NCBI GenBank assembly: GCA_947503155.1
Contig: CANNCL010000001.1
Span: 868,001-932,000 of the forward strand
Length of the DNA stretch: 64,000 bases
Direction: 5' to 3'
DNA from: an uncultured Erythrobacter sp.
GTDB lineage: Bacteria > Pseudomonadota > Alphaproteobacteria > Sphingomonadales > Sphingomonadaceae
The translations under genes were made by a program, and so were the position numbers. Numbering within the stretch: position 1 is the first letter of the stretch; each line of letters begins with the position of its first letter. This document shows, in pieces, positions 1 to 64,000 of the stretch. The notes below the pieces were generated by a model, which was given only the letters and a program-made list of their open reading frames with translations, was not told where the DNA came from and searched no databases.

Positions 1-1065
1 TTTCTGGGTGTCGGCCCAGAAGGCGCGCGCGGATCATGCGCCGACACATTGGCCTATCCGCTGCCATTGCTGGGCGAGGAGGTGAAGGAGCGCGGGCTTG
101 CTTTGGGTATCGTTTCCACCGCGCGCATCACCCATGCGACCCCGGCCAGCGTCTATGCCCGCGCGACTGAACGCAATTGGGAGGCGTATATCGGGACCGG
201 CGACGATCAAGACGCTGAGGGTTGCCGGGACATCGCGGCGCAATTGGTCGAAACCGAATTCGATGTCGCGCTTGGCGGCGGAATGCGGTCTTTCTTGGGC
301 GCAGACCTGGGCGGGCATCGGCGTGACGAGGGCACCGACCTCTCGGCCCTTTGGGCTGAGCGTACCGGCGGCACATTTGTGACCAATTCTGCGCAGTTAG
401 AAGCCGCTCCGATGGATGCGCCAGTGTTCGGCCTCTTTTCAAGCAGCCACATGACCTACATGGCTCAGCGTGAGGAGGCCTCGTCCGAGCCAACGCTGAC
501 CGATATGACGGCCCAAGCAATGGCGCGGCTTTCGGCCGATCCCGATGGCTTTTATTTGATGGTCGAATCGGGGCGGATCGATCACGCGCACCATATGGGC
601 CAAGCGGGCCTCGCACTTGAAGAGACGGCCGAGTTTGCCCGCGCCATCCAATATGCGATCGACAACACTGACCCCGAAGAGACGCTGATCCTCGTCACGG
701 CCGATCACAGCCATGTTTTTACCATTGCGGGCTATCCGCGCCGCGGGAATGACATTCTTGGGCTGGTTGTGCCGCCAACAAGCGACGGCGAAGTGGCGGA
801 AGCGACCAGAGCGGCTGATGGCAGGCCCTACACAACTTTGGGCTATGCCAATGGCCCCGGCGCGATTGCGAACCAAGCGGAACGCCCGGTGCCGGAAACC
901 GGCATTGAAGCCCTGCAACAGGCGGCGATCCCGACCGGCGGAGAGACCCATGCTGGCGAAGACGTCGCGCTGTATGCACGCGGGCCAGGCGCAGAGGGCG
1001 CGCGCGGGGTAATCGAGCAGAATGTGATCTACGACATTATTCGGGGGGCGTTCGGCTGGGAATGA
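1..1065 (+). CDS. phoA: Alkaline phosphatase, 5' end outside window
   Basis: Hydrolyses phosphate monoesters in the periplasm (EC 3.1.3.1). The frame is open from base 1, so the N terminus, including the signal peptide and catalytic serine, lies outside the window; the ORF-track TTG start is only the first in-frame start codon. Visible family motifs in order are HATPASVYAR, GGG-R, the metal-binding ESGRIDHAHH, TADHSH and GGETHAGEDV near the C terminus, which supplies a zinc-ligand histidine. The order and spacing fit the PhoA superfamily well. The protein ends at IIRGAFGWE, a typical end for this family. It converges on lolA across a strong hairpin. Together with the pstS at 17.4 kb it suggests a phosphate-starvation response, but the promoter is not visible, so regulation is inference. 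Confidence 0.93.
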   Translation, partial: FLGVGPEGARGSCADTLAYPLPLLGEEVKERGLALGIVSTARITHATPASVYARATERNWEAYIGTGDDQDAEGCRDIAAQLVETEFDVALGGGMRSFLGADLGGHRRDEGTDLSALWAERTGGTFVTNSAQLEAAPMDAPVFGLFSSSHMTYMAQREEASSEPTLTDMTAQAMARLSADPDGFYLMVESGRIDHAHHMGQAGLALEETAEFARAIQYAIDNTDPEETLILVTADHSHVFTIAGYPRRGNDILGLVVPPTSDGEVAEATRAADGRPYTTLGYANGPGAIANQAERPVPETGIEALQQAAIPTGGETHAGEDVALYARGPGAEGARGVIEQNVIYDIIRGAFGWE

Positions 1066-1353
1066 GCGGCCACGTGCTTCGCAAGGCCGCAAGGCCCGAG
1101 CGCGCGATTTAACCCGCCCGCAATTTAACCAAGGCAATAAAAAACCCCTGTGCCGGGGGCGGTGGCACAGGGGTTTCCTTATTAGCGTTCGTCACGCTTT
1201 TTGCAGGGCGGACTTTTCGAAGCCGGGGCAACAGGGGGGAAACCCTCGGCTCCATCTGCCTTGCCTGATAAGGATTAGGCGCTTTCGGCTTTCACTTATA
1301 TGAACGCGGCCCTAGTTTTGTCGCGTTCTTACAACTTTTCGAGGTCAGACCGT
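1066..1353. other. Non-coding stretch between phoA and lolA
   Basis: Contains the terminator at 1142-1176 and about 175 nt between it and the lolA stop. That stretch has further pairing potential (GCCGGGG with CCCTCGGC around 1219-1252, and AGCGT/ACGCT followed by TTTT at 1184-1202). I see no convincing ORF. It could be a lolA 3' UTR or a small RNA; I do not recognise 6S, SRP or tmRNA signatures. Confidence 0.5.
1142..1176 (-). terminator. Strong intrinsic terminator between phoA and lolA
   Basis: A perfect 13-bp inverted repeat (aaacccctgtgcc and its complement) surrounds a 9-nt loop. On the minus strand it is followed by TTTTTTATT, a proper U-tract, so it best terminates leftward transcription from lolA. 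On the plus strand the tail is TTTCCTTATT, weaker but possibly usable for phoA, so it may work in both directions. Confidence 0.85.
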
Positions 1354-2037
1354 TCAACGCGGTCGACGAGACGAGCGGCGCGGATCACGGAATTGAAAGG
1401 TGCTTTCTGGAACGGCGATCCCGTAGCGATGATTCGATAGCCGCACCGTCGTCCGGTGATTCTGTGCATCGAGCGCCACCCAATGGGTGAGCTGCAATCC
1501 GCCCGGCGCATTGGGGTTGCGCACGAAGATAAGATTGATCTCGCCAAATTCGGGTTTGCTCGGGTCGCTGACGAAAATGCTCAGCACTTCTGGGCTGCCG
1601 GTTGGCACCAGCGTCCCAAATTGGCGGACATCGCGGTCGGGATCGAGCAGCGCACCCAGCGGTGAATTGCGAATCGGCCAACGCTCAACCTGATTGACCT
1701 CGTAATCGATCATATAGAGCGATCGGCCATTCGAAACGACGAGCAGGTCGGCATCTCTGCCGTAATCAAACCGGATTTTCCCGGGACGTTTCAACGTCAT
1801 GGTCCCCCGCGCGGCGTTGCCTGCGCGGTCGGTCTGCGTGAAATCGGCCCGCATTGTGGAAATCGCGCGCAATGCCGACACCGCGCGGTCCAGATCAGCG
1901 GAAGTGGTTTGCGCGGAGGCCGCAGAGGTGAGGTCGGCCGCCGGCCCACCAAGAGGTAGGCCGAAACCAAGCGCGATGGCTCCGGCAGCGGTGAACGCTA
2001 TGCCTGTGCGGCGAATATGTTTGATCGTGTTCATCAT
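1354..2037 (-). CDS. lolA: LolA-like outer-membrane lipoprotein carrier protein
   Basis: Periplasmic chaperone that takes lipoproteins from LolCDE and hands them to the outer membrane. 227 aa. It begins with a positively charged n-region, a hydrophobic stretch and a probable signal peptidase I site near ASAQ (about residue 43). The mature part shows the LolA pattern: MRADFTQTD, then GTMTLKRPGKIRFDY, and repeated beta-strand segments. A second ATG follows the first directly, so the start may be one codon later. C-terminal RRSSRRPR is a basic tail. It is transcribed leftward toward the 1142-1176 terminator. The leftward neighbour upstream is rpmG, about 80 bases away. Family identity is clear, but LolA-like paralogues exist, so the transport role is family inference. 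Confidence 0.88.
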   Translation of the reverse strand: MMNTIKHIRRTGIAFTAAGAIALGFGLPLGGPAADLTSAASAQTTSADLDRAVSALRAISTMRADFTQTDRAGNAARGTMTLKRPGKIRFDYGRDADLLVVSNGRSLYMIDYEVNQVERWPIRNSPLGALLDPDRDVRQFGTLVPTGSPEVLSIFVSDPSKPEFGEINLIFVRNPNAPGGLQLTHWVALDAQNHRTTVRLSNHRYGIAVPESTFQFRDPRRSSRRPR

Positions 2038-2114
2038 GTCCGATTACCGGCCATGCGTTGAACTGTCGATGAATTAAGCTGCGCGAATGACCGCGTGCCC
2101 AATGCGCCCCGATC

Positions 2115-2282
2115 TTACTTGATCTTGGCTTCTTTGAATTCAACGTGCTTACGAACGACCGGATCATATTTGCGGAACACCATTTTTTCGGTGGTGTTGC
2201 GCGGGTTCTTTTTGGTCGTGTAGTAAAAGCCCGTGCCCTCGGTCGAGACGAGCTTGATCTTGACGGTTGCGGGCTTCGCCAT
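2115..2282 (-). CDS. rpmG: 50S ribosomal protein L33
   Basis: Too short for the ORF track but unmistakable. The minus strand reads [20 protein letters not shown], followed by [20 protein letters not shown] and a C-terminal EFKEAKIK. At 55 aa it matches the usual L33 length. It is a component of the large ribosomal subunit near the E site. The Cys pairs of zinc-binding L33 are absent, so this is the zinc-independent form. The start is the ATG at 2282, the only reasonable one given family alignment. It appears to be a single gene between arfB (upstream) and lolA (downstream). Confidence 0.97.
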
Positions 2283-2426
2283 GGCGGTTTCCTAAGATCG
2301 GCTGAGGTCGATGCGAATCGCTCGCGGACCTGAAAATATAAAGGGCGGCGCGAATTGCACCGCCGTGAAGAGCGCGCCCATTTCCCGATTCACGGGGAAA
2401 AGTCAAGCATTCGTGCCCCTAAAAAC

Positions 2427-2876
2427 TCACCAATCGGACCGGCTGACCTTGCCGCGTTTGGACTTTACATCGCCGCGCGCCTTTTTTGCCTTCAATCGCT
2501 GGGTCTTACCGATGCGATTTATTCGGGTTTTTGCGCGCCTTTTGGGTTGCCGATGCGCGGCCTCCAACATGTCGTCCAGCTTTGCTCGCGCGGCGGTGCG
2601 ATTCGCTTCTTGATTGCGGTGTTGGCGCGCGGTGATCAGCAGGTCGCCAGCCGTGGTCAGCTTGGACCCAGCCAAATCACGCAACCGCGCAAAAACCGGC
2701 GGCGATAATCGCAGCGCGTAGATATTGACCCGCAGCTGGACCTCGGTCGCCACTTTATTGGCGTTTTGCCCGCCAGGGCCGGAGCCTGCGAGAAAACTTT
2801 CTTCGGCCAGTGCATGGGCCCTGCCGATAATGTCTTCTAGCTGGTTATTGTCCATTACCAGTCTCAGGGGCGCCAT
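2427..2876 (-). CDS. arfB: ArfB-type alternative ribosome-rescue peptidyl-tRNA hydrolase
   Basis: Releases peptides from ribosomes stalled without a stop codon. The protein has the catalytic GGQ motif in GSGPGGQNANKVATEVQLR near residue 35, and a long basic C-terminal tail (about residues 100-149, rich in Lys and Arg), which in ArfB enters the empty mRNA channel. It lacks the stop-codon-recognition domains of RF1 and RF2, so it is not a normal release factor. 149 aa from the first ATG; a second ATG at 2855 (MDNNQLED) is equally plausible and closer to the family's usual N terminus. Either start overlaps the end of the upstream pseudouridine synthase gene (stop at 2845), suggesting translational coupling. 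Confidence 0.93.
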   Translation of the reverse strand: MAPLRLVMDNNQLEDIIGRAHALAEESFLAGSGPGGQNANKVATEVQLRVNIYALRLSPPVFARLRDLAGSKLTTAGDLLITARQHRNQEANRTAARAKLDDMLEAAHRQPKRRAKTRINRIGKTQRLKAKKARGDVKSKRGKVSRSDW

Positions 2877-3630
2877 TATCGGAAGAGGCCGGTGCCTCTG
2901 GGCGTTCTTCCGAAGGCGGCGATGGTGTGGGCGCAGGAGGAGGAGCGGGCGGCTCAGGAGCCGTCAGCCCGGCGCGCACGAAATCTTCTGGAAAGGGTGC
3001 GAAGGCGGCAATCGTTTCCTTGCCGGCGCGCATCACCGTGATCGATTCGGCGTGCAGCATCGTGCGCGGTGCGCCTTTGTTCTGTCCGCGAACTGGTCCG
3101 TAAACTGGGTCGCCTAGCAAGGCCGTGCCCAGACCTTGCAAAGCGTGAACCCGCAATTGATGCGTGCGCCCGGTGGTTGGGCGGAACCGGATCAAAGAAC
3201 GCCTTTTGTCGCCCTCTCCAACGGTCTGCAAAAGCTCCCAATGCGAAACGGCAGGTTTGCCCTTTTTCGCCGCGATCATCCGCCAACCTTTTTCCGCTGA
3301 ACTGATTTTCGACAGCGACAATTCGATCGTGCCCGATTTCTCCGCCGGTTCAAAATCGATGATCGCCAGATAGGTCTTGCCAACGAGCCGGTCCTCAAAA
3401 GCCTTGTTGAATCGCTTCAAAGCTTTCGGATTGCGCGCCATCAGCAAGCATCCGCTGGTGTCGGTATCAAGCCGGTGGACCGCGACCGGTGGGCGCTGAA
3501 AACCCATTTTCAGCTGCTCAATATGGTCGAACAGAGCCGGGCCGCCGCGTTTTGGGCGGTCGACCGGCAGGCCAGCAGGTTTATTGATGACGAGCGCTTC
3601 GCCGTCTTCGAAGAGGATAGGAATTTGGAT
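2845..3630 (-). CDS. RluA-family rRNA/tRNA pseudouridine synthase, apparent ATC start
   Basis: Converts uridine to pseudouridine in RNA. The catalytic aspartate motif is HRLDTDTSGCLL, followed by KTYLAI and RTHQLRVHA, all typical of RluA, RluC and RluD. The ORF track starts at an internal ATG (3507), which would remove the conserved FEDGEALVINKPAGLPVD segment just upstream. That segment is intact in frame, but no ATG, GTG or TTG precedes it before an in-frame TGA. The best start is ATC at 3630 (reading I/M-QIPILFEDGEAL), with GGAG ending 8 nt upstream; ATT two codons later is an alternative. This gives 261 aa. The C terminus is a Pro/Glu-rich tail of about 40 residues. It lies 52 nt downstream of pabB/C. 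The exact substrate uridine cannot be told. Confidence 0.85.
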   Translation of the reverse strand: MQIPILFEDGEALVINKPAGLPVDRPKRGGPALFDHIEQLKMGFQRPPVAVHRLDTDTSGCLLMARNPKALKRFNKAFEDRLVGKTYLAIIDFEPAEKSGTIELSLSKISSAEKGWRMIAAKKGKPAVSHWELLQTVGEGDKRRSLIRFRPTTGRTHQLRVHALQGLGTALLGDPVYGPVRGQNKGAPRTMLHAESITVMRAGKETIAAFAPFPEDFVRAGLTAPEPPAPPPAPTPSPPSEERPEAPASSDNGAPETGNGQ

Positions 3631-3638
3631 TGTCGTTA

Positions 3639-3642
3639 CTCC
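3639..3642 (-). promoter_or_regulatory. Shine-Dalgarno that decides the ATC start of the RluA-type gene
   Basis: GGAG on the minus strand, 8 nt before the ATC at 3630. It is the only purine-rich SD-like sequence between the pabB/C stop and the conserved N-terminal motif. A nine-codon micro-ORF (ATG at 3679, MGQSNHALP) lies between the pabB/C stop and this site; whether it is translated is unknown. Confidence 0.5.
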
Positions 3643-3682
3643 GGGCCGCTCAGGGTAGAGCGTGGTTTGATTGGCCCATCAC

Positions 3683-5506
3683 TTAGACGAGTAAGCGCGC
3701 CGCGAACAGTCCGCGCACAGCATTGCCAAGTTGGAAGCCATCCGCGAGGTCGTCGAGCGTCAATTCCGCTTCGCGCGCTTGGCCTTTTTCGATCAAATAT
3801 TCGCGCAAGATGCCAGGCAACAATCCGAGCGACGCGGGAGGTGTCAGCAAGACGCCATCACGCTCCACAAAAATGTTCGTGAAACTGCCTTCGGTCACGT
3901 GCCCATCATCGCGGACCAGCACGGCTTCGGCCGCGCCCATCCCTTTGGCGGCAGAAAGCGCATCCTCGTAGAACCCTCTGTCGGAAGTCTTATGCGACAG
4001 CCGCCAATCCGACGGATCGACCGGACAAGGAAGCGCAATGACGCCGATAGGGCCGTCCATCGGCGGCGGCATCGGGCCTGCCTCCAGCGCGGTCGCGCCG
4101 CTGCGCGCAGCAAGCAGGCGGAATTTCGCCGGTTCCTCAAGCTCGAAACACAGCGCCTGAATCCGGTTGCGCGCGGCATGGCGATCAAATTCAAAGCCGA
4201 GTATCGCGGCGCTGTTTTTCATACGCGTGAGATGCAATTCCAACATGCCGATGCCGGTTTCTGGATCGAAAGCCATCGTTTCAATCAGGTCGAAAGCCGA
4301 TGCTGTATGGTCCGGCGAAGAAGCCCGCGCAAAGCCTGCTTTGACCTCGCATTCGCGCCGTTCCTCCATCGCATCGCTATCCGCGACAATCGCCGAGCCG
4401 ACGCCTAGAACCGCGCTGCCCTGGCCATTCTCTATCGGGGTCAGGCGCAAGGTGCGGATCGCGACATTGAACGCGGCATCGCCGCTTGAACTAATGCGGC
4501 CAATGGCCCCGCAATACGGCCCGCGCGCATCGCGCTCGGCCTCGTGTATCAGCTCCATTGCGCGGATTTTTGGTGCGCCGGTGATGGAGCCGCATGGGAA
4601 GATCGCGCGGACCAAATCCATCGCGTCTTTGCCGGCTGAGAGCTGCGCGCGGACGCTCGACACCATTTGGTGGACCGTCGGATAGCTTTCGACCGAAAAC
4701 GGAGCGTCGACCCGAACACTGCCGGGAACCGCGACACGCGACAGGTCATTGCGCATCAGATCGACGATCATCAGGTTTTCGGCTTTGTCTTTGACCGACG
4801 TCGCCAGTTCCTCTGCCAAGGCGGCGTCGGCGGCGGGATCCTCGCTGCGTGGGCGAGTGCCCTTCATCGGTTTGACTTTGGCCTCTCCCTCACTGAGCGC
4901 GGCGAACAATTCTGGCGAAAAGCTGAGAAGCCAATGCGTCCCATCGAATACAATCCCGCCATAACCCGCGCTCGCGGCTGATCTCAGCGCGGAATAAAGC
5001 GCGATTTCCTCTCCGCGATAGGAGCCTGTGAGCGGATAGGTTAGGTTCGCCTGATAAATATCGCCCGCGCTGATAGCTTCGCGCAAAGTTTCAAACGCCG
5101 CCGCGTATCCGCCGGGTGAAAGCTGCGGCTCAAGCGGGCCGATGCTGGCGTTTCCATCTGAGCGAGCGGCGAGCCAAGCCGGAACATCCGCCGCTGCAAT
5201 TCGTGTCGGCGCGTCAAACAGCCCAAGCCACACTAGCGGGCCGTTTGCGCCGCTGCGGGCATCGGCCAGGGGAGCCAATTTCGGCTCCAGCGCAAGGCCC
5301 GCTTCATAGGCGATATATCCCGCGAGCTCTCCGCCGGAGCGGCGCGCTTTGTCTGCCGCCTCCAGAACGCTGGCGACGTCGCTTGCGCGGTGCGCCACAA
5401 ACACTTCGCGCGGGGCCTCATAAAACAGCGCATCCGCCGCGCCGCCATCTGCTGGGCGCGCGTCATCAAGCAATACAAAAGTCTGTGTCGGTGCGGCCTG
5501 ACCCAT
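3683..5506 (-). CDS. pabBC: Fused aminodeoxychorismate synthase component I / aminodeoxychorismate lyase
   Basis: Makes p-aminobenzoate for folate. The N-terminal part (about residues 1-380) is a chorismate-binding domain: [10 protein letters not shown] (the PabB-type KGT motif rather than AGT of TrpE), [27 protein letters not shown] and GPYCGAIG are all present. The C-terminal part (about 385-607) is a class IV aminotransferase-fold lyase: [13 protein letters not shown] carries the likely PLP lysine, followed by [13 protein letters not shown] and [10 protein letters not shown]. At 607 aa it matches the bacterial pabB-pabC fusion. It needs a PabA glutaminase encoded elsewhere. It starts 124 bp from the divergent ATPase gene and is followed by the RluA-type gene. 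Confidence 0.95.
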
Positions 5507-5630
5507 TATTTCGCTTTACGGAATTGACGGACCAAGTCGAGAAAAATGGCGAGAAATTGCCCCGCGCTTGACCGCCGCGCCTTCGCTCTGCAAACCCCGC
5601 GCAAATCAAGATCAACCAGATTGGGCACAG

Positions 5631-7205
5631 ATGAGCGATATTTTCCTTGGGCTAGGCGGCAATGGCGAAAATCAAAGCCTCGCATTGAGCCGTGCGAACC
5701 GTCACGGCCTAATCGCGGGCGCAACCGGCACGGGCAAGACCGTGACGTTGCAAGGATTGGCGGAGAGTTTTTCTGCCAATGGTGTCCCGGTGTTTGTCGC
5801 CGATGTGAAAGGCGATCTGTCTGGCATCGCGATGCCCGGTTCCCCGACGTTCAAACACGCCGATAAATTGGAAGGGCGCGCCGAAGAGCTCGGCATGGAT
5901 GATTATGCCTATTCCGACAATCCGGTGATTTTTTGGGATCTGTTCGGCGAACAGGGCCATCCGATCCGCACCACGATTTCGGAAATGGGACCTTTGCTGC
6001 TGGCGCGGCTGCTCGACCTGAACGACACGCAAGAAGGCGTGCTGCAAATTGTGTTCAAACATGCGGATGAGAACGGCCTATTGCTGCTCGATTTCGGCGA
6101 TCTGCAATCGATGCTGCAATGGGCGCATGAAAATTCAAAAGAATTGTCCGGCGTTTACGGCAATGTTTCGAAGCAATCGGTTGGCGCGATTCAGCGGCAA
6201 TTGTTGTCGTTTGAGGCACAAGGCGCGGATCATTTCTTTGGTGAGCCAGCATTGGAAATCGACGATTTTCTCAAACTGGATGAAAATGGCCGCGGCTATG
6301 TGAATGTGCTGGCCGCGGACAAATTGATGCGCAGTCCAAAACTTTATGCGACTTTCCTGCTGTGGCTGCTGGCGGAATTGTTTGAGACTTTGCCGGAGGT
6401 TGGCGACCCGGAAAAACCCAGCCTCGTCTTCTTCTTTGACGAGGCGCATTTGTTGTTTGATGACGCGCCCAAAGCATTGCAGGACAAGATCGAACAGGTC
6501 GTGCGTCTAATCCGGTCCAAGGGCGTGGGCGTGTTCTTCGTCACGCAAAATCCGATCGACATTCCAGAGGAAGTCGCTGGCCAGCTAGGCAACCGGGTTC
6601 AGCATGCCTTGCGCGCCTTCACCAAACGCGATCAGCGCGCGATCAAGGCGGCGGCGGAAACATTCCGTATCAACAAGGATATGGACACAGAAGAAGTCAT
6701 CACTGAACTGAAAGTCGGTGAAGCTTTGGTGTCGACATTGGACGAAGAGGGCGCGCCGACCGTGGTTCAGCGCACTTTGATCAAACCGCCGCGTTCGCGT
6801 CTAGGCCCGGTCAGCGCGAAAGAGCGCGCGATCATCCAATCGGTTAGCCCGTTTGACGGCAAATATGATGAGGCGATCGACCGCGAAAGCGCCGAAGAAG
6901 TGCTGCTCGCTAAATCGCAGGACGCCGCCGACACCGCCGAAGAGGTTGCCGACAAGGGCGAAGAAGAAGTCCGCAAACGCCCGCGCAAGACCAAATCAAT
7001 GTGGGAAAAAGCCATCAGCCGAGGCACCAAAGTTGCCGCAGGCGGCATGGCGGGCGCAGCGGCAGCGGCGGTTTTGGGCAAAAAATCGCGTTCAAACCCG
7101 GTCGCCTCAGGCATCAAATCCGCCGCAGGCTCCATCGCAACCGATCTCGCCGGGCCAATTGCCGGGCGGTTTGTGCGCAACTTGATCGGCGGTTTGATGC
7201 GGTGA
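5631..7205 (+). CDS. DUF853 / HerA-like P-loop ATPase (YjgR type)
   Basis: 524 aa. Walker A GATGTGKT at residues 30-37; Walker [10 protein letters not shown] at about 264-272; and [31 protein letters not shown], a signature of the DUF853/YjgR branch of HerA-FtsK-like ATPases. The final 60 residues are rich in Ala, Gly and Arg and may be flexible. The ORF track starts 21 codons earlier at a GC-rich leader; I prefer ATG at 5631 because the family begins close to IFLGLGGNG. The cellular role of this family is not settled; a DNA- or helicase-related function is inferred from the fold only. Divergent from pabBC and convergent with the GST-like gene, with stop codons one base apart. Confidence 0.9.
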
Positions 7206-7206
7206 G

Positions 7207-8292
7207 TTAAGCCGCCACGCGCAGCTTGTAATTTTCGAACACGAGCCGGACAGGCATGTCGAAACCGATCAGAGCCTCGCCGCCGCATTCGCGCAGCATC
7301 GCCTCACACGCGGCGCGGTCTTCGCCACCGAGTGACGCCAGATAATCGAGCGAGCGTTGGAGCATCCAAAGACTGAACGGCAGGGCAAGCCGCTCGCCCT
7401 TCGCGCCTTCTATTTCGAACGGAGCCATGCCCAATGCGCGCGGCAGATCTTCCCCGGAATTGGCCGCCGCCCATTCGCCCAGCATCGGCGCGACATTGGC
7501 GAGGTAAGGGAGCTGTTCGCCCATCATCCGGGCCAGCACTGGCAGCAAAGTCTCTGGCACTTCATCATCCGCCAAGAACACGCCCGATAGCGGTTTTGGC
7601 GCGATCATGCGTTCGACCCATTTGGCCACTTGCGGGGCAAGGCGGCGCATGATCTCTCCGCTTGCCGGGTCGCGGTAATTATGCGCGTAAAGCGGCCCGA
7701 TCAGGCCGAAATCGCCGATGCTTGGGCGGGTGCCGAGCAAGAAGGGGTGGACCGCGAAATGTGCATCCAGCTCTGCGAGTAACGCTTCATAGCTTTTCTC
7801 AATCCCCGGTATGGTCGCCTCGTTAATGCCCAGCATCGGGACGAAACCCTTGAACGCCGCGCCGCGCGCTTTGCCTGCCTCATGTTGCTCCGCCTCGGTC
7901 CCGCCGGGAAGAGCGACTTTGCCGAATTCTCCGTAAACCCATTCCTCGTTGTAATTCCAACGGTAATGCATCGCCGGGATGACCAGCCATTCGTCGCCAA
8001 ATGTTTCGAGAAGCAGCGCCGCCAGACGCTGACACGGCGTGCCGGGATAGGCGGATGGGCCGGGCAAGGCCGCTTCGAAATGGTCGATGATGACGGTTGT
8101 GTCTTGCAAGACCGTACCATCGGTCAGCTTCACAACGGGGATGACAGGACGCCCGACGGCTGGGATGATCTCGCTTTGATGAATGTTGGGCGTGGCCAGC
8201 ACTTCGGCGTAATCTGCGCCTTTCCAATCAAGGTAAGCGCGCAGCTTTCCCGAATAAAGCGACAGCGGCGCGCCATACATAATTGCGGACAT
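7207..8292 (-). CDS. Glutathione S-transferase family protein, extended
   Basis: 361 aa, about 130 residues longer than a standard GST. The N-terminal 80 residues form a thioredoxin-like domain (LYSGKLRAYLDWKGADYAEV, then VIPVVKLTDGTVLQDTTVIIDHF, with the cis-proline and the glutathione-contacting QDTT pattern). An all-helical C-terminal region follows (SIGDFGLIGPLYAHNYRDP). Probable cytosolic enzyme or binding protein of unknown substrate. The start at 8292 has a GGGAG Shine-Dalgarno 8 nt upstream. It sits 42 bp downstream of the sensor kinase gene on the same strand but is not obviously related to it. Confidence 0.82.
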   Translation of the reverse strand: MSAIMYGAPLSLYSGKLRAYLDWKGADYAEVLATPNIHQSEIIPAVGRPVIPVVKLTDGTVLQDTTVIIDHFEAALPGPSAYPGTPCQRLAALLLETFGDEWLVIPAMHYRWNYNEEWVYGEFGKVALPGGTEAEQHEAGKARGAAFKGFVPMLGINEATIPGIEKSYEALLAELDAHFAVHPFLLGTRPSIGDFGLIGPLYAHNYRDPASGEIMRRLAPQVAKWVERMIAPKPLSGVFLADDEVPETLLPVLARMMGEQLPYLANVAPMLGEWAAANSGEDLPRALGMAPFEIEGAKGERLALPFSLWMLQRSLDYLASLGGEDRAACEAMLRECGGEALIGFDMPVRLVFENYKLRVAA

Positions 8293-8334
8293 TGATCGGT
8301 CTCCCTTAATCGCCGCGCTCTAGCATCATAGGTT

Positions 8335-9939
8335 TTAAAGCGGCAGCCTGAGTTCGGCGCGCAGCCCTTTTTCGTTACGATTTGTGAGCACCAATTCGCC
8401 GTCATGCTGCTCCGCAATCGCGCGAGCGAGCGTTAGGCCGAGGCCCGCCCCGCCGGTTGCGCGATTGCGCGACGCCTCGCCGCGGGTGAAAGGCTCCATC
8501 ATCGCGGCAATGTTGCCTGCAGGGATGCCGGGCCCAACGTCATCGACCCTCAGCACAGCTTGGCCGCCATCTTCGAAGACTGTGATTTCCGCCGCTTCGC
8601 CGTACCGCACGGCGTTGGAGACGAGATTTCGAAGCGCGCGCTTCGCCCACGTTTCCTGAACCCGCGCGACCACACGTTTGCCTGCGGGTAAATCGGCGAT
8701 CGTTACCGGTTCGCCTAGGTCTTCAAATTCTTCGGCCACCCCGCTGGCCAGCGCGCCGATATCAACTGGTTCGCGTTCTTGCGCCGCGACATGGCCAACC
8801 CGCGCAAGCGCCAGAATATCGTCAAGTGTGACGGTAATATCCTCGATACTGGCGGCCATTTTCTGGCGCTGTGCATCGTCAGCCACGCTTTCGATGCGCA
8901 CCCTAAGCGCCGCGAGCGGGCTCTTAAGATCATGCCCAATCGCGCCCAGCATCACATTCTTTTCATCGAGCAATGCGGCGATCCGCGCCTCCATCGTATT
9001 ATGCGCCGCAATCAGGCGCCTCGTATCGGATGGCCCGCTTTCTTCGAGCAAGACGGCGCGGTCTGGTTGCCGCGAGAAATCGCTGACCCTCTCGGTTAGC
9101 TCCGCCAGCGGCCGGGTGATCCGCCGCAATACAAGAAACAAAATGACGATCAGGAAAGCAAAGGTGACAAGCGTCTGAAAAAACAAAACGCCAAGGGCGG
9201 CACGCGGGCGTTGCGGATCGAGGATGCGCGCGGTTTCCCATGGTCCGTCCGCCTCGCGCTGAATGGCGATGACAAACAGATTGCGTTCCCGCCATTCAGA
9301 GCGCTGGTTAAAGCGCGGCCGGTCTTGCGCGAAATCGAGCAAAACCGGGTCATCTCCGGTGCGCCGGATGGTCACAGCGAGTGCATACGGCGTGATGCCA
9401 TCGGCTGCGAGGATGGCGCGCAGGCGCTCTTCGCGTGGGCCGCCGACGGTGGTTTCACTTGGGGAGATTGGTGAGGAGGGCGTCACGGTGTAGCGGAGCC
9501 GCCGAGGCAATCCCGCTGGGGTTGGAGGTTCTTGGCTACCGCTTTGCGGTGTGATGCGCTGTTCTTGCATCTGGCCTTGCATCTGGCCTTGGCGTTGGAC
9601 TGATCTTTCACCTCTTCTTTCGGCCCGCCGCGCTTCTCGTCGCGCTTCCCTTCTCTGGTCCCGCCTTTCGCCCAATCGGTCGCCCAATCGTTCTGTGCGC
9701 GATTGATCTCCCCGTTCGGTCCGGCGCGCATCGCGCGCTTCGCGCAATTCTGCGCGGCGCTCTGCCTCCTCTGCACCATTCACCAATTGGAATGCCGCCG
9801 CAGTCATAATCGCAGCCTCGCGGCGCTCCTCTCCGGCGCGGTACAGCAGCACGGCCGAAACAACCTGTGCCACCAGCAATGCCAAGGCCACGCTGAGCAT
9901 AACTTGGCCAAGCAAGCTGGTGGGAAGAAGGCGTCTCAT
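8335..9939 (-). CDS. Sensor histidine kinase with Arg-rich periplasmic domain
   Basis: 534 aa. One membrane helix at about residues 8-33, a periplasmic region of about 215 residues, a second helix at about 248-271, then HAMP (RRITRPLAELTERV), HisKA with phospho-acceptor His336 in MLGAIGHDLKSPLAALR, and a HATPase domain (NLVSNAVRYG, DDVGPGIP, GGAGLGLTLARAI). Residues about 58-117 of the periplasmic part are very rich in Arg, Glu and Ala (REARREARRAERRGER), followed by a Gln/Met stretch (QGQMQGQMQEQ). Partner of the OmpR-type regulator, whose stop overlaps this start by 4 bp. The same composition occurs in the EF-hand protein at the head of the operon. The signal is unknown; a cation such as calcium is inference from context. 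Confidence 0.93.
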   Translation of the reverse strand: MRRLLPTSLLGQVMLSVALALLVAQVVSAVLLYRAGEERREAAIMTAAAFQLVNGAEEAERRAELREARDARRTERGDQSRTERLGDRLGERRDQRREARREARRAERRGERSVQRQGQMQGQMQEQRITPQSGSQEPPTPAGLPRRLRYTVTPSSPISPSETTVGGPREERLRAILAADGITPYALAVTIRRTGDDPVLLDFAQDRPRFNQRSEWRERNLFVIAIQREADGPWETARILDPQRPRAALGVLFFQTLVTFAFLIVILFLVLRRITRPLAELTERVSDFSRQPDRAVLLEESGPSDTRRLIAAHNTMEARIAALLDEKNVMLGAIGHDLKSPLAALRVRIESVADDAQRQKMAASIEDITVTLDDILALARVGHVAAQEREPVDIGALASGVAEEFEDLGEPVTIADLPAGKRVVARVQETWAKRALRNLVSNAVRYGEAAEITVFEDGGQAVLRVDDVGPGIPAGNIAAMMEPFTRGEASRNRATGGAGLGLTLARAIAEQHDGELVLTNRNEKGLRAELRLPL

Positions 9940-10676
9940 TCGGCGCGCGGCGCGATGCGGCTGACCGAAGCGGCAAAGCGATACCCGCCGCCGCGAACGG
10001 TTTGGATGAATTGCGGGTCGCTGGTGTCCGCCTCTATTTTGCGGCGTAAGCGGCTGACTTGGTTGTCGACTGCGCGGTCAAACAAATGGGCGGTGCGGCC
10101 TTGTACCATGTCGAGCAACCGATCGCGGTCCAGCACTTTGCGGGCATTATCGAGGAAGGCGCGCAGCAAGCGAAATTCGGCGGTTGAGACCGGCACGGTG
10201 ACGCCCTGTGGATCGGTCAATTTGCGTTTGAGCGGATCAAGCAGCCAGCCTTCAAAACCATATTGCCAGTCTTCAGATTGCGTTTGCGGCGTTGGTTCGC
10301 GTCCAACTCGGCGCAAGACGGTGCGGATACGCGCAACCAATTCGCGCGGCTCAAACGGTTTGACGATGTAATCATCCGCGCCCAGTTCAAGCCCAACGAT
10401 CCGGTCGGTTGGTTCCCCGCGCGCGGTCAGGAAAATCACCGGCAATTGGCGTGTTTCGACCAAGTGGCGGCACAAAGATAATCCATCTTCGCCAGGCATC
10501 ATGACGTCGAGGAGGACGATATTGGGGGTGGTTTGAGTGAGGGCTGCGCGCGCGGCAGCGGCGCTGCTTGCCTCTGTCACGGCAAAACCTTGGCCGGTCA
10601 GATATTCAGCCAGCGGCTCCCGCAGGGTCGCTTCATCATCGACCAACAGGATTGATGTGGGGGCAGCGGAGTTCAT
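9936..10676 (-). CDS. OmpR/PhoB-family response regulator
   Basis: 246 aa. Receiver domain at about residues 7-120 with acidic pair DD at 13-14, phospho-acceptor Asp57 in IVLLDVMMPGEDG, the conserved Thr in FLTARG and Lys in IVKPFEPREL. The C-terminal winged-helix DNA-binding domain (about 145-240) has the typical VDNQVSRLRRKIE and TVRGGGYRF signatures. Stop and the kinase start overlap (ATGA), so the two are co-translated. The upstream gene is the EF-hand protein, 121 nt away across a strong hairpin. Likely controls its own operon, but no operator was recognised. Confidence 0.96.
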   Translation of the reverse strand: MNSAAPTSILLVDDEATLREPLAEYLTGQGFAVTEASSAAAARAALTQTTPNIVLLDVMMPGEDGLSLCRHLVETRQLPVIFLTARGEPTDRIVGLELGADDYIVKPFEPRELVARIRTVLRRVGREPTPQTQSEDWQYGFEGWLLDPLKRKLTDPQGVTVPVSTAEFRLLRAFLDNARKVLDRDRLLDMVQGRTAHLFDRAVDNQVSRLRRKIEADTSDPQFIQTVRGGGYRFAASVSRIAPRAE

Positions 10677-10746
10677 ATCTATTGCTCAATGAAAGGTGCC
10701 GGCCCGGTGCGCAACCTCTTCAGGCGCGCGCCAGACCGGCGGGATC

Positions 10747-10789
10747 GCAGGCCGGGGCTGAACGGGGCATCGTTTCAGCGCCCGGCTGC
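10747..10789 (-). other. Strong imperfect hairpin between EF-hand gene and regulator gene
   Basis: Arms GCAGgCCGGG-GCTGAAC and GTTTCAGC-CCCGGCTGC pair over about 16 bp with small bulges and a short loop. There is no U-tract on either strand, so it is not a standard intrinsic terminator. It lies in the only sizeable gap of the operon and could lower downstream expression or protect the upstream mRNA end. Confidence 0.55.
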
Positions 10790-10797
10790 GGGAGAGC

Positions 10798-11565
10798 TTA
10801 TTGCCCGGTATTGCCGGACTGACCGCCACGGCGCTGGCCGCGTTCCCCGCGCTGGCCCCGGCGTTCTTGGCGCTCGGCCCGCCGTGCCTCGCGGGCTGCC
10901 TCATGTTCTTCGGCGGTGATCGTGCCTGATCCGTCAGTGTCGACGCGGTTAAACCGGGCCTCAATCGCGGTATCGAATTCGGCCTGTGTCACGGTGCCGT
11001 CTTGGTTGGTGTCGGCCCTGCGCATCATCCGCATGCCTCGTTCACCACCACCGCGCCGTCCGCCGCGCCGCATTTCACCGCGACCTGCTCGGCGGCCTTC
11101 GCGCGCTCCGCCTCGGCGTTCGCTCCGGCTCTCAGCTCGAGCTTCGCGGGCTGCTACCATTTCGGCTTCGGACAATCCGCCGCTGCCATCTGTGTCGGCG
11201 CGTTCGAACATGCGTGCTTGGCGTTCAGCGCGGCGTTCTGCGCGATTGGCGCTGCGTGCTTCGCGTGCGGCGGTCATTTCGGCGGGACTAACCTCGCCGT
11301 TGCCGTCTGCATCGGTGGCGGCAAAGCGCTGCGCACGGCGCGCTTCGCGGTCGTCCCGGCTCAATTGACCATCAGAATTCGCATCCATTTTGCCAAAACG
11401 TTCGGCGGCTTTGGTCTTGGCTTCTTCGAGCGATACGACGCCATCATCATTCGCATCCGCCGCAGCAAAGCCGCGTTCTCCATGATGATTGGCAAGGGCA
11501 ATCCCTGCGCCGCCAACACCAAGGGCAAGCGCCGCGGCCGAAAGAGTGAGTGTAAGTTTACGCAT
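10798..11565 (-). CDS. Secreted six-EF-hand calcium-binding protein
   Basis: 255 aa from the ATG at 11565, which has GGAAGGA upstream; the ORF track adds 51 non-coding codons. A signal peptide (MRKLTLTLSAAALALGVGGAGIALA) directs it to the periplasm or outside. Six canonical 12-residue EF loops follow: DANDDGVVSLEE, DANSDGQLSRDD, DADGNGEVSPAE, DTDGSGGLSEAE, DTNQDGTVTQAE and DTDGSGTITAEE. All have D at position 1, G at 6 and E or D at 12, so calcium binding is expected. The linkers are Arg-rich (RREARxAERR type; a Gly/Arg-rich stretch lies between loops 4 and 5). It heads an operon with a response regulator and kinase. Role as calcium buffer, sensor partner or extracytoplasmic signal is inference. 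Confidence 0.9.
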   Translation of the reverse strand: MRKLTLTLSAAALALGVGGAGIALANHHGERGFAAADANDDGVVSLEEAKTKAAERFGKMDANSDGQLSRDDREARRAQRFAATDADGNGEVSPAEMTAAREARSANRAERRAERQARMFERADTDGSGGLSEAEMVAAREARAESRSERRGGAREGRRAGRGEMRRGGRRGGGERGMRMMRRADTNQDGTVTQAEFDTAIEARFNRVDTDGSGTITAEEHEAAREARRAERQERRGQRGERGQRRGGQSGNTGQ

Positions 11566-11873
11566 AATGAGTCCTTCCAGAACTGCTTGATTCGGAAAAA
11601 AAGAGCTGCGGCGAAGCACGCCAAGCGTTGGTCCGGCCGGGGAAAGGTAGAGGGGGGCAAAACCCGTCCCGCCATTTGGCCGCATCATCAGGGGAGGTAT
11701 CTGGACACTCCGCCGCAACTCACAAGAACCGTTCTAGCGTCCCTGTGTCGCAGGATTATCCCGAAACCGTGCGACATTGTCGCGGCTTGTATCAGGCACA
11801 GCCATCAGTTCATCCGGGCGCAAGATAGTTCGCTATTGCGCTTTAGACAGGTGCCTTAGATCGCCAGTATAGC
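11566..11873. other. Intergenic region upstream of the EF-hand operon
   Basis: About 308 bp holding the promoter region of the leftward EF-hand operon and the 3' side of the cupin gene, which ends at 11874. The minus strand has a run of T residues about 30 bp before the EF-hand start and the GGAAGGA ribosome-binding site. I see no convincing -35/-10 pair, gene or repeat. Confidence 0.5.
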
Positions 11874-12269
11874 TCAACGGGGGCGGTGCTGAGTGCCCTC
11901 TCCTGATGTGATGAAGATCGCGGTCGCCGATGTCGCCACATCGGCAATATGCCAAACGCCGGGATCGTTGATCGCATATTCGCCAGCAGCCAGCGGCACC
12001 TCTTTGCGGGAACCGTCCGGGAATTCCTGCGTCAGCACCATTGCGCCATGCGTGCAGATGACGACCTCTGCGCCATTGGGGTGCATTTCCCAGCTGTCCC
12101 ATGCTTCGGTAAAAGTGTGCTGCGAGACGAGCCGCCCTTCCGAACCGTCGCCGCCGTGGCGGGCGCCGTATCCTTCATACCATTCCATCCCGGAAAATGG
12201 CGGCTGCGGCACAGCAGTCGCGCCCAAACCGAGATGCAAGAACGCATCGCTGAGCTTGCGCGCGCTCAT
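11874..12269 (-). CDS. Cupin-domain protein
   Basis: 131 aa. A single cupin barrel is indicated by the pattern WEMHPNGAEVVICTHGAMVLTQ, then PLAAGEYAINDPGVWHIADV, which resemble the two cupin motifs but with a reduced set of the usual metal-binding histidines (one His in HPNGAEV, one in VWHIA). I prefer the ATG at 12269, since it gives a 4-bp ATGA overlap with the VOC gene; the ORF-track start is seven codons earlier. Probably the last gene of a unit pepP-VOC-cupin. Substrate and enzymatic activity cannot be told from sequence. Confidence 0.82.
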   Translation of the reverse strand: MSARKLSDAFLHLGLGATAVPQPPFSGMEWYEGYGARHGGDGSEGRLVSQHTFTEAWDSWEMHPNGAEVVICTHGAMVLTQEFPDGSRKEVPLAAGEYAINDPGVWHIADVATSATAIFITSGEGTQHRPR

Positions 12270-12649
12270 CCCTTTGGCGGGGTCATGCAAAAGACGTTCA
12301 ATTTGTTGCCGTCGGGATCGCGGAAATAACCAGCGTAAAAACCATCATCACCGCGCGGCCCCGGTGCGCCCTCGTCGCTGCCGCCTTGCGCGATCGCGGT
12401 GTCATAGATCGCTTGCACTGTTTCGGGACCATCGGCTTGCAAGGCGACCATCGTGCCATTGCCAACATTTGCCGCTTCGCCGTCGAATGGTTTGGTCGCA
12501 GCGATACCGGGAGCGCCGCCCATTTCACCCCAAGCGATGAAGGTTTCAAACTCCATCATCCGCCCAACGCCAAAATGTTTTGCAATGGCGTCATAGAATG
12601 CCGCCGCGCGGGGCAGGTCGTTAGTGCCTAGGGTTACGTAACCGATCAT
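12266..12649 (-). CDS. VOC (glyoxalase/bleomycin-resistance) family protein
   Basis: 127 aa from ATG 12649, which has a GGAGGA ribosome-binding site; the ORF-track start 58 codons earlier is an unlikely extension. It shows the single-module VOC layout: VTLGTNDLPRAAAFYDAIAKHFG at the N terminus, and GFYAGYFRDPDGNKLNVFC at the C terminus with the characteristic DPDGN-L and a likely metal-ligand region. It is similar in plan, including GGSDEGAPGPR, to a second VOC gene at 55850-56236. Substrate unknown. Overlaps the cupin start by 4 bp. Confidence 0.9.
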   Translation of the reverse strand: MIGYVTLGTNDLPRAAAFYDAIAKHFGVGRMMEFETFIAWGEMGGAPGIAATKPFDGEAANVGNGTMVALQADGPETVQAIYDTAIAQGGSDEGAPGPRGDDGFYAGYFRDPDGNKLNVFCMTPPKG

Positions 12650-12731
12650 GATGTTCCTCCAATTTCCGGGCCGTCTCTGCGACTCGAAGAAGGGGAACAA
12701 TACTAGAACATCGAATGGAGCGCAAACCCTC

Positions 12732-14546
12732 TCAAAGCGGTGCGGTTTCGCGCTCCACCCATGCAAGGTCGTCGCCGGATAGTTGCGGCGCGAGGATGGC
12801 GCGCACCTGATCGTGATACGCATCGAGCCATGCGATTTCGCTATCGGTCAGCAGGCTCTTTTCAATCAGGCGCCGCCCAATCGGTACGAATGTCAGCGGT
12901 TCGAACCCGAGATAGCGCCCTTCTGCGCCCGCAATATCCTGTTCCACCGTCAGGACGAGATTCTCAATCCGAATGCCGAACGCACCCGCTTTGTAATAGC
13001 CCGGCTCGTTCGAACAGATCATCCCGGCCAGCAATTCTTGGCTCGTGCCCGCTTGTCCGCCAGCCGGTTTTGCGATGCGCTGAGGCCCTTCGTGAACGCC
13101 TAAAAAGCTGCCGACGCCGTGGCCGGTGCCATGTGCGTAATCGACACCCGCTTCCCACAGATATTGCCGTGCGAGTGCGTCGATTTGTCCGCCGCTGGTC
13201 CCGGCGGGGAACACCGCGCGATCGATTTGAATGTGACCTTTGAGGACGCGGGTGAAGCGGTCCTTCATTTCTGCGGTTGGTTCACGGCCATCCGGCGCAT
13301 CAATCCACACGGTGCGAGTGATATCGGTTGTGCCTGCGGGGTACTGACCGCCGGAATCGACAAGATAGATAGAACCCGGCGGGATCGTGATATTGCTTTC
13401 TTCATCGACGCGGTAATGCGGCAAAGCGGCATGGCCAGCAGCGGCAGAGATCGTGTCGAAGCTGGTATCGCGCAAATCGCCATGTTCGCGGCGGAACCCT
13501 TCTAGTTTAGCTGCCGCGGCCAATTCGTCGATTTCGCCAGCGGGCGCGGTCACCTCTAGCCAGCGTAGGAAGCGGCTGACTGCGGCCCCGTCGCGCGCTT
13601 GCGCATCGCGGTGGCCCTGCACTTCGGCGGCATTCTTGACCGCTTTGGCCAGGATCGTTGGGTCTTGTTTGAATGTGAAATTTGCCCCGCCTGCGCGCAA
13701 AGCTTGCGCAATGCCGACCACGCCGAATTCAGGATCGACGCTGACATGTTTGCCGGAAAGCTCACCCAAAGCCGCTTGAAACGCATCGCGCGGGCGCACT
13801 GTGATAGCATTGCCGAGATGCTGCGTGATTTCTGGCGTGATTTTTTCGGGCGCAATAAACAGATCGGCGCGGCCATCCTTATGCGCGATTACATAAGACA
13901 GCGCGACCGGCGTGTGCGCGACGTCTTGCCCGCGAATATTCAGCAGCCATGCAATCGAATCGAGCGCAGGAACGACAACCGCATCCAGCCCCTCATCGCA
14001 GAGCCAATCGGCAACATCGGCGCGTTTCTCTGCCGATGAACGTCCGGCTAGGTCTTCTGTATGGACAATCGCCGCTGCGTCGGATGGAACCGGTTGGTCC
14101 GCCCAAACCGCATCAATCGGATTGCTATCGGCGGGGACCATCGTGATGCCAGCGGCCTCTACCGCCGCCTCAAGCCCGGCGACCCAATTCCAAGTGTGCA
14201 GCCACGGATCATAGGCGATCTTCGCGCCTTCTTCGCTTACATCTTTCAGCCAATCGCCAAGGCTGTCGCCCGGAATGCTGCGATATTCGAACAGGTTTTC
14301 ATCAACCTGATCCTTCACCTGAACGGTGTAACGCCCGTCCACAAAGATTGCCGCATGGGTTAGCGTAACCGCCGCAAATCCCGCCGATCCGCCAAAGCCG
14401 GTTAGCCAAGCGAGACGCTGAGCATATTCGCCGACATATTCGCTCATATGTTCATCCGAGATTGGGATGACAAAGCCGGTGAGGTCGCGGCGCTTCAATT
14501 CTTCGCGCAAAGCCTTCAGGCGTGATTCGTGGGTTTGCATCAACAT
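12732..14546 (-). CDS. pepP: M24 family Xaa-Pro aminopeptidase
   Basis: Removes N-terminal residues preceding proline; cytosolic dinuclear metalloenzyme. 604 aa, the length of the long (three-domain) aminopeptidase P form. Two creatinase-like N-terminal domains (GFVIPISDEHMSEYVGEY, VDGRYTVQVKDQVD, then LLNIRGQDVAHTPV) precede the catalytic pita-bread domain. Metal ligands appear in LVDSGGQYPAGTTDITRTVW, GTGHGVGSFLGVHEGP, SNEPGYY and GIRIENL. The start has GGGAA 8 nt upstream. It is divergent from oligopeptidase B, so two proline-directed peptidases sit side by side, and the VOC and cupin genes follow it. Confidence 0.95.
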   Translation of the reverse strand: MLMQTHESRLKALREELKRRDLTGFVIPISDEHMSEYVGEYAQRLAWLTGFGGSAGFAAVTLTHAAIFVDGRYTVQVKDQVDENLFEYRSIPGDSLGDWLKDVSEEGAKIAYDPWLHTWNWVAGLEAAVEAAGITMVPADSNPIDAVWADQPVPSDAAAIVHTEDLAGRSSAEKRADVADWLCDEGLDAVVVPALDSIAWLLNIRGQDVAHTPVALSYVIAHKDGRADLFIAPEKITPEITQHLGNAITVRPRDAFQAALGELSGKHVSVDPEFGVVGIAQALRAGGANFTFKQDPTILAKAVKNAAEVQGHRDAQARDGAAVSRFLRWLEVTAPAGEIDELAAAAKLEGFRREHGDLRDTSFDTISAAAGHAALPHYRVDEESNITIPPGSIYLVDSGGQYPAGTTDITRTVWIDAPDGREPTAEMKDRFTRVLKGHIQIDRAVFPAGTSGGQIDALARQYLWEAGVDYAHGTGHGVGSFLGVHEGPQRIAKPAGGQAGTSQELLAGMICSNEPGYYKAGAFGIRIENLVLTVEQDIAGAEGRYLGFEPLTFVPIGRRLIEKSLLTDSEIAWLDAYHDQVRAILAPQLSGDDLAWVERETAPL

Positions 14547-14687
14547 TTGGTCGTTTCCCGGCTATTCAGACGCGGCGCTTGCCGCGAATGGATGAATGTC
14601 TGTAAGCTCTTCATATAGGCCGATCGGCCAACTCTTTCCAGCGGTGCCTGCCCCGCTCTAAGTCCCTTCGCAAAGGATACGCCAGCT

Positions 14688-16892
14688 ATGTCGAAATCCC
14701 GCCTCACCCTTCTTACATGTGCGGCTGCCCTCGCGGCATTGACCGCCAGCGCCGCCACAGCCGATTCTCATGAGGATAATTCAAGCGTGACCATATCGCC
14801 TCCGATCGCCGAAAAGCGCGATCACACTTACACCCATCACGGGATCACGATCAGCGATCCGTACAATTGGCTGCATGATAAATCTTATCCAGAGATCGAT
14901 GATGAAGACGTGCTGGAATATGTCCGCGCCGAAAACACCTATTTCGAAGCGCAGATGGAGCCGCAAAGCGCGCTGACGGAAGCCCTGTTCACCGAAATGC
15001 GCGGGCGGATTAAAGAAGACGATTCCACTGTGCCCCAACGGATGGGCGAGTATTTGTATTGGTCCGAATTCGAAGAAGGGGCGCAGTACCGGAAACATTA
15101 CCGCAAACCTGTGGGGGCAGCCGAGAATGTGCAGCCCACTTTGATCCTCGATGAAAATGTCATGGCCGAGGGGCAGGAATATTTCCGTCTGGGGGCGCTT
15201 TCGATCAGCCAAAATGGCCGATTTATGGCCTATTCGACCGATACAAGCGGCGCGGAACGTTACACCGCGCGGATCATGGATTTGGAAACGGGCGAATTGC
15301 TCGCCGATGAAATCCCCAATCTGCGCAGCAATCTGACTTGGGTCGCGGGCGACACGGCGCTGGTTTACGGCCCGTCGAGCGAAAACTGGCGCACATTGGA
15401 GGCAAAGCTTCACGTGATCGGCACACCGGTTGCCGACGATGTGGTTCTGTACAAAGAAGAGGATGAAAGCTTCGGCGTTGGCGCTGGGCTTTCGGCTCAG
15501 GAAGATTATCTGATCATCTCGACCGGCGATAATGAGACGAGCGAAGTGCGCTTTGTCTCCGCCGCCGATCCGACCGCGCCGCTGACGCTGATCAAAGCGC
15601 GCGAAACGGGCGTCGAATATGGTGTCGACATCCGCGAGGGTGAGATGTTTGTCTGGACCAATGATGATCATATCAATTTCCGCTTGGCCAAAGCGTCATT
15701 GGAGGCGCCGGGCGATTGGGAAACCGTGCTGGCGGGATCGGACGAGTTTTACCTCACCGATTTTGATCTGTTCGAGGGGTTCTTCGTAACCGAAGGCCGT
15801 CTGAACGGTCTCGATCAGGTGCAAATTCGCAGCTATGACGCGCCGCTCGATGCGCGTCCGATTGCCTTTCCAGAGGCCAGCTATGATGCGGGCCTGTCGA
15901 ACAATCCCGAATATGATCAAACCGTATTGCGGCTTTCTTATGAGAGCATGGTGACGCCGGATTCGGTCTATGATTACGACGTGGCCGCTGCGTCTATGGA
16001 ACTGCTGAAGCAGCAGGAAATCCCGAGCGGTTATGATGCCTCGCTCTACACGACACAGCGGGTCGAGATCGAAGCGCGCGACGGGACAATGGTTCCGGTG
16101 AGCATTGTAATGCGCAAAGACCGCGCTGAGATTTTGGCCGCGCAAGGCATCGACGGACCCGGGCCGCTGCATCTCTATGCATACGGAGCCTATGGCTATG
16201 CCGTGCCTCCGGGTTTCTCGACCACGCGGCTGAGCCTGGTGGATCGCGGTTTCGCTTATGCCATTGCGCATATTCGCGGCGGCGATGATCTGGGCCGGCG
16301 CTGGTATCTGCAAGGCAAGGCGTTGGAGCGGACCAATACGTTCAACGATTTTGTCGATGCCGGGCGCGGTCTGATCGCGCAGGGCTTCACCGCAGAGGGT
16401 ATGGTCACCGCCAGCGGCGGATCGGCTGGCGGGGAATTGATGGGCGCAATCGTCAACCAAGACCCGGCGCAATATGGCGCAATCGTCGCCCATGTGCCGT
16501 TCGTTGATGTGCTCAACACCATGCTGAATGCGGATTTGCCGCTAACGCCGGGCGAGTGGCAGGAATGGGGCAATCCGATTGAGAGCAAAGAAGCGTTTGC
16601 CTATATCCTCTCCTATTCCCCCTATGACCAAGTCAGCGCGCAAGATTATCCGCCGATGATGGTCACAGCGGGACTGAACGATCCGCGCGTTACCTATTGG
16701 GAGCCGGCCAAATGGGTCGCGCTGCTGCGTGATCAAAAGACCGATGACAATGTGCTGGTGATGAAGACCAATATGGGCGCGGGTCATGGCGGACAATCGG
16801 GCCGGTGGAATTCGCTGCGCGAAACGGCGGAGGAATTTGCCTTTATCCTGTGGCAAATGGGGATGACTTCACAAGAAGCGGCGGGTGAGTGA
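14688..16892 (+). CDS. ptrB: S9 family oligopeptidase B, exported
   Basis: Serine peptidase that cuts short peptides after basic residues in its best-studied members. 734 aa. It begins with a signal peptide (MSKSRLTLLTCAAALAALTASAATA), unlike cytosolic E. coli PtrB. The seven-bladed propeller region includes HHGITISDPYNWLHDKS. The C-terminal alpha/beta-hydrolase domain holds nucleophile Ser in GGSAGGELMG (about residue 577), Asp in GLNDPRVTYWEPAKW (about 664) and His in GAGHGGQSGRW (about 699). Also present is the RGGDDLGRRWYLQGK segment typical of the family. The thioesterase gene overlaps its stop by 4 bp (GTGA), so the two are probably co-translated. Confidence 0.94.
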   Translation: MSKSRLTLLTCAAALAALTASAATADSHEDNSSVTISPPIAEKRDHTYTHHGITISDPYNWLHDKSYPEIDDEDVLEYVRAENTYFEAQMEPQSALTEALFTEMRGRIKEDDSTVPQRMGEYLYWSEFEEGAQYRKHYRKPVGAAENVQPTLILDENVMAEGQEYFRLGALSISQNGRFMAYSTDTSGAERYTARIMDLETGELLADEIPNLRSNLTWVAGDTALVYGPSSENWRTLEAKLHVIGTPVADDVVLYKEEDESFGVGAGLSAQEDYLIISTGDNETSEVRFVSAADPTAPLTLIKARETGVEYGVDIREGEMFVWTNDDHINFRLAKASLEAPGDWETVLAGSDEFYLTDFDLFEGFFVTEGRLNGLDQVQIRSYDAPLDARPIAFPEASYDAGLSNNPEYDQTVLRLSYESMVTPDSVYDYDVAAASMELLKQQEIPSGYDASLYTTQRVEIEARDGTMVPVSIVMRKDRAEILAAQGIDGPGPLHLYAYGAYGYAVPPGFSTTRLSLVDRGFAYAIAHIRGGDDLGRRWYLQGKALERTNTFNDFVDAGRGLIAQGFTAEGMVTASGGSAGGELMGAIVNQDPAQYGAIVAHVPFVDVLNTMLNADLPLTPGEWQEWGNPIESKEAFAYILSYSPYDQVSAQDYPPMMVTAGLNDPRVTYWEPAKWVALLRDQKTDDNVLVMKTNMGAGHGGQSGRWNSLRETAEEFAFILWQMGMTSQEAAGE

Positions 16893-17314
16893 GCGAACCT
16901 CATAAGTTCACCCGCACATTCACGGCCCAGCCCGTCCATATTGACGAGCTGGGCCATGTGAACAATTCGGTTTGGGTACAGTGGATCCAAGACCTCGCCA
17001 CCGCGCATTGGGATGCGGCGGCGCGGGCGGAGGATCATGCGCGGTTTTTCTGGGTCGTGATCCGCCATGAGATCGATTACCGCGGCAATATTGCGGCGGG
17101 CGAAAGCGCCACCGGCACCACCTATATCCCCGACCCCGCAAAGGGCGCGAAATCGGTGCGGGTGGCGGAATTCACCAACGAGGCGGGCAAGGTGCTGGTG
17201 TCGGCGCGCACCACATGGGCGATGCTGGACAAAGCAAGCGGACGCTTGGCGCGGGTCCGCCCCGAAGTGCTCGCGCCGTTTCAAGCCGAAAACCAGACGC
17301 GCCAGCAATTGTAA
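16889..17314 (+). CDS. Hotdog-fold acyl-CoA thioesterase
   Basis: 141 aa. GTG start at 16889 overlapping the peptidase stop. The sequence has the 4-hydroxybenzoyl-CoA thioesterase type N terminus, VHIDELGHVNNSVWVQWIQDLA, with the D-x-x-GHVNN active-site pattern, followed by beta strands ending LARVRPEVLAPF. It should cleave acyl-CoA esters in the cytosol; chain-length preference cannot be told. Confidence 0.92.
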   Translation: MSEPHKFTRTFTAQPVHIDELGHVNNSVWVQWIQDLATAHWDAAARAEDHARFFWVVIRHEIDYRGNIAAGESATGTTYIPDPAKGAKSVRVAEFTNEAGKVLVSARTTWAMLDKASGRLARVRPEVLAPFQAENQTRQQL

Positions 17315-17323
17315 TTTTTCAGC

Positions 17324-17341
17324 CCGTCATGCCGATGTAAC
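17324..17341 (+). promoter_or_regulatory. Candidate Pho box upstream of pstS
   Basis: CCGTCAT, 4 nt, then ATGTAAC, matching the direct-repeat plan CTGTCAT-N4-CTGTCAY at 6/7 and about 5/7 positions. It is 85 bp before the pstS start. The match is imperfect and unaided by a matrix search, but it stands before the gene where PhoB would be expected to act. Confidence 0.4.
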
Positions 17342-17425
17342 AGACGCACGGTAGCGCCTTGGTCAAGCAAGCTTGCGCGGGACATTCTGCGTCAGTTTTT
17401 CGGAACCAATTTTCGAGTAGGTACT

Positions 17426-18502
17426 ATGATGGCGAACAGTAAATCTATTTTCGGTTTTCTCGGTCTTTCCGCTGCGGTTTTGGCTTTGCCTTTGGCGGGC
17501 TGTGACAGCGGCGGTGGCGGCAGCTCGCGCGATTCGGTTCGTGCGGTTGGTTCCTCGACTGTGTATCCCTTTGCCAAACAGGTCGCTGAAAGCTTCGCGC
17601 GCTCCAACCCCACTTACACCTCGCCTCTAATTGAGCAGACGGGGACCGGCGGCGGAATGCAATTGTTTTGCCAAGGGGTCGGCGCGGATACGCCCGACAT
17701 GGCCAATGCATCGCGCCGGATCAAACTGTCTGAATTCGATAAATGCATGACCAATGGCGTCGAAGAAATCATCGAATTGCAAGTTGGCCTGGACGGGATC
17801 GCTTTTGCTTCGGCCCGTGACGGGATCATGCTGAATCTGTCGCCGCGCATTGTCTATGAAGCGCTCGCCGCTAACCCTTACGGCGAAGAACAAACGGCGC
17901 AGACTTGGGCCGATGTTGATCCGTCGCTGCCTGCTGAACCGATCCTGGTTTACGGCCCGCCCAGCACATCGGGCACGCGCGATGCTCTCAAAGAACTCGT
18001 TCTAGAGGTCGGCTGCGACACCAACCCTGCGATGGAGGCTCTGAAGGATGAAGACGAAGACAGCCATCAGCGCATCTGCACTGAGGTCCGCTCTGACGGC
18101 GCCTATGTCGATCAGGGGGAGCAAGACAATCTCATCGTGCAAAAGATCGAAAGCAATCCGCTTTCGGTCGGTATTTTCGGCTTCTCCTACTTGGATGAAA
18201 ACGCCGACAAGGTGCAGGGCCTGCCGATGAACGGCGTTGATCCGACCTATGAGAACATCTCCAACTTCTCATATCCCGGCGCGCGTCCGCTCTATATCTA
18301 TGTCAAAAAGGCGCATATGCGCGCGATCCCCGGCCTCGACCTGTATCTCCAACAATGGGTTAGCGATTGGGGCGTTGGCGGACCGCTTTCAGAAATCGGG
18401 ATGGTTTCGTCTCCGGCAGATGCAATGATCCTGAACGAGCGCCGTGTGAATGAGCAGATCATACTGACCCGCGCGGACCTAACTGGTGACGTTTCAGAAT
18501 AG
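17426..18502 (+). CDS. pstS: Phosphate ABC transporter substrate-binding lipoprotein
   Basis: Captures phosphate outside the inner membrane for PstCAB. 358 aa. Lipoprotein signal with LPLAGC (Cys26), then a Gly/Ser-rich spacer. The mature protein has VRAVGSSTVYPFAKQVAESF and TGTGGGMQLFCQG, the phosphate-contact pattern of PstS, plus PPSTSGTRDALKELVL and the C-terminal GARPLYIYVKKAH. A second ATG follows the first. No pstC, pstA, pstB, phoU or phoB follows, so this is an orphan pstS here. The next gene is a DUF2157 membrane protein 61 bp on. The candidate Pho box upstream and the phoA gene at the window's left end fit phosphate control, by inference. Confidence 0.93.
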   Translation: MMANSKSIFGFLGLSAAVLALPLAGCDSGGGGSSRDSVRAVGSSTVYPFAKQVAESFARSNPTYTSPLIEQTGTGGGMQLFCQGVGADTPDMANASRRIKLSEFDKCMTNGVEEIIELQVGLDGIAFASARDGIMLNLSPRIVYEALAANPYGEEQTAQTWADVDPSLPAEPILVYGPPSTSGTRDALKELVLEVGCDTNPAMEALKDEDEDSHQRICTEVRSDGAYVDQGEQDNLIVQKIESNPLSVGIFGFSYLDENADKVQGLPMNGVDPTYENISNFSYPGARPLYIYVKKAHMRAIPGLDLYLQQWVSDWGVGGPLSEIGMVSSPADAMILNERRVNEQIILTRADLTGDVSE

Positions 18503-18563
18503 GTTTTGCCCGGAAGAATTGCGGGGCATTGTAGCGCGCGGTTTGCGGTTGTAGGCTACGCCG

Positions 18564-19754
18564 ATGAGCAATCGTAAGATTGATGGCTGGCACGCGGCCG
18601 GTCTAATTGATGGGGAAACCCGCGCGCGCCTCATTGCTTATGAGGCAGACCATTCGCGCCCGCTCGCTTTGTGGGCGGTGTTTGGGATCGGCGCACTTAC
18701 GATTGGCCTTGGCCTGATTTCGGTCGTTGCGGCCAATTGGGAGGATATTCCGGGGCAGTTGCGCCTCGTGATCCATCTGACCTTGATCATTGCTGCTTTG
18801 GCGGCGATGACCCTGCGTGAGAAGGCTCTCTCAACCGCATGGCCTTGGGCTTCAGAGGCGCTGCTGTTTGTCGCGGCGATCTTGGGCCTCACATTTTTCG
18901 GCCATTTGGGGCAGGTCTATCAAACCACGTCTCCGCTGTGGAAACCGCTGACGACGTGGTTGGTGCTGTTTGCGCCCTTGCTGCTGTGGAAAGGGCGAAG
19001 CTGGCTGATTGCGGCCTGCATTGTGGGCACCGCGATCCATGCCGCTTGGGAATATAATTGGGCGGCCCATGCGTTGCTGCGCGGGGACAGTCCGCCTGCA
19101 TATTCCTATCTGCTAAGCGCTTTTGTCACATCATTGCCGCTGCTGTTTGCGCCGCTTGGTGCGGCGATGCGTGGTCCACTGGCGCAGAAAGGCGCGGACC
19201 GCGCGGGTTTTTGGCGGCGGATCGAACAATTGGGATTGATCTACGCAGTCGTGGGCGCGTCGCTTTATTGCGTGATCGCCAGCACGGGGGAATTGCAACG
19301 CGAGGCTTTGTTCGGCGGCGATGGCGGTCATATTTTGCGCGCAGTGTTGGCGATGATTGCCGGTGTTCTGGTCGTGCTGGCCCGGCCCGGGATTTCCGGC
19401 GAAATGTCTGGCGCGATCATTGCGGGTGCGGGACTGACCGCGGCGCTTGCCTTTGCCTTTGACGGCGTGGATGTGCTCGCTGCGTTGATCTTTATGGTGC
19501 TGTGGGCAGGCATTGCGGCTGCGGCGCTTTATGCGGGATGGCGCGGGGTGTTCCAATTTGCGGTCGCGGTCATCGCGCTGCGTCTGATTGTGCTGAGTTT
19601 TGAATTGGCGAGCGACCTGCTGCTTAGCGGCTTTGGCTTGATCCTGTCGGGTCTTATGATCTTGGTCATTGCCTGGGGCGCGGTTCGGGTCAGCCGTGAA
19701 TATGCCCCTCCATCGGAATCGCTAGCCGAAATGATGGGTGAGGAGACGCCATGA
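18564..19754 (+). CDS. DUF2157 multi-spanning membrane protein
   Basis: 396 aa. The cytoplasmic N terminus (IDGWHAAGLIDGETRARLIAYEADH) is the DUF2157 signature, followed by about ten hydrophobic segments to residue 380. No catalytic motif is seen. This family is usually encoded next to a GDYXXLXY protein, as here, where the next gene starts inside its stop region (ATGA overlap). Function is unknown for the family. Confidence 0.88.
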   Translation: MSNRKIDGWHAAGLIDGETRARLIAYEADHSRPLALWAVFGIGALTIGLGLISVVAANWEDIPGQLRLVIHLTLIIAALAAMTLREKALSTAWPWASEALLFVAAILGLTFFGHLGQVYQTTSPLWKPLTTWLVLFAPLLLWKGRSWLIAACIVGTAIHAAWEYNWAAHALLRGDSPPAYSYLLSAFVTSLPLLFAPLGAAMRGPLAQKGADRAGFWRRIEQLGLIYAVVGASLYCVIASTGELQREALFGGDGGHILRAVLAMIAGVLVVLARPGISGEMSGAIIAGAGLTAALAFAFDGVDVLAALIFMVLWAGIAAAALYAGWRGVFQFAVAVIALRLIVLSFELASDLLLSGFGLILSGLMILVIAWGAVRVSREYAPPSESLAEMMGEETP

Positions 19755-20269
19755 TGCGCAATAAGGCGGCACAATTGGCGGCTGTGGTTCTGCCGGTCAT
19801 TGGCCTTGGCGGGCTGTGGGGTTTGAGCGAGCAGGAAAGCCGGCAAGGCACCTATTGGGACGTGCCCGTCTTTGGCTATGACCCGCGCGATTTGCTGCGC
19901 GGCCATTATGTCGAGTTCACCTATGATTGGCCCGGACTTGAGGATGGCGATACGCCTGACCGCATATGTGTATCGCGCGGGGACGATGGGCTAGCGCAAG
20001 CAGCACGTGTGGACGGCGATTTCGGCGGTTGTGAATTCCCGGCAGAGGCAGATTTGGGCAGCGTCTATGGCAATAACAGCCTGATGCGCGGGCGATTTTA
20101 TGTCGGTCAGGAACGCGCTCTCGAAATCGAAGACATGATGCGCGACCGGGATCAGCGCGCGATTGTCAGAATCCGGCTGGGCGAAAACAAACGGATTACG
20201 CCGCTCGACATAACCTTCCGCCCGCTGACCGAAAGCGAGTTGCAAGAGCGCGACAGCGAGGAATTTTAG
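19751..20269 (+). CDS. GDYXXLXY-domain protein
   Basis: 172 aa. An N-terminal membrane anchor (AAQLAAVVLPVIGLGGLWGL) is followed by an external domain containing GYDPRDLLRGHYVEFTYDW, the GDYXXLXY motif that names the family. A later GRFYVGQERA segment also fits. Co-translated with the DUF2157 gene (4-bp overlap) and convergent with ftsK. The pair probably forms one membrane complex, but the function is not known. Confidence 0.88.
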   Translation: MMRNKAAQLAAVVLPVIGLGGLWGLSEQESRQGTYWDVPVFGYDPRDLLRGHYVEFTYDWPGLEDGDTPDRICVSRGDDGLAQAARVDGDFGGCEFPAEADLGSVYGNNSLMRGRFYVGQERALEIEDMMRDRDQRAIVRIRLGENKRITPLDITFRPLTESELQERDSEEF

Positions 20270-20304
20270 GCGGCTGCGCTGGACTCGCTTGGCGCGCGGC
20301 TCGA

Positions 20305-22719
20305 TTAAATCGGGTTGCCATCCTGATCGCGGAAAATCTCTCGGCGGCCAACATGGTTTGCCGGACCGACCAGACCTTCGCTTTCCATCCGTTCAATCCA
20401 TTTCGCCGCCGTATTATAACCAACGCCCATCTGGCGTTGGAGCCATGAACCGGACGCCTTTTGGTTCTCGACCACGATCTGGCAGGCTTGGCGATATTTG
20501 CGTTCTTCGGGACTGTCGGATGCGGTGAGGTCGTCTTCGAAATTGAGCCCGCCGCCATCTTCGGGTTCTTCGGTGACGGCATCGACATATTCGGGCGATC
20601 CCTGCGCGCGCCAAAAATCGGCGACCGCTTCGACTTCATCATCGGACACGAACGGTCCGTGGACGCGCACGGTTGCGCCGGTATTGGGTTTGTAGAGCAT
20701 ATCGCCCTTGCCCAACAATTGCTCCGCGCCTTGCTCGCCCAGAATGGTGCGGCTGTCGATCCGGCTGGTGACTTTAAAACTGATGCGAGTTGGCAGGTTG
20801 GCTTTGATCACGCCGGTGATGACATCGACCGAAGGGCGCTGCGTTGCCATGATAAGGTGGATGCCCGCCGCGCGTGATTTTTGGCTGAGGCGCTGGATCA
20901 AAACTTCGATTTCCTTGCCCACTGTGACCATCAAATCGGCAAGTTCATCGACGATTATGACAATTTGCGGCAGCGGTTCGTAATCGAGCTGTTCTTCTTC
21001 ATAAAGCTGCTCCCCGCTGTCAGGATCAAAACCGGTTTGTACCCTGCGGCCCAACGGCGCACCTTTGGCGATTGCGGTTTTCACCTTGTCGTTGAAACTG
21101 CCAATATTGCGCGAATTGAGACTGCTCATCATCCGGTAGCGGCGCTCCATCTCCTCCACGGCCCATTTCAATGCGCGTACAGATTTGTGCGGCTCTGTCA
21201 CAACGGGGGAAAGCAGGTGCGGGATGTCATCGTAACTCGCCAGTTCCAGCACCTTTGGGTCGATCAGGATCATCCGGCATTCGGCCGGTGTAAAGTGATA
21301 GAGCAGCGAGAGGATAATGCAGTTCAGGCCAACCGATTTGCCCGATCCGGTGGTCCCCGCGACCAGCAAGTGAGGCATAGCGGCAAGGTCAGCGATGATC
21401 GGTTCGCCGGCAATATCCTTGCCCAAAATGATCGGCAGATTGCCTTTCGCCTCGGCAAAGGCGGCGCAAGCGGCAAGTTCGCGCAGCATCACCATTTGGC
21501 GGTCTGCATTGGGCAATTCGATCCCCATCACGGTTTTGCCGGGAATGGGCGAAACGCGCGCGCTGATCGCGGACATGTTGCGTGCAATATCTTCGGCCAG
21601 GCCAACGACGCGGCTGGCTTTGATACCGGGGGCGGGTTCCAATTCGTACATCGTCACAACCGGGCCGGTGCGAACGGCGGTGATCTCACCCTTCACATTG
21701 AAGTCGTCGAGCACATTTTCGAGCAAGCGCGCATTGCGTTCCAGCGCCAGTTTATCGAGTTTTGGACCGGTGTCTTCTGGTGGATCGGCAAGCAGATCAA
21801 GGCTCGGCAATTCGAATGCCGCAAACATGTCGCGTTGGTTCTTTTTTGCCGGTTCGGCGCGTTTAGGCGGAGCAGACGGATCGCTGATTTCCGGTGCGCG
21901 GCGCGGGCTTGGTTCGGCGGGCGCCTGTGTTGCCGCTTTTGATTTACGCCGTGATTTGGTCGCAGGCGCTTCGATGCTGTCGTCTTCAGCGAATGTGAGT
22001 TGCTTATCGTCAGTCCCGCGATCGCTTCCCCCAAATGGCAGGCGCGAAAGGATTGCACCGCCGATTGCGCTGCTGCCGATAAAGTTCGGCAAGGTCAGCA
22101 AAGCCCGCCAATCAATTGCAAATATCCGGGTGAGCAATGCGGTTCCGCCCGCGAGGCACACAAGCGCCGCGGCCAAGATAATCCAACCCGATGCGCCGCC
22201 GCCAAAGCGTGTGGCAACAGCCTCAATCCCGCCTGCACCCAGCAAGCCAGAAACGCCGCCAAGCTGCGCCGGTAAAGTCCCGCCGCCCGCATTGGTATCA
22301 AAGGCCAGCGAAAGCACTGTGCTGAGCAAGATGATCGCGATCAGCAGCAATCCGGCAGGCAGCCACCAGCTTGTGCCTTCGCCTTCTGCGCCGTCCAATT
22401 CGACATCGCGCCACAATTTGCGCGCCGAAACATAAAGCAGCGGCAGCAGCAAAACGCCCGGCAAGCCAAATGCGAACAGCACCCGGTCTGATGCCCAAGC
22501 GCCCCAGCTGCCCATCCAATTGCTTACATCGCCAGCAGCAGCGGCGGTCGATGGGCTAGGGTCGGTTTGCGTGTAGCTTGCCAGAGCCAGCGCGAGAAAG
22601 ACCGCCGCGCCCGCCAGCACAGTCGCACCCGTCACTTGAAGGACGCGGCGGATGCTGCGGCGTAGGCCGATGCGCCAATCTGCGGTGGTGTTGCGGTTTG
22701 TCATAGCGCGGGTCGCCAT
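20305..22719 (-). CDS. ftsK: DNA translocase FtsK
   Basis: Septal DNA pump that clears chromosome termini and activates XerCD at division. 804 aa. Four N-terminal membrane helices (about residues 25-200), a linker rich in Ala, Pro, Ser and charge (about 225-300), then the motor. Walker A is AGTTGSGKSVGLN (about 454-466), Walker B MILIDPKVLEL, and ATQRPSVDVITGVIKANLPTRISFKV is a family signature. The last 65 residues are the gamma winged helix (YNTAAKWIERMESEGLVGPANHVGRREI) that reads KOPS sites. Start ATG 22719 has AAGGAG upstream. The thiamine-phosphate-synthase-like gene lies 51 bp upstream on the same strand. Confidence 0.97.
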   Translation of the reverse strand: MATRAMTNRNTTADWRIGLRRSIRRVLQVTGATVLAGAAVFLALALASYTQTDPSPSTAAAAGDVSNWMGSWGAWASDRVLFAFGLPGVLLLPLLYVSARKLWRDVELDGAEGEGTSWWLPAGLLLIAIILLSTVLSLAFDTNAGGGTLPAQLGGVSGLLGAGGIEAVATRFGGGASGWIILAAALVCLAGGTALLTRIFAIDWRALLTLPNFIGSSAIGGAILSRLPFGGSDRGTDDKQLTFAEDDSIEAPATKSRRKSKAATQAPAEPSPRRAPEISDPSAPPKRAEPAKKNQRDMFAAFELPSLDLLADPPEDTGPKLDKLALERNARLLENVLDDFNVKGEITAVRTGPVVTMYELEPAPGIKASRVVGLAEDIARNMSAISARVSPIPGKTVMGIELPNADRQMVMLRELAACAAFAEAKGNLPIILGKDIAGEPIIADLAAMPHLLVAGTTGSGKSVGLNCIILSLLYHFTPAECRMILIDPKVLELASYDDIPHLLSPVVTEPHKSVRALKWAVEEMERRYRMMSSLNSRNIGSFNDKVKTAIAKGAPLGRRVQTGFDPDSGEQLYEEEQLDYEPLPQIVIIVDELADLMVTVGKEIEVLIQRLSQKSRAAGIHLIMATQRPSVDVITGVIKANLPTRISFKVTSRIDSRTILGEQGAEQLLGKGDMLYKPNTGATVRVHGPFVSDDEVEAVADFWRAQGSPEYVDAVTEEPEDGGGLNFEDDLTASDSPEERKYRQACQIVVENQKASGSWLQRQMGVGYNTAAKWIERMESEGLVGPANHVGRREIFRDQDGNPI

Positions 22720-22770
22720 ACACGAAGGCTCCTTAATAGGAACACACCATGAATCCTTGGCGGGTTCTGG

Positions 22771-23328
22771 TCAAGGAAACTGAGACGAAAGCCCATCAAT
22801 CGCCGCCCAGCGTCGCCACTGCATCACGCCCGCTTTTCGCGCGTCCATCCCGCCCAGCGCGATGACCGGTGCCCGCGAATGCCGCGCCAGCATCCGAAAC
22901 CGCGTGCGGCCCAGAACCGCGCCATCAATATGCGAGCGCGTGGCAAACACCGGAGAAAGCAGAACTGCATCTGCGCCCATCTGGTTCGCCAGTCCAATTT
23001 CCGCAAAATTATGCGCGGTCGCCAAATGCAGCAGGCCGCTGCGCCGCGGGCAAAGCGAACGCGCGCTGCCATAAATGCCGTCTGCGCCCCATTCGGCGGC
23101 GGTCAGCGCGCTATCCGCCAAAATCACGATATGATCACGCCCATGCGCAATCCGGCGCAATCTGCGGAACCGCGCGTAACGATCCGGGTCATCAAGGTGA
23201 TAATGGCGATAGATAAACCCGCTGCCGCGCGGCAAACGGCGCAAGGCATCCTCCAGCACCGCATCATTGCGTGCATCAGAAATCAGCCAGCGCAATGGCA
23301 AGGGCGCGAGAGGCGTTGAATAACTCAC
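22771..23328 (-). CDS. Thiamine-phosphate-synthase-like protein
   Basis: 185 aa from a GTG at 23328 (VSYSTPLAPLPLRWLISD); the ORF track extends 79 codons further through the yggS N-terminal region and is not believable there. ThiE/TenI barrel signatures are present: HYHLDDPDRYARFRRLRRIA, ILADSALTAAEWGADGIYG, HNFAEIGLANQMGADAVLLSPVFATRSH and the phosphate-binding PVIALGGMDARKAG. It could be ThiE itself or a TenI-like or second copy; no other thiamine gene is nearby, and it is shorter than ThiE. The start is only 23 bp from the divergent yggS start. Confidence 0.8.
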   Translation of the reverse strand: MSYSTPLAPLPLRWLISDARNDAVLEDALRRLPRGSGFIYRHYHLDDPDRYARFRRLRRIAHGRDHIVILADSALTAAEWGADGIYGSARSLCPRRSGLLHLATAHNFAEIGLANQMGADAVLLSPVFATRSHIDGAVLGRTRFRMLARHSRAPVIALGGMDARKAGVMQWRRWAAIDGLSSQFP

Positions 23329-23351
23329 CTCGGCACTATAGCGGACCCAAT

Positions 23352-24014
23352 ATGGAAAGTGCAGCCACCCGTCTCGAAACCGTCCAAGCCAATATCGCGC
23401 GCATGTGCAAACCTGCGCGGCGCGAAGTGGGGGATGTGACTTTGATCGCCGTGAGCAAGACGCATCCGGCCCATGCAATCGAGCCTTTGCTCGAAGCGGG
23501 CCACCGGGTCTTTGGCGAAAACCGCGTGCAAGAGGCGCAAGACAAATGGCCCGAACTGCGGACACGTTTCCCTGATGCAGAGCTGCATCTGATCGGCCAA
23601 TTGCAATCGAATAAGGCCGAAGAGGCGGTGGAATTGTTCGACGTGATCCACTCGCTTGACCGTGCGAGCCTGCTTAAATCCTTGGCCAAAGCGATGGATA
23701 AGGCAGGCCGGCGCGTGCCGTGTTTTGTGCAGGTCAATATTGGCGATGAGGATCAAAAGGGCGGATGCCGGATTGCCGATTTGCCCGCCTTTATCGCCAA
23801 AGTCCGCGATGCCGATATTCCGATTGCGGGGCTGATGTGTATTCCCCCGGCAGATACCGAAGCTGCGCCGTTTTTTGCCTTTTTGGCCAAGCTGGCGGAT
23901 GACAATGGCGTGGACGGCTTAAGCATGGGCATGAGCGGCGACTATGAAACCGCCGTTCAATTGGGCGCAACGCATGTGCGGGTCGGCACGGCGTTGTTCG
24001 GCGCGCGGGGATGA
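23352..24014 (+). CDS. yggS: YggS-family PLP homeostasis protein
   Basis: Binds pyridoxal 5'-phosphate and buffers its level; no enzymatic reaction is known for the family. 220 aa, the usual length. PLP lysine is Lys36 in LIAVSKTHPAHAI, followed by FGENRVQEAQDKW, HLIGQLQSNKAEEAVELFDVIHSLDR and C-terminal GLSMGMSGDYETAVQLGATHVRVGTALFG, all family hallmarks. ATG 23352 is chosen because the family begins close to RLETVQANI. The next gene overlaps its stop (ATGA). Confidence 0.95.
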   Translation: MESAATRLETVQANIARMCKPARREVGDVTLIAVSKTHPAHAIEPLLEAGHRVFGENRVQEAQDKWPELRTRFPDAELHLIGQLQSNKAEEAVELFDVIHSLDRASLLKSLAKAMDKAGRRVPCFVQVNIGDEDQKGGCRIADLPAFIAKVRDADIPIAGLMCIPPADTEAAPFFAFLAKLADDNGVDGLSMGMSGDYETAVQLGATHVRVGTALFGARG

Positions 24015-24457
24015 ATAAGGATGCGTTCAATGCCGCATGGCTGAATGCGCTAGAGGAACGCGCCCGCGTCATCTTTGAAGTGATGCCCATGCCCGATATG
24101 CTTGGCAATCACTGCCAAGTGGCGGATGCGGCGGCGGCGAAGCTGGACCTCAACACAATTGGCTATAATTGGGAATTGCTTGATGCCGAAGGCGGGATTG
24201 ACGGGGCGCGGTCGGCGCTGGGTGTGATCGCGGGCGCGCTGGAAAACGACATGGAATATCCTCGGCAAACGTGGCTGGGCGCAGACGGTGCGGCGGCTTG
24301 CGCGCAGGATTTCATCGGCTTGTTCGAAACGCCGCGCACCTTTGTTTCCAACCGATTGGAAGGGCTGTGGAACCCGCTAACCAATGCCCGGATTGAATGG
24401 GCGTTTGTGGGTATGGACGGCGCGAATGCGGCGTTGCTGCTGATCGCGCGAGACTAA
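24011..24457 (+). CDS. Small unknown protein co-translated with yggS
   Basis: 148 aa. I do not recognise a family with confidence. It is a soluble, acidic protein with no signal peptide or membrane segment. It begins ALEERARVIFEVMPMPDMLGNHCQVADAAAAKLDLN and ends VGMDGANAALLLIARD. Start overlaps the yggS stop by 4 bp, and a bidirectional hairpin follows 14 bp after its stop. Conservation with yggS would suggest a linked role; this is inference only. Confidence 0.75.
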   Translation: MNKDAFNAAWLNALEERARVIFEVMPMPDMLGNHCQVADAAAAKLDLNTIGYNWELLDAEGGIDGARSALGVIAGALENDMEYPRQTWLGADGAAACAQDFIGLFETPRTFVSNRLEGLWNPLTNARIEWAFVGMDGANAALLLIARD

Positions 24458-24471
24458 AGCTAGCCATAGAA

Positions 24472-24499
24472 AAGGGCGCTCCGTTTCCGAAGCGCCCCT
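24472..24499. terminator. Bidirectional terminator between yggS unit and TonB receptor
   Basis: Arms AAGGGCGCTCCG and CGAAGCGCCCCTT form a stem of about 10 bp. On the minus strand it is followed by TTTTCT, a good U-tract for the TonB receptor gene. On the plus strand CCTTCCTCT follows, weaker. Confidence 0.75.
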
Positions 24500-24526
24500 T
24501 CCTCTAAAACTCAAACGCTGCGCGCT

Positions 24527-26836
24527 TTAGAATTCAAACAAGGCTTCCACACCAAGCTGGCGGCCTTTTGACAGCGGCGAGAATGTGCCCGCTGCTGGTG
24601 CCGCGCCGAATGGTTGGTTCACACCGTTCGACAAAGCTCCGCCAAACGGGATCTGTGTGTCCCCGCCGACTTGCACTTCGTCAAACAGATTGCGGCCGTA
24701 GATGGAGAAGGAAAGCCCATCCATTGGTGTGACCCAAGTGATGTTCGCTTCGAGGTTTGAGATGTCCTGAACAAAGCCGAGATTGTTATCGGTATAGGCG
24801 AATTCATCGCGGTACTGATAATTCACGCGGGTCAGGATCTCGCTGTCACCCAGGAACAATTCGTGGATGAAGCCAACGCCCCAAGTGACCTCTGGAACGC
24901 GCGGAAGGCGCAGATCGAGGTCAGTTTGGTCAATAACGCCGTCGCCAGAGATGTCGAACAAGATATCATCATACTCATCATTGATGAGGCCAAGATTGGC
25001 TGTGATGATGAGGCTTTCCGAAACCCGCATCCGCGCTTCTGCTTCAAAGCCGGTGATCGTGGCATTGGCGGTGTTGAAGATCGATTGCGCCACACCCGAA
25101 ACCGGGTCCGACTGGTTCACTTCGCGCTGCATATCTTCGATTGTGGTGATGTAACCCGCCACATTCAAAGTGAACGCACCGTCCGCCGTTTGGAACTTGC
25201 CGCCAATTTCGTAATTGTCGACTTGCTCTTCGCCAAACGAGAACGATCCGCCCGGTGCGGTTGCAATCGCTTCAAAAGCGTTCGCATTGGTGATGCGGAA
25301 ATTGTAGCCGCCTGAGCGGAAGCCGCGGGTCCAGTGCGCATAAATTTGGCTGTCGCTAAATTCATATTGCAGGCCCAATTTTGGTGAGACGTTGCGGAAC
25401 CGAACGCTGTCGGTGAAGCCGTTATTCTCGGTTGGGATGAACGAGTTCACACCGGTTGTTGGGCAGGTACCTTGGACAACCGAACACGCCGCACGTGGGC
25501 GGACATAGGTGACCGCAGCGTCCTTGGTTTCTTGGCTCCAGCGGATACCGCCGATTACTGACAGAGCGTCTGTCAGATAGAATTGGCCGCTGGCAAATGC
25601 GCCGAGCACTTCGTGATCTTGCTGACCGCCGCCAAAGAATGTGAGCGGGGTCGAAACCGGGATCTGGCGAATTTCGGTATAGGCAATCGATTGGTCAAAA
25701 TAGAACGCGCCGACAGTCAGATCGAAATTGTCGGTCGAAACCGCATAGCGAATTTCGTTCGAAATCTGATCTTGCTCGGTTTCCGTCGAGGAGTGGAACA
25801 GGAACAGCGGCGTCGCATCGATATCAGCATCGGTGGTGGCGCTGTAATCGCGATAACCAAAGATGTTGGTCAGTGTGCCGGGGCCAATGTCCCATTCCGC
25901 CGTTAGCGAAGCGTTGATCGTTTCGTTGGCGTAAGACCCGCGATTGTCGATTGCGAAATCGAATGTGTCGCGTCCGAAGCTGCCGCGGTTTTGCGCCGCT
26001 GGGCCATCGCCTTCGCTGTCGAAATAGTCGATTTTACCGGTCAGGGTGAGGTCGCCCAAACGCGCTTCGAGTGCGCCGCGAATGATATAGGTTTCCGCTG
26101 CGCCGTGGTTCGAACCGTCGAAGGAGTTTTGGAAATACCCTTCGTCATTATTGTAATATCCGCCGACTTTGAACAGCAACACGTCTTCGACAATCGGGCC
26201 GGAGATCACGCCGCTGGCGGTGTAGTTTGCGCCGCCGCGCCCGCCATCAACCGGGCCGTCAACCGCAACGCGGACTTTACCGCGCAGGTCTTCGGTTGGG
26301 TTGCCGGTGTTGATGAGCACAGCGCCGCCGGTCACGTTGCGGCCGAACAATACGCCTTGCGGGCCGCGCAGGATTTCGACGCTGTCGAGATCGAACAGAT
26401 CGAACACAACGCCGCCATTGGTGCCCAGATAAACACCATCGACGAACACGCCGACGGTTGGATCAATTGACGGGATCGACGAGTTAATGCCGAGGCCGCG
26501 AATAGAAAAGTTGGCCTGACCCCGGCTGGTGCCGATTTGGTCGAGCGAAACGTTAGGCGCAGAAAATGTCAGGCCCTGAACATCGCGAACCTTGAGCGCT
26601 TCGAGTGTGTCGGCGTTGAAGGCGGTGACTGCCAATGGCACGTCTTGGACGTCTTCGGGGTTTTGTGTTTTTGTGCCGGTAACAATGATGTTGCCGATCG
26701 TGTCGAGCGTGCTGGTGCGCCCTTCTTCAGCCGGAGGCTGGGTTTGCGCAGTTTGCGCCTGAGCCGCGAACGGAACCGCCGCGCTGGAACAAAGAAGGAT
26801 GGCGCCAAAGCGCCGTGAGAGGGTACGGATATTCAT
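24527..26836 (-). CDS. TonB-dependent outer-membrane receptor
   Basis: 769 aa. Signal peptide (MNIRTLSRRFGAILLCSSAAVPFAAQA). Plug domain at about residues 45-170 with NIIVTGTK as a TonB-box-like start, VPLAVTAFNADTLEALKVRDVQGL, GQANFSIRGLG and VEILRGPQGVLFGRNVTGGAVLI. The rest is a 22-stranded barrel ending in the terminal Phe (GVEALFEF). The plug pattern is that of the large sphingomonad receptor family, whose substrates include siderophores, carbohydrates and aromatic or steroid compounds; the substrate cannot be told. No partner transporter is adjacent. Its start has GGAGAGAC upstream, and glnD ends 119 bp upstream. Confidence 0.93.
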   Translation of the reverse strand: MNIRTLSRRFGAILLCSSAAVPFAAQAQTAQTQPPAEEGRTSTLDTIGNIIVTGTKTQNPEDVQDVPLAVTAFNADTLEALKVRDVQGLTFSAPNVSLDQIGTSRGQANFSIRGLGINSSIPSIDPTVGVFVDGVYLGTNGGVVFDLFDLDSVEILRGPQGVLFGRNVTGGAVLINTGNPTEDLRGKVRVAVDGPVDGGRGGANYTASGVISGPIVEDVLLFKVGGYYNNDEGYFQNSFDGSNHGAAETYIIRGALEARLGDLTLTGKIDYFDSEGDGPAAQNRGSFGRDTFDFAIDNRGSYANETINASLTAEWDIGPGTLTNIFGYRDYSATTDADIDATPLFLFHSSTETEQDQISNEIRYAVSTDNFDLTVGAFYFDQSIAYTEIRQIPVSTPLTFFGGGQQDHEVLGAFASGQFYLTDALSVIGGIRWSQETKDAAVTYVRPRAACSVVQGTCPTTGVNSFIPTENNGFTDSVRFRNVSPKLGLQYEFSDSQIYAHWTRGFRSGGYNFRITNANAFEAIATAPGGSFSFGEEQVDNYEIGGKFQTADGAFTLNVAGYITTIEDMQREVNQSDPVSGVAQSIFNTANATITGFEAEARMRVSESLIITANLGLINDEYDDILFDISGDGVIDQTDLDLRLPRVPEVTWGVGFIHELFLGDSEILTRVNYQYRDEFAYTDNNLGFVQDISNLEANITWVTPMDGLSFSIYGRNLFDEVQVGGDTQIPFGGALSNGVNQPFGAAPAAGTFSPLSKGRQLGVEALFEF

Positions 26837-26924
26837 TGCTGTGTCTCTCCTGACTTAGGGGTCTGAAATAGCGGAGCCGGCCCCTGACATTTGAGTCACG
26901 CCATTGCAACCTATCTTACCGACG

Positions 26925-26944
26925 AACGGGTTTCGAAGCCCGTT
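26925..26944 (-). terminator. Hairpin after glnD
   Basis: Arms AACGGG and CCCGTT around TTTCGAAG. It lies inside a wider inverted repeat, ATTGCAAC at 26903-26910 and GTTGCAAT at 26949-26956. There is no U-tract, so termination activity is uncertain. It separates glnD from the TonB receptor gene. Confidence 0.45.
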
Positions 26945-26955
26945 TAGTGTTGCAA

Positions 26956-29748
26956 TTACGCCTCTTCGTGTTCGCGTTGCCGCTTGTCACTTGCCGCGCC
27001 CAGCAATGCGGCTTCGATTTCGCCAAGGCGTTCGGGCGCGGTTACTTTGGCGCCGGTTAGGTCAGTGACATAGAATGTGTCAGCCGCGCTTTCGCCATAT
27101 GCGGTGATATGCGCCGATTGTACGATCAAATTTGCCTTATAAAGCGCATAGGAAAGCCGATTGAGCAGCGCTGGCCGGTCGCGTGCGGTCACTTCGATAA
27201 CGGTGAAGTGGTTTGAGGCATTGTTGTCGAAATTGACGGTTGGATCGACGGCAAAGGCCTTGGCGCGCGAATGCGAAAGTGGCCGCGCCGCCAGCTTTGG
27301 CACCAATTCGACATTGGCCAGCAAAGCGTCGCGAATGCCTTGTTTCAGGCGGTCAATCTGCGTCGCTTCGCTAAGCGGGTTTTCGCGCAGGTCCTGAACT
27401 AGGAAATTGTCGATCGCATAGCCGTTCATCGCGGTGTGAATGCGCGCATCAATAATGTTCGCGCCGGCCAAATGGATGCCGCCTGCAATCCGGTAGAATA
27501 GGCCGGGATGGTCGGCGGCGATCACACTGACCAAGGTCGCGCCGCGTTCTTCATCGACTTCGCAGTGGATTGAGAGGTTTTCGCCGGTCTTTTGGGCCTC
27601 ATCAAATTGCAACAAATTCTTGGCGATAATGTCGTCAGGTTCGGCAATCCAATAGGCATCGCCCAGCAATTCGCCGACATCTTTTACCAGATGTGCGTCC
27701 TTGCCCAGCGCCTTTGCCGCATCGGCTTTCTTTGCATCAACTTGCGCGCTGCGCCCTCTGCGTTTGTGGCCCAACCGCATCCGTTCCTGCGCCGCATCGT
27801 ACAATTCGCCCAGCAGCTGACCTTTCCAACTGTTCCAAGTGCCCGGCCCAACAGCGCGGATATCAACCGCCGTTAGAATGGCGAGATTGCGCAACCGGTC
27901 GACGGATTTCACCTCACCAATAAAATCCTCAATCGTTTTGGGATCGGTCAGGTCGCGTTTTTGCGCGGTGGAGCTCATCAGCAAATGTTGAAGCACAAGC
28001 CATTGAACAAGTTTGGTTTCCTTATCATCCAAGCCGAAGCGCGGGCACAGCCGCTTTGCCACATCCGCGCCCAGCACCGAATGATCGCCGCCGCGACCTT
28101 TGGCGATATCGTGCAGCAGCACCGCGACATAGAGCGCGCGGCGCGAGGCCACCCGGTGAATTTGCCGCGTCGCGCGGGGATGGTCATCTTCTAACAGGCC
28201 GCGTTCAATTTGGCTGAGCAAGCCAATCGCGCGGATCGTGTGTTCGTCGACCGTATAATGGTGATACATGTCGAATTGCATCTGAGCATTGACGCGGCCA
28301 AAGTCCGGCACAAACCGCCCAAATACGCCCGCCTCATTCATCCAGCGCAAGGCCGCCTCTGGATTGTTGCGCCCGCCCAGCAATTCAAGGAATATCGCAT
28401 TGGCGCGCGGGTCCTTGCGCACGGACTTATTGATGAGTTTGGAATCGCGATCCGCCTGACGCATGGTTTCAGGGTGAATTTCGAGCCCTTCTGCTTCGGC
28501 CAATTGGAACAATTCAATCAAGCGCACCGGATCATCTGCGAACCACCGGTCTCGCGGCGCTTTGATCCGGCCACCTTCGGCGACATAGCCTTTGATATAA
28601 CGCGGTTTCGCGGTCCATCCGGCAAAGAAGCCGCTGCGCGTGCGTTTCTTGGCGAATTCCTCGTCCAGATGCGACAGGAACACGCCGCTTAGGCTGCCGA
28701 CACGTTTCGCCTGCATGAAGTAATATTGCATGAAGCGTTCGACCGCGCTTTTTCCCGGCCGATCGGCGAAATTCATCCGCTCTGCCACTTGGCGTTGGAG
28801 GTCAAAGGTCAGCCGGTCTTCGGCGCGGCCCGTCAAAATATGCATGTGGGATCGCACCGCCAGCAGAAACCCTTCTGCGCGGCGGAAACTGCTATATTCG
28901 CTGCGGGTGAGCAGATCGACATCGACCAATTGCGCCGCACTGCCGACGCGGTGCATATATTTGCCGATCCAATACAGCGTCTGCAAATCGCGCAGCCCGC
29001 CTTTGCCCTCTTTGATATTGGGTTCCACGACATAGCGGCTGTCGCCCATACGCTTGTGCCGCAGATTGCGCTCTTCGAGTTTGAGGGTCAGGAAATTGCG
29101 CTCGCTGCCTTTAACGACCTCTGCCCAGAAACGCTGACGCAATTCGGCATAGACATCCTGATCACCCCATACGAGCCGCCCTTCGAGCAGCGCGGTGCGG
29201 ATGGTCAGGTCCTCTTTCGCCATGCGCATTGTATCGCCGATCGTGCGGCTGGAATGACCCACTTTCAGCCCCAAATCCCACAGCAGATAGAGCATCGCCT
29301 CGATTACCTGCTCGCACCAAGGTGAGCGTTTTGTCGGCGTGATAAAGGCGATATCGACATCAGATTGCGGCGCCATTTCTGCGCGGCCATATCCGCCAAC
29401 CGCCAGCACGGCGACCCGTTCGGCGGTTGTCCGATTGCCAGCGGGAAAGACATAGGCGGTGACGTAATCATGGATCACGCGGATCAATTGATCCGTCAGA
29501 AAGGCATAGCCCAGCGTGATTTCATGCCCGGCAGAAGGTTTCTCAGTAAGCCGCCGTTCCAATTCGGCGCGCCCATTTTCGAGCGCGTCTTGCAGCGCCT
29601 TTAGGACCGGCGCCCGGGCCTTTGTGCCATCGCCGCTCTGTTCGCCCTGTTCATCGGCAAGCGCTTCGATTGCGCCCATCACGGCGCGCCGATCAAAGAT
29701 CGCGCGTTGGCGAGGGACGCGCCGACTGGGCAGGCTCCAGTCAGTCAT
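26956..29748 (-). CDS. glnD: Bifunctional [protein-PII] uridylyltransferase/uridylyl-removing enzyme
   Basis: Senses glutamine and adds or removes UMP on PII, controlling nitrogen assimilation. 930 aa, the usual length. The nucleotidyltransferase domain has VGGYGRAEMAPQSDVDIAFI (about residues 117-136). A GlnE-type linker follows (LRDLQTLYWIGKY). The HD domain has LLHDIAKGRGGDHSVLGADVAKRL (about residue 542 on). Two ACT domains at the C terminus bind glutamine (VSVIAADHPGLFYRIAGGIHLAGANIIDARI, and TARDRPALLNRLSYALYKANLIVQSAHI). Start ATG 29748 follows the acyl-CoA synthetase stop by 37 bp, so the two may be transcribed together. Confidence 0.97.
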   Translation of the reverse strand: MTDWSLPSRRVPRQRAIFDRRAVMGAIEALADEQGEQSGDGTKARAPVLKALQDALENGRAELERRLTEKPSAGHEITLGYAFLTDQLIRVIHDYVTAYVFPAGNRTTAERVAVLAVGGYGRAEMAPQSDVDIAFITPTKRSPWCEQVIEAMLYLLWDLGLKVGHSSRTIGDTMRMAKEDLTIRTALLEGRLVWGDQDVYAELRQRFWAEVVKGSERNFLTLKLEERNLRHKRMGDSRYVVEPNIKEGKGGLRDLQTLYWIGKYMHRVGSAAQLVDVDLLTRSEYSSFRRAEGFLLAVRSHMHILTGRAEDRLTFDLQRQVAERMNFADRPGKSAVERFMQYYFMQAKRVGSLSGVFLSHLDEEFAKKRTRSGFFAGWTAKPRYIKGYVAEGGRIKAPRDRWFADDPVRLIELFQLAEAEGLEIHPETMRQADRDSKLINKSVRKDPRANAIFLELLGGRNNPEAALRWMNEAGVFGRFVPDFGRVNAQMQFDMYHHYTVDEHTIRAIGLLSQIERGLLEDDHPRATRQIHRVASRRALYVAVLLHDIAKGRGGDHSVLGADVAKRLCPRFGLDDKETKLVQWLVLQHLLMSSTAQKRDLTDPKTIEDFIGEVKSVDRLRNLAILTAVDIRAVGPGTWNSWKGQLLGELYDAAQERMRLGHKRRGRSAQVDAKKADAAKALGKDAHLVKDVGELLGDAYWIAEPDDIIAKNLLQFDEAQKTGENLSIHCEVDEERGATLVSVIAADHPGLFYRIAGGIHLAGANIIDARIHTAMNGYAIDNFLVQDLRENPLSEATQIDRLKQGIRDALLANVELVPKLAARPLSHSRAKAFAVDPTVNFDNNASNHFTVIEVTARDRPALLNRLSYALYKANLIVQSAHITAYGESAADTFYVTDLTGAKVTAPERLGEIEAALLGAASDKRQREHEEA

Positions 29749-29785
29749 CGCGTCCCTCCCATGGTCGTAAATCGCATATCCGCTG

Positions 29786-31504
29786 TTAAGCGGAAGCGAT
29801 CAGCTTTGTGTATTCTTCGCGCAGGCTCTTCTTGTCGATTTTCTGCGTGCCGAGGCGCGGAAGCACTTCGTTGCGCACCCAGATATGTTCTTCGAGCGGA
29901 ACCTTGAACGGCGCGATCCGCGACAGCAGAAATTCGCGCAAACCCGCAGCTGTCATAGCATCGCGGCCTTCTTTCACGCGGAACACCGCCGCTGGAACTT
30001 CGCCCATCCGGTCGTCGGGCAAGCCAAAGACAGAACATTCGGCCAAATCATCATGCGCATAGACGGCGTCTTCCACCTCGATGCAGGAGATGTTTTCGCC
30101 GCCGCGGATGATAATGTCCTTCTTACGGTCAACGATGTAGAGATATTCATCTTCGTCGAGATAGCCCAGATCGCCGGTGCGGAAGAACTGATCATCGGTG
30201 AAGGCGTCTCGCGTGGCTTGTTCATTGTTCCAATAGCCGCGGAAATTGGCGACCGAACGGATGCAAACCTCGCCCACGGCGCCCTGTTCCAGATGGTTGC
30301 CGTCATCATCAAGAATCGCAATTTCGACCATGGGCCGTGATGCTTTGCCGGTGGAACCGGGCTTAGCGATGTAGTTTTCGTTGAAATTGCCGCAGCCAAC
30401 CGCGTTGGTTTCGGTCAGGCCATATCCGAGGATCGGAAAACCGCCGGGAAACGCTTCTTTGATCTTGGTAACATGTTCGAGCGGGCGCGGCGCGCCGCCG
30501 GCGGCGAAGCTTTTACACGCCGACAGGTCGAATTTTTCGCGTTCAGGATGCGTGGCCATTTCATAGCTCATCAGCGGCACGCCAACGAAGTACGTGACCT
30601 TTTCCTTGTCCATCAAGCGCAAAGCCTCAAGCCCGTCCCATTTGGGCATCAACACCAACTTGCGGGCAATTGCATATGATTGCAGGAACAGCGGCACTTC
30701 GCCGGTAACATGGAACAGCGGCACCGCGACCAGCGCAGATGGCTGTCCGCTCACATCTTGGCCTTGGCTTTCGAGCAGCACTTTGGCCATCGCGCTTTGG
30801 CAGACATAATTCATCACGCCTGTGACAACGCCGCGGTGGTCGGAATAGGCGCCCTTGGATTGGCCGGTCGATCCAGATGTATAAAGAATGGTCGCAAGAT
30901 CATCCGGGCCAAGTTCGCCCAGCATTTTCATCGCAACAGAGCTCGCCTGATCGGCAGGGGTAGCCCAAATATTGGCCAGACCGTCCGTTGGCGCGGTGTG
31001 TTCGACCATCACCAGTTTGGCGCAATGGTCTGTGCCATCCAGCCGTTTTGCACGGCCAGCATCGGCGACAACCAATTTACATTCCGCAAGGCGGATACCG
31101 TATGCGAGTTCATCCCCGGACCAGAAACCGTTGAGCAAAGTCACGCAGCCGCCCGCCATGACGATGCCCATATAGGCGATCATCCAATTGGCAGAATTGC
31201 GCGCAGCAATGCCCACACGGTCGCCCTTTTGAACGCCGTGTTTCGTGACAAGGCCTTCTGCAACGCAAGCGGCCGCCGCATAGGTTTCGCCAAAGGTCAT
31301 GCGCAAATCGCCGTCGACGATGAACTCCACGTCCTTATGTTCATTGCAGAAATGCGCAAAATAATGCGCCAAGGTTGGCGGCGCGACCGTGAATGCAGGC
31401 ATTTCAACGCCGCCAATTTCGGTTGGCGTGGTGTGAAATGGCTGACCTTCTTTGGTCATTTCAGCAATGATTGCGTCAAGCGCAGTGTCCAGCTGGGTGG
31501 GCAT
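29786..31504 (-). CDS. Long-chain acyl-CoA synthetase-like AMP ligase
   Basis: Activates a carboxylic acid as acyl-AMP and then acyl-CoA. 572 aa. Adenylation motifs are ILYTSGSTGQSKGAYSDHRG (P-loop, about residue 206), GYGLTETNAVG, RTGDLGYLDEDEYLYIVDRKKDIIIRGGENI and the C-terminal lysine region LPRLGTQKIDKKSLR. Closest in pattern to the fatty-acyl and medium-chain type of the ANL superfamily. Start ATG 31504 has GGAGAG upstream. Probably acts in fatty-acid degradation or uptake; no other beta-oxidation gene is adjacent. Confidence 0.9.
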   Translation of the reverse strand: MPTQLDTALDAIIAEMTKEGQPFHTTPTEIGGVEMPAFTVAPPTLAHYFAHFCNEHKDVEFIVDGDLRMTFGETYAAAACVAEGLVTKHGVQKGDRVGIAARNSANWMIAYMGIVMAGGCVTLLNGFWSGDELAYGIRLAECKLVVADAGRAKRLDGTDHCAKLVMVEHTAPTDGLANIWATPADQASSVAMKMLGELGPDDLATILYTSGSTGQSKGAYSDHRGVVTGVMNYVCQSAMAKVLLESQGQDVSGQPSALVAVPLFHVTGEVPLFLQSYAIARKLVLMPKWDGLEALRLMDKEKVTYFVGVPLMSYEMATHPEREKFDLSACKSFAAGGAPRPLEHVTKIKEAFPGGFPILGYGLTETNAVGCGNFNENYIAKPGSTGKASRPMVEIAILDDDGNHLEQGAVGEVCIRSVANFRGYWNNEQATRDAFTDDQFFRTGDLGYLDEDEYLYIVDRKKDIIIRGGENISCIEVEDAVYAHDDLAECSVFGLPDDRMGEVPAAVFRVKEGRDAMTAAGLREFLLSRIAPFKVPLEEHIWVRNEVLPRLGTQKIDKKSLREEYTKLIASA

Positions 31505-31709
31505 GCGGTATTCTCTCCTTCAATGGCCGTCTATTTGCGGCTCTTTAAATCGGTGCTCCCTCGCGAAGAGCGGCATCTTCCAAATGCTGTTCGCTAGCGA
31601 GGGTTCCCCCAAAGTCTCCGCTGTGCCAAAGCACGTTGGATATTTTGAGCGAGCGACACCGGGCGATATACGCCCGGAGGCTTGCGTTGTTTACTAAGAG
31701 GTTCCTTTC
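31505..31709. promoter_or_regulatory. Divergent promoter region between acyl-CoA synthetase and lgt
   Basis: 205 bp with two inverted repeats: CCCTCGC at 31558-31564 with GCGAGGG at 31597-31603, and CCGGGCG-ATATA-CGCCCGG at 31659-31677. The second is a perfect 7-bp stem about 32 bp before the lgt start. They may be operators or 5' UTR hairpins. No clear -35/-10 pair was recognised. Confidence 0.45.
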
Positions 31710-32624
31710 GTGCTGTCACTACTTGCTGCAAGCGGCGGCGCTGCCGATCCCATTTACTGGTCTGATCTGGGCCTCAGCCCGTATCTCTTTGAAATCGGTA
31801 GCTTTCAGCTGCGATTTTATTCGCTGGCATACCTGATTGGCGTCATGTTCGCCTATTGGCATCTCAGCAAGATGATCAAAACACCCGGCGCGCCGATGGC
31901 TCAGCGCCATGCAGACGACCTGTTTTTCTACTGCACGCTTGGTGTGATTCTGGGCGGACGGCTTGGGTATGCGGCGTTCTATACCGGCGGCGAAACCGGC
32001 ATCCCCAGTGCCTTTACCGATTTCTCCGGCGACGGATTTATCAGCTGGAAATTGCTGCGCCTGTGGGATGGCGGCATGGCGTTTCACGGCGGTGTGATGG
32101 GCGTTTTGGCGGCGATTGCTTGGGTATCTATACGCGGAAAACTTTCGTTTTTGCGTGTCTGTGATTTCATTGCAGTCAATGTGCCGATGGGCATGTTGCT
32201 CGGGCGGCTTGCAAATTTCAACAATGGCGAATTGTGGGGCCGGGCGACCGATGTGCCGTGGGGCATGATTTTCCCGGATGCACGCGCGGGCGAAATCGTG
32301 CGCCATCCAAGCCAATTGTATCAGGCGGGTCTGGAAGGATTCGTGTTGCTGATCGTGCTGCTTGTGCTGTTTTGGAAGACAAAAGCGCGGTATCGGCCCG
32401 GCATGCTCGTTGGGATATTCACCCTCGGCATCGGTATTGCGCGGTTTGTTAACGAATTTTTCCGTGAACCGGATGCACAACTGGCTGACTTTGCTGCGCG
32501 AACCGGGCTATCGATGGGCCAATGGCTGACCATACCGCTGATCTTGATTGGATTGATTGTCACGATTTACGCCGTGACGAGGAAACCCGTGGGCACCGGC
32601 GCGGCAAGCCCAGCGGCAACGTAA
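31710..32624 (+). CDS. lgt: Prolipoprotein diacylglyceryl transferase
   Basis: Inner-membrane enzyme that adds diacylglycerol to the lipobox cysteine of prolipoproteins, the first step for proteins such as the pstS and yceI products here. 304 aa with about seven membrane helices. Signatures: LGVILGGRLGYAAFY, WDGGMAFHGGVMGVLAAI, the Lgt signature GRLANFNNGELWGRATDVPWGMIFP (about residue 162 on), and RHPSQLYQAGLEG. GTG start with AAGAGG upstream. The methyltransferase gene follows closely. Confidence 0.97.
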   Translation: MLSLLAASGGAADPIYWSDLGLSPYLFEIGSFQLRFYSLAYLIGVMFAYWHLSKMIKTPGAPMAQRHADDLFFYCTLGVILGGRLGYAAFYTGGETGIPSAFTDFSGDGFISWKLLRLWDGGMAFHGGVMGVLAAIAWVSIRGKLSFLRVCDFIAVNVPMGMLLGRLANFNNGELWGRATDVPWGMIFPDARAGEIVRHPSQLYQAGLEGFVLLIVLLVLFWKTKARYRPGMLVGIFTLGIGIARFVNEFFREPDAQLADFAARTGLSMGQWLTIPLILIGLIVTIYAVTRKPVGTGAASPAAT

Positions 32625-32659
32625 GCCCAAGCGAAACAAATCAAATTTGGAGCCGCACG

Positions 32660-34972
32660 TTGCGGCTGATCGAGCCGGACGGGACCGAAACCGTGGTGAC
32701 GCTCGATACGCTACCGATCAATCCCGGCTCGATCCGTCTGAGCGCTTTGATTGTTGGAGATGCGCGCCCTCAGCCGAAGGGCGGTTCAACAGGTGGTGCA
32801 ACAGGTGGTGCAACCGCCAAAGCAGAGGCAGAGGCAAAGGCCGAGGCAGCGGCAAAAGCAAAGGCCGAAGCCGATGCGATAGAAGCGGCCGAGCTTAAGG
32901 CGAAGGCCGACGCTCAAGAGAAATCACGCAAAGAAAAGGCGGCGAAAGCCGAGGCAGAGGCCAAAGCGGCCGCCGAAGCGGAGGCGCGAGCCGAAGCCAA
33001 GGCGCTGGCCGAAGCACAAGCCGCCGCTGAAGAGCGGGCGCGCCAAAAGGCTGCGGCGAAGGCGGCGGCTGAAGCGAAGGCTGAGGCGGAGGAGAAAGCC
33101 AAGCGCGAGGCAGAAGCCAAAGCCGAAGCGGAAAAGAAAGCCAAAGCGCAAGCGCGCGCAAAGGCCGAGGCCGAGAAAAAAGCGCGGCTGGCTGCGGAAG
33201 CCAAGGCAAAGGCGGAAGCCGAAGCAAAAGCCAAGCGTGAAGCGGAGGCCAAGGCCAAGGCTGAAGCTGACGAAAAGGCCCGTATCGAAGCGCAGGCCAA
33301 GGCGAAACGAGAAGCAGAAGCAAAGGCCAAAAAGGCGGCCGAAGCCAAAGCCAAGGCCGAGGCGGAGTTGAAAGCGAAGAAAGAGGCCGACGCCCGGGCC
33401 AAGGCTGAGGCAAAGGCCAAGGCTGAGGCTGAGCTCAAAGCCAAGCAGGAAGCAGAACGCAAAGCCGCCGCCGCCGCTAAGGCCGCTGAAAAAGCTGAGG
33501 CCGAAAGAAAGGCGAAGGAAGCGGCAGAGCTGAAAGCGAAGGCCGAGGCGGAAAAGAAAGCCAAAGCCAAAGCTGAAGCAGAACGCAAAGCGCAGGAAGA
33601 GGCCGAAGCCAAGCGGGCAGCCGAAGCCAAAGCGGAGCAAGAAGCAAAGGCCAAGGCGGATGCTGCGGCGAAGAAAGCGGCGCAGGATAAAGCGAAAGCC
33701 GAGGCAGACGCGAAGGCGAAACAAGCCGCAGATGCCAAAGCGAAAAAGGCTGCCGAAACTGCCGCCAAACGCGCAGCGGAGAAAGCGAAGGCACAGTCAT
33801 CTGAGCCGGCATCTGAGCCGGCATCTGAGCCGGCACCAGAACCGGCACCCAAAAACGCCTCAAAACCGGCGTCTAAGCCAAAGAAGCCCGCTCCATCTCA
33901 GGCCGCCAAATCATCCGAGCCTGCCAAGCCCGCCGATTTGGGCGAAACTTTCCGCCGCCTCATCCGTCAGACCGGCCCGATCAGTCTCACGCATTTCATG
34001 GCGGAAAGTAATGCGCGATATTACACCAGCCGAGATCCGCTGGGCGAGGATGGCGATTTCATCACCGCCCCCGAAGTCAGCCAGATGTTCGGTGAGCTTG
34101 TTGGCCTGTGGTTTGCGGACCTTTGGGTGCGGATGGGCGCGCGCAAACGCATCCATTTTGTCGAACTTGGCCCCGGACGCGGGACCCTCACCAGCGACGC
34201 TTTGCGCACCGCCGCGCGGTATGAATTTGAACCGCAAGTCCATTTCGTCGAAACGTCCCACGCGCTGCGTAAAATTCAAAGCGAGGCGTTTCCAGACGCG
34301 GTCCATCACGATGATATGTCGACCTTGCCAACCGATGCCCCGCTGCTGATTGTCGGCAATGAATTTTTTGACGCCCTGCCGATCCATCAACTCGTCCGCT
34401 CTGCGCAGGGGTGGCATGAACGGATGGTCGGGCTTGAAGGGGATGAGTTGGCATTTGTTGCCGGTGAAACACCGATGGATTCAATCGTGCCGAAGAGCTG
34501 GAAAAGCGCCTCTCAAGGTACGATGATCGAGACCAGCCCGGCCGCGGTTGCAGTGATGACCGAGATTGCGCAGCGTTTGAAAGAACAAGGCGGGGCGGCG
34601 CTCCTCATTGATTATGGCTCGTTTGAGCTGCGCGCGGGATCGACGCTGCAAGCGCTCAAAGCGCATGAGAAGGTCGATGTGCTGACCCATCCGGGAGAAG
34701 CCGATTTGACCGCCCATGTCGATTTTGAACTGCTTTCAGACATTGCGAAAAAGAACGGCGCGGATGTCATGGGCCTTCAGATGCAGGGCGAATGGCTGCG
34801 GCAGATGGGGATTGATGTCCGGCATGAAGCGCTGGGGCGTAAAAACCCGGCAGAGGCAGATAAGCTCAAGCGGCAATATGACCGGCTGGTGTCTGATTCC
34901 CAGATGGGCATGTTGTTCAAAGTGCTGGGTGTTTGCGGTCGGCGCTGGCCCATCGGTGTTGGGTTCGACTGA
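32660..34972 (+). CDS. MidA/NDUFAF7-type SAM methyltransferase with long TolA-like extension
   Basis: About 770 aa. The C-terminal part (about residue 424 on) is a class I SAM-dependent methyltransferase of the DUF185/MidA family: TGPISLTHFMAESNARYYTSRDPLG, HFVELGPGRGTLTSDAL (SAM-binding), LLIVGNEFFDALPIHQLV and GMLFKVLGVC. NDUFAF7, the mitochondrial relative, methylates an arginine of complex I. The N-terminal part has a short unknown segment (LRLIEPDGTETVVTLDTLPINPGSIRLSAL), a Gly-rich spacer, then about 330 residues of Ala/Lys/Glu-rich TolA-like coiled coil, and a SEPA-repeat linker. One unbroken frame. I prefer TTG 32660 with GGAG upstream; the ORF track's ATG 32522 lies inside lgt. Such a long extension is abnormal for the family. 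Confidence 0.8.
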   Translation: MRLIEPDGTETVVTLDTLPINPGSIRLSALIVGDARPQPKGGSTGGATGGATAKAEAEAKAEAAAKAKAEADAIEAAELKAKADAQEKSRKEKAAKAEAEAKAAAEAEARAEAKALAEAQAAAEERARQKAAAKAAAEAKAEAEEKAKREAEAKAEAEKKAKAQARAKAEAEKKARLAAEAKAKAEAEAKAKREAEAKAKAEADEKARIEAQAKAKREAEAKAKKAAEAKAKAEAELKAKKEADARAKAEAKAKAEAELKAKQEAERKAAAAAKAAEKAEAERKAKEAAELKAKAEAEKKAKAKAEAERKAQEEAEAKRAAEAKAEQEAKAKADAAAKKAAQDKAKAEADAKAKQAADAKAKKAAETAAKRAAEKAKAQSSEPASEPASEPAPEPAPKNASKPASKPKKPAPSQAAKSSEPAKPADLGETFRRLIRQTGPISLTHFMAESNARYYTSRDPLGEDGDFITAPEVSQMFGELVGLWFADLWVRMGARKRIHFVELGPGRGTLTSDALRTAARYEFEPQVHFVETSHALRKIQSEAFPDAVHHDDMSTLPTDAPLLIVGNEFFDALPIHQLVRSAQGWHERMVGLEGDELAFVAGETPMDSIVPKSWKSASQGTMIETSPAAVAVMTEIAQRLKEQGGAALLIDYGSFELRAGSTLQALKAHEKVDVLTHPGEADLTAHVDFELLSDIAKKNGADVMGLQMQGEWLRQMGIDVRHEALGRKNPAEADKLKRQYDRLVSDSQMGMLFKVLGVCGRRWPIGVGFD
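32816..33796 (+). repeat. Low-complexity coding repeat (Ala-Lys/Glu coiled coil)
   Basis: Degenerate tandem units encoding A-K-A-E-A-E-type heptads, written with gcc/gcg/aag/gaa codon variants. It makes the opposite strand and other frames open, which explains the long shadow ORFs there. Length variation between related strains is expected. Confidence 0.85.
33800..33847 (+). repeat. 12-bp tandem repeat encoding SEPA
   Basis: Three identical copies of tctgagccggca and a fourth variant (ccagaaccggca), giving SEPASEPASEPAPEPA in the linker of the methyltransferase fusion. Confidence 0.9.
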
Positions 34973-34977
34973 TTTTC

Positions 34978-35037
34978 CTGTAAGCTCGCCTGTAACGCCG
35001 ACTGTAACGCCGCCTGTAACGCCGCATGTAACTCAAT
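34978..35037 (+). repeat. Five-unit 12-bp tandem repeat upstream of the DUF2147 gene
   Basis: Units: ctgtaagctcgc, ctgtaacgccga, ctgtaacgccgc, ctgtaacgccgc, atgtaactcaat. The core TGTAA is kept in all five. It begins 5 bp after the methyltransferase stop and ends 45 bp before the DUF2147 start, in frame with neither gene. It could be an array of operator half-sites or a slippage product. Confidence 0.85.
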
Positions 35038-35081
35038 GCGCATATTTCGCGTATTGCCGGTGAGATGTCAGGAGAATTTGG

Positions 35082-35513
35082 ATGATTGCACGGGTATTTT
35101 TGGGCTTTGTAGCGATGTTGGCGGGCATGACGTTTTTGGCAGCGCCCGCAGCAGCAGCGGATGATATTTCGGGCCGCTGGATCACCGAAGACCGCGATGG
35201 GATCGTCGAAATTCAGCAATGCGGCAACACCACTTGCGGCCGGCTTGTAAGGTTCCTGATCACACCGAACGATGGGCAGGATCAGCGCGATATTTATAAT
35301 CCTGATGACAGTTTGAAAAATCGCCGCTTGCTGGGCCTGCCGGTGCTCACGCAATTTCGCGAAGAAGACGATTTGTGGCGCGGGCGGATTTATGACCCCA
35401 ACACCGGTAAGACCTATCGGTCTGTAATTCGCCGCACGGGTGCCAACACGATCGAGGTGCGCGGCTGTATCGGACCCTTTTGCCAAGCGCAGACATGGCG
35501 GCGCGCGCGTTAG
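35082..35513 (+). CDS. DUF2147-domain exported protein
   Basis: 143 aa. Signal peptide (MIARVFLGFVAMLAGMTFLAAPAAAA) then the DUF2147 domain: DISGRWITEDRDGIVEIQQCGNTTCGRLV, a later GLPVLTQFREEDDLWRGRIYDPNTGKTYRSVI, and RGCIGPFCQAQTWRR at the end. The domain resembles a small lipocalin-like barrel; function unknown. Four cysteines in two clusters may form disulfides in the periplasm. It has the 12-bp repeat array in its upstream region. Confidence 0.9.
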   Translation: MIARVFLGFVAMLAGMTFLAAPAAAADDISGRWITEDRDGIVEIQQCGNTTCGRLVRFLITPNDGQDQRDIYNPDDSLKNRRLLGLPVLTQFREEDDLWRGRIYDPNTGKTYRSVIRRTGANTIEVRGCIGPFCQAQTWRRAR

Positions 35514-35618
35514 TTTTTTGGCCGTTTTGTTGGCGCGGCGCATCCGCGTCGCGATCTCCTCTCGCCTTTGGCGCTGCGGGCGCCCGGCTGGGCTTGCGAC
35601 CGCTGTGCGACCGTTTGA

Positions 35619-37157
35619 CTATAGTCCGATAGATTCTGCCAGCTCTGCCGCCGCATCTTTCGGGCTGAGTTTGCCTTCGCCTTCGCGGTCCACGGCGAAA
35701 TTGGCCTCGCGCATCGCTTCCACGCTGATCGCTCCGATCAATGGCTCTAGCGCGCGGGCAATACCCGCATCCTCGGCAATTCGCGGGGACATCATCAGCA
35801 TCGCATCATAGCTCGGCAAGGCGCCGCGCGGGTCTTCGAGCACCACCAGCCTATCCGCCGCGATCCGCCCATCAGAAGTATAGGCGCTGATCACATCTGC
35901 CTCTCCCGAACGCAGCGCATTGTACATAAAGGTGGGCGAGAAATTGCGCGTTTCGCGGAAACGCATTCCGTAGGCGTCTCGCACTGCGATCCATTCCGGG
36001 CGTTCAAAGAATTCTGGGTCGCCGCCAACCGTCAGTTGCGGGCCAAAGCGGACCAATTCTTCGAGCGAACTCACGCCCAATTCTGCCGCACGGTCTTCGC
36101 GCATCGCAAAAGCATAGGCATTTTCAAAACCCAGCCGTCCCAACACGCGCACGCCGGTGTTGCTGCGTTCCCATTCGACGATGGTTTCATACATGACCTC
36201 GCGTCCGGGATTGTCGGTACGGCTCAGCTCGTTTGTCCAAATCGTACCGGTGTAATCGACGGATATATCAATGCTGGAGGATGCTACCGCGCTGTGCACC
36301 ACTGCTGAGCCAAGCCCGTCGCGATATTCGACCGAATAGCCTGCTTTCTCAAGCTGCGATCCGATCAATTGCGCGAGGATATATTGCTCAGAAAATTGTT
36401 TCGAAGCGATGATGATCGTGTCTTCGTCATCCCCGCCCGATTGATAGATAAGCGCGCCGCTCAATCCCATCGCGACCGCCGCAATTCCCGCGCCATATTG
36501 CCAGCGATTGCGCTTAGCAAAGCCGTTTTCGACGATACCCAGCAATGCATCAACCACCAGCGCCAATCCCGCGCTCGCGATACAACCCGCGAGCACCAGC
36601 GCCCAGTTTTGCGTCTGCAATCCGGCGAAGATCGGGTCGCCCAGGCTCGGCTGTCCAATCGTGGTCGCCAGCGTCGCGGCTCCGATGGTCCAAACGCTGG
36701 CGGTGCGGATGCCGGCCATCACGAAGGGCGCGGAAAGCGGGGCTTCGACCAGCGTCAATTTCTGCCAAGAGGTCATGCCGACGCCGTCCGCCGCCTCCAG
36801 CACGCCGGGATCGAGATTGGCCTGCGCCGTCACCGCATTTCGCAATATCGGCAGCAGCGCATAGAGCGCCAGCGCCAGCAGTGCAGGCAGGAACCCCAGC
36901 GTCGGCAAATCCTCCCCAAACACCGCGCGCAAGGACAGTAGGATTGGGAAAAACAGCGCGAGCAGCGCCAGCGCGGGAATGGTCTGAACAAGGCTGGCAA
37001 ATCCCAGCGCAATCCGCGCCACATTCTGCGAGCGGCTGGCCCATACGGCGAGCGGCAGCGCCACCAACATGCCAAGCCCGATAGCGCTGGCGGAAAGCAC
37101 GATATGCGAGGCAAACTTATCGCCGAGGCCGAGGAGGATGGTCCAAATCTCGTTCAT
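35619..37157 (-). CDS. Fused permease/substrate-binding subunit of osmoprotectant-type ABC transporter
   Basis: 512 aa. Residues about 1-215 are an ABC permease of the ProW/OpuB type (VQTIPALALLALFFPILL, ILRNAVTAQANLDPGVLEAADGVGMTSWQKLTLVEAPLSAPFVMAGIRTA, the EAA-loop region). Residues about 235-512 are an OpuC/OsmF-like substrate-binding domain (IIIASKQFSEQYILAQLIGSQLEKAG, DISVDYTGTIWTNEL, NFSPTFMYNALRSGEADVISAYTSDGRIA). Such fusions import glycine betaine, choline or other quaternary amines. Its ATG overlaps the ATPase gene's stop by 4 bp, so one unit supplies all three parts of the transporter. Exact substrate cannot be told. Confidence 0.92.
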   Translation of the reverse strand: MNEIWTILLGLGDKFASHIVLSASAIGLGMLVALPLAVWASRSQNVARIALGFASLVQTIPALALLALFFPILLSLRAVFGEDLPTLGFLPALLALALYALLPILRNAVTAQANLDPGVLEAADGVGMTSWQKLTLVEAPLSAPFVMAGIRTASVWTIGAATLATTIGQPSLGDPIFAGLQTQNWALVLAGCIASAGLALVVDALLGIVENGFAKRNRWQYGAGIAAVAMGLSGALIYQSGGDDEDTIIIASKQFSEQYILAQLIGSQLEKAGYSVEYRDGLGSAVVHSAVASSSIDISVDYTGTIWTNELSRTDNPGREVMYETIVEWERSNTGVRVLGRLGFENAYAFAMREDRAAELGVSSLEELVRFGPQLTVGGDPEFFERPEWIAVRDAYGMRFRETRNFSPTFMYNALRSGEADVISAYTSDGRIAADRLVVLEDPRGALPSYDAMLMMSPRIAEDAGIARALEPLIGAISVEAMREANFAVDREGEGKLSPKDAAAELAESIGL

Positions 37158-37954
37158 GACCCAGCCCCCGATTTTTCCATCGCGGCCAGCCGTTCGGCCT
37201 GTTGACGCGGCACCGCGACGAGGCCCTGCGCGATGTCGCCGCCTGCCCCGGCGAGCAATTCATGCGGGCTGTTATCCGCCACCAATTCGCCGAACGACAT
37301 CACCAGCACGCGGTCCGCGAGCAGCAACGCCTCTGCCATATCGTGCGTCACCATGATTGTGGTGAGGCCAAGTTTTTCATGCAGTTCGCGCACTTTTTCG
37401 CCCAAAGCATCACGAGTGATCGGATCAAGCGCGCCGAAAGGTTCATCCATAATCAGCAGCTCTGGATCGCCAGCCAGCGCGCGCGCCACGCCGACACGCT
37501 GACGTTGTCCGCCGGACAATTCATCGGGCATACGGCTGGCCATTTCCGGTTCAAGTTCCACCAGAGACAGCAGTTCAGTCACGCGTGCATGCGGCAATTT
37601 CTCGCCCGCAAGGCGCGGGCCGATGGCGATATTTTCACCCACTGTGAAATGCGGAAACAGGCCGATCCCTTGAAACACATAGCCGACCCGCCGGCGCAAA
37701 GTTGACGGCTTGAGTGCGGTCACATCTTCGCCGCCGAACAAGACGCGTCCACCGCTGGGCGTGACCAAAGTGTTGACCATTTTAAGCAATGTCGATTTGC
37801 CGGAACCCGACGACCCGACCAGCGCGACAAAGCTGCCTGCTTCAATTGTGCATGTGACACCGCCGACGGCTGTGACGTCGCCATAGCGGCGTTCTGCTGC
37901 GTCAAAAGTTAGGATGGCGCTCGGCGGTTTTTCTTGTGGCGGTGATGTTGTGAT
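37154..37954 (-). CDS. ABC transporter ATPase (osmoprotectant type), apparent ATC start
   Basis: ATP-hydrolysing subunit for the adjacent permease/binding protein. The ORF track begins at a TTG that cuts away the Walker A motif. The frame upstream is intact and reads ILTFDAAERRYGDVTAVGG, then FVALVGSSGSGKST (P-loop at about residues 47-55), but has no ATG, GTG or TTG before an in-frame TAG. ATC at 37954 (reading I/M-TTSPPQEKPP) has AAGGGG 7 nt upstream, giving 266 aa. Further motifs: Q-loop YVFQGIGLFPHFTVGENIA, signature ELSGGQRQRVGVARAL, Walker B LLIMDEPFGALDP and H-loop VTHD. The next frame's ATG (37905) cannot encode this protein. Confidence 0.86.
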   Translation of the reverse strand: MTTSPPQEKPPSAILTFDAAERRYGDVTAVGGVTCTIEAGSFVALVGSSGSGKSTLLKMVNTLVTPSGGRVLFGGEDVTALKPSTLRRRVGYVFQGIGLFPHFTVGENIAIGPRLAGEKLPHARVTELLSLVELEPEMASRMPDELSGGQRQRVGVARALAGDPELLIMDEPFGALDPITRDALGEKVRELHEKLGLTTIMVTHDMAEALLLADRVLVMSFGELVADNSPHELLAGAGGDIAQGLVAVPRQQAERLAAMEKSGAGS

Positions 37955-37961
37955 CGGTTTG

Positions 37962-37967
37962 CCCCTT
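37962..37967 (-). promoter_or_regulatory. Shine-Dalgarno that decides the ATC start of the ABC ATPase
   Basis: AAGGGG on the minus strand, exactly 7 nt before the ATC at 37954. If the ATC were ATG this would be an unremarkable start site. Confidence 0.55.
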
Positions 37968-38040
37968 GATGCAGGAGCCTAGAAGGCAAACGCGGCCCCG
38001 CCAAGTGTCCTGCTTTTATTGGCCCAAACATTTGGCCGCG

Positions 38041-39552
38041 CTAAGCAAGGAGCCGATCCGCAGGGATCGCAATGTCCGCTGCCAGCCCGATTTCCCGCCA
38101 ATCCTGCGTAAGAGAGCCGCCCAATTGATTCTCGACCGCCATTTTGACCAGTCGCGATCCAAAACCGGTTTCCGTCGGGGGAACCGCCGCCGGTCCGCCG
38201 CTTTCGCGCCATGCGATTTGCACGGTTTCCCCGGCGTGGATGATGTCGATCGACAGGCTTCCCTCGCCAACGCTCAGCGCGCCATATTTGGCTGAATTCG
38301 TGGCGAGTTCATGGAACACCAAAGCCAGCGGCGTCGCCGCTTTTGCGCCCGTTGCAACGTCGTCTCCGGTGATCGAAACCGCGCTGTGGCCGGGCACGCC
38401 ATATGGCGCCATCAGCACTTCCAACAGAGCTTTCAAATTGCCTTCTGGCCCGGCATCAATCTTCAACGCAAAGTCCTGCGCCCGGGACAAGGCGCGAATG
38501 TGATCGGACAAGGTCTCAGCAAAGGGTTTAAGGTCCGGCTTGCCGCGCGCATGCAGCGCCACCAAACCGGTGATGACAGAGAAAATATTCTTGATCCGGT
38601 GCGCCAATTCCCCGGCGAGCATTTCGCGCTCTTGCGAGAGTTGGTGCCGGTCGTGAATATCGGTCAGCGTGCCAAACCAACGAGCGGTTTCGGGATCGTC
38701 GCTGGATGGAACAGCGCGCGAGAGGACCCAGCGGTAACTGCCATCGGCCTGCCGTAAGCGCCATTCGTCATCAAACAGGCTGGCCGTGCTCATCGCGCGC
38801 TCTAGCTTAACCAAAGAGGCGTCGAAATCGTCAGGGTGGATCACTTCGCGCCAATCATCGACGCTTTTGCGCACGGATCGGCCAGTGACTTCGGTGAAGC
38901 GCGCATTGAAATAGTCGAACACTGGGCCGGGCGCTGCTGACCATGCGATATCCGGCACGCTGTCGAGCATGAATTGCAGGCGCTCTGCGCTCGCTTGCAA
39001 TTGGGTGCCGGCGGTGTTGGCTTCGCGGTGGGAGTGCAGCCTGCGCATCACCGCTTCGGCCAGCACAGTCAGGCCTTCGCGTTGCAGATCGGTCAGCGGC
39101 TTTGTGCGCGGCGCACTATCGATGACGCACAGAGCGCCCAGCGGCGCGCCTTCTGACGAGATCAGCGGCGCACCGGCATAATAGCGCAGCTGAGCTGGAC
39201 CTTTCACCAATTCGAAATCTGCAAAGACCGGGTCGCTTGCTGTGTCGAGAATTTCGAGCAGATCGGGCCGGAGCATGGTGTGAGCGCAAATGCTGGTCGT
39301 GCGCGCCGTGCGATCTGTGTCCAAGCCCTCAGCAACAATAAACCGCTGACTTTCGGCATCGACCAGACTGACTGCGGCGCTGCTGGCCCCGCACAATTGC
39401 GCGGCGAAACGCGTGATACGCGCAAGTTCCTCGTCCCCCGCCAGCGCCTCAGCATCAAAGCTGGCAAGCACCGTCAGGCGATTGTCATCGCCGCAAAACG
39501 TGTCCGCCGGAGCGGTGCCTGATGGCCACAGTGGGGGTTCGGTGAAACTCAA
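38041..39552 (-). CDS. HWE-family histidine kinase with GAF and PAS domains
   Basis: 503 aa from TTG 39552, which has AAGGAG 7 nt upstream; the ORF-track ATG lies 19 codons earlier in an unlikely leader. No membrane segments, so cytosolic. A GAF domain at about residues 30-175 (ITRFAAQLCGASSAAVSLVDAE, RYYAGAPLISSEGAPLGALCVID), a PAS/PAC domain at about 195-305 (DYFNARFTEVTGRSVRKSVDDWREVIHPDD, RLRQADGSYRWVLSRAVP), then the HWE kinase domain with His in ELAHRIKNIFSVITGLV, HELATNSAKYGALS and the name-giving WRESGGP. HWE kinases often act in light, stress or general-stress pathways. Upstream of the transporter genes on the same strand, 86 bp away; a link is possible but unproved. Confidence 0.92.
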   Translation of the reverse strand: MSFTEPPLWPSGTAPADTFCGDDNRLTVLASFDAEALAGDEELARITRFAAQLCGASSAAVSLVDAESQRFIVAEGLDTDRTARTTSICAHTMLRPDLLEILDTASDPVFADFELVKGPAQLRYYAGAPLISSEGAPLGALCVIDSAPRTKPLTDLQREGLTVLAEAVMRRLHSHREANTAGTQLQASAERLQFMLDSVPDIAWSAAPGPVFDYFNARFTEVTGRSVRKSVDDWREVIHPDDFDASLVKLERAMSTASLFDDEWRLRQADGSYRWVLSRAVPSSDDPETARWFGTLTDIHDRHQLSQEREMLAGELAHRIKNIFSVITGLVALHARGKPDLKPFAETLSDHIRALSRAQDFALKIDAGPEGNLKALLEVLMAPYGVPGHSAVSITGDDVATGAKAATPLALVFHELATNSAKYGALSVGEGSLSIDIIHAGETVQIAWRESGGPAAVPPTETGFGSRLVKMAVENQLGGSLTQDWREIGLAADIAIPADRLLA

Positions 39553-39778
39553 ACTATCGCTCCTTGCATAGCGCTCCAGAGACGTGCTGCCGCATCCATA
39601 CAACAACATTGGGACAGGTCAATTGGAACGCAGCGACATCAATAACTTAGCGGAGATCAACGGTTGTTATTGGCGGCAATGTTGGCGTTCTCTGACCAGA
39701 TTGCTAAAGCGCTTGCATTGGCTTTTTCAGCTGCGGGTGATCGCCCGCTAATACCTGATTTACATATGGAAGATTCCT

Positions 39779-40945
39779 ATGCGCGCGACCCCTGATTTCG
39801 ACTTCCAGCTTGGCGAAAGCGCGGAAATGATCCGCGACAGCGTTGGCCGTTTTGCCGATGAGAAAATTATGCCGCTGGCGGCGAAGATTGACCGTGATGA
39901 TTGGTTTCCCCGCGAATTGTGGGCACCGATGGGCGAGCTGGGGCTGCATGGGATCACCGTCGACGAAGCAGATGGCGGGCTGGGCCTTGGCTATCTTGAA
40001 CATGTTATCGCGGTCGAAGAAGTCAGCCGGGCGAGCGCTTCTCTGGGGCTGTCATACGGCGCGCATTCAAACCTGTGCATCAATCAGATCCGCCGCTGGG
40101 GCAATGATGAACAACGCGCGAAATATTTGCCCGGTTTGATCAGCGGCGAACATGTCGGATCGCTGGCGATGAGCGAGGCATCCGCCGGGTCGGACGTGGT
40201 TTCAATGAAGCTCAAAGCTGAGGCTATGTCAGGCGGCTATGTCCTCAACGGCACCAAATTCTGGATCACCAACGCAACCGAAGCAGACACGCTGGTCGTC
40301 TATGCCAAGACTGACGGACATGCCGGGTCGCGCGGCATCACCGCGTTCCTGATCGAGAAAGACATGCCCGGTTTTTCGATCGGCCAGAAAATCGAAAAAG
40401 TCGGCATGAAAGGCTCTCCTACGGCAGAGCTGGTGTTCGACAATTGCGAAGTGCCAGAGGAAAACGTGATGGGCCCGCTCAATGGCGGCGTCGGCGTTTT
40501 GATGAGCGGGCTGGATTATGAACGCGTGGTGCTGTCGGGTATTCAGCTGGGCATTATGCAGGCATGTCTCGATACGGTGATCCCGTATCTGAGGGAACGC
40601 ACGCAATTCGGCAAACCCATCGGCAGTTTCCAACTGATGCAGGCGAAGGTGGCGGATATGTATGTCGCACTGCAATCGGCGCGCGCTTACACTTATGCAG
40701 TCGCGAAATCGTGCGATGCGGGCCAAACAACACGCTTTGATGCGGCGGGTGTGATCTTGCTTTCAAGCGAAAATGCGTTCCGAGTCGCGGCCGAAAGCGT
40801 GCAGGCGCTGGGCGGCGCGGGTTATACGACCGATTGGCCGGTGGAACGGTATATGCGGGATGCAAAACTGCTCGATATCGGGGCGGGGACGAATGAGATC
40901 AGGCGGATGTTGATCGGGCGCGAATTGATCGGGGCGGCTGGGTGA
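39779..40945 (+). CDS. ivd: Isovaleryl-CoA dehydrogenase
   Basis: FAD enzyme that converts isovaleryl-CoA to 3-methylcrotonyl-CoA in leucine breakdown. 388 aa, the usual length. Acyl-CoA dehydrogenase signatures are EASAGSDVVSMKLKA, KFWITNATEADTLVVYAKT and QALGGAGYTTDWPVERYMRDAKLLDIGAGTNEIRR. The catalytic glutamate occurs in LDYERVVLSG, where isovaleryl-CoA dehydrogenases place it, rather than in the later position of short-chain enzymes. mccB follows at 42016, supporting the assignment. The next gene's GTG overlaps its stop by 4 bp. Confidence 0.93.
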   Translation: MRATPDFDFQLGESAEMIRDSVGRFADEKIMPLAAKIDRDDWFPRELWAPMGELGLHGITVDEADGGLGLGYLEHVIAVEEVSRASASLGLSYGAHSNLCINQIRRWGNDEQRAKYLPGLISGEHVGSLAMSEASAGSDVVSMKLKAEAMSGGYVLNGTKFWITNATEADTLVVYAKTDGHAGSRGITAFLIEKDMPGFSIGQKIEKVGMKGSPTAELVFDNCEVPEENVMGPLNGGVGVLMSGLDYERVVLSGIQLGIMQACLDTVIPYLRERTQFGKPIGSFQLMQAKVADMYVALQSARAYTYAVAKSCDAGQTTRFDAAGVILLSSENAFRVAAESVQALGGAGYTTDWPVERYMRDAKLLDIGAGTNEIRRMLIGRELIGAAG

Positions 40946-41292
40946 GCTTACACTATGTCGCGGCCGCGCAGATCGCGCTTGCGGCGCTGTTCCACTTTGT
41001 TTCAGGAGGCACGGTGCGGGTGACGCAAGCGAATTCATTGGCGAGAGATGCTGGCGAAGGTTCACTCTCCGACAAGAGTTTCGCTTATGTGCGCTACGGA
41101 GTTTTCGGTTTCATCGTTGGTTCGGCAATTTTACTCGTTTTCCCGATTGTGCCCATTTGGGTGGAGATGATTCTGGGGACATCATGGCTAGTTTTGGGCT
41201 TAGCGGATGGCGTGAGGAGCCGCGGTAGAAGTTCCGGTCTATATTTTGCCCTCTCCACTGGCGTACTTATTTTGGCAGGAAATTTCGTATGA
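40942..41292 (+). CDS. Small membrane protein of unknown function
   Basis: 116 aa, GTG start in a GTGA overlap with ivd. It has four hydrophobic segments (about residues 5-25, 50-70, 73-90 and 98-114) separated by short charged loops. I do not recognise a family. Codon use and base composition near 41100-41290 look a little richer in T than its neighbours. It is in the leucine-degradation operon by position only. Confidence 0.7.
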   Translation: MSLHYVAAAQIALAALFHFVSGGTVRVTQANSLARDAGEGSLSDKSFAYVRYGVFGFIVGSAILLVFPIVPIWVEMILGTSWLVLGLADGVRSRGRSSGLYFALSTGVLILAGNFV

Positions 41293-41344
41293 ACGCCCAC
41301 GCTTTCACTATGACGTTCGATCGCGACTTGAATGGAGCGAACTG

Positions 41345-41644
41345 ATGCCTGTTTACATGATCTCCCGCATGACCATCCACGACCGTGCGCAATACGATAA
41401 ATACGAAGAGCGCTTCATGGAAATCTTTGACAAATTCGACGGCCAATTGCTGAGCGTGGACGAAGAACCGCAAGACCTCAGCGGCAAATGGACCGCGACG
41501 CGTTCTGTCCTGATGGAGTTCCCCAGCAAGCCGCAATTGTTCGCATGGCTGCTTTCGCCAGAATATATCGAAATCGGCAAATTCCGCGATGCGGGCAGCA
41601 CGTCTGAGGCGATCATTGTGAAGGGGTTGGAAGAGCAATCATGA
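41345..41644 (+). CDS. DUF1330-family protein
   Basis: 99 aa from ATG 41345 (MPVYMISRMTIHDRAQYDKYEERF); the ORF-track extension of 33 codons is not likely. The sequence has the dimeric alpha/beta-barrel (ferredoxin-like) plan of DUF1330, with FPSKPQLFAWLLSPEYIEIGKFRDAGS, a strong family match. Possible role in stress or in modifying a small molecule, unknown. ATGA overlap with the PhnA-like gene. Confidence 0.9.
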   Translation: MPVYMISRMTIHDRAQYDKYEERFMEIFDKFDGQLLSVDEEPQDLSGKWTATRSVLMEFPSKPQLFAWLLSPEYIEIGKFRDAGSTSEAIIVKGLEEQS

Positions 41645-41964
41645 GCCCGAATGACAAAAGCGTTGCCGACGAAGACTATGTCTATGACGAGGCAAGCGGC
41701 GAATGGGTGCCGGCCTCTGAATTGGCGGCCAAACAGAGCGCCGAGGGTGCCGTTGAGGTCCGCGATGCCGTGGGCAATCTCCTGACCGATGGCGATCAGG
41801 TTACCTTGATCAAAGACCTCACGGTCAAAGGCGCCGGCCAGACATTGAAGCAAGGCACATTGATCAAGTCGATCCGGCTGACCGGCGACGAACAGGAAAT
41901 CGACTGCAAATACCCCGGCATCAAAGGGCTCGTCCTGCGCGCGGAGTTTGTGCGGAAACGCTAG
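41641..41964 (+). CDS. PhnA/YjdM-family protein
   Basis: 107 aa. The C-terminal half, VRDAVGNLLTDGDQVTLIKDLTVKGAGQTLKQGTLIKSIRL then IDCKYPGIKGLVLRAEFVRK, matches the PhnA (YjdM) domain closely. The zinc-ribbon N-terminal part of E. coli YjdM, with its Cys pairs, is missing; instead there is an acidic DEDYVYDEASGEWVPASE stretch. Despite the name, this family is not shown to degrade phosphonates in general. Overlaps the DUF1330 gene and precedes mccB by 51 bp. Confidence 0.88.
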   Translation: MSPNDKSVADEDYVYDEASGEWVPASELAAKQSAEGAVEVRDAVGNLLTDGDQVTLIKDLTVKGAGQTLKQGTLIKSIRLTGDEQEIDCKYPGIKGLVLRAEFVRKR

Positions 41965-42015
41965 AGCTCTTCACGCAACTTTGCAGGGCGCACAATTGCC
42001 GTTAAACGCCTCTGC

Positions 42016-43623
42016 ATGACAGCACCGACACTGACGACAAAGCTCGACAACGAAAGCCCCGAGGCCAAAGCGCGCGGCGCGCATAATAAAGGCCTCGCGG
42101 ACGAACTGCGCAGCACGGTCGCGGCCGCGGCCTTGGGCGGGTCAGAGCGTAGCCGCGAACGCCATGTTTCGCGCGGCAAACTGCTTCCGCGTGAACGAGT
42201 TGAACGCTTGCTCGATCCCGGATCGCCGTTCCTCGAAGTCGGTCAGCTCGCGGCGAACGGCCTGTATGACACCGATATTCCGGGCGCTGGGATGATCGCA
42301 GGGATCGGCCGCGTTTCGGGCCGTCAGGTGATGATCGTGTCCAACGACGCCACCGTCAAAGGCGGCACCTATTACCCGATGACGGTCAAGAAGCACCTTC
42401 GCGCGCAAGAAATCGCGCAGGAAAACCGCTTACCTTGCATCTATCTGGTTGATAGCGGCGGTGCGAACCTGCCGCATCAGGCGGAGGTTTTTCCTGACCG
42501 CGAACACTTTGGCCGCATCTTTTTCAATCAGGCCAATATGTCCGCGCTGGGCATTCCGCAGATCGCCTGTGTCATGGGCAGTTGCACGGCGGGCGGGGCC
42601 TATGTCCCGGCGATGTCTGACGAGACTGTGATCGTGCGCAACCAAGGGACGATATTCCTCGCCGGGCCTCCTTTGGTGAAGGCGGCGACGGGTGAAGAAA
42701 TTACCGCCGAAGATTTAGGCGGCGGTGATCTTCATGCCAAGAAATCGGGCGTGGTCGATCATTTGGCGGAAAATGACGAACACGCGCTCACCATTGTGCG
42801 CGATATTGTCAGCCATCTTGGCGCGAATACCGGGGCGGCGGCGAATATTGCGCTGAAAGATCCGCGCCCGCCAAAATTCGACGCAGATGATCTGTATTCG
42901 GTGATCCCGGACGATGTCCGCGCGCCCTATGATGTGAAAGAAGTCATCGCGCGGCTGGTCGACGGCTCTGAATTTCATGAGTTCAAGGCGCAATATGGCT
43001 CCACCCTTGTGTGCGGCTTTGCCCATATTTGGGGGATGCCGGTGGCGATCCTCGCCAATAATGGTGTGCTGTTTTCCGAAAGCGCGCAAAAGGGCGCGCA
43101 TTTCATTGAGCTAGCCCAGCAACGCCGCATCCCGTTATTGTTCCTGCAAAATATCAGCGGCTTTATGGTCGGCGGCAAATATGAAGCAGAAGGCATCGCC
43201 AAACACGGCGCGAAGTTGGTTACTGCGGTTGCCACCGCCACCGTTCCCAAAATCACAGTGGTGATCGGCGGATCATTTGGAGCGGGCAATTACGGCATGT
43301 GCGGGCGGGCATATTCCCCGCGTTTCCTGTTCACATGGCCCAATGCGCGTATTTCCGTGATGGGCGGCGAACAGGCGGCCAGTGTGCTCGCAACAGTCCA
43401 CCGGGATGCAGACAAATGGTCGGACGAACAGGCGGAGGAATTCAAAGCCCCAATCCGCCAAAAATACGAAGACGAAGGCAACCCATACTACGCCACTGCG
43501 CGCCTGTGGGATGACGGCGTGATTGACCCCGCGCAAACCCGCGATGTGCTGGGACTGGCTTTTGCCGCGACGCTGGAGGCTCCGATTGCGGATCGGCCCA
43601 GCTTTGGCGTGTTCAGGATGTGA
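42016..43623 (+). CDS. mccB: 3-methylcrotonyl-CoA carboxylase, carboxyltransferase subunit
   Basis: Transfers CO2 from biotin to 3-methylcrotonyl-CoA in leucine degradation. 535 aa, the family length. Signatures: [45 protein letters not shown], and [50 protein letters not shown]. The presence of ivd two kilobases upstream supports methylcrotonyl- rather than propionyl-CoA. The biotin-carboxylase subunit gene (mccA) does not follow here, so it must lie elsewhere. Confidence 0.94.
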
Positions 43624-43632
43624 GCGCGCCTT

Positions 43633-43658
43633 GACTGTGTTGTTATTGTAATACAGTC
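43633..43658 (+). promoter_or_regulatory. Candidate operator/promoter before the small metalloprotease-like gene
   Basis: Inverted repeat GACTGT-N14-ACAGTC. It overlaps a TTGACT (43631-43636) and TACAGT (43652-43657) pair with a 15-bp spacer that could be a weak -35/-10. A repressor binding here would block the promoter. The ATG of the next gene is 15 bp after it. Confidence 0.35.
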
Positions 43659-43673
43659 TTCACGGGCGTCTGT

Positions 43674-44219
43674 ATGGAGGCTCGATTGCGCTTAATCAAA
43701 ACCGCCGCGGTTCTTTTGCTTTGCATAATCGTGATGCAATATCTTCACGAATTGGGTCATGCTCTGGTTTCAAAAGCTCTAGGCTATGACGTCAGTATGA
43801 GCATCAATAAGGTCGCCTCATCCGGGCAATCTGGCCCCGTCCCTTTGTGGCATTCGCAATTGATCGCGCTGGGCGGCCCGGCTGCGACGATCTGCATCGC
43901 GGTGTTGGCATTTCTCGGTCGCAGGCGGCTTGGCGATTGGGCATTGATCATCGTTTTCAATGCGATGATTATGCGGATGATTGCTGCGGCTGTCAGTTTT
44001 TCGCACCCCAATGATGAAGCATGGGTCAGCAGCAGCCTGAATTTGGGGACATGGACCCTCCCCTTGCTGGTCTGCGCGTTCTTGGCGGGTTTGTTTGGCA
44101 TCGTGTTGAAAGAGGTGCGACCACGCTGGCAGTGGTTCATCGCAATGTGGGCGGGAGTTTCGATCGGATATTCTGCGGTCGTGCTCGCGGAGAAGTCATT
44201 TCCCCAATTTGCATTCTAG
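43674..44219 (+). CDS. Small HExxH membrane protein (M50-like)
   Basis: 181 aa, about five membrane helices. The HELGHALVSKALGYDV sequence at about residues 26-41 gives an HExxH zinc motif inside or next to the first helix region, as in M50 site-2 proteases. Other M50 landmarks are weak. GGPAATICIA could be the second conserved G-rich segment. So this may be a divergent intramembrane metalloprotease or an inactive relative. A second, unrelated-looking HEMGHG protein occurs at 46285-47082. Confidence 0.7.
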   Translation: MEARLRLIKTAAVLLLCIIVMQYLHELGHALVSKALGYDVSMSINKVASSGQSGPVPLWHSQLIALGGPAATICIAVLAFLGRRRLGDWALIIVFNAMIMRMIAAAVSFSHPNDEAWVSSSLNLGTWTLPLLVCAFLAGLFGIVLKEVRPRWQWFIAMWAGVSIGYSAVVLAEKSFPQFAF

Positions 44220-44309
44220 TCGCCAAGGCGGTTAATCCCCCTCGCATTCCCCGTCTCGCTTTCTTCGGCGTAACTGCTATTCTGAACACCTCTGGGGAGA
44301 GAGAAAACA

Positions 44310-44939
44310 TTGCCACATAACGAAACTCGCAACGTCGGCCTTTTGTCGCGTATCGTGCGCCGGATCATCTTGGTCATTTACCGCTTCAATGGCTGGAAAG
44401 TGGTCAGCGGGCTGCCGACAAACATCAAGAAATACGTCATCGCTGGTGCGCCGCACACGTCCAACTGGGATTTCGTGTTCTTCGCAGGCGCCACGCATGA
44501 AGAAAATGTGCAGCCCAATTTTATGGGTAAGCACACTCTATTTCAGGGGGTGATGCGCAATTTCATGCTCGACATGGGCGGTATTCCCATCGACCGGACG
44601 AAGAAAGCCAATGCCGTGGAACAGGTCGCCGCTGAATATGCGAGCCGCGAAGAGCTGGCTTTGGTGATTGCTTGCGAAGGGACGCGTAAGTCTGACGGCA
44701 AATGGAAATCGGGTTTTTACAACATTGCCCAAGCGGCGAATGTGCCGATTGTCCTGGCCTTTGCCGATAATGCCACCAAGACGATCGGTTTTTCCCCGCC
44801 CATGATCCCGACCGGCAATTACGGCGAAGACTTGCTCAAAATCGCCGAATGGTTTCGTTCAAAGATTCCCGATTTGGACCGATACAAAGTGCTGGAGGAG
44901 CAAGCGCGCGCAATCATTGATGGGCGAAACGACATCTGA
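44310..44939 (+). CDS. PlsC-like 1-acyl-glycerol-phosphate acyltransferase family protein
   Basis: 209 aa, TTG start with GGGGAGAG upstream. Acyltransferase motifs are APHTSNWDF (H-x4-D), GGIPIDRTKK and CEGTRKSDGKWKSGFYNIAQAANVPIVL (the EGTR motif). Membrane-associated, probably transfers an acyl chain to a phospholipid precursor or similar acceptor. The sequence belongs to a less-studied branch, so the acceptor is uncertain. A good terminator follows. Confidence 0.88.
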   Translation: MPHNETRNVGLLSRIVRRIILVIYRFNGWKVVSGLPTNIKKYVIAGAPHTSNWDFVFFAGATHEENVQPNFMGKHTLFQGVMRNFMLDMGGIPIDRTKKANAVEQVAAEYASREELALVIACEGTRKSDGKWKSGFYNIAQAANVPIVLAFADNATKTIGFSPPMIPTGNYGEDLLKIAEWFRSKIPDLDRYKVLEEQARAIIDGRNDI

Positions 44940-44940
44940 C

Positions 44941-44969
44941 CGAGCGCGAAAGGCGCTCGCAGAGTTTTT
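44941..44969 (+). terminator. Intrinsic terminator after the acyltransferase gene
   Basis: Perfect 7-bp stem CGAGCGC / GCGCTCG with a 5-nt loop, followed by CAGAG and TTTTT. Confidence 0.8.
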
Positions 44970-44990
44970 CAGAATGTATCTTTAAGCGGC

Positions 44991-45023
44991 CCTGATTGGC
45001 ACCTATCTAACAGCCAGATCAGG
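44991..45023 (+). promoter_or_regulatory. Candidate TetR operator, imperfect inverted repeat
   Basis: Arms CCTGATTGGC and GCCAGATCAGG pair with one bulge across a 12-nt spacer. It covers the region just before the TetR start (45036), overlapping the AGGAGGG ribosome-binding region, as expected for an autoregulatory site. Confidence 0.35.
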
Positions 45024-45035
45024 AGGGCGCCAATC

Positions 45036-45674
45036 ATGGCCTTGAGCGAAGAAACACGGCAGGCGGAACGCGCGCGTATTGCGCGGCTTGTGCTTGACCT
45101 AGTTAAAGAACGCGGGACCGAGATTTCTTATGCCGGTGCGCAGGCCGAAAGCGGACTGACACGCAGCCGGTTTGAACTGGTCTTTGAAGACTATGACGAT
45201 TTCTTCGATTCTATCGCGCAAATGTGGCTCGCCCCGCATATGACCGCGATGGAGGAAGCGATCGATGCGAACCTCCCCGCCAACCGCAAAATGTACGAAT
45301 TTTTCCGCAGGCGTTTCGTGATCTCACGCGATCGTTACCGCGAAGACCCGGAATATTTCACCATCATTTGCGAAATGGGTGCGGCCAATTTCGAACGGGT
45401 GCGGTCCTATGTCGATCTTGCCGATCACTATCTGTGCGAAGTGATCGCGCAGGCGCAGGCCGATGGCTATTTTGCGGGATTAGAGATTGATGAGACGCTG
45501 TCGCTGATCAATCAGATGGTGGGCAATTACACGCTGCCCGATGCGCTGATTTACCTCGGCGATAAATTGAGCGAGGAAAAACTGGCGCAGATTGTCGATA
45601 CGATCTTTATCGGGCTTTCTGGCGAAACAGGCGAATCCGCGCGCGGGTTCAACACGATCCGCGTTGCGTCTTAA
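45036..45674 (+). CDS. TetR-family transcriptional regulator
   Basis: 212 aa. The N-terminal DNA-binding domain (about residues 10-55) reads ARIARLVLDLVKERGTEISYAGAQAESGLTRSRFELVFEDYDDFFD, a helix-turn-helix of the TetR type, followed by a helical ligand-binding domain. Good AGGAGG ribosome-binding site. Stop codon is 2 bp from the stop of the convergent SnoaL-like gene. Target and ligand unknown; the palindrome upstream may be its own operator. Confidence 0.9.
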   Translation: MALSEETRQAERARIARLVLDLVKERGTEISYAGAQAESGLTRSRFELVFEDYDDFFDSIAQMWLAPHMTAMEEAIDANLPANRKMYEFFRRRFVISRDRYREDPEYFTIICEMGAANFERVRSYVDLADHYLCEVIAQAQADGYFAGLEIDETLSLINQMVGNYTLPDALIYLGDKLSEEKLAQIVDTIFIGLSGETGESARGFNTIRVAS

Positions 45675-45676
45675 AC

Positions 45677-46228
45677 CTAGCTTTTGGCCCACCACGCATA
45701 GGACGGATCACGCGGATGGCGCGCGCCTCTGCGGGCCAGCGTGTCGTATAGGCCGCCGCTCTCTTCCATGCTGGATGGTCCCTGACGGTTCCAATCCATA
45801 ATATACAGCCGTTCTGCGATGCGCCATTCGCCGCCTTGTTTGACGAATTTATCGAGATACCTCCCGCCAACGACCATCTCGGTCATTGGTAATTGCTCGC
45901 CTTGCTTCGCCTCTGCACCCGGCAGGATATGAAGCGCGACACAATAGGTTTCGCAGCGCGCCCGGTCGCCATCGACTTCGCAGATGAGATTGCCGATATT
46001 GTGGTGAGTTAATGTCATCGCACCCAGCCCGGCCATCAGGCCTGCGATTGTCTCGGCTGGCGGCTTTGGTCCGTCGCCGTAATCAATGCGGGCATCCGGC
46101 GCGAAGACCTGCGCCAATTCCTCCGCATCGCAGCGGTCAATACCCCTGCAATAGCGCGCGAGCACTTGTTCAATCGCTTGTCTGTCGGCGATCTGCTGAA
46201 TCTGTGAATTTGTATCGCGATTAGCCAT
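45677..46228 (-). CDS. SnoaL-like (NTF2-fold) protein
   Basis: 183 aa. NTF2-fold pattern: IADRQAIEQVLARYCRGIDRCDAEELAQVFAPDARIDYG, then LTHHNIGNLICEVDGDRARCETYCVALHI and GGRYLDKFVKQGGEWRIAERLYIMDWNR, which is typical of SnoaL_4 proteins associated with polyketide, steroid or aromatic degradation. The active His-His-Asn is seen. Substrate unknown. The TetR gene opposite may regulate it, but no evidence beyond adjacency. Confidence 0.87.
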   Translation of the reverse strand: MANRDTNSQIQQIADRQAIEQVLARYCRGIDRCDAEELAQVFAPDARIDYGDGPKPPAETIAGLMAGLGAMTLTHHNIGNLICEVDGDRARCETYCVALHILPGAEAKQGEQLPMTEMVVGGRYLDKFVKQGGEWRIAERLYIMDWNRQGPSSMEESGGLYDTLARRGARHPRDPSYAWWAKS

Positions 46229-46284
46229 GCCGCCAACATTAGAAGCGAAATGCGCGGCGTTCGATTGGCATTTTCGCTGACGGC

Positions 46285-47082
46285 TTAGCGGCGCGTCTTA
46301 TCATCCGAGGAACGTTTGAATTGCAGCACATTGGCCGGCAGCACCCGCGCAGGCGGCAAACGGCGTTTGTCAGAGAGCGCATATTTGAGGCTCGCCCCGA
46401 TCATAACCGACGAAATCGCAATGATTACCGTCGCCCAAAGCCAATGCGGCAAGAACAAAGATGCCTCTATCTGGCCAGTGTCGGACAGCATTTCGCGCCC
46501 GCCGATCACCGCTCTTTCGGTGAAGAGATAATTCAAATCGCGCAACATGCTCATCGCGCCCAGCACTCCCAGAAATTGGAGCGCGAACCGGGCTGTGCCT
46601 GACGATGCCTTCCAAGCAATAATGCAAAGCAATGCGGCAACCAGTGGCAAGACGGCATAGCCCGTGGGCGAACGCACATAGATGATGACAGAGGCAAAGA
46701 TCGCCGCCGCTGTCGCCCATAGAGCGGGCCGCCACAATTTCTCATGCGCGCTGGCCAATATCAGCGCGGCGCCCATCACACTGGGCGCGAGCGGGCCGCC
46801 AGCGGCGATTGCGGCGCGGGCAAAGGGGGATATGTCGTTTGCAACCTGGCTTTCAGCGACGCCCGACCCATCGGGGAAAATCATCAATTGGACGAATTCC
46901 TGACCCATCAACATCGAGGTCACGCCGTGGCCCATTTCGTGAAACCATGTGGTGAGGATGGCGAAGGGATAGATGAGATACGCGCCCAGCGGCAGCGAGG
47001 GCAAAGCAATCACTAGAAAACCGGCCAGCACCAATCGCCCGACTTGTTCGGCCTGACTGCCGGGTTTGACCATCGACATCAT
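46285..47082 (-). CDS. HEMGHG membrane protein (M50-like)
   Basis: 265 aa, six or more membrane helices. FHEMGHGVTSMLMGQEFVQLMIFPDG shows an HExxH zinc motif at about residue 48, followed by a GGPLAPSVMGAALILAS region that resembles the second M50 helix. Likely a membrane-embedded metalloprotease-like protein; activity unproved. It starts 3 bp after the AI-2E transporter gene stop, so co-translated with it. Basic C-terminal tail. Confidence 0.75.
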   Translation of the reverse strand: MMSMVKPGSQAEQVGRLVLAGFLVIALPSLPLGAYLIYPFAILTTWFHEMGHGVTSMLMGQEFVQLMIFPDGSGVAESQVANDISPFARAAIAAGGPLAPSVMGAALILASAHEKLWRPALWATAAAIFASVIIYVRSPTGYAVLPLVAALLCIIAWKASSGTARFALQFLGVLGAMSMLRDLNYLFTERAVIGGREMLSDTGQIEASLFLPHWLWATVIIAISSVMIGASLKYALSDKRRLPPARVLPANVLQFKRSSDDKTRR

Positions 47083-47085
47083 GGA

Positions 47086-48264
47086 TCAGATGTCCTGCAT
47101 TTCGAGGCCAGTATCGCCCGCAGCAGGAATATCCTCTGGGTCGCGCGCTTTGCCGTCGGGACCAACGCGGGTGCGGTAATGTTCGGCGGCTTCTTCGTCT
47201 TCGGCGCGTTGTTCTTGCAAGATTGACCAACTGGCGAGGAACAATCCTGCGACAAGCGGCCCCAGAACAATGCCAGAGAAACCGGCGAGCGACAGCCCGC
47301 CAAGTGTGGTCACCAGAATGATCCAATCGGGAATGCCGGTGTCGCGCCCCACCAATATTGGACGCAGAACATTGTCGGCAGAACTGATGATGATGAAGCC
47401 TGAGGCGAGGACGAACACACCCTGCCAAACGTCGCCCGTCACCAGCAACCAAATGCCAACCGGTGCCCAAACAAGCGCCGTCCCCACCGCTGGTATAAGC
47501 GCCAGAATGGCCATCAACACACCCAGGAGCAATGCCGAAGGAACGCCGGCGATCATCATCGTGATCGCGCCCAATGTCCCCTGTACCAGTCCGACCACGC
47601 CGGACCCTTTAATCACGGCGCGCACGATGCCGAGGAACCGTTCTGCAAGCCGGTCCGCAATTTCCCGGTCAATCGGGGCGGAATGGAGGATGGTTTCGCC
47701 AATCCGCGATCCGTCGCGCAGCAGGAAGTATAGGACATAAAGCCCGAGGCCAAAGCTAAGGACGAAGCCCAATGCGCCGCTGCCGATCGACACCGCCTGT
47801 GAGGCAATCACCCCGGCGCTTTCGCCTAGGATGCCTTGCAATTGTTCTTGCAATACGGACACATCGGTCCAGCCATTGTCTTGGATCAGCGTTTGCAGGC
47901 TGGCAGGCAACATCGCAAAACTGGTGTCGAACCAAGCGACCAGATCAATCGGATTTTCGCGCAGATCGTTGACCAGGCCCACCGTCTCTCCGACGACCAC
48001 CGAACCCACCCATAGGGCAGGCAGCAAGACCGCGACGAAGATGATCAGCAGCGATAGCGAGGCGGCGATGTTGCGCCGGCCGCGAGTTTTGCGCAGCACC
48101 CATTTATACAAAGGTTGGAACATGATCGCCGCCAAAGCGGACCACAATAGCGGCCCGGCAAATGGCCACGCCACCCACACGAACAGAAATGAGACCACCG
48201 CCAGCAGGAGCAAAAAGCTCCAATGTTCCAGTGCGCTTGTGTCGTTTGGTTCCTGCTCAGACAT
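47086..48264 (-). CDS. AI-2E family transporter (PerM/YdiK type)
   Basis: 392 aa with about eight membrane helices. Family pattern: LRPILVGRDTGIPDWIILVTTLGGLSLAGFSGIVLGPLVAGL near residue 310-350. Members export varied solutes; the autoinducer-2 label comes from E. coli TqsA and need not apply. Acidic C-terminal tail of about 35 residues. Followed by the HEMGHG gene. Confidence 0.92.
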   Translation of the reverse strand: MSEQEPNDTSALEHWSFLLLLAVVSFLFVWVAWPFAGPLLWSALAAIMFQPLYKWVLRKTRGRRNIAASLSLLIIFVAVLLPALWVGSVVVGETVGLVNDLRENPIDLVAWFDTSFAMLPASLQTLIQDNGWTDVSVLQEQLQGILGESAGVIASQAVSIGSGALGFVLSFGLGLYVLYFLLRDGSRIGETILHSAPIDREIADRLAERFLGIVRAVIKGSGVVGLVQGTLGAITMMIAGVPSALLLGVLMAILALIPAVGTALVWAPVGIWLLVTGDVWQGVFVLASGFIIISSADNVLRPILVGRDTGIPDWIILVTTLGGLSLAGFSGIVLGPLVAGLFLASWSILQEQRAEDEEAAEHYRTRVGPDGKARDPEDIPAAGDTGLEMQDI

Positions 48265-48336
48265 GGGAATTGATGTCGGGGCTTATGCACCAAACATCAA
48301 GGGCGGATCATTATCACCCCCATTGCAGGCACCCAA

Positions 48337-50991
<2,655 letters not shown>

Positions 50992-51981
50992 CTAGGATGC
51001 GGGCGCGAAGGCAAGCCGGAAATAGACCGTCCCCTTCCACACATTCTGATGCAGGATTCCCGGCAACATTGCCCGTGCAGCGTCGCTGAATTGGCTTTGA
51101 TAACAATCCATCGCATGGCGCGCCGCGTCGAGATCAGGCGGCTCATAACGGATCCGGTCGGTTATGAGCGAAGGGTGCGTTGTGGCCCAATTTTCGAACC
51201 CCGCCACTGCCTCGCCGCTTTCGCCAGCCGCGCTATCTGATGGAAATGCGGCATAGAGCAAGTCAGGGCGGCCATCTTCCATCGCGCCGATGATTTGTGT
51301 GACCGCATTGCTGACCATGCGGTGATCGGCATGGCCGTATCCGCCATCTGGCCCCCATGTCATTAACACTTGCGGCTGTTCCAAAGCGATGAGCGCGGCG
51401 ATGCGCTCTTCCATGTCGCGTGCCGCGCTGCCGGGTGCGCGGGCGTTTAAGGCGAGCGTACCATCGCCCAACTGCCAGAAGATCGGTTCGGGCAGCCCAA
51501 GCGCAAATGCCGAGCAGCGCGCTTCGTCTTCGCGCAAAGCCGCCAGCTGCGCGCCGGGCTCTAGGTCTGTCACGCCCGGCCCTGCATCGCCGCTAGTGGC
51601 GAAAACAATCGTCACCTCGCCCCCGCTGCGCGCCATCCGCGCGAGCACTGGGGCAATGGTGATTTCATCATCGGGATGGGCAAGGATCGCCAGCACCGAA
51701 GGCGGGCCTGATTGGGCGCTTGGCGCGTCCACCCTATCGGCAGGAACTGTGACGGAGCTTCCGTCTGGCGGGGGAAGCCGAGGCGGAGCGCCAAGGACAC
51801 GCGGGCTGCCTCCCGGTGCCATATCAGGCGTGATAATTATGACGTCGCCGTCCGATTCGGAGCCTTCTGGCTCAGGCCCGGGCATGTCTTGGGCCAATGC
51901 TGGATGCGCCGCGCAGACCATGCTGACGAGGGCCGCCGCGCTTATCAAAGCCCGCCCCCTAAATTGACTTGGCGTGCGCAT
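50992..51981 (-). CDS. PIG-L family deacetylase, exported
   Basis: 329 aa from ATG 51981, which has GGAG upstream. Signal peptide (MRTPSQFRGRALISAAALVSMVCAAHPALA), then a Pro/Gly/Asp-rich spacer of about 60 residues. The catalytic module has VLAILAHPDDEITIAPVLARMA (the zinc-binding HPDDE motif) and WGPDGGYGHADHRMVSNAV (second His). Relatives remove acetyl groups from N-acetylglucosamine-type sugars or from mycothiol/bacillithiol precursors. Exported location suggests a cell-envelope or external glycan substrate; inference. Confidence 0.88.
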   Translation of the reverse strand: MRTPSQFRGRALISAAALVSMVCAAHPALAQDMPGPEPEGSESDGDVIIITPDMAPGGSPRVLGAPPRLPPPDGSSVTVPADRVDAPSAQSGPPSVLAILAHPDDEITIAPVLARMARSGGEVTIVFATSGDAGPGVTDLEPGAQLAALREDEARCSAFALGLPEPIFWQLGDGTLALNARAPGSAARDMEERIAALIALEQPQVLMTWGPDGGYGHADHRMVSNAVTQIIGAMEDGRPDLLYAAFPSDSAAGESGEAVAGFENWATTHPSLITDRIRYEPPDLDAARHAMDCYQSQFSDAARAMLPGILHQNVWKGTVYFRLAFAPAS

Positions 51982-52100
51982 GTCATTGTCTCCTACCGGG
52001 CCGAATGGCCGCATTTTTCCCACCTTCGCGCCCAAGCGTAAAGAAATAGCAGCGGCCTTAATAAAAGTCGTGCTTGCCGCCTATTCCTCTGCGGCTAAGC

Positions 52101-53672
52101 ATGGCGGCTATGACCATTCCAAACCATGCAGAGATTATGAGCGAAAAGCTCTCCGAACCCTTTGGCTCTTACAATGCGATTATGCGCGATCATGCGCGGG
52201 CGCATCCTGATAAGATCGCCCTGATGGATGAGGGCGGCGATGTCGCTTGGGCCGAATTGATCGGCCTGGTGGAACGATTGGCCGCGCGTTTGACCGAAAC
52301 CGGGCTGGAGCGGGGGCAATCGGTTGCGATCCTTGGCAGCAGTTCGATCAATTACGCTTTGGTGTTTCTGGCGGCGGTGCGCGCGGGCGGTGTGGCCGCT
52401 CCGCTGACGACCAGCGCGTCTCCCGAACAATTGGCGGGCATGGCGAAAGATTCCGGCGCACGGCATTTGTTTATTGATGACAAGAAAGCCGCCGAACTCG
52501 GCCCCGATTTTATGGCGGACCTGACCCGCGTGCCTTTAGAAGATGTGCAAAGCTGGATGGCGCCGCAGGGTAGCATAGCGCCAGATTTCGATCCTGCGCC
52601 CGGCGATCCGTTCAACATCATCTATTCCAGCGGAACGACCGGCATTCCCAAAGGCATCGTCCATTCGCATCAGATGCGTTGGCGGCAATTTGGCGCGACG
52701 GCGCAATCCTATCAGGCCGCTGGGTTGGAGGTCCGCTCGCTGGCCTCAACACCGCTTTATTCCAACACCACGATGGTCGCGTTTCTGGCGCCAATTTTGG
52801 CAGGCGGGACCGTGCGGATCATGGGGAAATTTGATTGCGCACGCTGGTTGGACCATGCGGCGGCGGATCGGACCACGGTGACGATGCTGGTCCCCATCCA
52901 ATATCAGCGGTTGATGGATTATCCCGGATTTGACGATCATGATCTGTCGGCGCTGGCGATGAAATATTGCACTTCCGCGCCGTTTTCCGCCGAATTGAAA
53001 GCCGAAGTGCTGAAACGTATGCCGGGCGGGTTGGTCGAGATTTATTCGATGACTGAAGGGGGCGTCGTCTGCTTGCTTTCTGCGCATGAATTCCCGGACA
53101 AACTTCACACTGTCGGACGGCCCGCACCGGGCAGCGAAATGAAAGTGTTGGACGATGAGGATAACGAAGTGCCGCCGGGCATTCCGGGCAACCTTGTCGG
53201 GCGGTCGCAAACGATGATGTCAGGCTATAAAAACCGCCCGGACAAAACCGCCGAGGCGCAATGGACCGATCCGGCCAATGGTGATGTGTGGATGCGGATG
53301 GGCGACATTGGGCGGGTCGATGAAGAGGGCTTTGTCGAGCTGGTCGGGCGCGCAAAGGATATGATTATCTCTGGCGGGTTCAATATCTATCCCAGCGATT
53401 TGGAGAGCGAGTTGGAGCGCGAGGACGATGTTGCAGAAGCCGCAGTCGTCGGCATTGCATCACGGCGTTGGGGCGAAACGCCGATTGGTTTTGCGGTGCT
53501 AAAACCCGGCGCGCGCGATGCGGATGGCATTATGGCGGCGGTGAATGCGCGGCTGGGCAAGACGCAGCGGCTCTCGGCGCTTTATACGATTGATGAAATG
53601 CCGCGCAGCCATATTGGCAAATTGCTCAAGACCGAACTGCGCGAAAAGGCCGAAACCCTCTATCAGGAATGA
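52101..53672 (+). CDS. AMP-dependent acyl-CoA/aryl-CoA synthetase
   Basis: About 523 aa. ANL superfamily motifs are IIYSSGTTGIPKGIVHSHQMRW (P-loop, about residue 175), IYSMTEGGVVCLLSAHEFPDK, WMRMGDIGRVDEEGFVELVGRAKDMIISGGFNIYPSDLES and MPRSHIGKLLKTELREKA with the C-terminal catalytic lysine. Several ATGs are possible (52101, 52110, 52137), none with a strong ribosome-binding site. The acid substrate is unknown; the pattern is closest to aromatic or branched-chain acyl ligases. Not linked to the other ligase at 30 kb. Confidence 0.9.
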   Translation: MAAMTIPNHAEIMSEKLSEPFGSYNAIMRDHARAHPDKIALMDEGGDVAWAELIGLVERLAARLTETGLERGQSVAILGSSSINYALVFLAAVRAGGVAAPLTTSASPEQLAGMAKDSGARHLFIDDKKAAELGPDFMADLTRVPLEDVQSWMAPQGSIAPDFDPAPGDPFNIIYSSGTTGIPKGIVHSHQMRWRQFGATAQSYQAAGLEVRSLASTPLYSNTTMVAFLAPILAGGTVRIMGKFDCARWLDHAAADRTTVTMLVPIQYQRLMDYPGFDDHDLSALAMKYCTSAPFSAELKAEVLKRMPGGLVEIYSMTEGGVVCLLSAHEFPDKLHTVGRPAPGSEMKVLDDEDNEVPPGIPGNLVGRSQTMMSGYKNRPDKTAEAQWTDPANGDVWMRMGDIGRVDEEGFVELVGRAKDMIISGGFNIYPSDLESELEREDDVAEAAVVGIASRRWGETPIGFAVLKPGARDADGIMAAVNARLGKTQRLSALYTIDEMPRSHIGKLLKTELREKAETLYQE

Positions 53673-53701
53673 TCGCGACCTTCCCGCTGGGCGCGCGTGT
53701 G

Positions 53702-53749
53702 GAGACGCGGCCACCATTCGGGGGGAGGGGAAGTGGGTGGCCGCGTCTC
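53702..53749. terminator. Perfect 14-bp inverted repeat after the AMP ligase gene
   Basis: GAGACGCGGCCACC and its exact complement enclose a 20-nt loop rich in G. It starts 30 bp after the AMP ligase stop. No U-tract follows, so factor-independent termination is uncertain; it may be a dispersed palindromic repeat instead. Confidence 0.5.
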
Positions 53750-54080
53750 GCTCGCTGACTTGCCAAGTGGCATGCCGTCATGATGCGCGAAAATTCCGAT
53801 TCCAGCGCCAAAAGGGGGAGGGAGGCGCTTCGAAACTTCGCACTGACAGCATCGGGGGCAGCCGCAGCGCCGAGGCGCTGGATAAGCGGGCTTTGCATGG
53901 GCGGCGGTGCTGGAAGTCACCGGGGCCGTAAAACGCGCTCGTATCGGCTGCTCGCTACTGGCAAGCAGACTGGCAGGAAGGTTCCTGCCGATGCACCGCG
54001 AGGGTTCTGACGTTTCTGGGGAGAGGTGCCAGATCGCGCGGTACAAGTGCCAAATGGTGTTCGATTGCATGGAACTCAAA

Positions 54081-54115
54081 TGCGAAAATTCGCAATTTAA
54101 TTGCAAATTTTGCAA
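54081..54115. promoter_or_regulatory. Cluster of three nested AT-rich palindromes upstream of guaA
   Basis: Three overlapping palindromes follow each other: TGCGAAAATTCGCA (54081-54094), GCAATTTAATTGC (54092-54104) and TTGCAAATTTTGCAA (54101-54115). All share a TGCRAW half-site. This layout suggests cooperative binding of a dimeric regulator. It is 152 bp before guaA. Confidence 0.5.
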
Positions 54116-54267
54116 CACAGGCGCGTGACGCTAGGGCGCGCGGCGTAGCGACCGCCGAATTTCACGGGTCGGGGTCAATTGGTTGCCGCCCTTTGCATTC
54201 GATCACTCGGTTGAAAGCATAGTGGGGGCCGCTTGCATGGTCCTACCGCGCTGCGTAAGCGCTAATC

Positions 54268-55845
54268 ATGCCAGCAGAGACCCATATTCCCGACTCGATT
54301 CTGATCGTTGATTTCGGCAGCCAAGTGACCCAGCTGATTGCGCGCCGTGTGCGCGAAGCGGGGGTCTATTCCGAAATCGCACCTTACACGATGGCAGAGG
54401 AAGCCTTTCGCAGGATGAAGCCCAAGGGCATTATCCTATCGGGCTCCCCCGCCAGCGTTCCCGACGACGGCTCGCCGCGCGCGCCGCAAAGCCTGTTTGA
54501 AGCCGGCATCCCGATCCTGGGCATTTGTTATGGTCAGCAAGTGATGAGCCATCAGCTAGGCGGTGAAGTGCGCCCCGGCCATGAGACAGGGGAAGGGGGC
54601 GAATTTGGCCGTGCCTATCTGACAGTCACCAAACCTTGCGCTTTGTTCGATGGCCTTTGGAAAGAGGGTGAGCGGCATCAAGTCTGGATGAGCCACGGCG
54701 ACAAAGTCACGCAATTTGCCGAGGGTTTTGAAATTGTCGCCACCAGCGACGGTGCGCCATTTGCGGTCATCGCGGATGAGAAACGCAAATTCTACGGCAC
54801 ACAATTCCATCCAGAAGTCGTCCACACACCCGATGGCGGCAAACTGCTCGCCAATTTCGTGCGTCATGTTTGCGGTCTGACCGGCGATTGGACGATGGCC
54901 GAGTTCCGCAAGACCAAGATCGAGGAAATCCGCGCTCAGGTCGGCAAAGGCCGCGTCATTTGCGGATTGTCCGGCGGAGTCGACAGCGCGGTCGCAGCGG
55001 TTCTGATCCACGAAGCGGTCGGTGATCAGCTCACCTGCGTCTATGTCGATCACGGTTTGATGCGGCTCAATGAAACAGAGCAAGTCGTCTCGCTGTTCCG
55101 CGACCATTACAACATCCCGCTTGTCGCGGTGGATGCCGAAGAACAATTTATGGGCGGATTAGAAGGCGTCACCGACCCAGAAAAGAAACGCAAATTCATC
55201 GGCGGGGCATTTATCGACCTGTTCGAAGCCGAAGCGAAAAAGGTCGGCGGCGCAGATTTCCTCGCGCAAGGCACGCTCTATCCTGACGTCATCGAAAGCG
55301 TCAGCTTCACCGGCGGGCCAAGCGTAACTATTAAAAGCCACCACAATGTCGGCGGCCTGCCCGAACGCATGAATATGAAACTGGTCGAGCCTTTGCGCGA
55401 ATTGTTCAAAGACGAAGTGCGCGATTTGGGCCGCGAACTTGGCTTGCCCGAAGCCTTCGTTGGCCGCCATCCATTCCCCGGCCCCGGCCTGGCGATCCGT
55501 ATTCCGGGCGAAGTCACCAAAGAACGCTGCGACATTTTGCGCAAAGCCGATGCGATTTACCTCGAAGAAATCCGCAATGCCGGATTGTACGACGCCATCT
55601 GGCAGGCTTTCGCGGTGTTGTTGCCGGTCAAAACCGTTGGCGTGATGGGCGACAGCCGCACCTATGACAGCGTTTGCGGATTGCGCGCTGTGACCAGCAC
55701 GGACGGGATGACCGCCGATGTCTATCCCTTCGATGCGTCATTCCTAACCGGTGTTGCGACGCGGATCGTCAACGAAGTGCAAGGCATCAACCGCGTGGTC
55801 TATGACTACACGTCAAAGCCGCCGGGCACGATCGAGTGGGAGTGA
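54268..55845 (+). CDS. guaA: GMP synthase (glutamine-hydrolysing)
   Basis: Converts XMP to GMP with glutamine and ATP, in the cytosol. 525 aa, family length. The glutaminase domain (about 1-200) has nucleophile Cys in [17 protein letters not shown] and YGTQFHPEV. The ATP-pyrophosphatase domain has [18 protein letters not shown] and the C-terminal dimerisation domain ends [14 protein letters not shown]. The VOC gene starts 4 bp after its stop and appears to be co-transcribed. Confidence 0.98.
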
Positions 55846-55849
55846 CGAA

Positions 55850-56236
55850 ATGACGCAAAAATACATAGCAATAGGGTCCAATGATCTGGATCGATCCTAT
55901 GCCTATTATGATCCAGTCATGACCGCGCTCGGCGCTAAGGTTGCATTCGAATATGCTGGCATCACCAAATGCTACAAATTCCCAGACGGTTTTTGCGTCT
56001 GGATCGGAAAGCCGCAAAATGGCGAAGCGGCGGCACCCGGCAACGGACATACGGCTGGCTTTTCAGTCGACAGCACGGATGCGGTTGATCTCGCTTATGC
56101 CGCTGCGCTGGCCAATGGTGGTTCGGATGAAGGGGCACCGGGCCCCCGCCCTCTATATGGGCCGGATTTCTATGGCGCTTATGCCCGTGATCCCGATGGC
56201 AACAAGATGAGCTTTGTGACGCTCATTGCGGCTTAG
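55850..56236 (+). CDS. VOC-family protein
   Basis: 128 aa from ATG 55850, 4 bp after the guaA stop (the ORF track starts 33 codons into guaA). It reads YIAIGSNDLDRSYAYYDPVMTALGAK, then FCVWIGKPQNG and a C-terminal YGAYARDPDGNKMSFV with the VOC metal-fold signature. Similar in plan to the VOC gene at 12.3 kb, sharing GGSDEGAPGPR. Substrate unknown. Confidence 0.9.
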   Translation: MTQKYIAIGSNDLDRSYAYYDPVMTALGAKVAFEYAGITKCYKFPDGFCVWIGKPQNGEAAAPGNGHTAGFSVDSTDAVDLAYAAALANGGSDEGAPGPRPLYGPDFYGAYARDPDGNKMSFVTLIAA

Positions 56237-56325
56237 GACCAACTTTCTGCGAACGGGCTGAACCTTTGCCACGGTATCGGCATGCTGATAGGCTCGCTGT
56301 AAATCGGAACAAAGGGCCTCAAATC

Positions 56326-56937
56326 GTGACAAACATTTTCCGCATCACCGCAGCAGCGGCGTTCCTCACGCTGGGCGCCTGTTCGCAAGCTCCCGCCGAA
56401 CCGCCTGCCCTTACGCAAGGCGCTTGGACCCTTGACGGCGAAGCGTCGCAGCTCAGCTATGTGTCGATCAAGGCAGGCGAGATTGCGGAGGTCAATTCGT
56501 TTGAAACTGTCAGCGGCTCTGTTTCTGAGGACGGCGTAGCGGTGATCGAGATTGACCTCGCCTCGGTCGATACCGGCGTCGATATTCGCAATGAGCGGAT
56601 GCGCGATGTTTTCTTTGTTGTCGCCGACAATCCAACCGCGACTGTAACCGCGCAAATCGACCCGGCCGCGTTCGAAGCGCTCGGCGTAGGCGCAAGCACA
56701 ATGCAGATGCTCGACGGAACACTCTCGCTCAAAGGGATCGAGGCACCTTTCCAAGCCGAAGTCACGGTGACGCGGACGGGCGCAGACCGTGTGCTTGCGG
56801 TGTCAAACGCTCCGGTGATCGTTGAGGCGGGCCGGTTTGAACTGACGGGCGGCCTTGCTGAGCTTCAGGAATTGGCCAATTTGGATTCGATCACGCCGGT
56901 TGTGCCTGTGACATTCTCGCTCACATTCGAGCGGTAG
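56326..56937 (+). CDS. YceI-family lipoprotein
   Basis: 203 aa from GTG 56326; the ORF track starts 20 codons earlier. Lipoprotein signal: FRITAAAAFLTLGAC with a lipobox LGAC. The mature part is the YceI lipocalin-like domain: GAWTLDGEASQLSYVSIKAGEIAEVNSFETVSGSV, IEIDLASVDTGVDIRNERMRDVFF and LSLKGIEAPFQAEVTVTRTG. The family binds long polyprenoid or lipid molecules in the periplasm. Its lipid anchor depends on Lgt (31.7 kb). Confidence 0.92.
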   Translation: MTNIFRITAAAAFLTLGACSQAPAEPPALTQGAWTLDGEASQLSYVSIKAGEIAEVNSFETVSGSVSEDGVAVIEIDLASVDTGVDIRNERMRDVFFVVADNPTATVTAQIDPAAFEALGVGASTMQMLDGTLSLKGIEAPFQAEVTVTRTGADRVLAVSNAPVIVEAGRFELTGGLAELQELANLDSITPVVPVTFSLTFER

Positions 56938-56952
56938 GTTCCGCCGCAGCGA

Positions 56953-57504
56953 ATGCCGACAATATTCACCCATGCTGTCGTCCCTTTGGCCATCGCGGTT
57001 GCCGCTGGTCGGGGGCATATTTCGCCTAAACTGGCGGTGGCGGGCGCGGTGTTTGCGATCCTGCCGGATGCCGATGTGGTCGCCTTTCGATTTGGCATCG
57101 ATTACGCCGACACTTGGGGCCACCGGGGCGCGACGCATTCGTTTGCCTTTGCCGCGATATGCGCCGGAGCTTTGGCGTTAATCTGGAAAGAAGCGCGCAG
57201 TGTGCTTGGCATTGCCTTTCTGACATTTGCGATGGCGAGCCACGGATTGCTCGATACTTTGACCGATGGCGGGCTGGGTGCGGCGCTGTATTGGCCCTTC
57301 GACAATGCACGTATTTTTGCGCCGGAAACCCCGGTGCGCGTTTCCCCAATTGGACGCGGGTTCTTCTCTGCGCGCGGGCTGGAGACGATATTGTCCGAAT
57401 TGCGCTGGATTTGGCTCCCATGTTTGGGTCTGGCCGGGCTGACATGGGGAGCGCGCAAACAAATAGCCAAAGGGAAAAGGCGTGCAGCTCGATCTCGGGG
57501 CTGA
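56953..57504 (+). CDS. YdjM-type membrane-bound metal-dependent hydrolase
   Basis: 183 aa, about four membrane helices. Family pattern: FTHAVVPLAIAVA, ILPDADVVAFRFG, WGHRGATHSFAFA and MASHGLLDTLTDGG, giving the conserved His and Asp residues of the LexA-regulated hydrolase YdjM group. Substrate unknown. The Nth-like gene starts inside its end (23-bp overlap). Confidence 0.9.
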   Translation: MPTIFTHAVVPLAIAVAAGRGHISPKLAVAGAVFAILPDADVVAFRFGIDYADTWGHRGATHSFAFAAICAGALALIWKEARSVLGIAFLTFAMASHGLLDTLTDGGLGAALYWPFDNARIFAPETPVRVSPIGRGFFSARGLETILSELRWIWLPCLGLAGLTWGARKQIAKGKRRAARSRG

Positions 57505-58186
57505 TCCGCGTACCGATATTTTGCGCCGGTTGCAGGCGGCTTTGATTGCGCGGTTCGGACGGATCATTCGCCCGCCTGACAAACGCCGTGATCCGATTTG
57601 GGTGCTCGTCCACGGAGTGATCGGTGCGCAGACAAAAACGGCGGCCTCCAACGCATCAAGCGACGGGTTGATCGCGGAATATGGCACATGGGAAACCGTC
57701 GCCGCCGCCCCAATTGCGGATTTGGAGGAGCGGTTGCAGCGGCAGACATTCCCCAAAGTCGCGGCAAAGCGGCTCAGCCAATGTTTGAATGCGATCATTG
57801 CGGCGCGCGGCGCGGTGGATTTGCGGCACCTGTCTAATCTGCCCACAGATGAGGCGATGGCGTGGCTCGAAACGCTGCCGGGGGTCGCGCGCAAGAACTC
57901 CGCCGGGGTGATGAATGCCAGCACTTTTGCGCGCCGGGCGATGGTGATTGACGGCCACCACCGCCGGATCATGCAGCGTATGGGGATTGTGCCAGCGAAA
58001 GCCGACACTGCGCGCACCTATGATGCGCTGATGCCGATTATCCCCGATGATTGGAGCGCCGCCGAAATGGATGAGCATCATTTGCTGCTGAAGACACTAG
58101 GGCAGACCCATTGCCGCCCGCGCAAAGCCATTTGCGAAGGCTGCCCCGCGCACCAAGATTGCGAAACCGCGCGGATCGCGGCATGA
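57482..58186 (+). CDS. Endonuclease III-like DNA glycosylase/AP lyase
   Basis: 234 aa, GTG start. The helix-hairpin-helix region LPGVARKNSAGVMNASTF keeps the catalytic lysine of Nth but differs from the usual LPGVGRKTANVV. VIDGHHRRIMQRMGI keeps the catalytic Asp (normally VDTHV). A [4Fe-4S] loop C-x6-C-x2-C-x5-C is present at the end (CRPRKAICEGCPAHQDC). So it is a divergent base-excision repair enzyme, probably a second Nth-type protein rather than the main one. Overlaps the previous gene by 23 bp. Confidence 0.88.
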   Translation: MQLDLGADPRTDILRRLQAALIARFGRIIRPPDKRRDPIWVLVHGVIGAQTKTAASNASSDGLIAEYGTWETVAAAPIADLEERLQRQTFPKVAAKRLSQCLNAIIAARGAVDLRHLSNLPTDEAMAWLETLPGVARKNSAGVMNASTFARRAMVIDGHHRRIMQRMGIVPAKADTARTYDALMPIIPDDWSAAEMDEHHLLLKTLGQTHCRPRKAICEGCPAHQDCETARIAA

Positions 58187-58217
58187 CATCACAAGATTTG
58201 CAATCACGGGAATTACG

Positions 58218-59006
58218 ATGAGCTGGGAAGACCAATTTGCCGAAGACGCCGATGCCCGCGAAGCCGAAGCGCGCGGAAAATCGCGCAGCGTAACGGTCGG
58301 CTGGACGGTGCGATTTCCGCAGGGGGGCGACGCGATTTGGGCGCCGCCAAAACCGTTCACTCGCAAAGATCCCAAGCCGACCTCTGCCAAATCGGTGCAA
58401 GTCTGCCCCGCCGCGATTGATTTTGATCGGCGGCATTATGTTATCCCGTGCCCGATTGATCTGACGCTGTCTTTTGGGCGCAAACCCGACGGTCAATTGC
58501 AATTGCTGGATGCCGATGGCGAACAATCCGCGATGCGCCCGCAAGGCCGCGCCAATATGCTGGTGATGCATCCGCAAAACGAATGGCGGCATCCCGAACG
58601 CCCGATCATTCAAATCACCGCGCCATACGTCTTTGTGGCGGATCAGCCGTGCTATGTTGTGCAAACCGCGCCCTATCTCGATTATTTCCCCACCCCGCGC
58701 CCCGGTGTGCAAATGGGCGGGCGTTTCCCCATCCATATCTGGCCGCGCCCGCTAAGCTGGGGTTTTGAATGGCATGATGTGAACCAACCGTTGGTGCTGA
58801 AACGCGGTGATCCGTGGTTCTATGTGCGGTTTGAAACAGAAAATCCGGGCGCGCATGTGCGGCTGGTAGAGCAGGAAATGACCGCCGAATTGGATGGGTA
58901 TTTGAACAGCATCATTGATGTTTCAAATTACGTGAACAAAACCTATTCGATGTTTGGTGAGGCGCGCCGGATCAGGCCGGAAAAACTGCTCAAACCCAAA
59001 GGGTGA
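58218..59006 (+). CDS. Unknown cytosolic protein
   Basis: 262 aa. I cannot name its family securely. No signal peptide or membrane segment. Rich in Pro, Trp and aromatic residues: VGWTVRFPQGGDAIWAPPKPFTRKDPKP, FDRRHYVIPCPIDLTLSF, FPIHIWPRPLSWGFEWHDVNQPLVLKRGDPWFYVRFE. It resembles plain domain-of-unknown-function proteins in related bacteria by feel only. It ends the rightward train that begins at guaA. Confidence 0.75.
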   Translation: MSWEDQFAEDADAREAEARGKSRSVTVGWTVRFPQGGDAIWAPPKPFTRKDPKPTSAKSVQVCPAAIDFDRRHYVIPCPIDLTLSFGRKPDGQLQLLDADGEQSAMRPQGRANMLVMHPQNEWRHPERPIIQITAPYVFVADQPCYVVQTAPYLDYFPTPRPGVQMGGRFPIHIWPRPLSWGFEWHDVNQPLVLKRGDPWFYVRFETENPGAHVRLVEQEMTAELDGYLNSIIDVSNYVNKTYSMFGEARRIRPEKLLKPKG

Positions 59007-59012
59007 GCGGAG

Positions 59013-59045
59013 CCCGCGCGCCCGGAGCGCGATTAAGCGCGCGGG
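59013..59045. terminator. Hairpin between convergent genes
   Basis: Perfect 9-bp arms CCCGCGCGC (59013-59021) and GCGCGCGGG (59037-59045). It lies across the stop region of the leftward gene ending at 59033. No U-tract; termination is likely but unproved. Confidence 0.4.
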
Positions 59046-59494
59046 GGCCATTGCAGCATCGCACGCTGCACATATCCGCCCGCTGCCATGGCGAGAATGA
59101 CGGGTATCGACAGCGTGAACAGATTGCCCAGCTCCCATTCCAGTGTCTCCTGAGAAATCACCAGCACCGCAAACGCCTCCAGCGACACCGCGACCAATGC
59201 GCCCGTGAGCGGCCCTTGCCACCATCCAGCGGGCGAAATGCGCAATATCGCCATGGCGAATGCTGTGCCGATCGGGGCGACAATCAGAAAACCCAGCGCG
59301 GCTGCGGCGACGACGCCCATCGTTGCGAACATTAACAGGGTTTTGAAAACGGTCAGCCACCCGCCCGTTTGCGTCCCAAAATAGCTGATGATGGTAAAAA
59401 TCACCGCGCCGCCGATGTAAACCAGCGCATTCGCCATCAGGCCCGCGCGGAACAATTCGGTCGGTTTGGGCCGGGTTTCTGTGATCGCGGTCAT
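59033..59494 (-). CDS. Small membrane protein of unknown function
   Basis: 153 aa with four clear hydrophobic segments (about residues 17-40, 48-75, 92-118 and 125-147). First residues MTAITETRPKPTELFRAGLMANALVYIGGAVIF. No recognisable motif. Divergent from the nitronate monooxygenase gene. Confidence 0.75.
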   Translation of the reverse strand: MTAITETRPKPTELFRAGLMANALVYIGGAVIFTIISYFGTQTGGWLTVFKTLLMFATMGVVAAAALGFLIVAPIGTAFAMAILRISPAGWWQGPLTGALVAVSLEAFAVLVISQETLEWELGNLFTLSIPVILAMAAGGYVQRAMLQWPPRA

Positions 59495-59669
59495 TTTTGT
59501 TCCCTCCTGCCGATTATTGGCGAAAATCGCTCTGACGCTACGTCGCGCGACCCTTGCGCCGGGCTTTGCGAAACGCGGATTGGCTCCCCCTCAAAAGCGC
59601 GCTTGCACCGCAGCCTATATTCGGCTTGTCTCTCGCGCAAATAGGAATCGCGATGAGAGGATACACCAC

Positions 59670-60647
59670 ATGAAGACTGCCATCACCGAAATGTTCGGCA
59701 TCGAGCACCCCATCATTCAAGGCGGGATGCATTATGTTGGCTTTGCCGAAATGGCGGCCGCGGTTTCCAATGCGGGCGGTCTGGGGATCATTACGGGCCT
59801 GACGCAGGGCACTCCTGAAAAGCTCGCCAATGAAATCGCGCGTTGCCACGATATGACGGACAAGCCGTTTGGCGTGAACCTCACGATTTTGCCGACGCTG
59901 ACCCCGCCTGATTATCCCGGTCTGGTAAAGGCCGTGATTGATGGCGGCGTGAAAGCGGTGGAGACCGCTGGACGCAATCCGGTTGAGCTGCTTGGCCCGC
60001 TTAAAGATGCCGGGATCAAAGTGATCCACAAATGCACCAGCGTGCGCCACAGTTTGAAAGCGCAAGATATTGGCTGTGATGCCGTCAGCGTCGATGGTTT
60101 CGAATGCGGCGGCCATCCGGGCGAAGACGACATTCCCAACTTTATCCTATTGCCGCGCGCCGCCGATGAACTTGAAATCCCGTTCGTATCATCGGGCGGT
60201 ATGGCCGATGGGCGCAGCCTCGTCGCCAGCCTCGCGATGGGCGCGCAGGGCATGAATATGGGCACCCGCTTTATCGCCACCCAAGAAGCGCCCGTGCATG
60301 AAAATGTGAAAAAGGCCATCGTTGCGGCCAGCGAGCTCGACACGCGGCTCGTGATGCGCCCGCTGCGCAACACCGAACGTGTGCTGGCCAATGATGCGGT
60401 TGAACGCTTGCTCGAAAAGGAAAAAGAGCTGGGCGATGCGATCACTATTCAGGATATCTTGCCAGAAGTGGCAGGCGTCTATCCGAAGATCATGATGGAA
60501 GGCGCGATGGATGAAGGCGCGTGGAGCTGCGGCATGGTCGCTGGCCTGATCAATGATATTCCGACCTGTAAGGAATTGATCGACGGCATCATGAGCGAGG
60601 CTGAAGACATCATCCAAAAACGGCTGAGCGGAATGCTGGCTGCCTGA
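59670..60647 (+). CDS. Nitronate monooxygenase family protein
   Basis: 325 aa from ATG 59670, with GAGAGG upstream; the ORF track starts 68 codons earlier in a non-conserved stretch. FMN-dependent TIM barrel: FGIEHPIIQGGMHYVGFAEMAAAVSNAGGLGIITG at the N terminus, DAVSVDGFECGGHPGEDDI (the catalytic-His region), PFVSSGGMADGRSLVASLAMGAQGMNMGTRF (FMN phosphate site). Oxidises alkyl nitronates, or serves as an enoyl reductase-like enzyme; the physiological substrate is unknown. Confidence 0.92.
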   Translation: MKTAITEMFGIEHPIIQGGMHYVGFAEMAAAVSNAGGLGIITGLTQGTPEKLANEIARCHDMTDKPFGVNLTILPTLTPPDYPGLVKAVIDGGVKAVETAGRNPVELLGPLKDAGIKVIHKCTSVRHSLKAQDIGCDAVSVDGFECGGHPGEDDIPNFILLPRAADELEIPFVSSGGMADGRSLVASLAMGAQGMNMGTRFIATQEAPVHENVKKAIVAASELDTRLVMRPLRNTERVLANDAVERLLEKEKELGDAITIQDILPEVAGVYPKIMMEGAMDEGAWSCGMVAGLINDIPTCKELIDGIMSEAEDIIQKRLSGMLAA

Positions 60648-60759
60648 TCAGGCGCCCAGCTAATTCCCTTCACTGTCTTTCACAGGCTTTCACTGGTTGT
60701 GGTTCGCGCCATTTGACTATGTTTTGCTGAATTAGTACCCCTCGCGGTAGGGGGAATTT

Positions 60760-61314
60760 ATGCATAGATTGAAAGCACTTACTTGCGGCGTTTCGGCGTT
60801 CAGCATTCTTGGTCTGGTTTCGGCATGTTCTGATGCGGGCTCGGACGGGGACACTATGGTTGCGCCGATGCCCGAAGCCATCGCCGTGGAACGGCCGGCG
60901 CCTGTCGTCACTTGTGAAACCCCGCCAAGCAATGGCGCGGTGTTGTCGCGGGACAATTCAAAAGGTGTCGGGGGGCACAAGATCGGTATCGTGAACGGCG
61001 GAACGGGCAACACCATCGTCAATGTCCGTGACAGCGCAAGCAATGATCTGGTCTTGTCCTTCTTTGTGAAGATTGGCGAAACGGCATCAGTCGGCGACAT
61101 TCCCGACGGTTCGTACAAGGTGCAATACGCAAACGGCTTTGACCTTGGCGAAGATTGCAAGCAATTCGTGCGGATCAGAGGGGCCTCTGAAGACCCCGAA
61201 GTCCTCGAATTCCCAGCGGGATCGCAGATGGAGCTGACCTACGAATTGTTGCCGACAGAAAACGGCAATTTCACCGGCGCGACAATCGACGCTTCTGCAT
61301 TTGCCAGCGAATAG
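60760..61314 (+). CDS. Putative lipoprotein of unknown function
   Basis: 184 aa. Lipoprotein signal: MHRLKALTCGVSAFSILGLVSAC with LVSAC as lipobox. The mature domain has an all-beta look (KIGIVNGGTGNTIVNVRDSASNDLVLSFFVKIGETASVGDIPDGSYKVQYANGFDLGEDCKQFV) that suggests a small sandwich fold with two cysteines. No family recognised. Confidence 0.8.
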   Translation: MHRLKALTCGVSAFSILGLVSACSDAGSDGDTMVAPMPEAIAVERPAPVVTCETPPSNGAVLSRDNSKGVGGHKIGIVNGGTGNTIVNVRDSASNDLVLSFFVKIGETASVGDIPDGSYKVQYANGFDLGEDCKQFVRIRGASEDPEVLEFPAGSQMELTYELLPTENGNFTGATIDASAFASE

Positions 61315-61521
61315 GCCCGCGCCAATGGCGATCTAGGAATGGTCAAAAGCTAACCCGTAAATACGTGGTCTTGCGAATATTCGCGCGGCGATAACTCCGG
61401 TATTACACTTACGGTTCTTAGGGGGCGGCCTGTTCGGCAGGCTGACCCTTCAGGGATTTGGGTCGTAATTGGACGCTTTGATCCAGCCTGAAAGGGCGAA
61501 TCAAAGCTGTAAGGAAGAAGA

Positions 61522-62421
61522 ATGGGTCTGGCATTTTCCCCCGAGGCTTGGGGATTGATCGTTGTCGCGTCGTGTTTCGGCGGATGGATATTAGGGAATT
61601 TAACGGCCGCGCCAGCAGCCGAAACCGAAGGCGGTGCGCCAGACGGCGCGCCAGACGGCGCGCCAGACGGCGCGTCAAACGGCGCGTCAGACGGATATGC
61701 CGATGACACTGCGCCTGTCGGTGGACAAAACCCGCTGTTTTCGTTGCGCCTAACGCCGGTGGCTGCGGCAAAAAACACGCCCAAGAGCCATCCCATTGGC
61801 CGGCCTGCCCAAGAAATCACTGCGCAAAAAGGCGCACACACGCGGCATTTTTCCGGTCAATCGGAATTGGTTTTGCAAGAGGGGCCTGCTGCGACTTTCC
61901 GGCATTCAACCGGTGCTGGCGCGCCCCGGCCACAGATCCAAGGGGCAACCGAGGCGGCGGCACTCGATCTGCCAAATGGCGCTCCTCAAAATATTGGTCC
62001 TCACTATACCGGCCTGACCGCTGGATCACTTCCGCTTGCCGAAATCCGCGCCCATGCACGGCATTTGCTCAACACAAACAATGTGTGGGAAGCGCCAGAG
62101 ACGCAGGAACAGCTCGCAGAGTTCATGCGCACGGCTGACCGGAAATCGATCGACCTGCTCAGCCATTATCGCGGTTCAATAGAGGAATTGCAGCGCGCAA
62201 ATGACCATGAAATCCGCGCGGAGCGGATGCACCGCCGGACGCAGCGGTCCAACCCAGATACAGGACGTCAGCGCGTCGCGGGTGCCTCCCGCTATGTGCA
62301 GCAATTCCCCGATACTGATCGCGTTCACCCGAGCCGAAGCCGGGTTCGGCCCGCGCGCGATGCGGAAGAGCGCGCGCAGATCAATCAACCAAGGGCGCGC
62401 TCTGAAAGGCCGGCCCGTTGA
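61522..62421 (+). CDS. Membrane-anchored repeat-containing protein of unknown function
   Basis: 299 aa. One N-terminal hydrophobic segment (about residues 8-30), then a repeat GAPDGAPDGAPDGASNGASDG, a polar Pro/Ala-rich stretch, a helical region (LPLAEIRAHARHLLNTNNVWEAPETQEQLAEFMRTADRKSIDLLSHYRGSIEELQRANDHEIRAERMHRRTQRS) and a strongly basic C-terminal tail (SRSRVRPARDAEERAQINQPRARSERPAR). No known domain. A clear terminator follows. The 12-bp coding repeat may vary in number between strains. Confidence 0.7.
   Translation: MGLAFSPEAWGLIVVASCFGGWILGNLTAAPAAETEGGAPDGAPDGAPDGASNGASDGYADDTAPVGGQNPLFSLRLTPVAAAKNTPKSHPIGRPAQEITAQKGAHTRHFSGQSELVLQEGPAATFRHSTGAGAPRPQIQGATEAAALDLPNGAPQNIGPHYTGLTAGSLPLAEIRAHARHLLNTNNVWEAPETQEQLAEFMRTADRKSIDLLSHYRGSIEELQRANDHEIRAERMHRRTQRSNPDTGRQRVAGASRYVQQFPDTDRVHPSRSRVRPARDAEERAQINQPRARSERPAR
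61636..61695 (+). repeat. Five-unit 12-bp tandem repeat coding for GAPD
   Basis: gcgccagacggc three times, then gcgtcaaacggc and gcgtcagacgga. It stays in frame and gives the GAPDGAPDGAPDGASNGASDG segment. Confidence 0.9.
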
Positions 62422-62456
62422 TAGCGGCGCCCCGATTCTGAGGGCCGAAACGTGAA

Positions 62457-62496
62457 AGAGCGCGCACTCAAAAAGCGCGCGCTCTCAATTTTTCAC
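62457..62496 (+). terminator. Intrinsic terminator after the repeat-containing membrane protein gene
   Basis: Perfect 9-bp stem AGAGCGCGC / GCGCGCTCT with an A-rich loop, followed by CAATTTTT. Confidence 0.8.
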
Positions 62497-62533
62497 AATT
62501 GGATTTTTCACAATTGGGTTTTCACATTTGTGC
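62489..62533. repeat. 15-bp tandem repeat between convergent genes
   Basis: Units tttttcacaattgga and tttttcacaattggg, then a partial third, ttttcacatttgtgc. It follows directly from the terminator U-tract. No function recognised. Confidence 0.75.
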
Positions 62534-62565
62534 CGCTTTGCGGGCTATTTTCAATTCAAGGCCGC

Positions 62566-63036
62566 TCAGCCTTCTTCTTCAACCCGTGTGTATGGGATGA
62601 ACTCTTCGAAGAAGACGGCGCCCGTGAAGAAGCCAAGCACCGGGTCGATGGTGTTCACGACATCCTGACGGCAAATCTGGCTGCCGCTGAACCGGCGGGA
62701 GACCAATGCGTCATTATCGTCGATTTTATCGGGATGGCGGGTCCGTTGAACATAGATCGTGCGCCCGCGTCCATAGACATAGGCGGTGTCGTCAATCACA
62801 GTCAGGCGGTAATTGGGGCGCGTGCGAATGCAGTTTTGCGGCTCGCCAGCGACGCGCCCTTCGAGCAAGTCGGCGAGGCGTTCTTCGCCTTCGGTTATTT
62901 CGGCATGCGCGGCATCACTTTCGCCGTGGGCTAAAGCGGGTTGAGCCGCGAGCATCGCAAAAGCGGCGACACCGCCAGCCGAAGCCAGCTTCACTAATTT
63001 ATGGGCGAAATTGGGATTGTTGAGGGATTTGGTCAT
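62566..63036 (-). CDS. Secreted protein of unknown function
   Basis: 156 aa from ATG 63036, which has GAGGAG upstream; the ORF track starts 66 codons too early. Signal peptide (MTKSLNNPNFAHKLVKLASAGGVAAFAMLAAQPALA) then an acidic stretch and RVAGEPQNCIRTRPNYRLTVIDDTAYVYGRGRTIYVQRTRHPDKIDDNDALVSRRFSGSQICRQDVVNTIDPVLGFFTGAVFFEEFIPYTRVEEE. The same plan occurs widely in sphingomonads as a hypothetical protein. Two cysteines may form a disulfide. Confidence 0.8.
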   Translation of the reverse strand: MTKSLNNPNFAHKLVKLASAGGVAAFAMLAAQPALAHGESDAAHAEITEGEERLADLLEGRVAGEPQNCIRTRPNYRLTVIDDTAYVYGRGRTIYVQRTRHPDKIDDNDALVSRRFSGSQICRQDVVNTIDPVLGFFTGAVFFEEFIPYTRVEEEG

Positions 63037-63130
63037 GGCGCTCTCCTCTGGGTGGGATATGCGAAGGTACTCTTCTTCGCTGAACGAGCGATGACCGAAT
63101 ATGTATCGCGCTATGTTCCGAGGCGCGGAA

Positions 63131-63700
63131 TTACTCGTATTCGAGCTGAATCGTAAATTCACCGGTATACAGGCCGGGCTCTTGATTCGCGCCAACCTGC
63201 AATCGGCCTGCGATCGTAAACGAGAAATAGCCATCGGGATTGACGATGCGGAACCGGCGCGGATTGGTGTTGATAATGATCGGAGGCTGGCTGCCGATCA
63301 GCACCTGATCCATCAACATCGTTTCCGTACCGCCATCGCGCGTCAGGACATAAGTGTTGGAATCCGAATTAATCAGAACCGTCTGAAGAAAGGTGCCGTA
63401 ACCCCAAAACAGCGCGGGGCTTTGCGTTCCGTCCACCTGAATGACACCGCCCGTGGTGGTCACCGCGCCCGTGGAATCCATCACAATGGTCCCGGCGGTG
63501 GCGCCTGGAATGATATGGCCGTAATCAAGGTCGAATTGCTTAACAAAGCTGAGCGGGGTCACCAGGAACGCCTGTGCGTCGCCATCCTCTGTGGTTTCCT
63601 GCGCAGCCAGCGCGCCCGGCATCATGCCCAGCAACACGCCCGCAAACAGCAGTTGCAGCCGTTTCAAAACGGCTTGGATCGTGATGACCGGATTACTCAT
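63131..63700 (-). CDS. DUF4402-domain secreted protein
   Basis: 189 aa. Signal peptide (LQLLFAGVLLGMMPGALAA) and a DUF4402 beta-sandwich: LVTPLSFVKQFDLDYGHIIPGATAGTIVMDSTGAVTTTGGVIQVDG through to QVGANQEPGLYTGEFTIQLEYE. These proteins are often surface or fimbria-like in sphingomonads. It lies 94 bp upstream of the secreted unknown protein on the same strand and may be transcribed with it. Confidence 0.88.
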   Translation of the reverse strand: MSNPVITIQAVLKRLQLLFAGVLLGMMPGALAAQETTEDGDAQAFLVTPLSFVKQFDLDYGHIIPGATAGTIVMDSTGAVTTTGGVIQVDGTQSPALFWGYGTFLQTVLINSDSNTYVLTRDGGTETMLMDQVLIGSQPPIIINTNPRRFRIVNPDGYFSFTIAGRLQVGANQEPGLYTGEFTIQLEYE

Positions 63701-63791
63701 ATAAGTGGATTTAGCGCAGAGGCGTTAACAATGGTTTGAAAGCACGCTTAGATTTGCGAAACCATTGTGCTCAATATTGTAGCAGGCTTAA

Positions 63792-64000
63792 TTACGCCGC
63801 TTTATCGGCTGGTCCGCCCTTTAGGACGAATCGGCGGTCGCAATATCCGCAATCCGCAACTCCGCTCGCATCAATCTCAAGATAAATGCGCGGATGGCCC
63901 AGAGCGGCGGATTGATATCCCTCGCCGCCGCGAATGGCGCTGGCACCGTCACAACTGATGCGGCGCGTGTCGACCAGGACAGTTTCTGGGGCGGTTTGTG
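63792..64000 (-). CDS. Zinc-finger (zf-CHCC) protein, NDUFS6-like, 5' end outside window
   Basis: Not in the ORF track. The minus-strand frame open to the window edge encodes ETVLVDTRRISCDGASAIRG, then YQSAALGHPRIYLEID and ADCGYCDRRFVLKGG before TAA at 63792. This is the zf-CHCC domain of NDUFS6-like proteins with the C-x-n-H-x-n-C-x2-C zinc ligands, linked to respiratory complex I in alphaproteobacteria. About 68 codons of the C-terminal part are visible. Confidence 0.88.
   Translation of the reverse strand, partial: QTAPETVLVDTRRISCDGASAIRGGEGYQSAALGHPRIYLEIDASGVADCGYCDRRFVLKGGPADKAA

Follow-up and report, generated by a model that had tools for sequence, protein, structure and literature searches.

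An ABC transporter ATPase gene that almost certainly begins at ATC in a group of Erythrobacter

INTRODUCTION

The closest described cases of bacterial translation from AUN codons other than AUG come from infC, the gene for IF3, which starts at AUU in E. coli and at ATC in Streptomyces (PMC5472188). The sigR gene of Streptomyces has a GTC start and was shown to be repressed by IF3 (PMC5472188). In E. coli, raised IF3 inhibits leaderless AUG starts, noncanonical starts, and reinitiation without a Shine-Dalgarno (SD) sequence (PMC2268962). Translation of leaderless mRNAs reportedly depends on AUG (PMC5622118; PMC9031893), and in Caulobacter, also an alphaproteobacterium, such mRNAs are common. 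Start codon and SD evolve in compensation (Belinky et al. 2017; PMC5622118); among 61,358 ancestral AUG starts in 36 genome triplets, one switched to AUU and no switch to AUC was listed (PMC5622118), and a clade-wide AUC start is therefore unusual. One list of bacterial genes preferring non-AUG starts is cited in PMC9845219. Literature searches for bacterial ATC starts gave Streptomyces infC alone, the remaining hits being mitochondrial, although an earlier mention of the gene described here is possible. Beyond infC, there is hardly any documentation of conserved AUC starts.

Here we describe an ABC ATPase gene in the window, by which we mean the whole 64,000-nucleotide stretch analyzed (C1:868001-932000 of the 3.14-Mb Erythrobacter genome G000). 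The genus sampled also contains Erythrobacter sp. NAP1, E. longus, and Porphyrobacter strains.

RESULTS

The ATPase gene of the window

The ATPase gene and its neighbors are laid out on the minus strand as follows.

38041..39609 (-), GAF-PAS-HWE histidine kinase, the gene upstream of the ATPase (domain search)
37979..37981 (-), in-frame TAG shutting the ATPase frame upstream, inside the proposed -10 (sequence)
37978-37154 (-), ATPase open frame, bounded upstream by TAG
37962..37967 (-), Shine-Dalgarno AAGGGG, 7 nt ahead of ATC (sequence; pairing -6.6 kcal/mol)
37952..37954 (-), ATC start codon, sole in-frame start candidate, ATC/ATT conserved in relatives
37154..37954 (-), OpuB/ProV-like ABC ATPase coding sequence including stop (PF00005, 119.4 bits; TIGR01186, 231.2 bits)
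37793..37816 (-), Walker A, GSSGSGKS, missing if the TTG start is used (translation)
37787..37789 (-), TTG, first canonical codon, just past Walker A and too late for a start (sequence)
35619..37157 (-), permease fused to an OpuAC substrate-binding domain (sequence and domain search)

The PF00005 match is well above its cut-off of 25 bits. The TIGR01186 score lies under the curated ProV cut-off of 326.6 bits, and the ATPase is therefore named only OpuB/ProV-like. The ATG of the permease-OpuAC gene overlaps the ATPase stop as ATGA. In a separate observation on the gene upstream, the first 70 codons of the HWE histidine kinase orthologue at G009:C2:142012-143574 contain no ATG, GTG, or TTG, and a CTG preceded by GAGG might act as its start.

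The first-pass annotation had pointed out that a start at TTG 37789 removes GSSGSGKS, that the frame lacks ATG, GTG, and TTG up to the in-frame TAG, and that ATC 37954 has AAGGGG exactly 7 nt upstream. We confirmed these readings. The TTG lies just after Walker A (37816-37793), none of the three canonical codons occurs in frame from TAG 37981-37979 through the end of Walker A, and GSSGSGKS is part of the ATPase only with the ATC start, before which AAGGGG stands at 37967-37962. The matching anti-SD, CCTCCTTTCT, was found in the genome's own 16S. When the window's own segment was shuffled, a near-cognate codon with an equally good SD arose in about 1.3% of shuffles. Judged from its sequence and that of its relatives, the ATPase gene in this group of marine Erythrobacter almost certainly begins at ATC, a very rare start (ATT in one relative).

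Conservation of the start across the genus

Orthologues were drawn from the genus genomes plus the named genomes, giving 101 distinct loci with a readable N terminus. An ATG stands near the expected place in 67 of them and GTG or TTG in 13, while 21 have only ATC or ATT there. In 12 of these 21 near-cognate loci (the window and 11 others) no canonical codon occurs from the upstream stop to the core of the protein. The start is ATC in 11 and ATT in one (G111, L277), mostly behind an SD, and the 12 include Erythrobacter sp. NAP1 and E. longus DSM 6997. Their spacers and neighboring codons vary, while AT[CT] is kept, as is AGGGG or a purine stretch like it. Because the alignment was anchored on the start codon, the invariance of its A and T follows from the method; its third base and the SD were free to vary. 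The shuffle P values of the 12 loci ranged from 0.013 to 0.22 per locus and, because the loci are related, cannot simply be multiplied without overstating their independence. On the tree, the near-cognate label must change at least 6 times on well-supported branches.

The second residue is Ala, Ser, or Thr in all 21 near-cognate loci, where the composition of the tail predicts 53% (P = 2e-6), as expected where the initiator Met is removed. The median SD pairing energy was -6.2 kcal/mol at near-cognate loci versus -0.9 kcal/mol at ATG loci (Mann-Whitney P = 3e-10, kinship ignored). Individual loci depart from this picture. The SD of L024 and L274 is no better than chance in shuffles, a CTG that could be the start immediately precedes ATC in L006 and L262, in-frame TTG codons occur far upstream in L005 and L006, and an ATG lies upstream or nearby in four loci within the ATC clade. 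Two distant relatives, L099 and L100, carry GGGG-N7-ATT-TCC downstream of a motif of the TTGGCC/TAGGGT type. TTG and GTG follow later in the frame, and this ATT may be a start too.

Promoter-like motif and leader architecture

A conserved promoter-like motif precedes the window gene.

37999..38004 (-), proposed -35, TTGGCG, at a fixed 17-nt spacer from the -10 (conserved motif)
37976..37981 (-), proposed -10, TAGGCT, ending 21 nt before ATC (conserved motif)

A strict scan of the ATPase locus found no sigma-70 consensus promoter, and the proposed motif fails that scan. No structured regulatory leader was found at the ATPase gene (z-score, +0.74). The motif YTGGC-N17/18-TA occurs upstream in 49 of 67 ATG loci, against 1.1 expected from shuffles; among the 21 near-cognate loci, 8 have it, against 0.3 expected. 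In the ATG loci that carry it, the motif mostly ends 7 to 11 nt before ATG (15 to 16 nt in four), and SDs are mostly weak or absent. This combination suggests that the mRNAs of ATG loci with a close motif are probably leaderless or nearly so. The motif ends 21 to 22 nt before ATC in G000, G060, G100, and G112 and 32 nt before it in G106, G037, and G108, which in these seven loci, the window included, gives space for a short leader with an SD.

Where a near-cognate locus lacks the motif, the ATC or ATT in most cases follows 3 to 26 nt, often 3 to 4 nt, after the end of an upstream frame about 155 to 390 codons long. In NAP1, a lipoprotein-like gene (L039:2361-3017) lies directly upstream of the ATPase gene, with its stop 4 nt before ATC, and occupies the place of the window's histidine kinase. 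A long upstream frame ending at the ATPase start was also seen in several other lineages. In Qipengyuania and others, a GTG start shares bases with the stop of the gene before it (GTGA).

All 49 loci with the close motif have ATG, while the other 52 comprise 18 ATG and 34 non-ATG loci (Fisher P = 5e-14, kinship ignored). From this pattern and the reported AUG dependence of leaderless translation, we propose that the range of start codons tolerated depends on leader architecture. The first-pass annotation had considered that orthologues might start elsewhere at a canonical codon. Many do have ATG, but these differ in 5' architecture, and the window's nearest relatives share ATC.

A second ATC start and the rarity of such starts

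That the window holds a second gene with an ATC start, as the first-pass annotation had claimed, was borne out by an RluA-type pseudouridine synthase gene.

3678-2845 (-), RluA-type frame, with ATC at 3630
3642-3639 (-), GGAG, 8 nt upstream of the RluA-type ATC (sequence)
3628..3630 (-), ATC start of the RluA-type pseudouridine synthase, a codon that is ATG in most relatives and ATT in the sister species G060

In G060 the ATT is preceded by the same GGAG 8 nt upstream, and in G046 an ATG lies two codons earlier. A 9-codon ATG...TGA frame (MGQSNHALP) is present at about 3682-3650 (-), between the upstream gene and the RluA-type ATC.

The wider search for ATC-start frames that had been suggested was made as two surveys of 400 kb of the window genome, aligned with the syntenic relatives G060, G046, and G009; such surveys miss frames with a chance upstream GTG or TTG. 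They recovered both window genes, and among about 300 conserved genes in the 400 kb no further clear near-cognate start was found. A genome-wide habit of ATC starts was therefore rejected. Since both cases lie inside the window, the pair is not an unbiased sample.

infC and initiator tRNA

The proposed inspection of infC was carried through for the gene itself. In the genomes read, ATA stands behind AGGAG, which lies 6 to 8 nt upstream, and infC of this genus thus appears to start at ATA. This ATA is eight codons ahead of the first ATG (L147, L149, L145, L146, L148, and L144; G000 and relatives), and in G037 a TAA lies two codons before it. Of 114 genomes from the genus, 56 have the exact pattern. 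An odd tRNA set was rejected as a candidate, the CAT tRNAs being normal among the 30 tRNA loci scanned. The initiator tRNA (L169:1501-1577) has the anticodon stem UCAGG/CCUGA, with A29-U41. E. coli initiator tRNA has G29-C41, one of three G-C pairs used in initiator selection.

DISCUSSION

Initiation at AUC through an SD leader, with the start codon following its 5' context, is to us a highly probable explanation of the data as a whole. The AGGGG-type SD in a short leader, of about 15 nt in the window if the conserved promoter motif is used, would place fMet-tRNA on AUC. The protein would be fMet-TTSPPQEKPPSAILTFD..., with the Met probably removed. Since the gene for the permease and binding protein begins with an ATG that overlaps the ATPase stop, expression of the entire transporter operon should be governed by the AUC start, which is presumed to be weak. 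In relatives whose promoter abuts the start, a leaderless mRNA is probable and the codon is ATG; with an SD leader or close coupling to the upstream gene, ATC, ATT, or GTG also occurs. The ATC start may plausibly be regulated, as was raised when the locus was first read, or may be merely tolerated. The AUC start may also be sensitive to IF3. A broader idea, that the gene is held in IF3-sensitive initiation by varying means (leaderless AUG, SD-led AUC/AUU, or upstream-gene coupling), is speculative and we think it unlikely. If true, start codon and promoter position would coevolve, and transporter output would track the state of the translation machinery.

The strongest competitor accepts that ATC is used but regards it as neutral, a mildly deleterious change that drifted in, tolerated because the gene needs little expression, with no regulatory role and no link to leader type. 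The rarity of near-cognate starts in this genome, a second case confined to a single sister pair, and a leader without structure all fit such drift. ATC nevertheless persists across much divergence although one base change yields ATG, and SD strength and 5' architecture track the codon, an association that kinship inflates. We give neutrality serious but somewhat less than even weight.

Initiation elsewhere would make AUC initiation unnecessary, whether at TTG 37789, at a CTG or ATT in the core, or at a distant codon through stop readthrough or frameshifting, and an in-frame ATG does lie at 38212, above the TAG. This is improbable, because the TTG loses Walker A and the core ahead of it is under purifying selection (pN, 0.07 to 0.16, and pS, 0.45 to 0.74, from the core start to the first canonical codon), the frame above ATC is shut by different stops in several relatives, and the core ATT and CTG have no SD in front.

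A single G/C miscall would suffice to turn a real ATG into the reported ATC, and most orthologues outside the clade have ATG. The presence of the independent isolates NAP1 and E. longus DSM 6997 among the ATC loci excludes an error in a single assembly. ATC or ATT occupies the corresponding position in numerous genomes that were sequenced separately, with differing surrounding bases, and rluA has ATC and ATT in two sister species. Sequencing or assembly error is thus hardly credible, in agreement with the first-pass annotation, whose idea that ATC starts are tolerated here is likewise upheld, since no start other than ATC would work and the codon is shared between species. Decay of an ATPase pseudogene that lost its start in this lineage would account for the missing canonical codon but can be dismissed with similar assurance, as the frame is intact to its stop in all clade relatives, pN is low relative to pS on either side of the TTG, and the operon partner is intact.

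The probable AUC start of the ATPase gene has a practical side, as gene finders limited to ATG, GTG, and TTG misplace such starts, here cutting off the ATP-binding site. Within the genus, moreover, the starts of a single gene form a natural series (ATG on probably leaderless mRNA, ATC or ATT led by an SD, and GTG coupled to an upstream gene) in which the relation between leader type and start codon choice is directly testable.

In gene order, an ATPase followed by a permease-OpuAC domain fusion, the operon resembles OpuB/ProU-type betaine/choline ABC transporters, although its ATPase falls under the proV model cut-off; it is a putative osmolyte-type system by likeness. The pairing of a weaker start codon with a stronger SD matches Belinky et al. 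2017 (PMC5622118). Nearly all switches there were to GUG or UUG, however, and here the codon change also accompanies leader architecture. With sigR the ATPase gene shares a conserved noncanonical start in a gene outside translation; it differs in using AUC/AUU within a transporter operon, and IF3 dependence is what has been shown for sigR. Like infC, it has an AUN near-cognate start behind an SD that is easily misannotated (PMC5472188). Unlike infC, it encodes no translation factor and has no autoregulatory loop, and in its relatives the codon becomes ATG, on a probably leaderless mRNA, or a coupled GTG. By sequence, the ATPase start joins near-cognate starts such as those of infC and sigR, where initiation takes place at a codon normally rejected by IF3.
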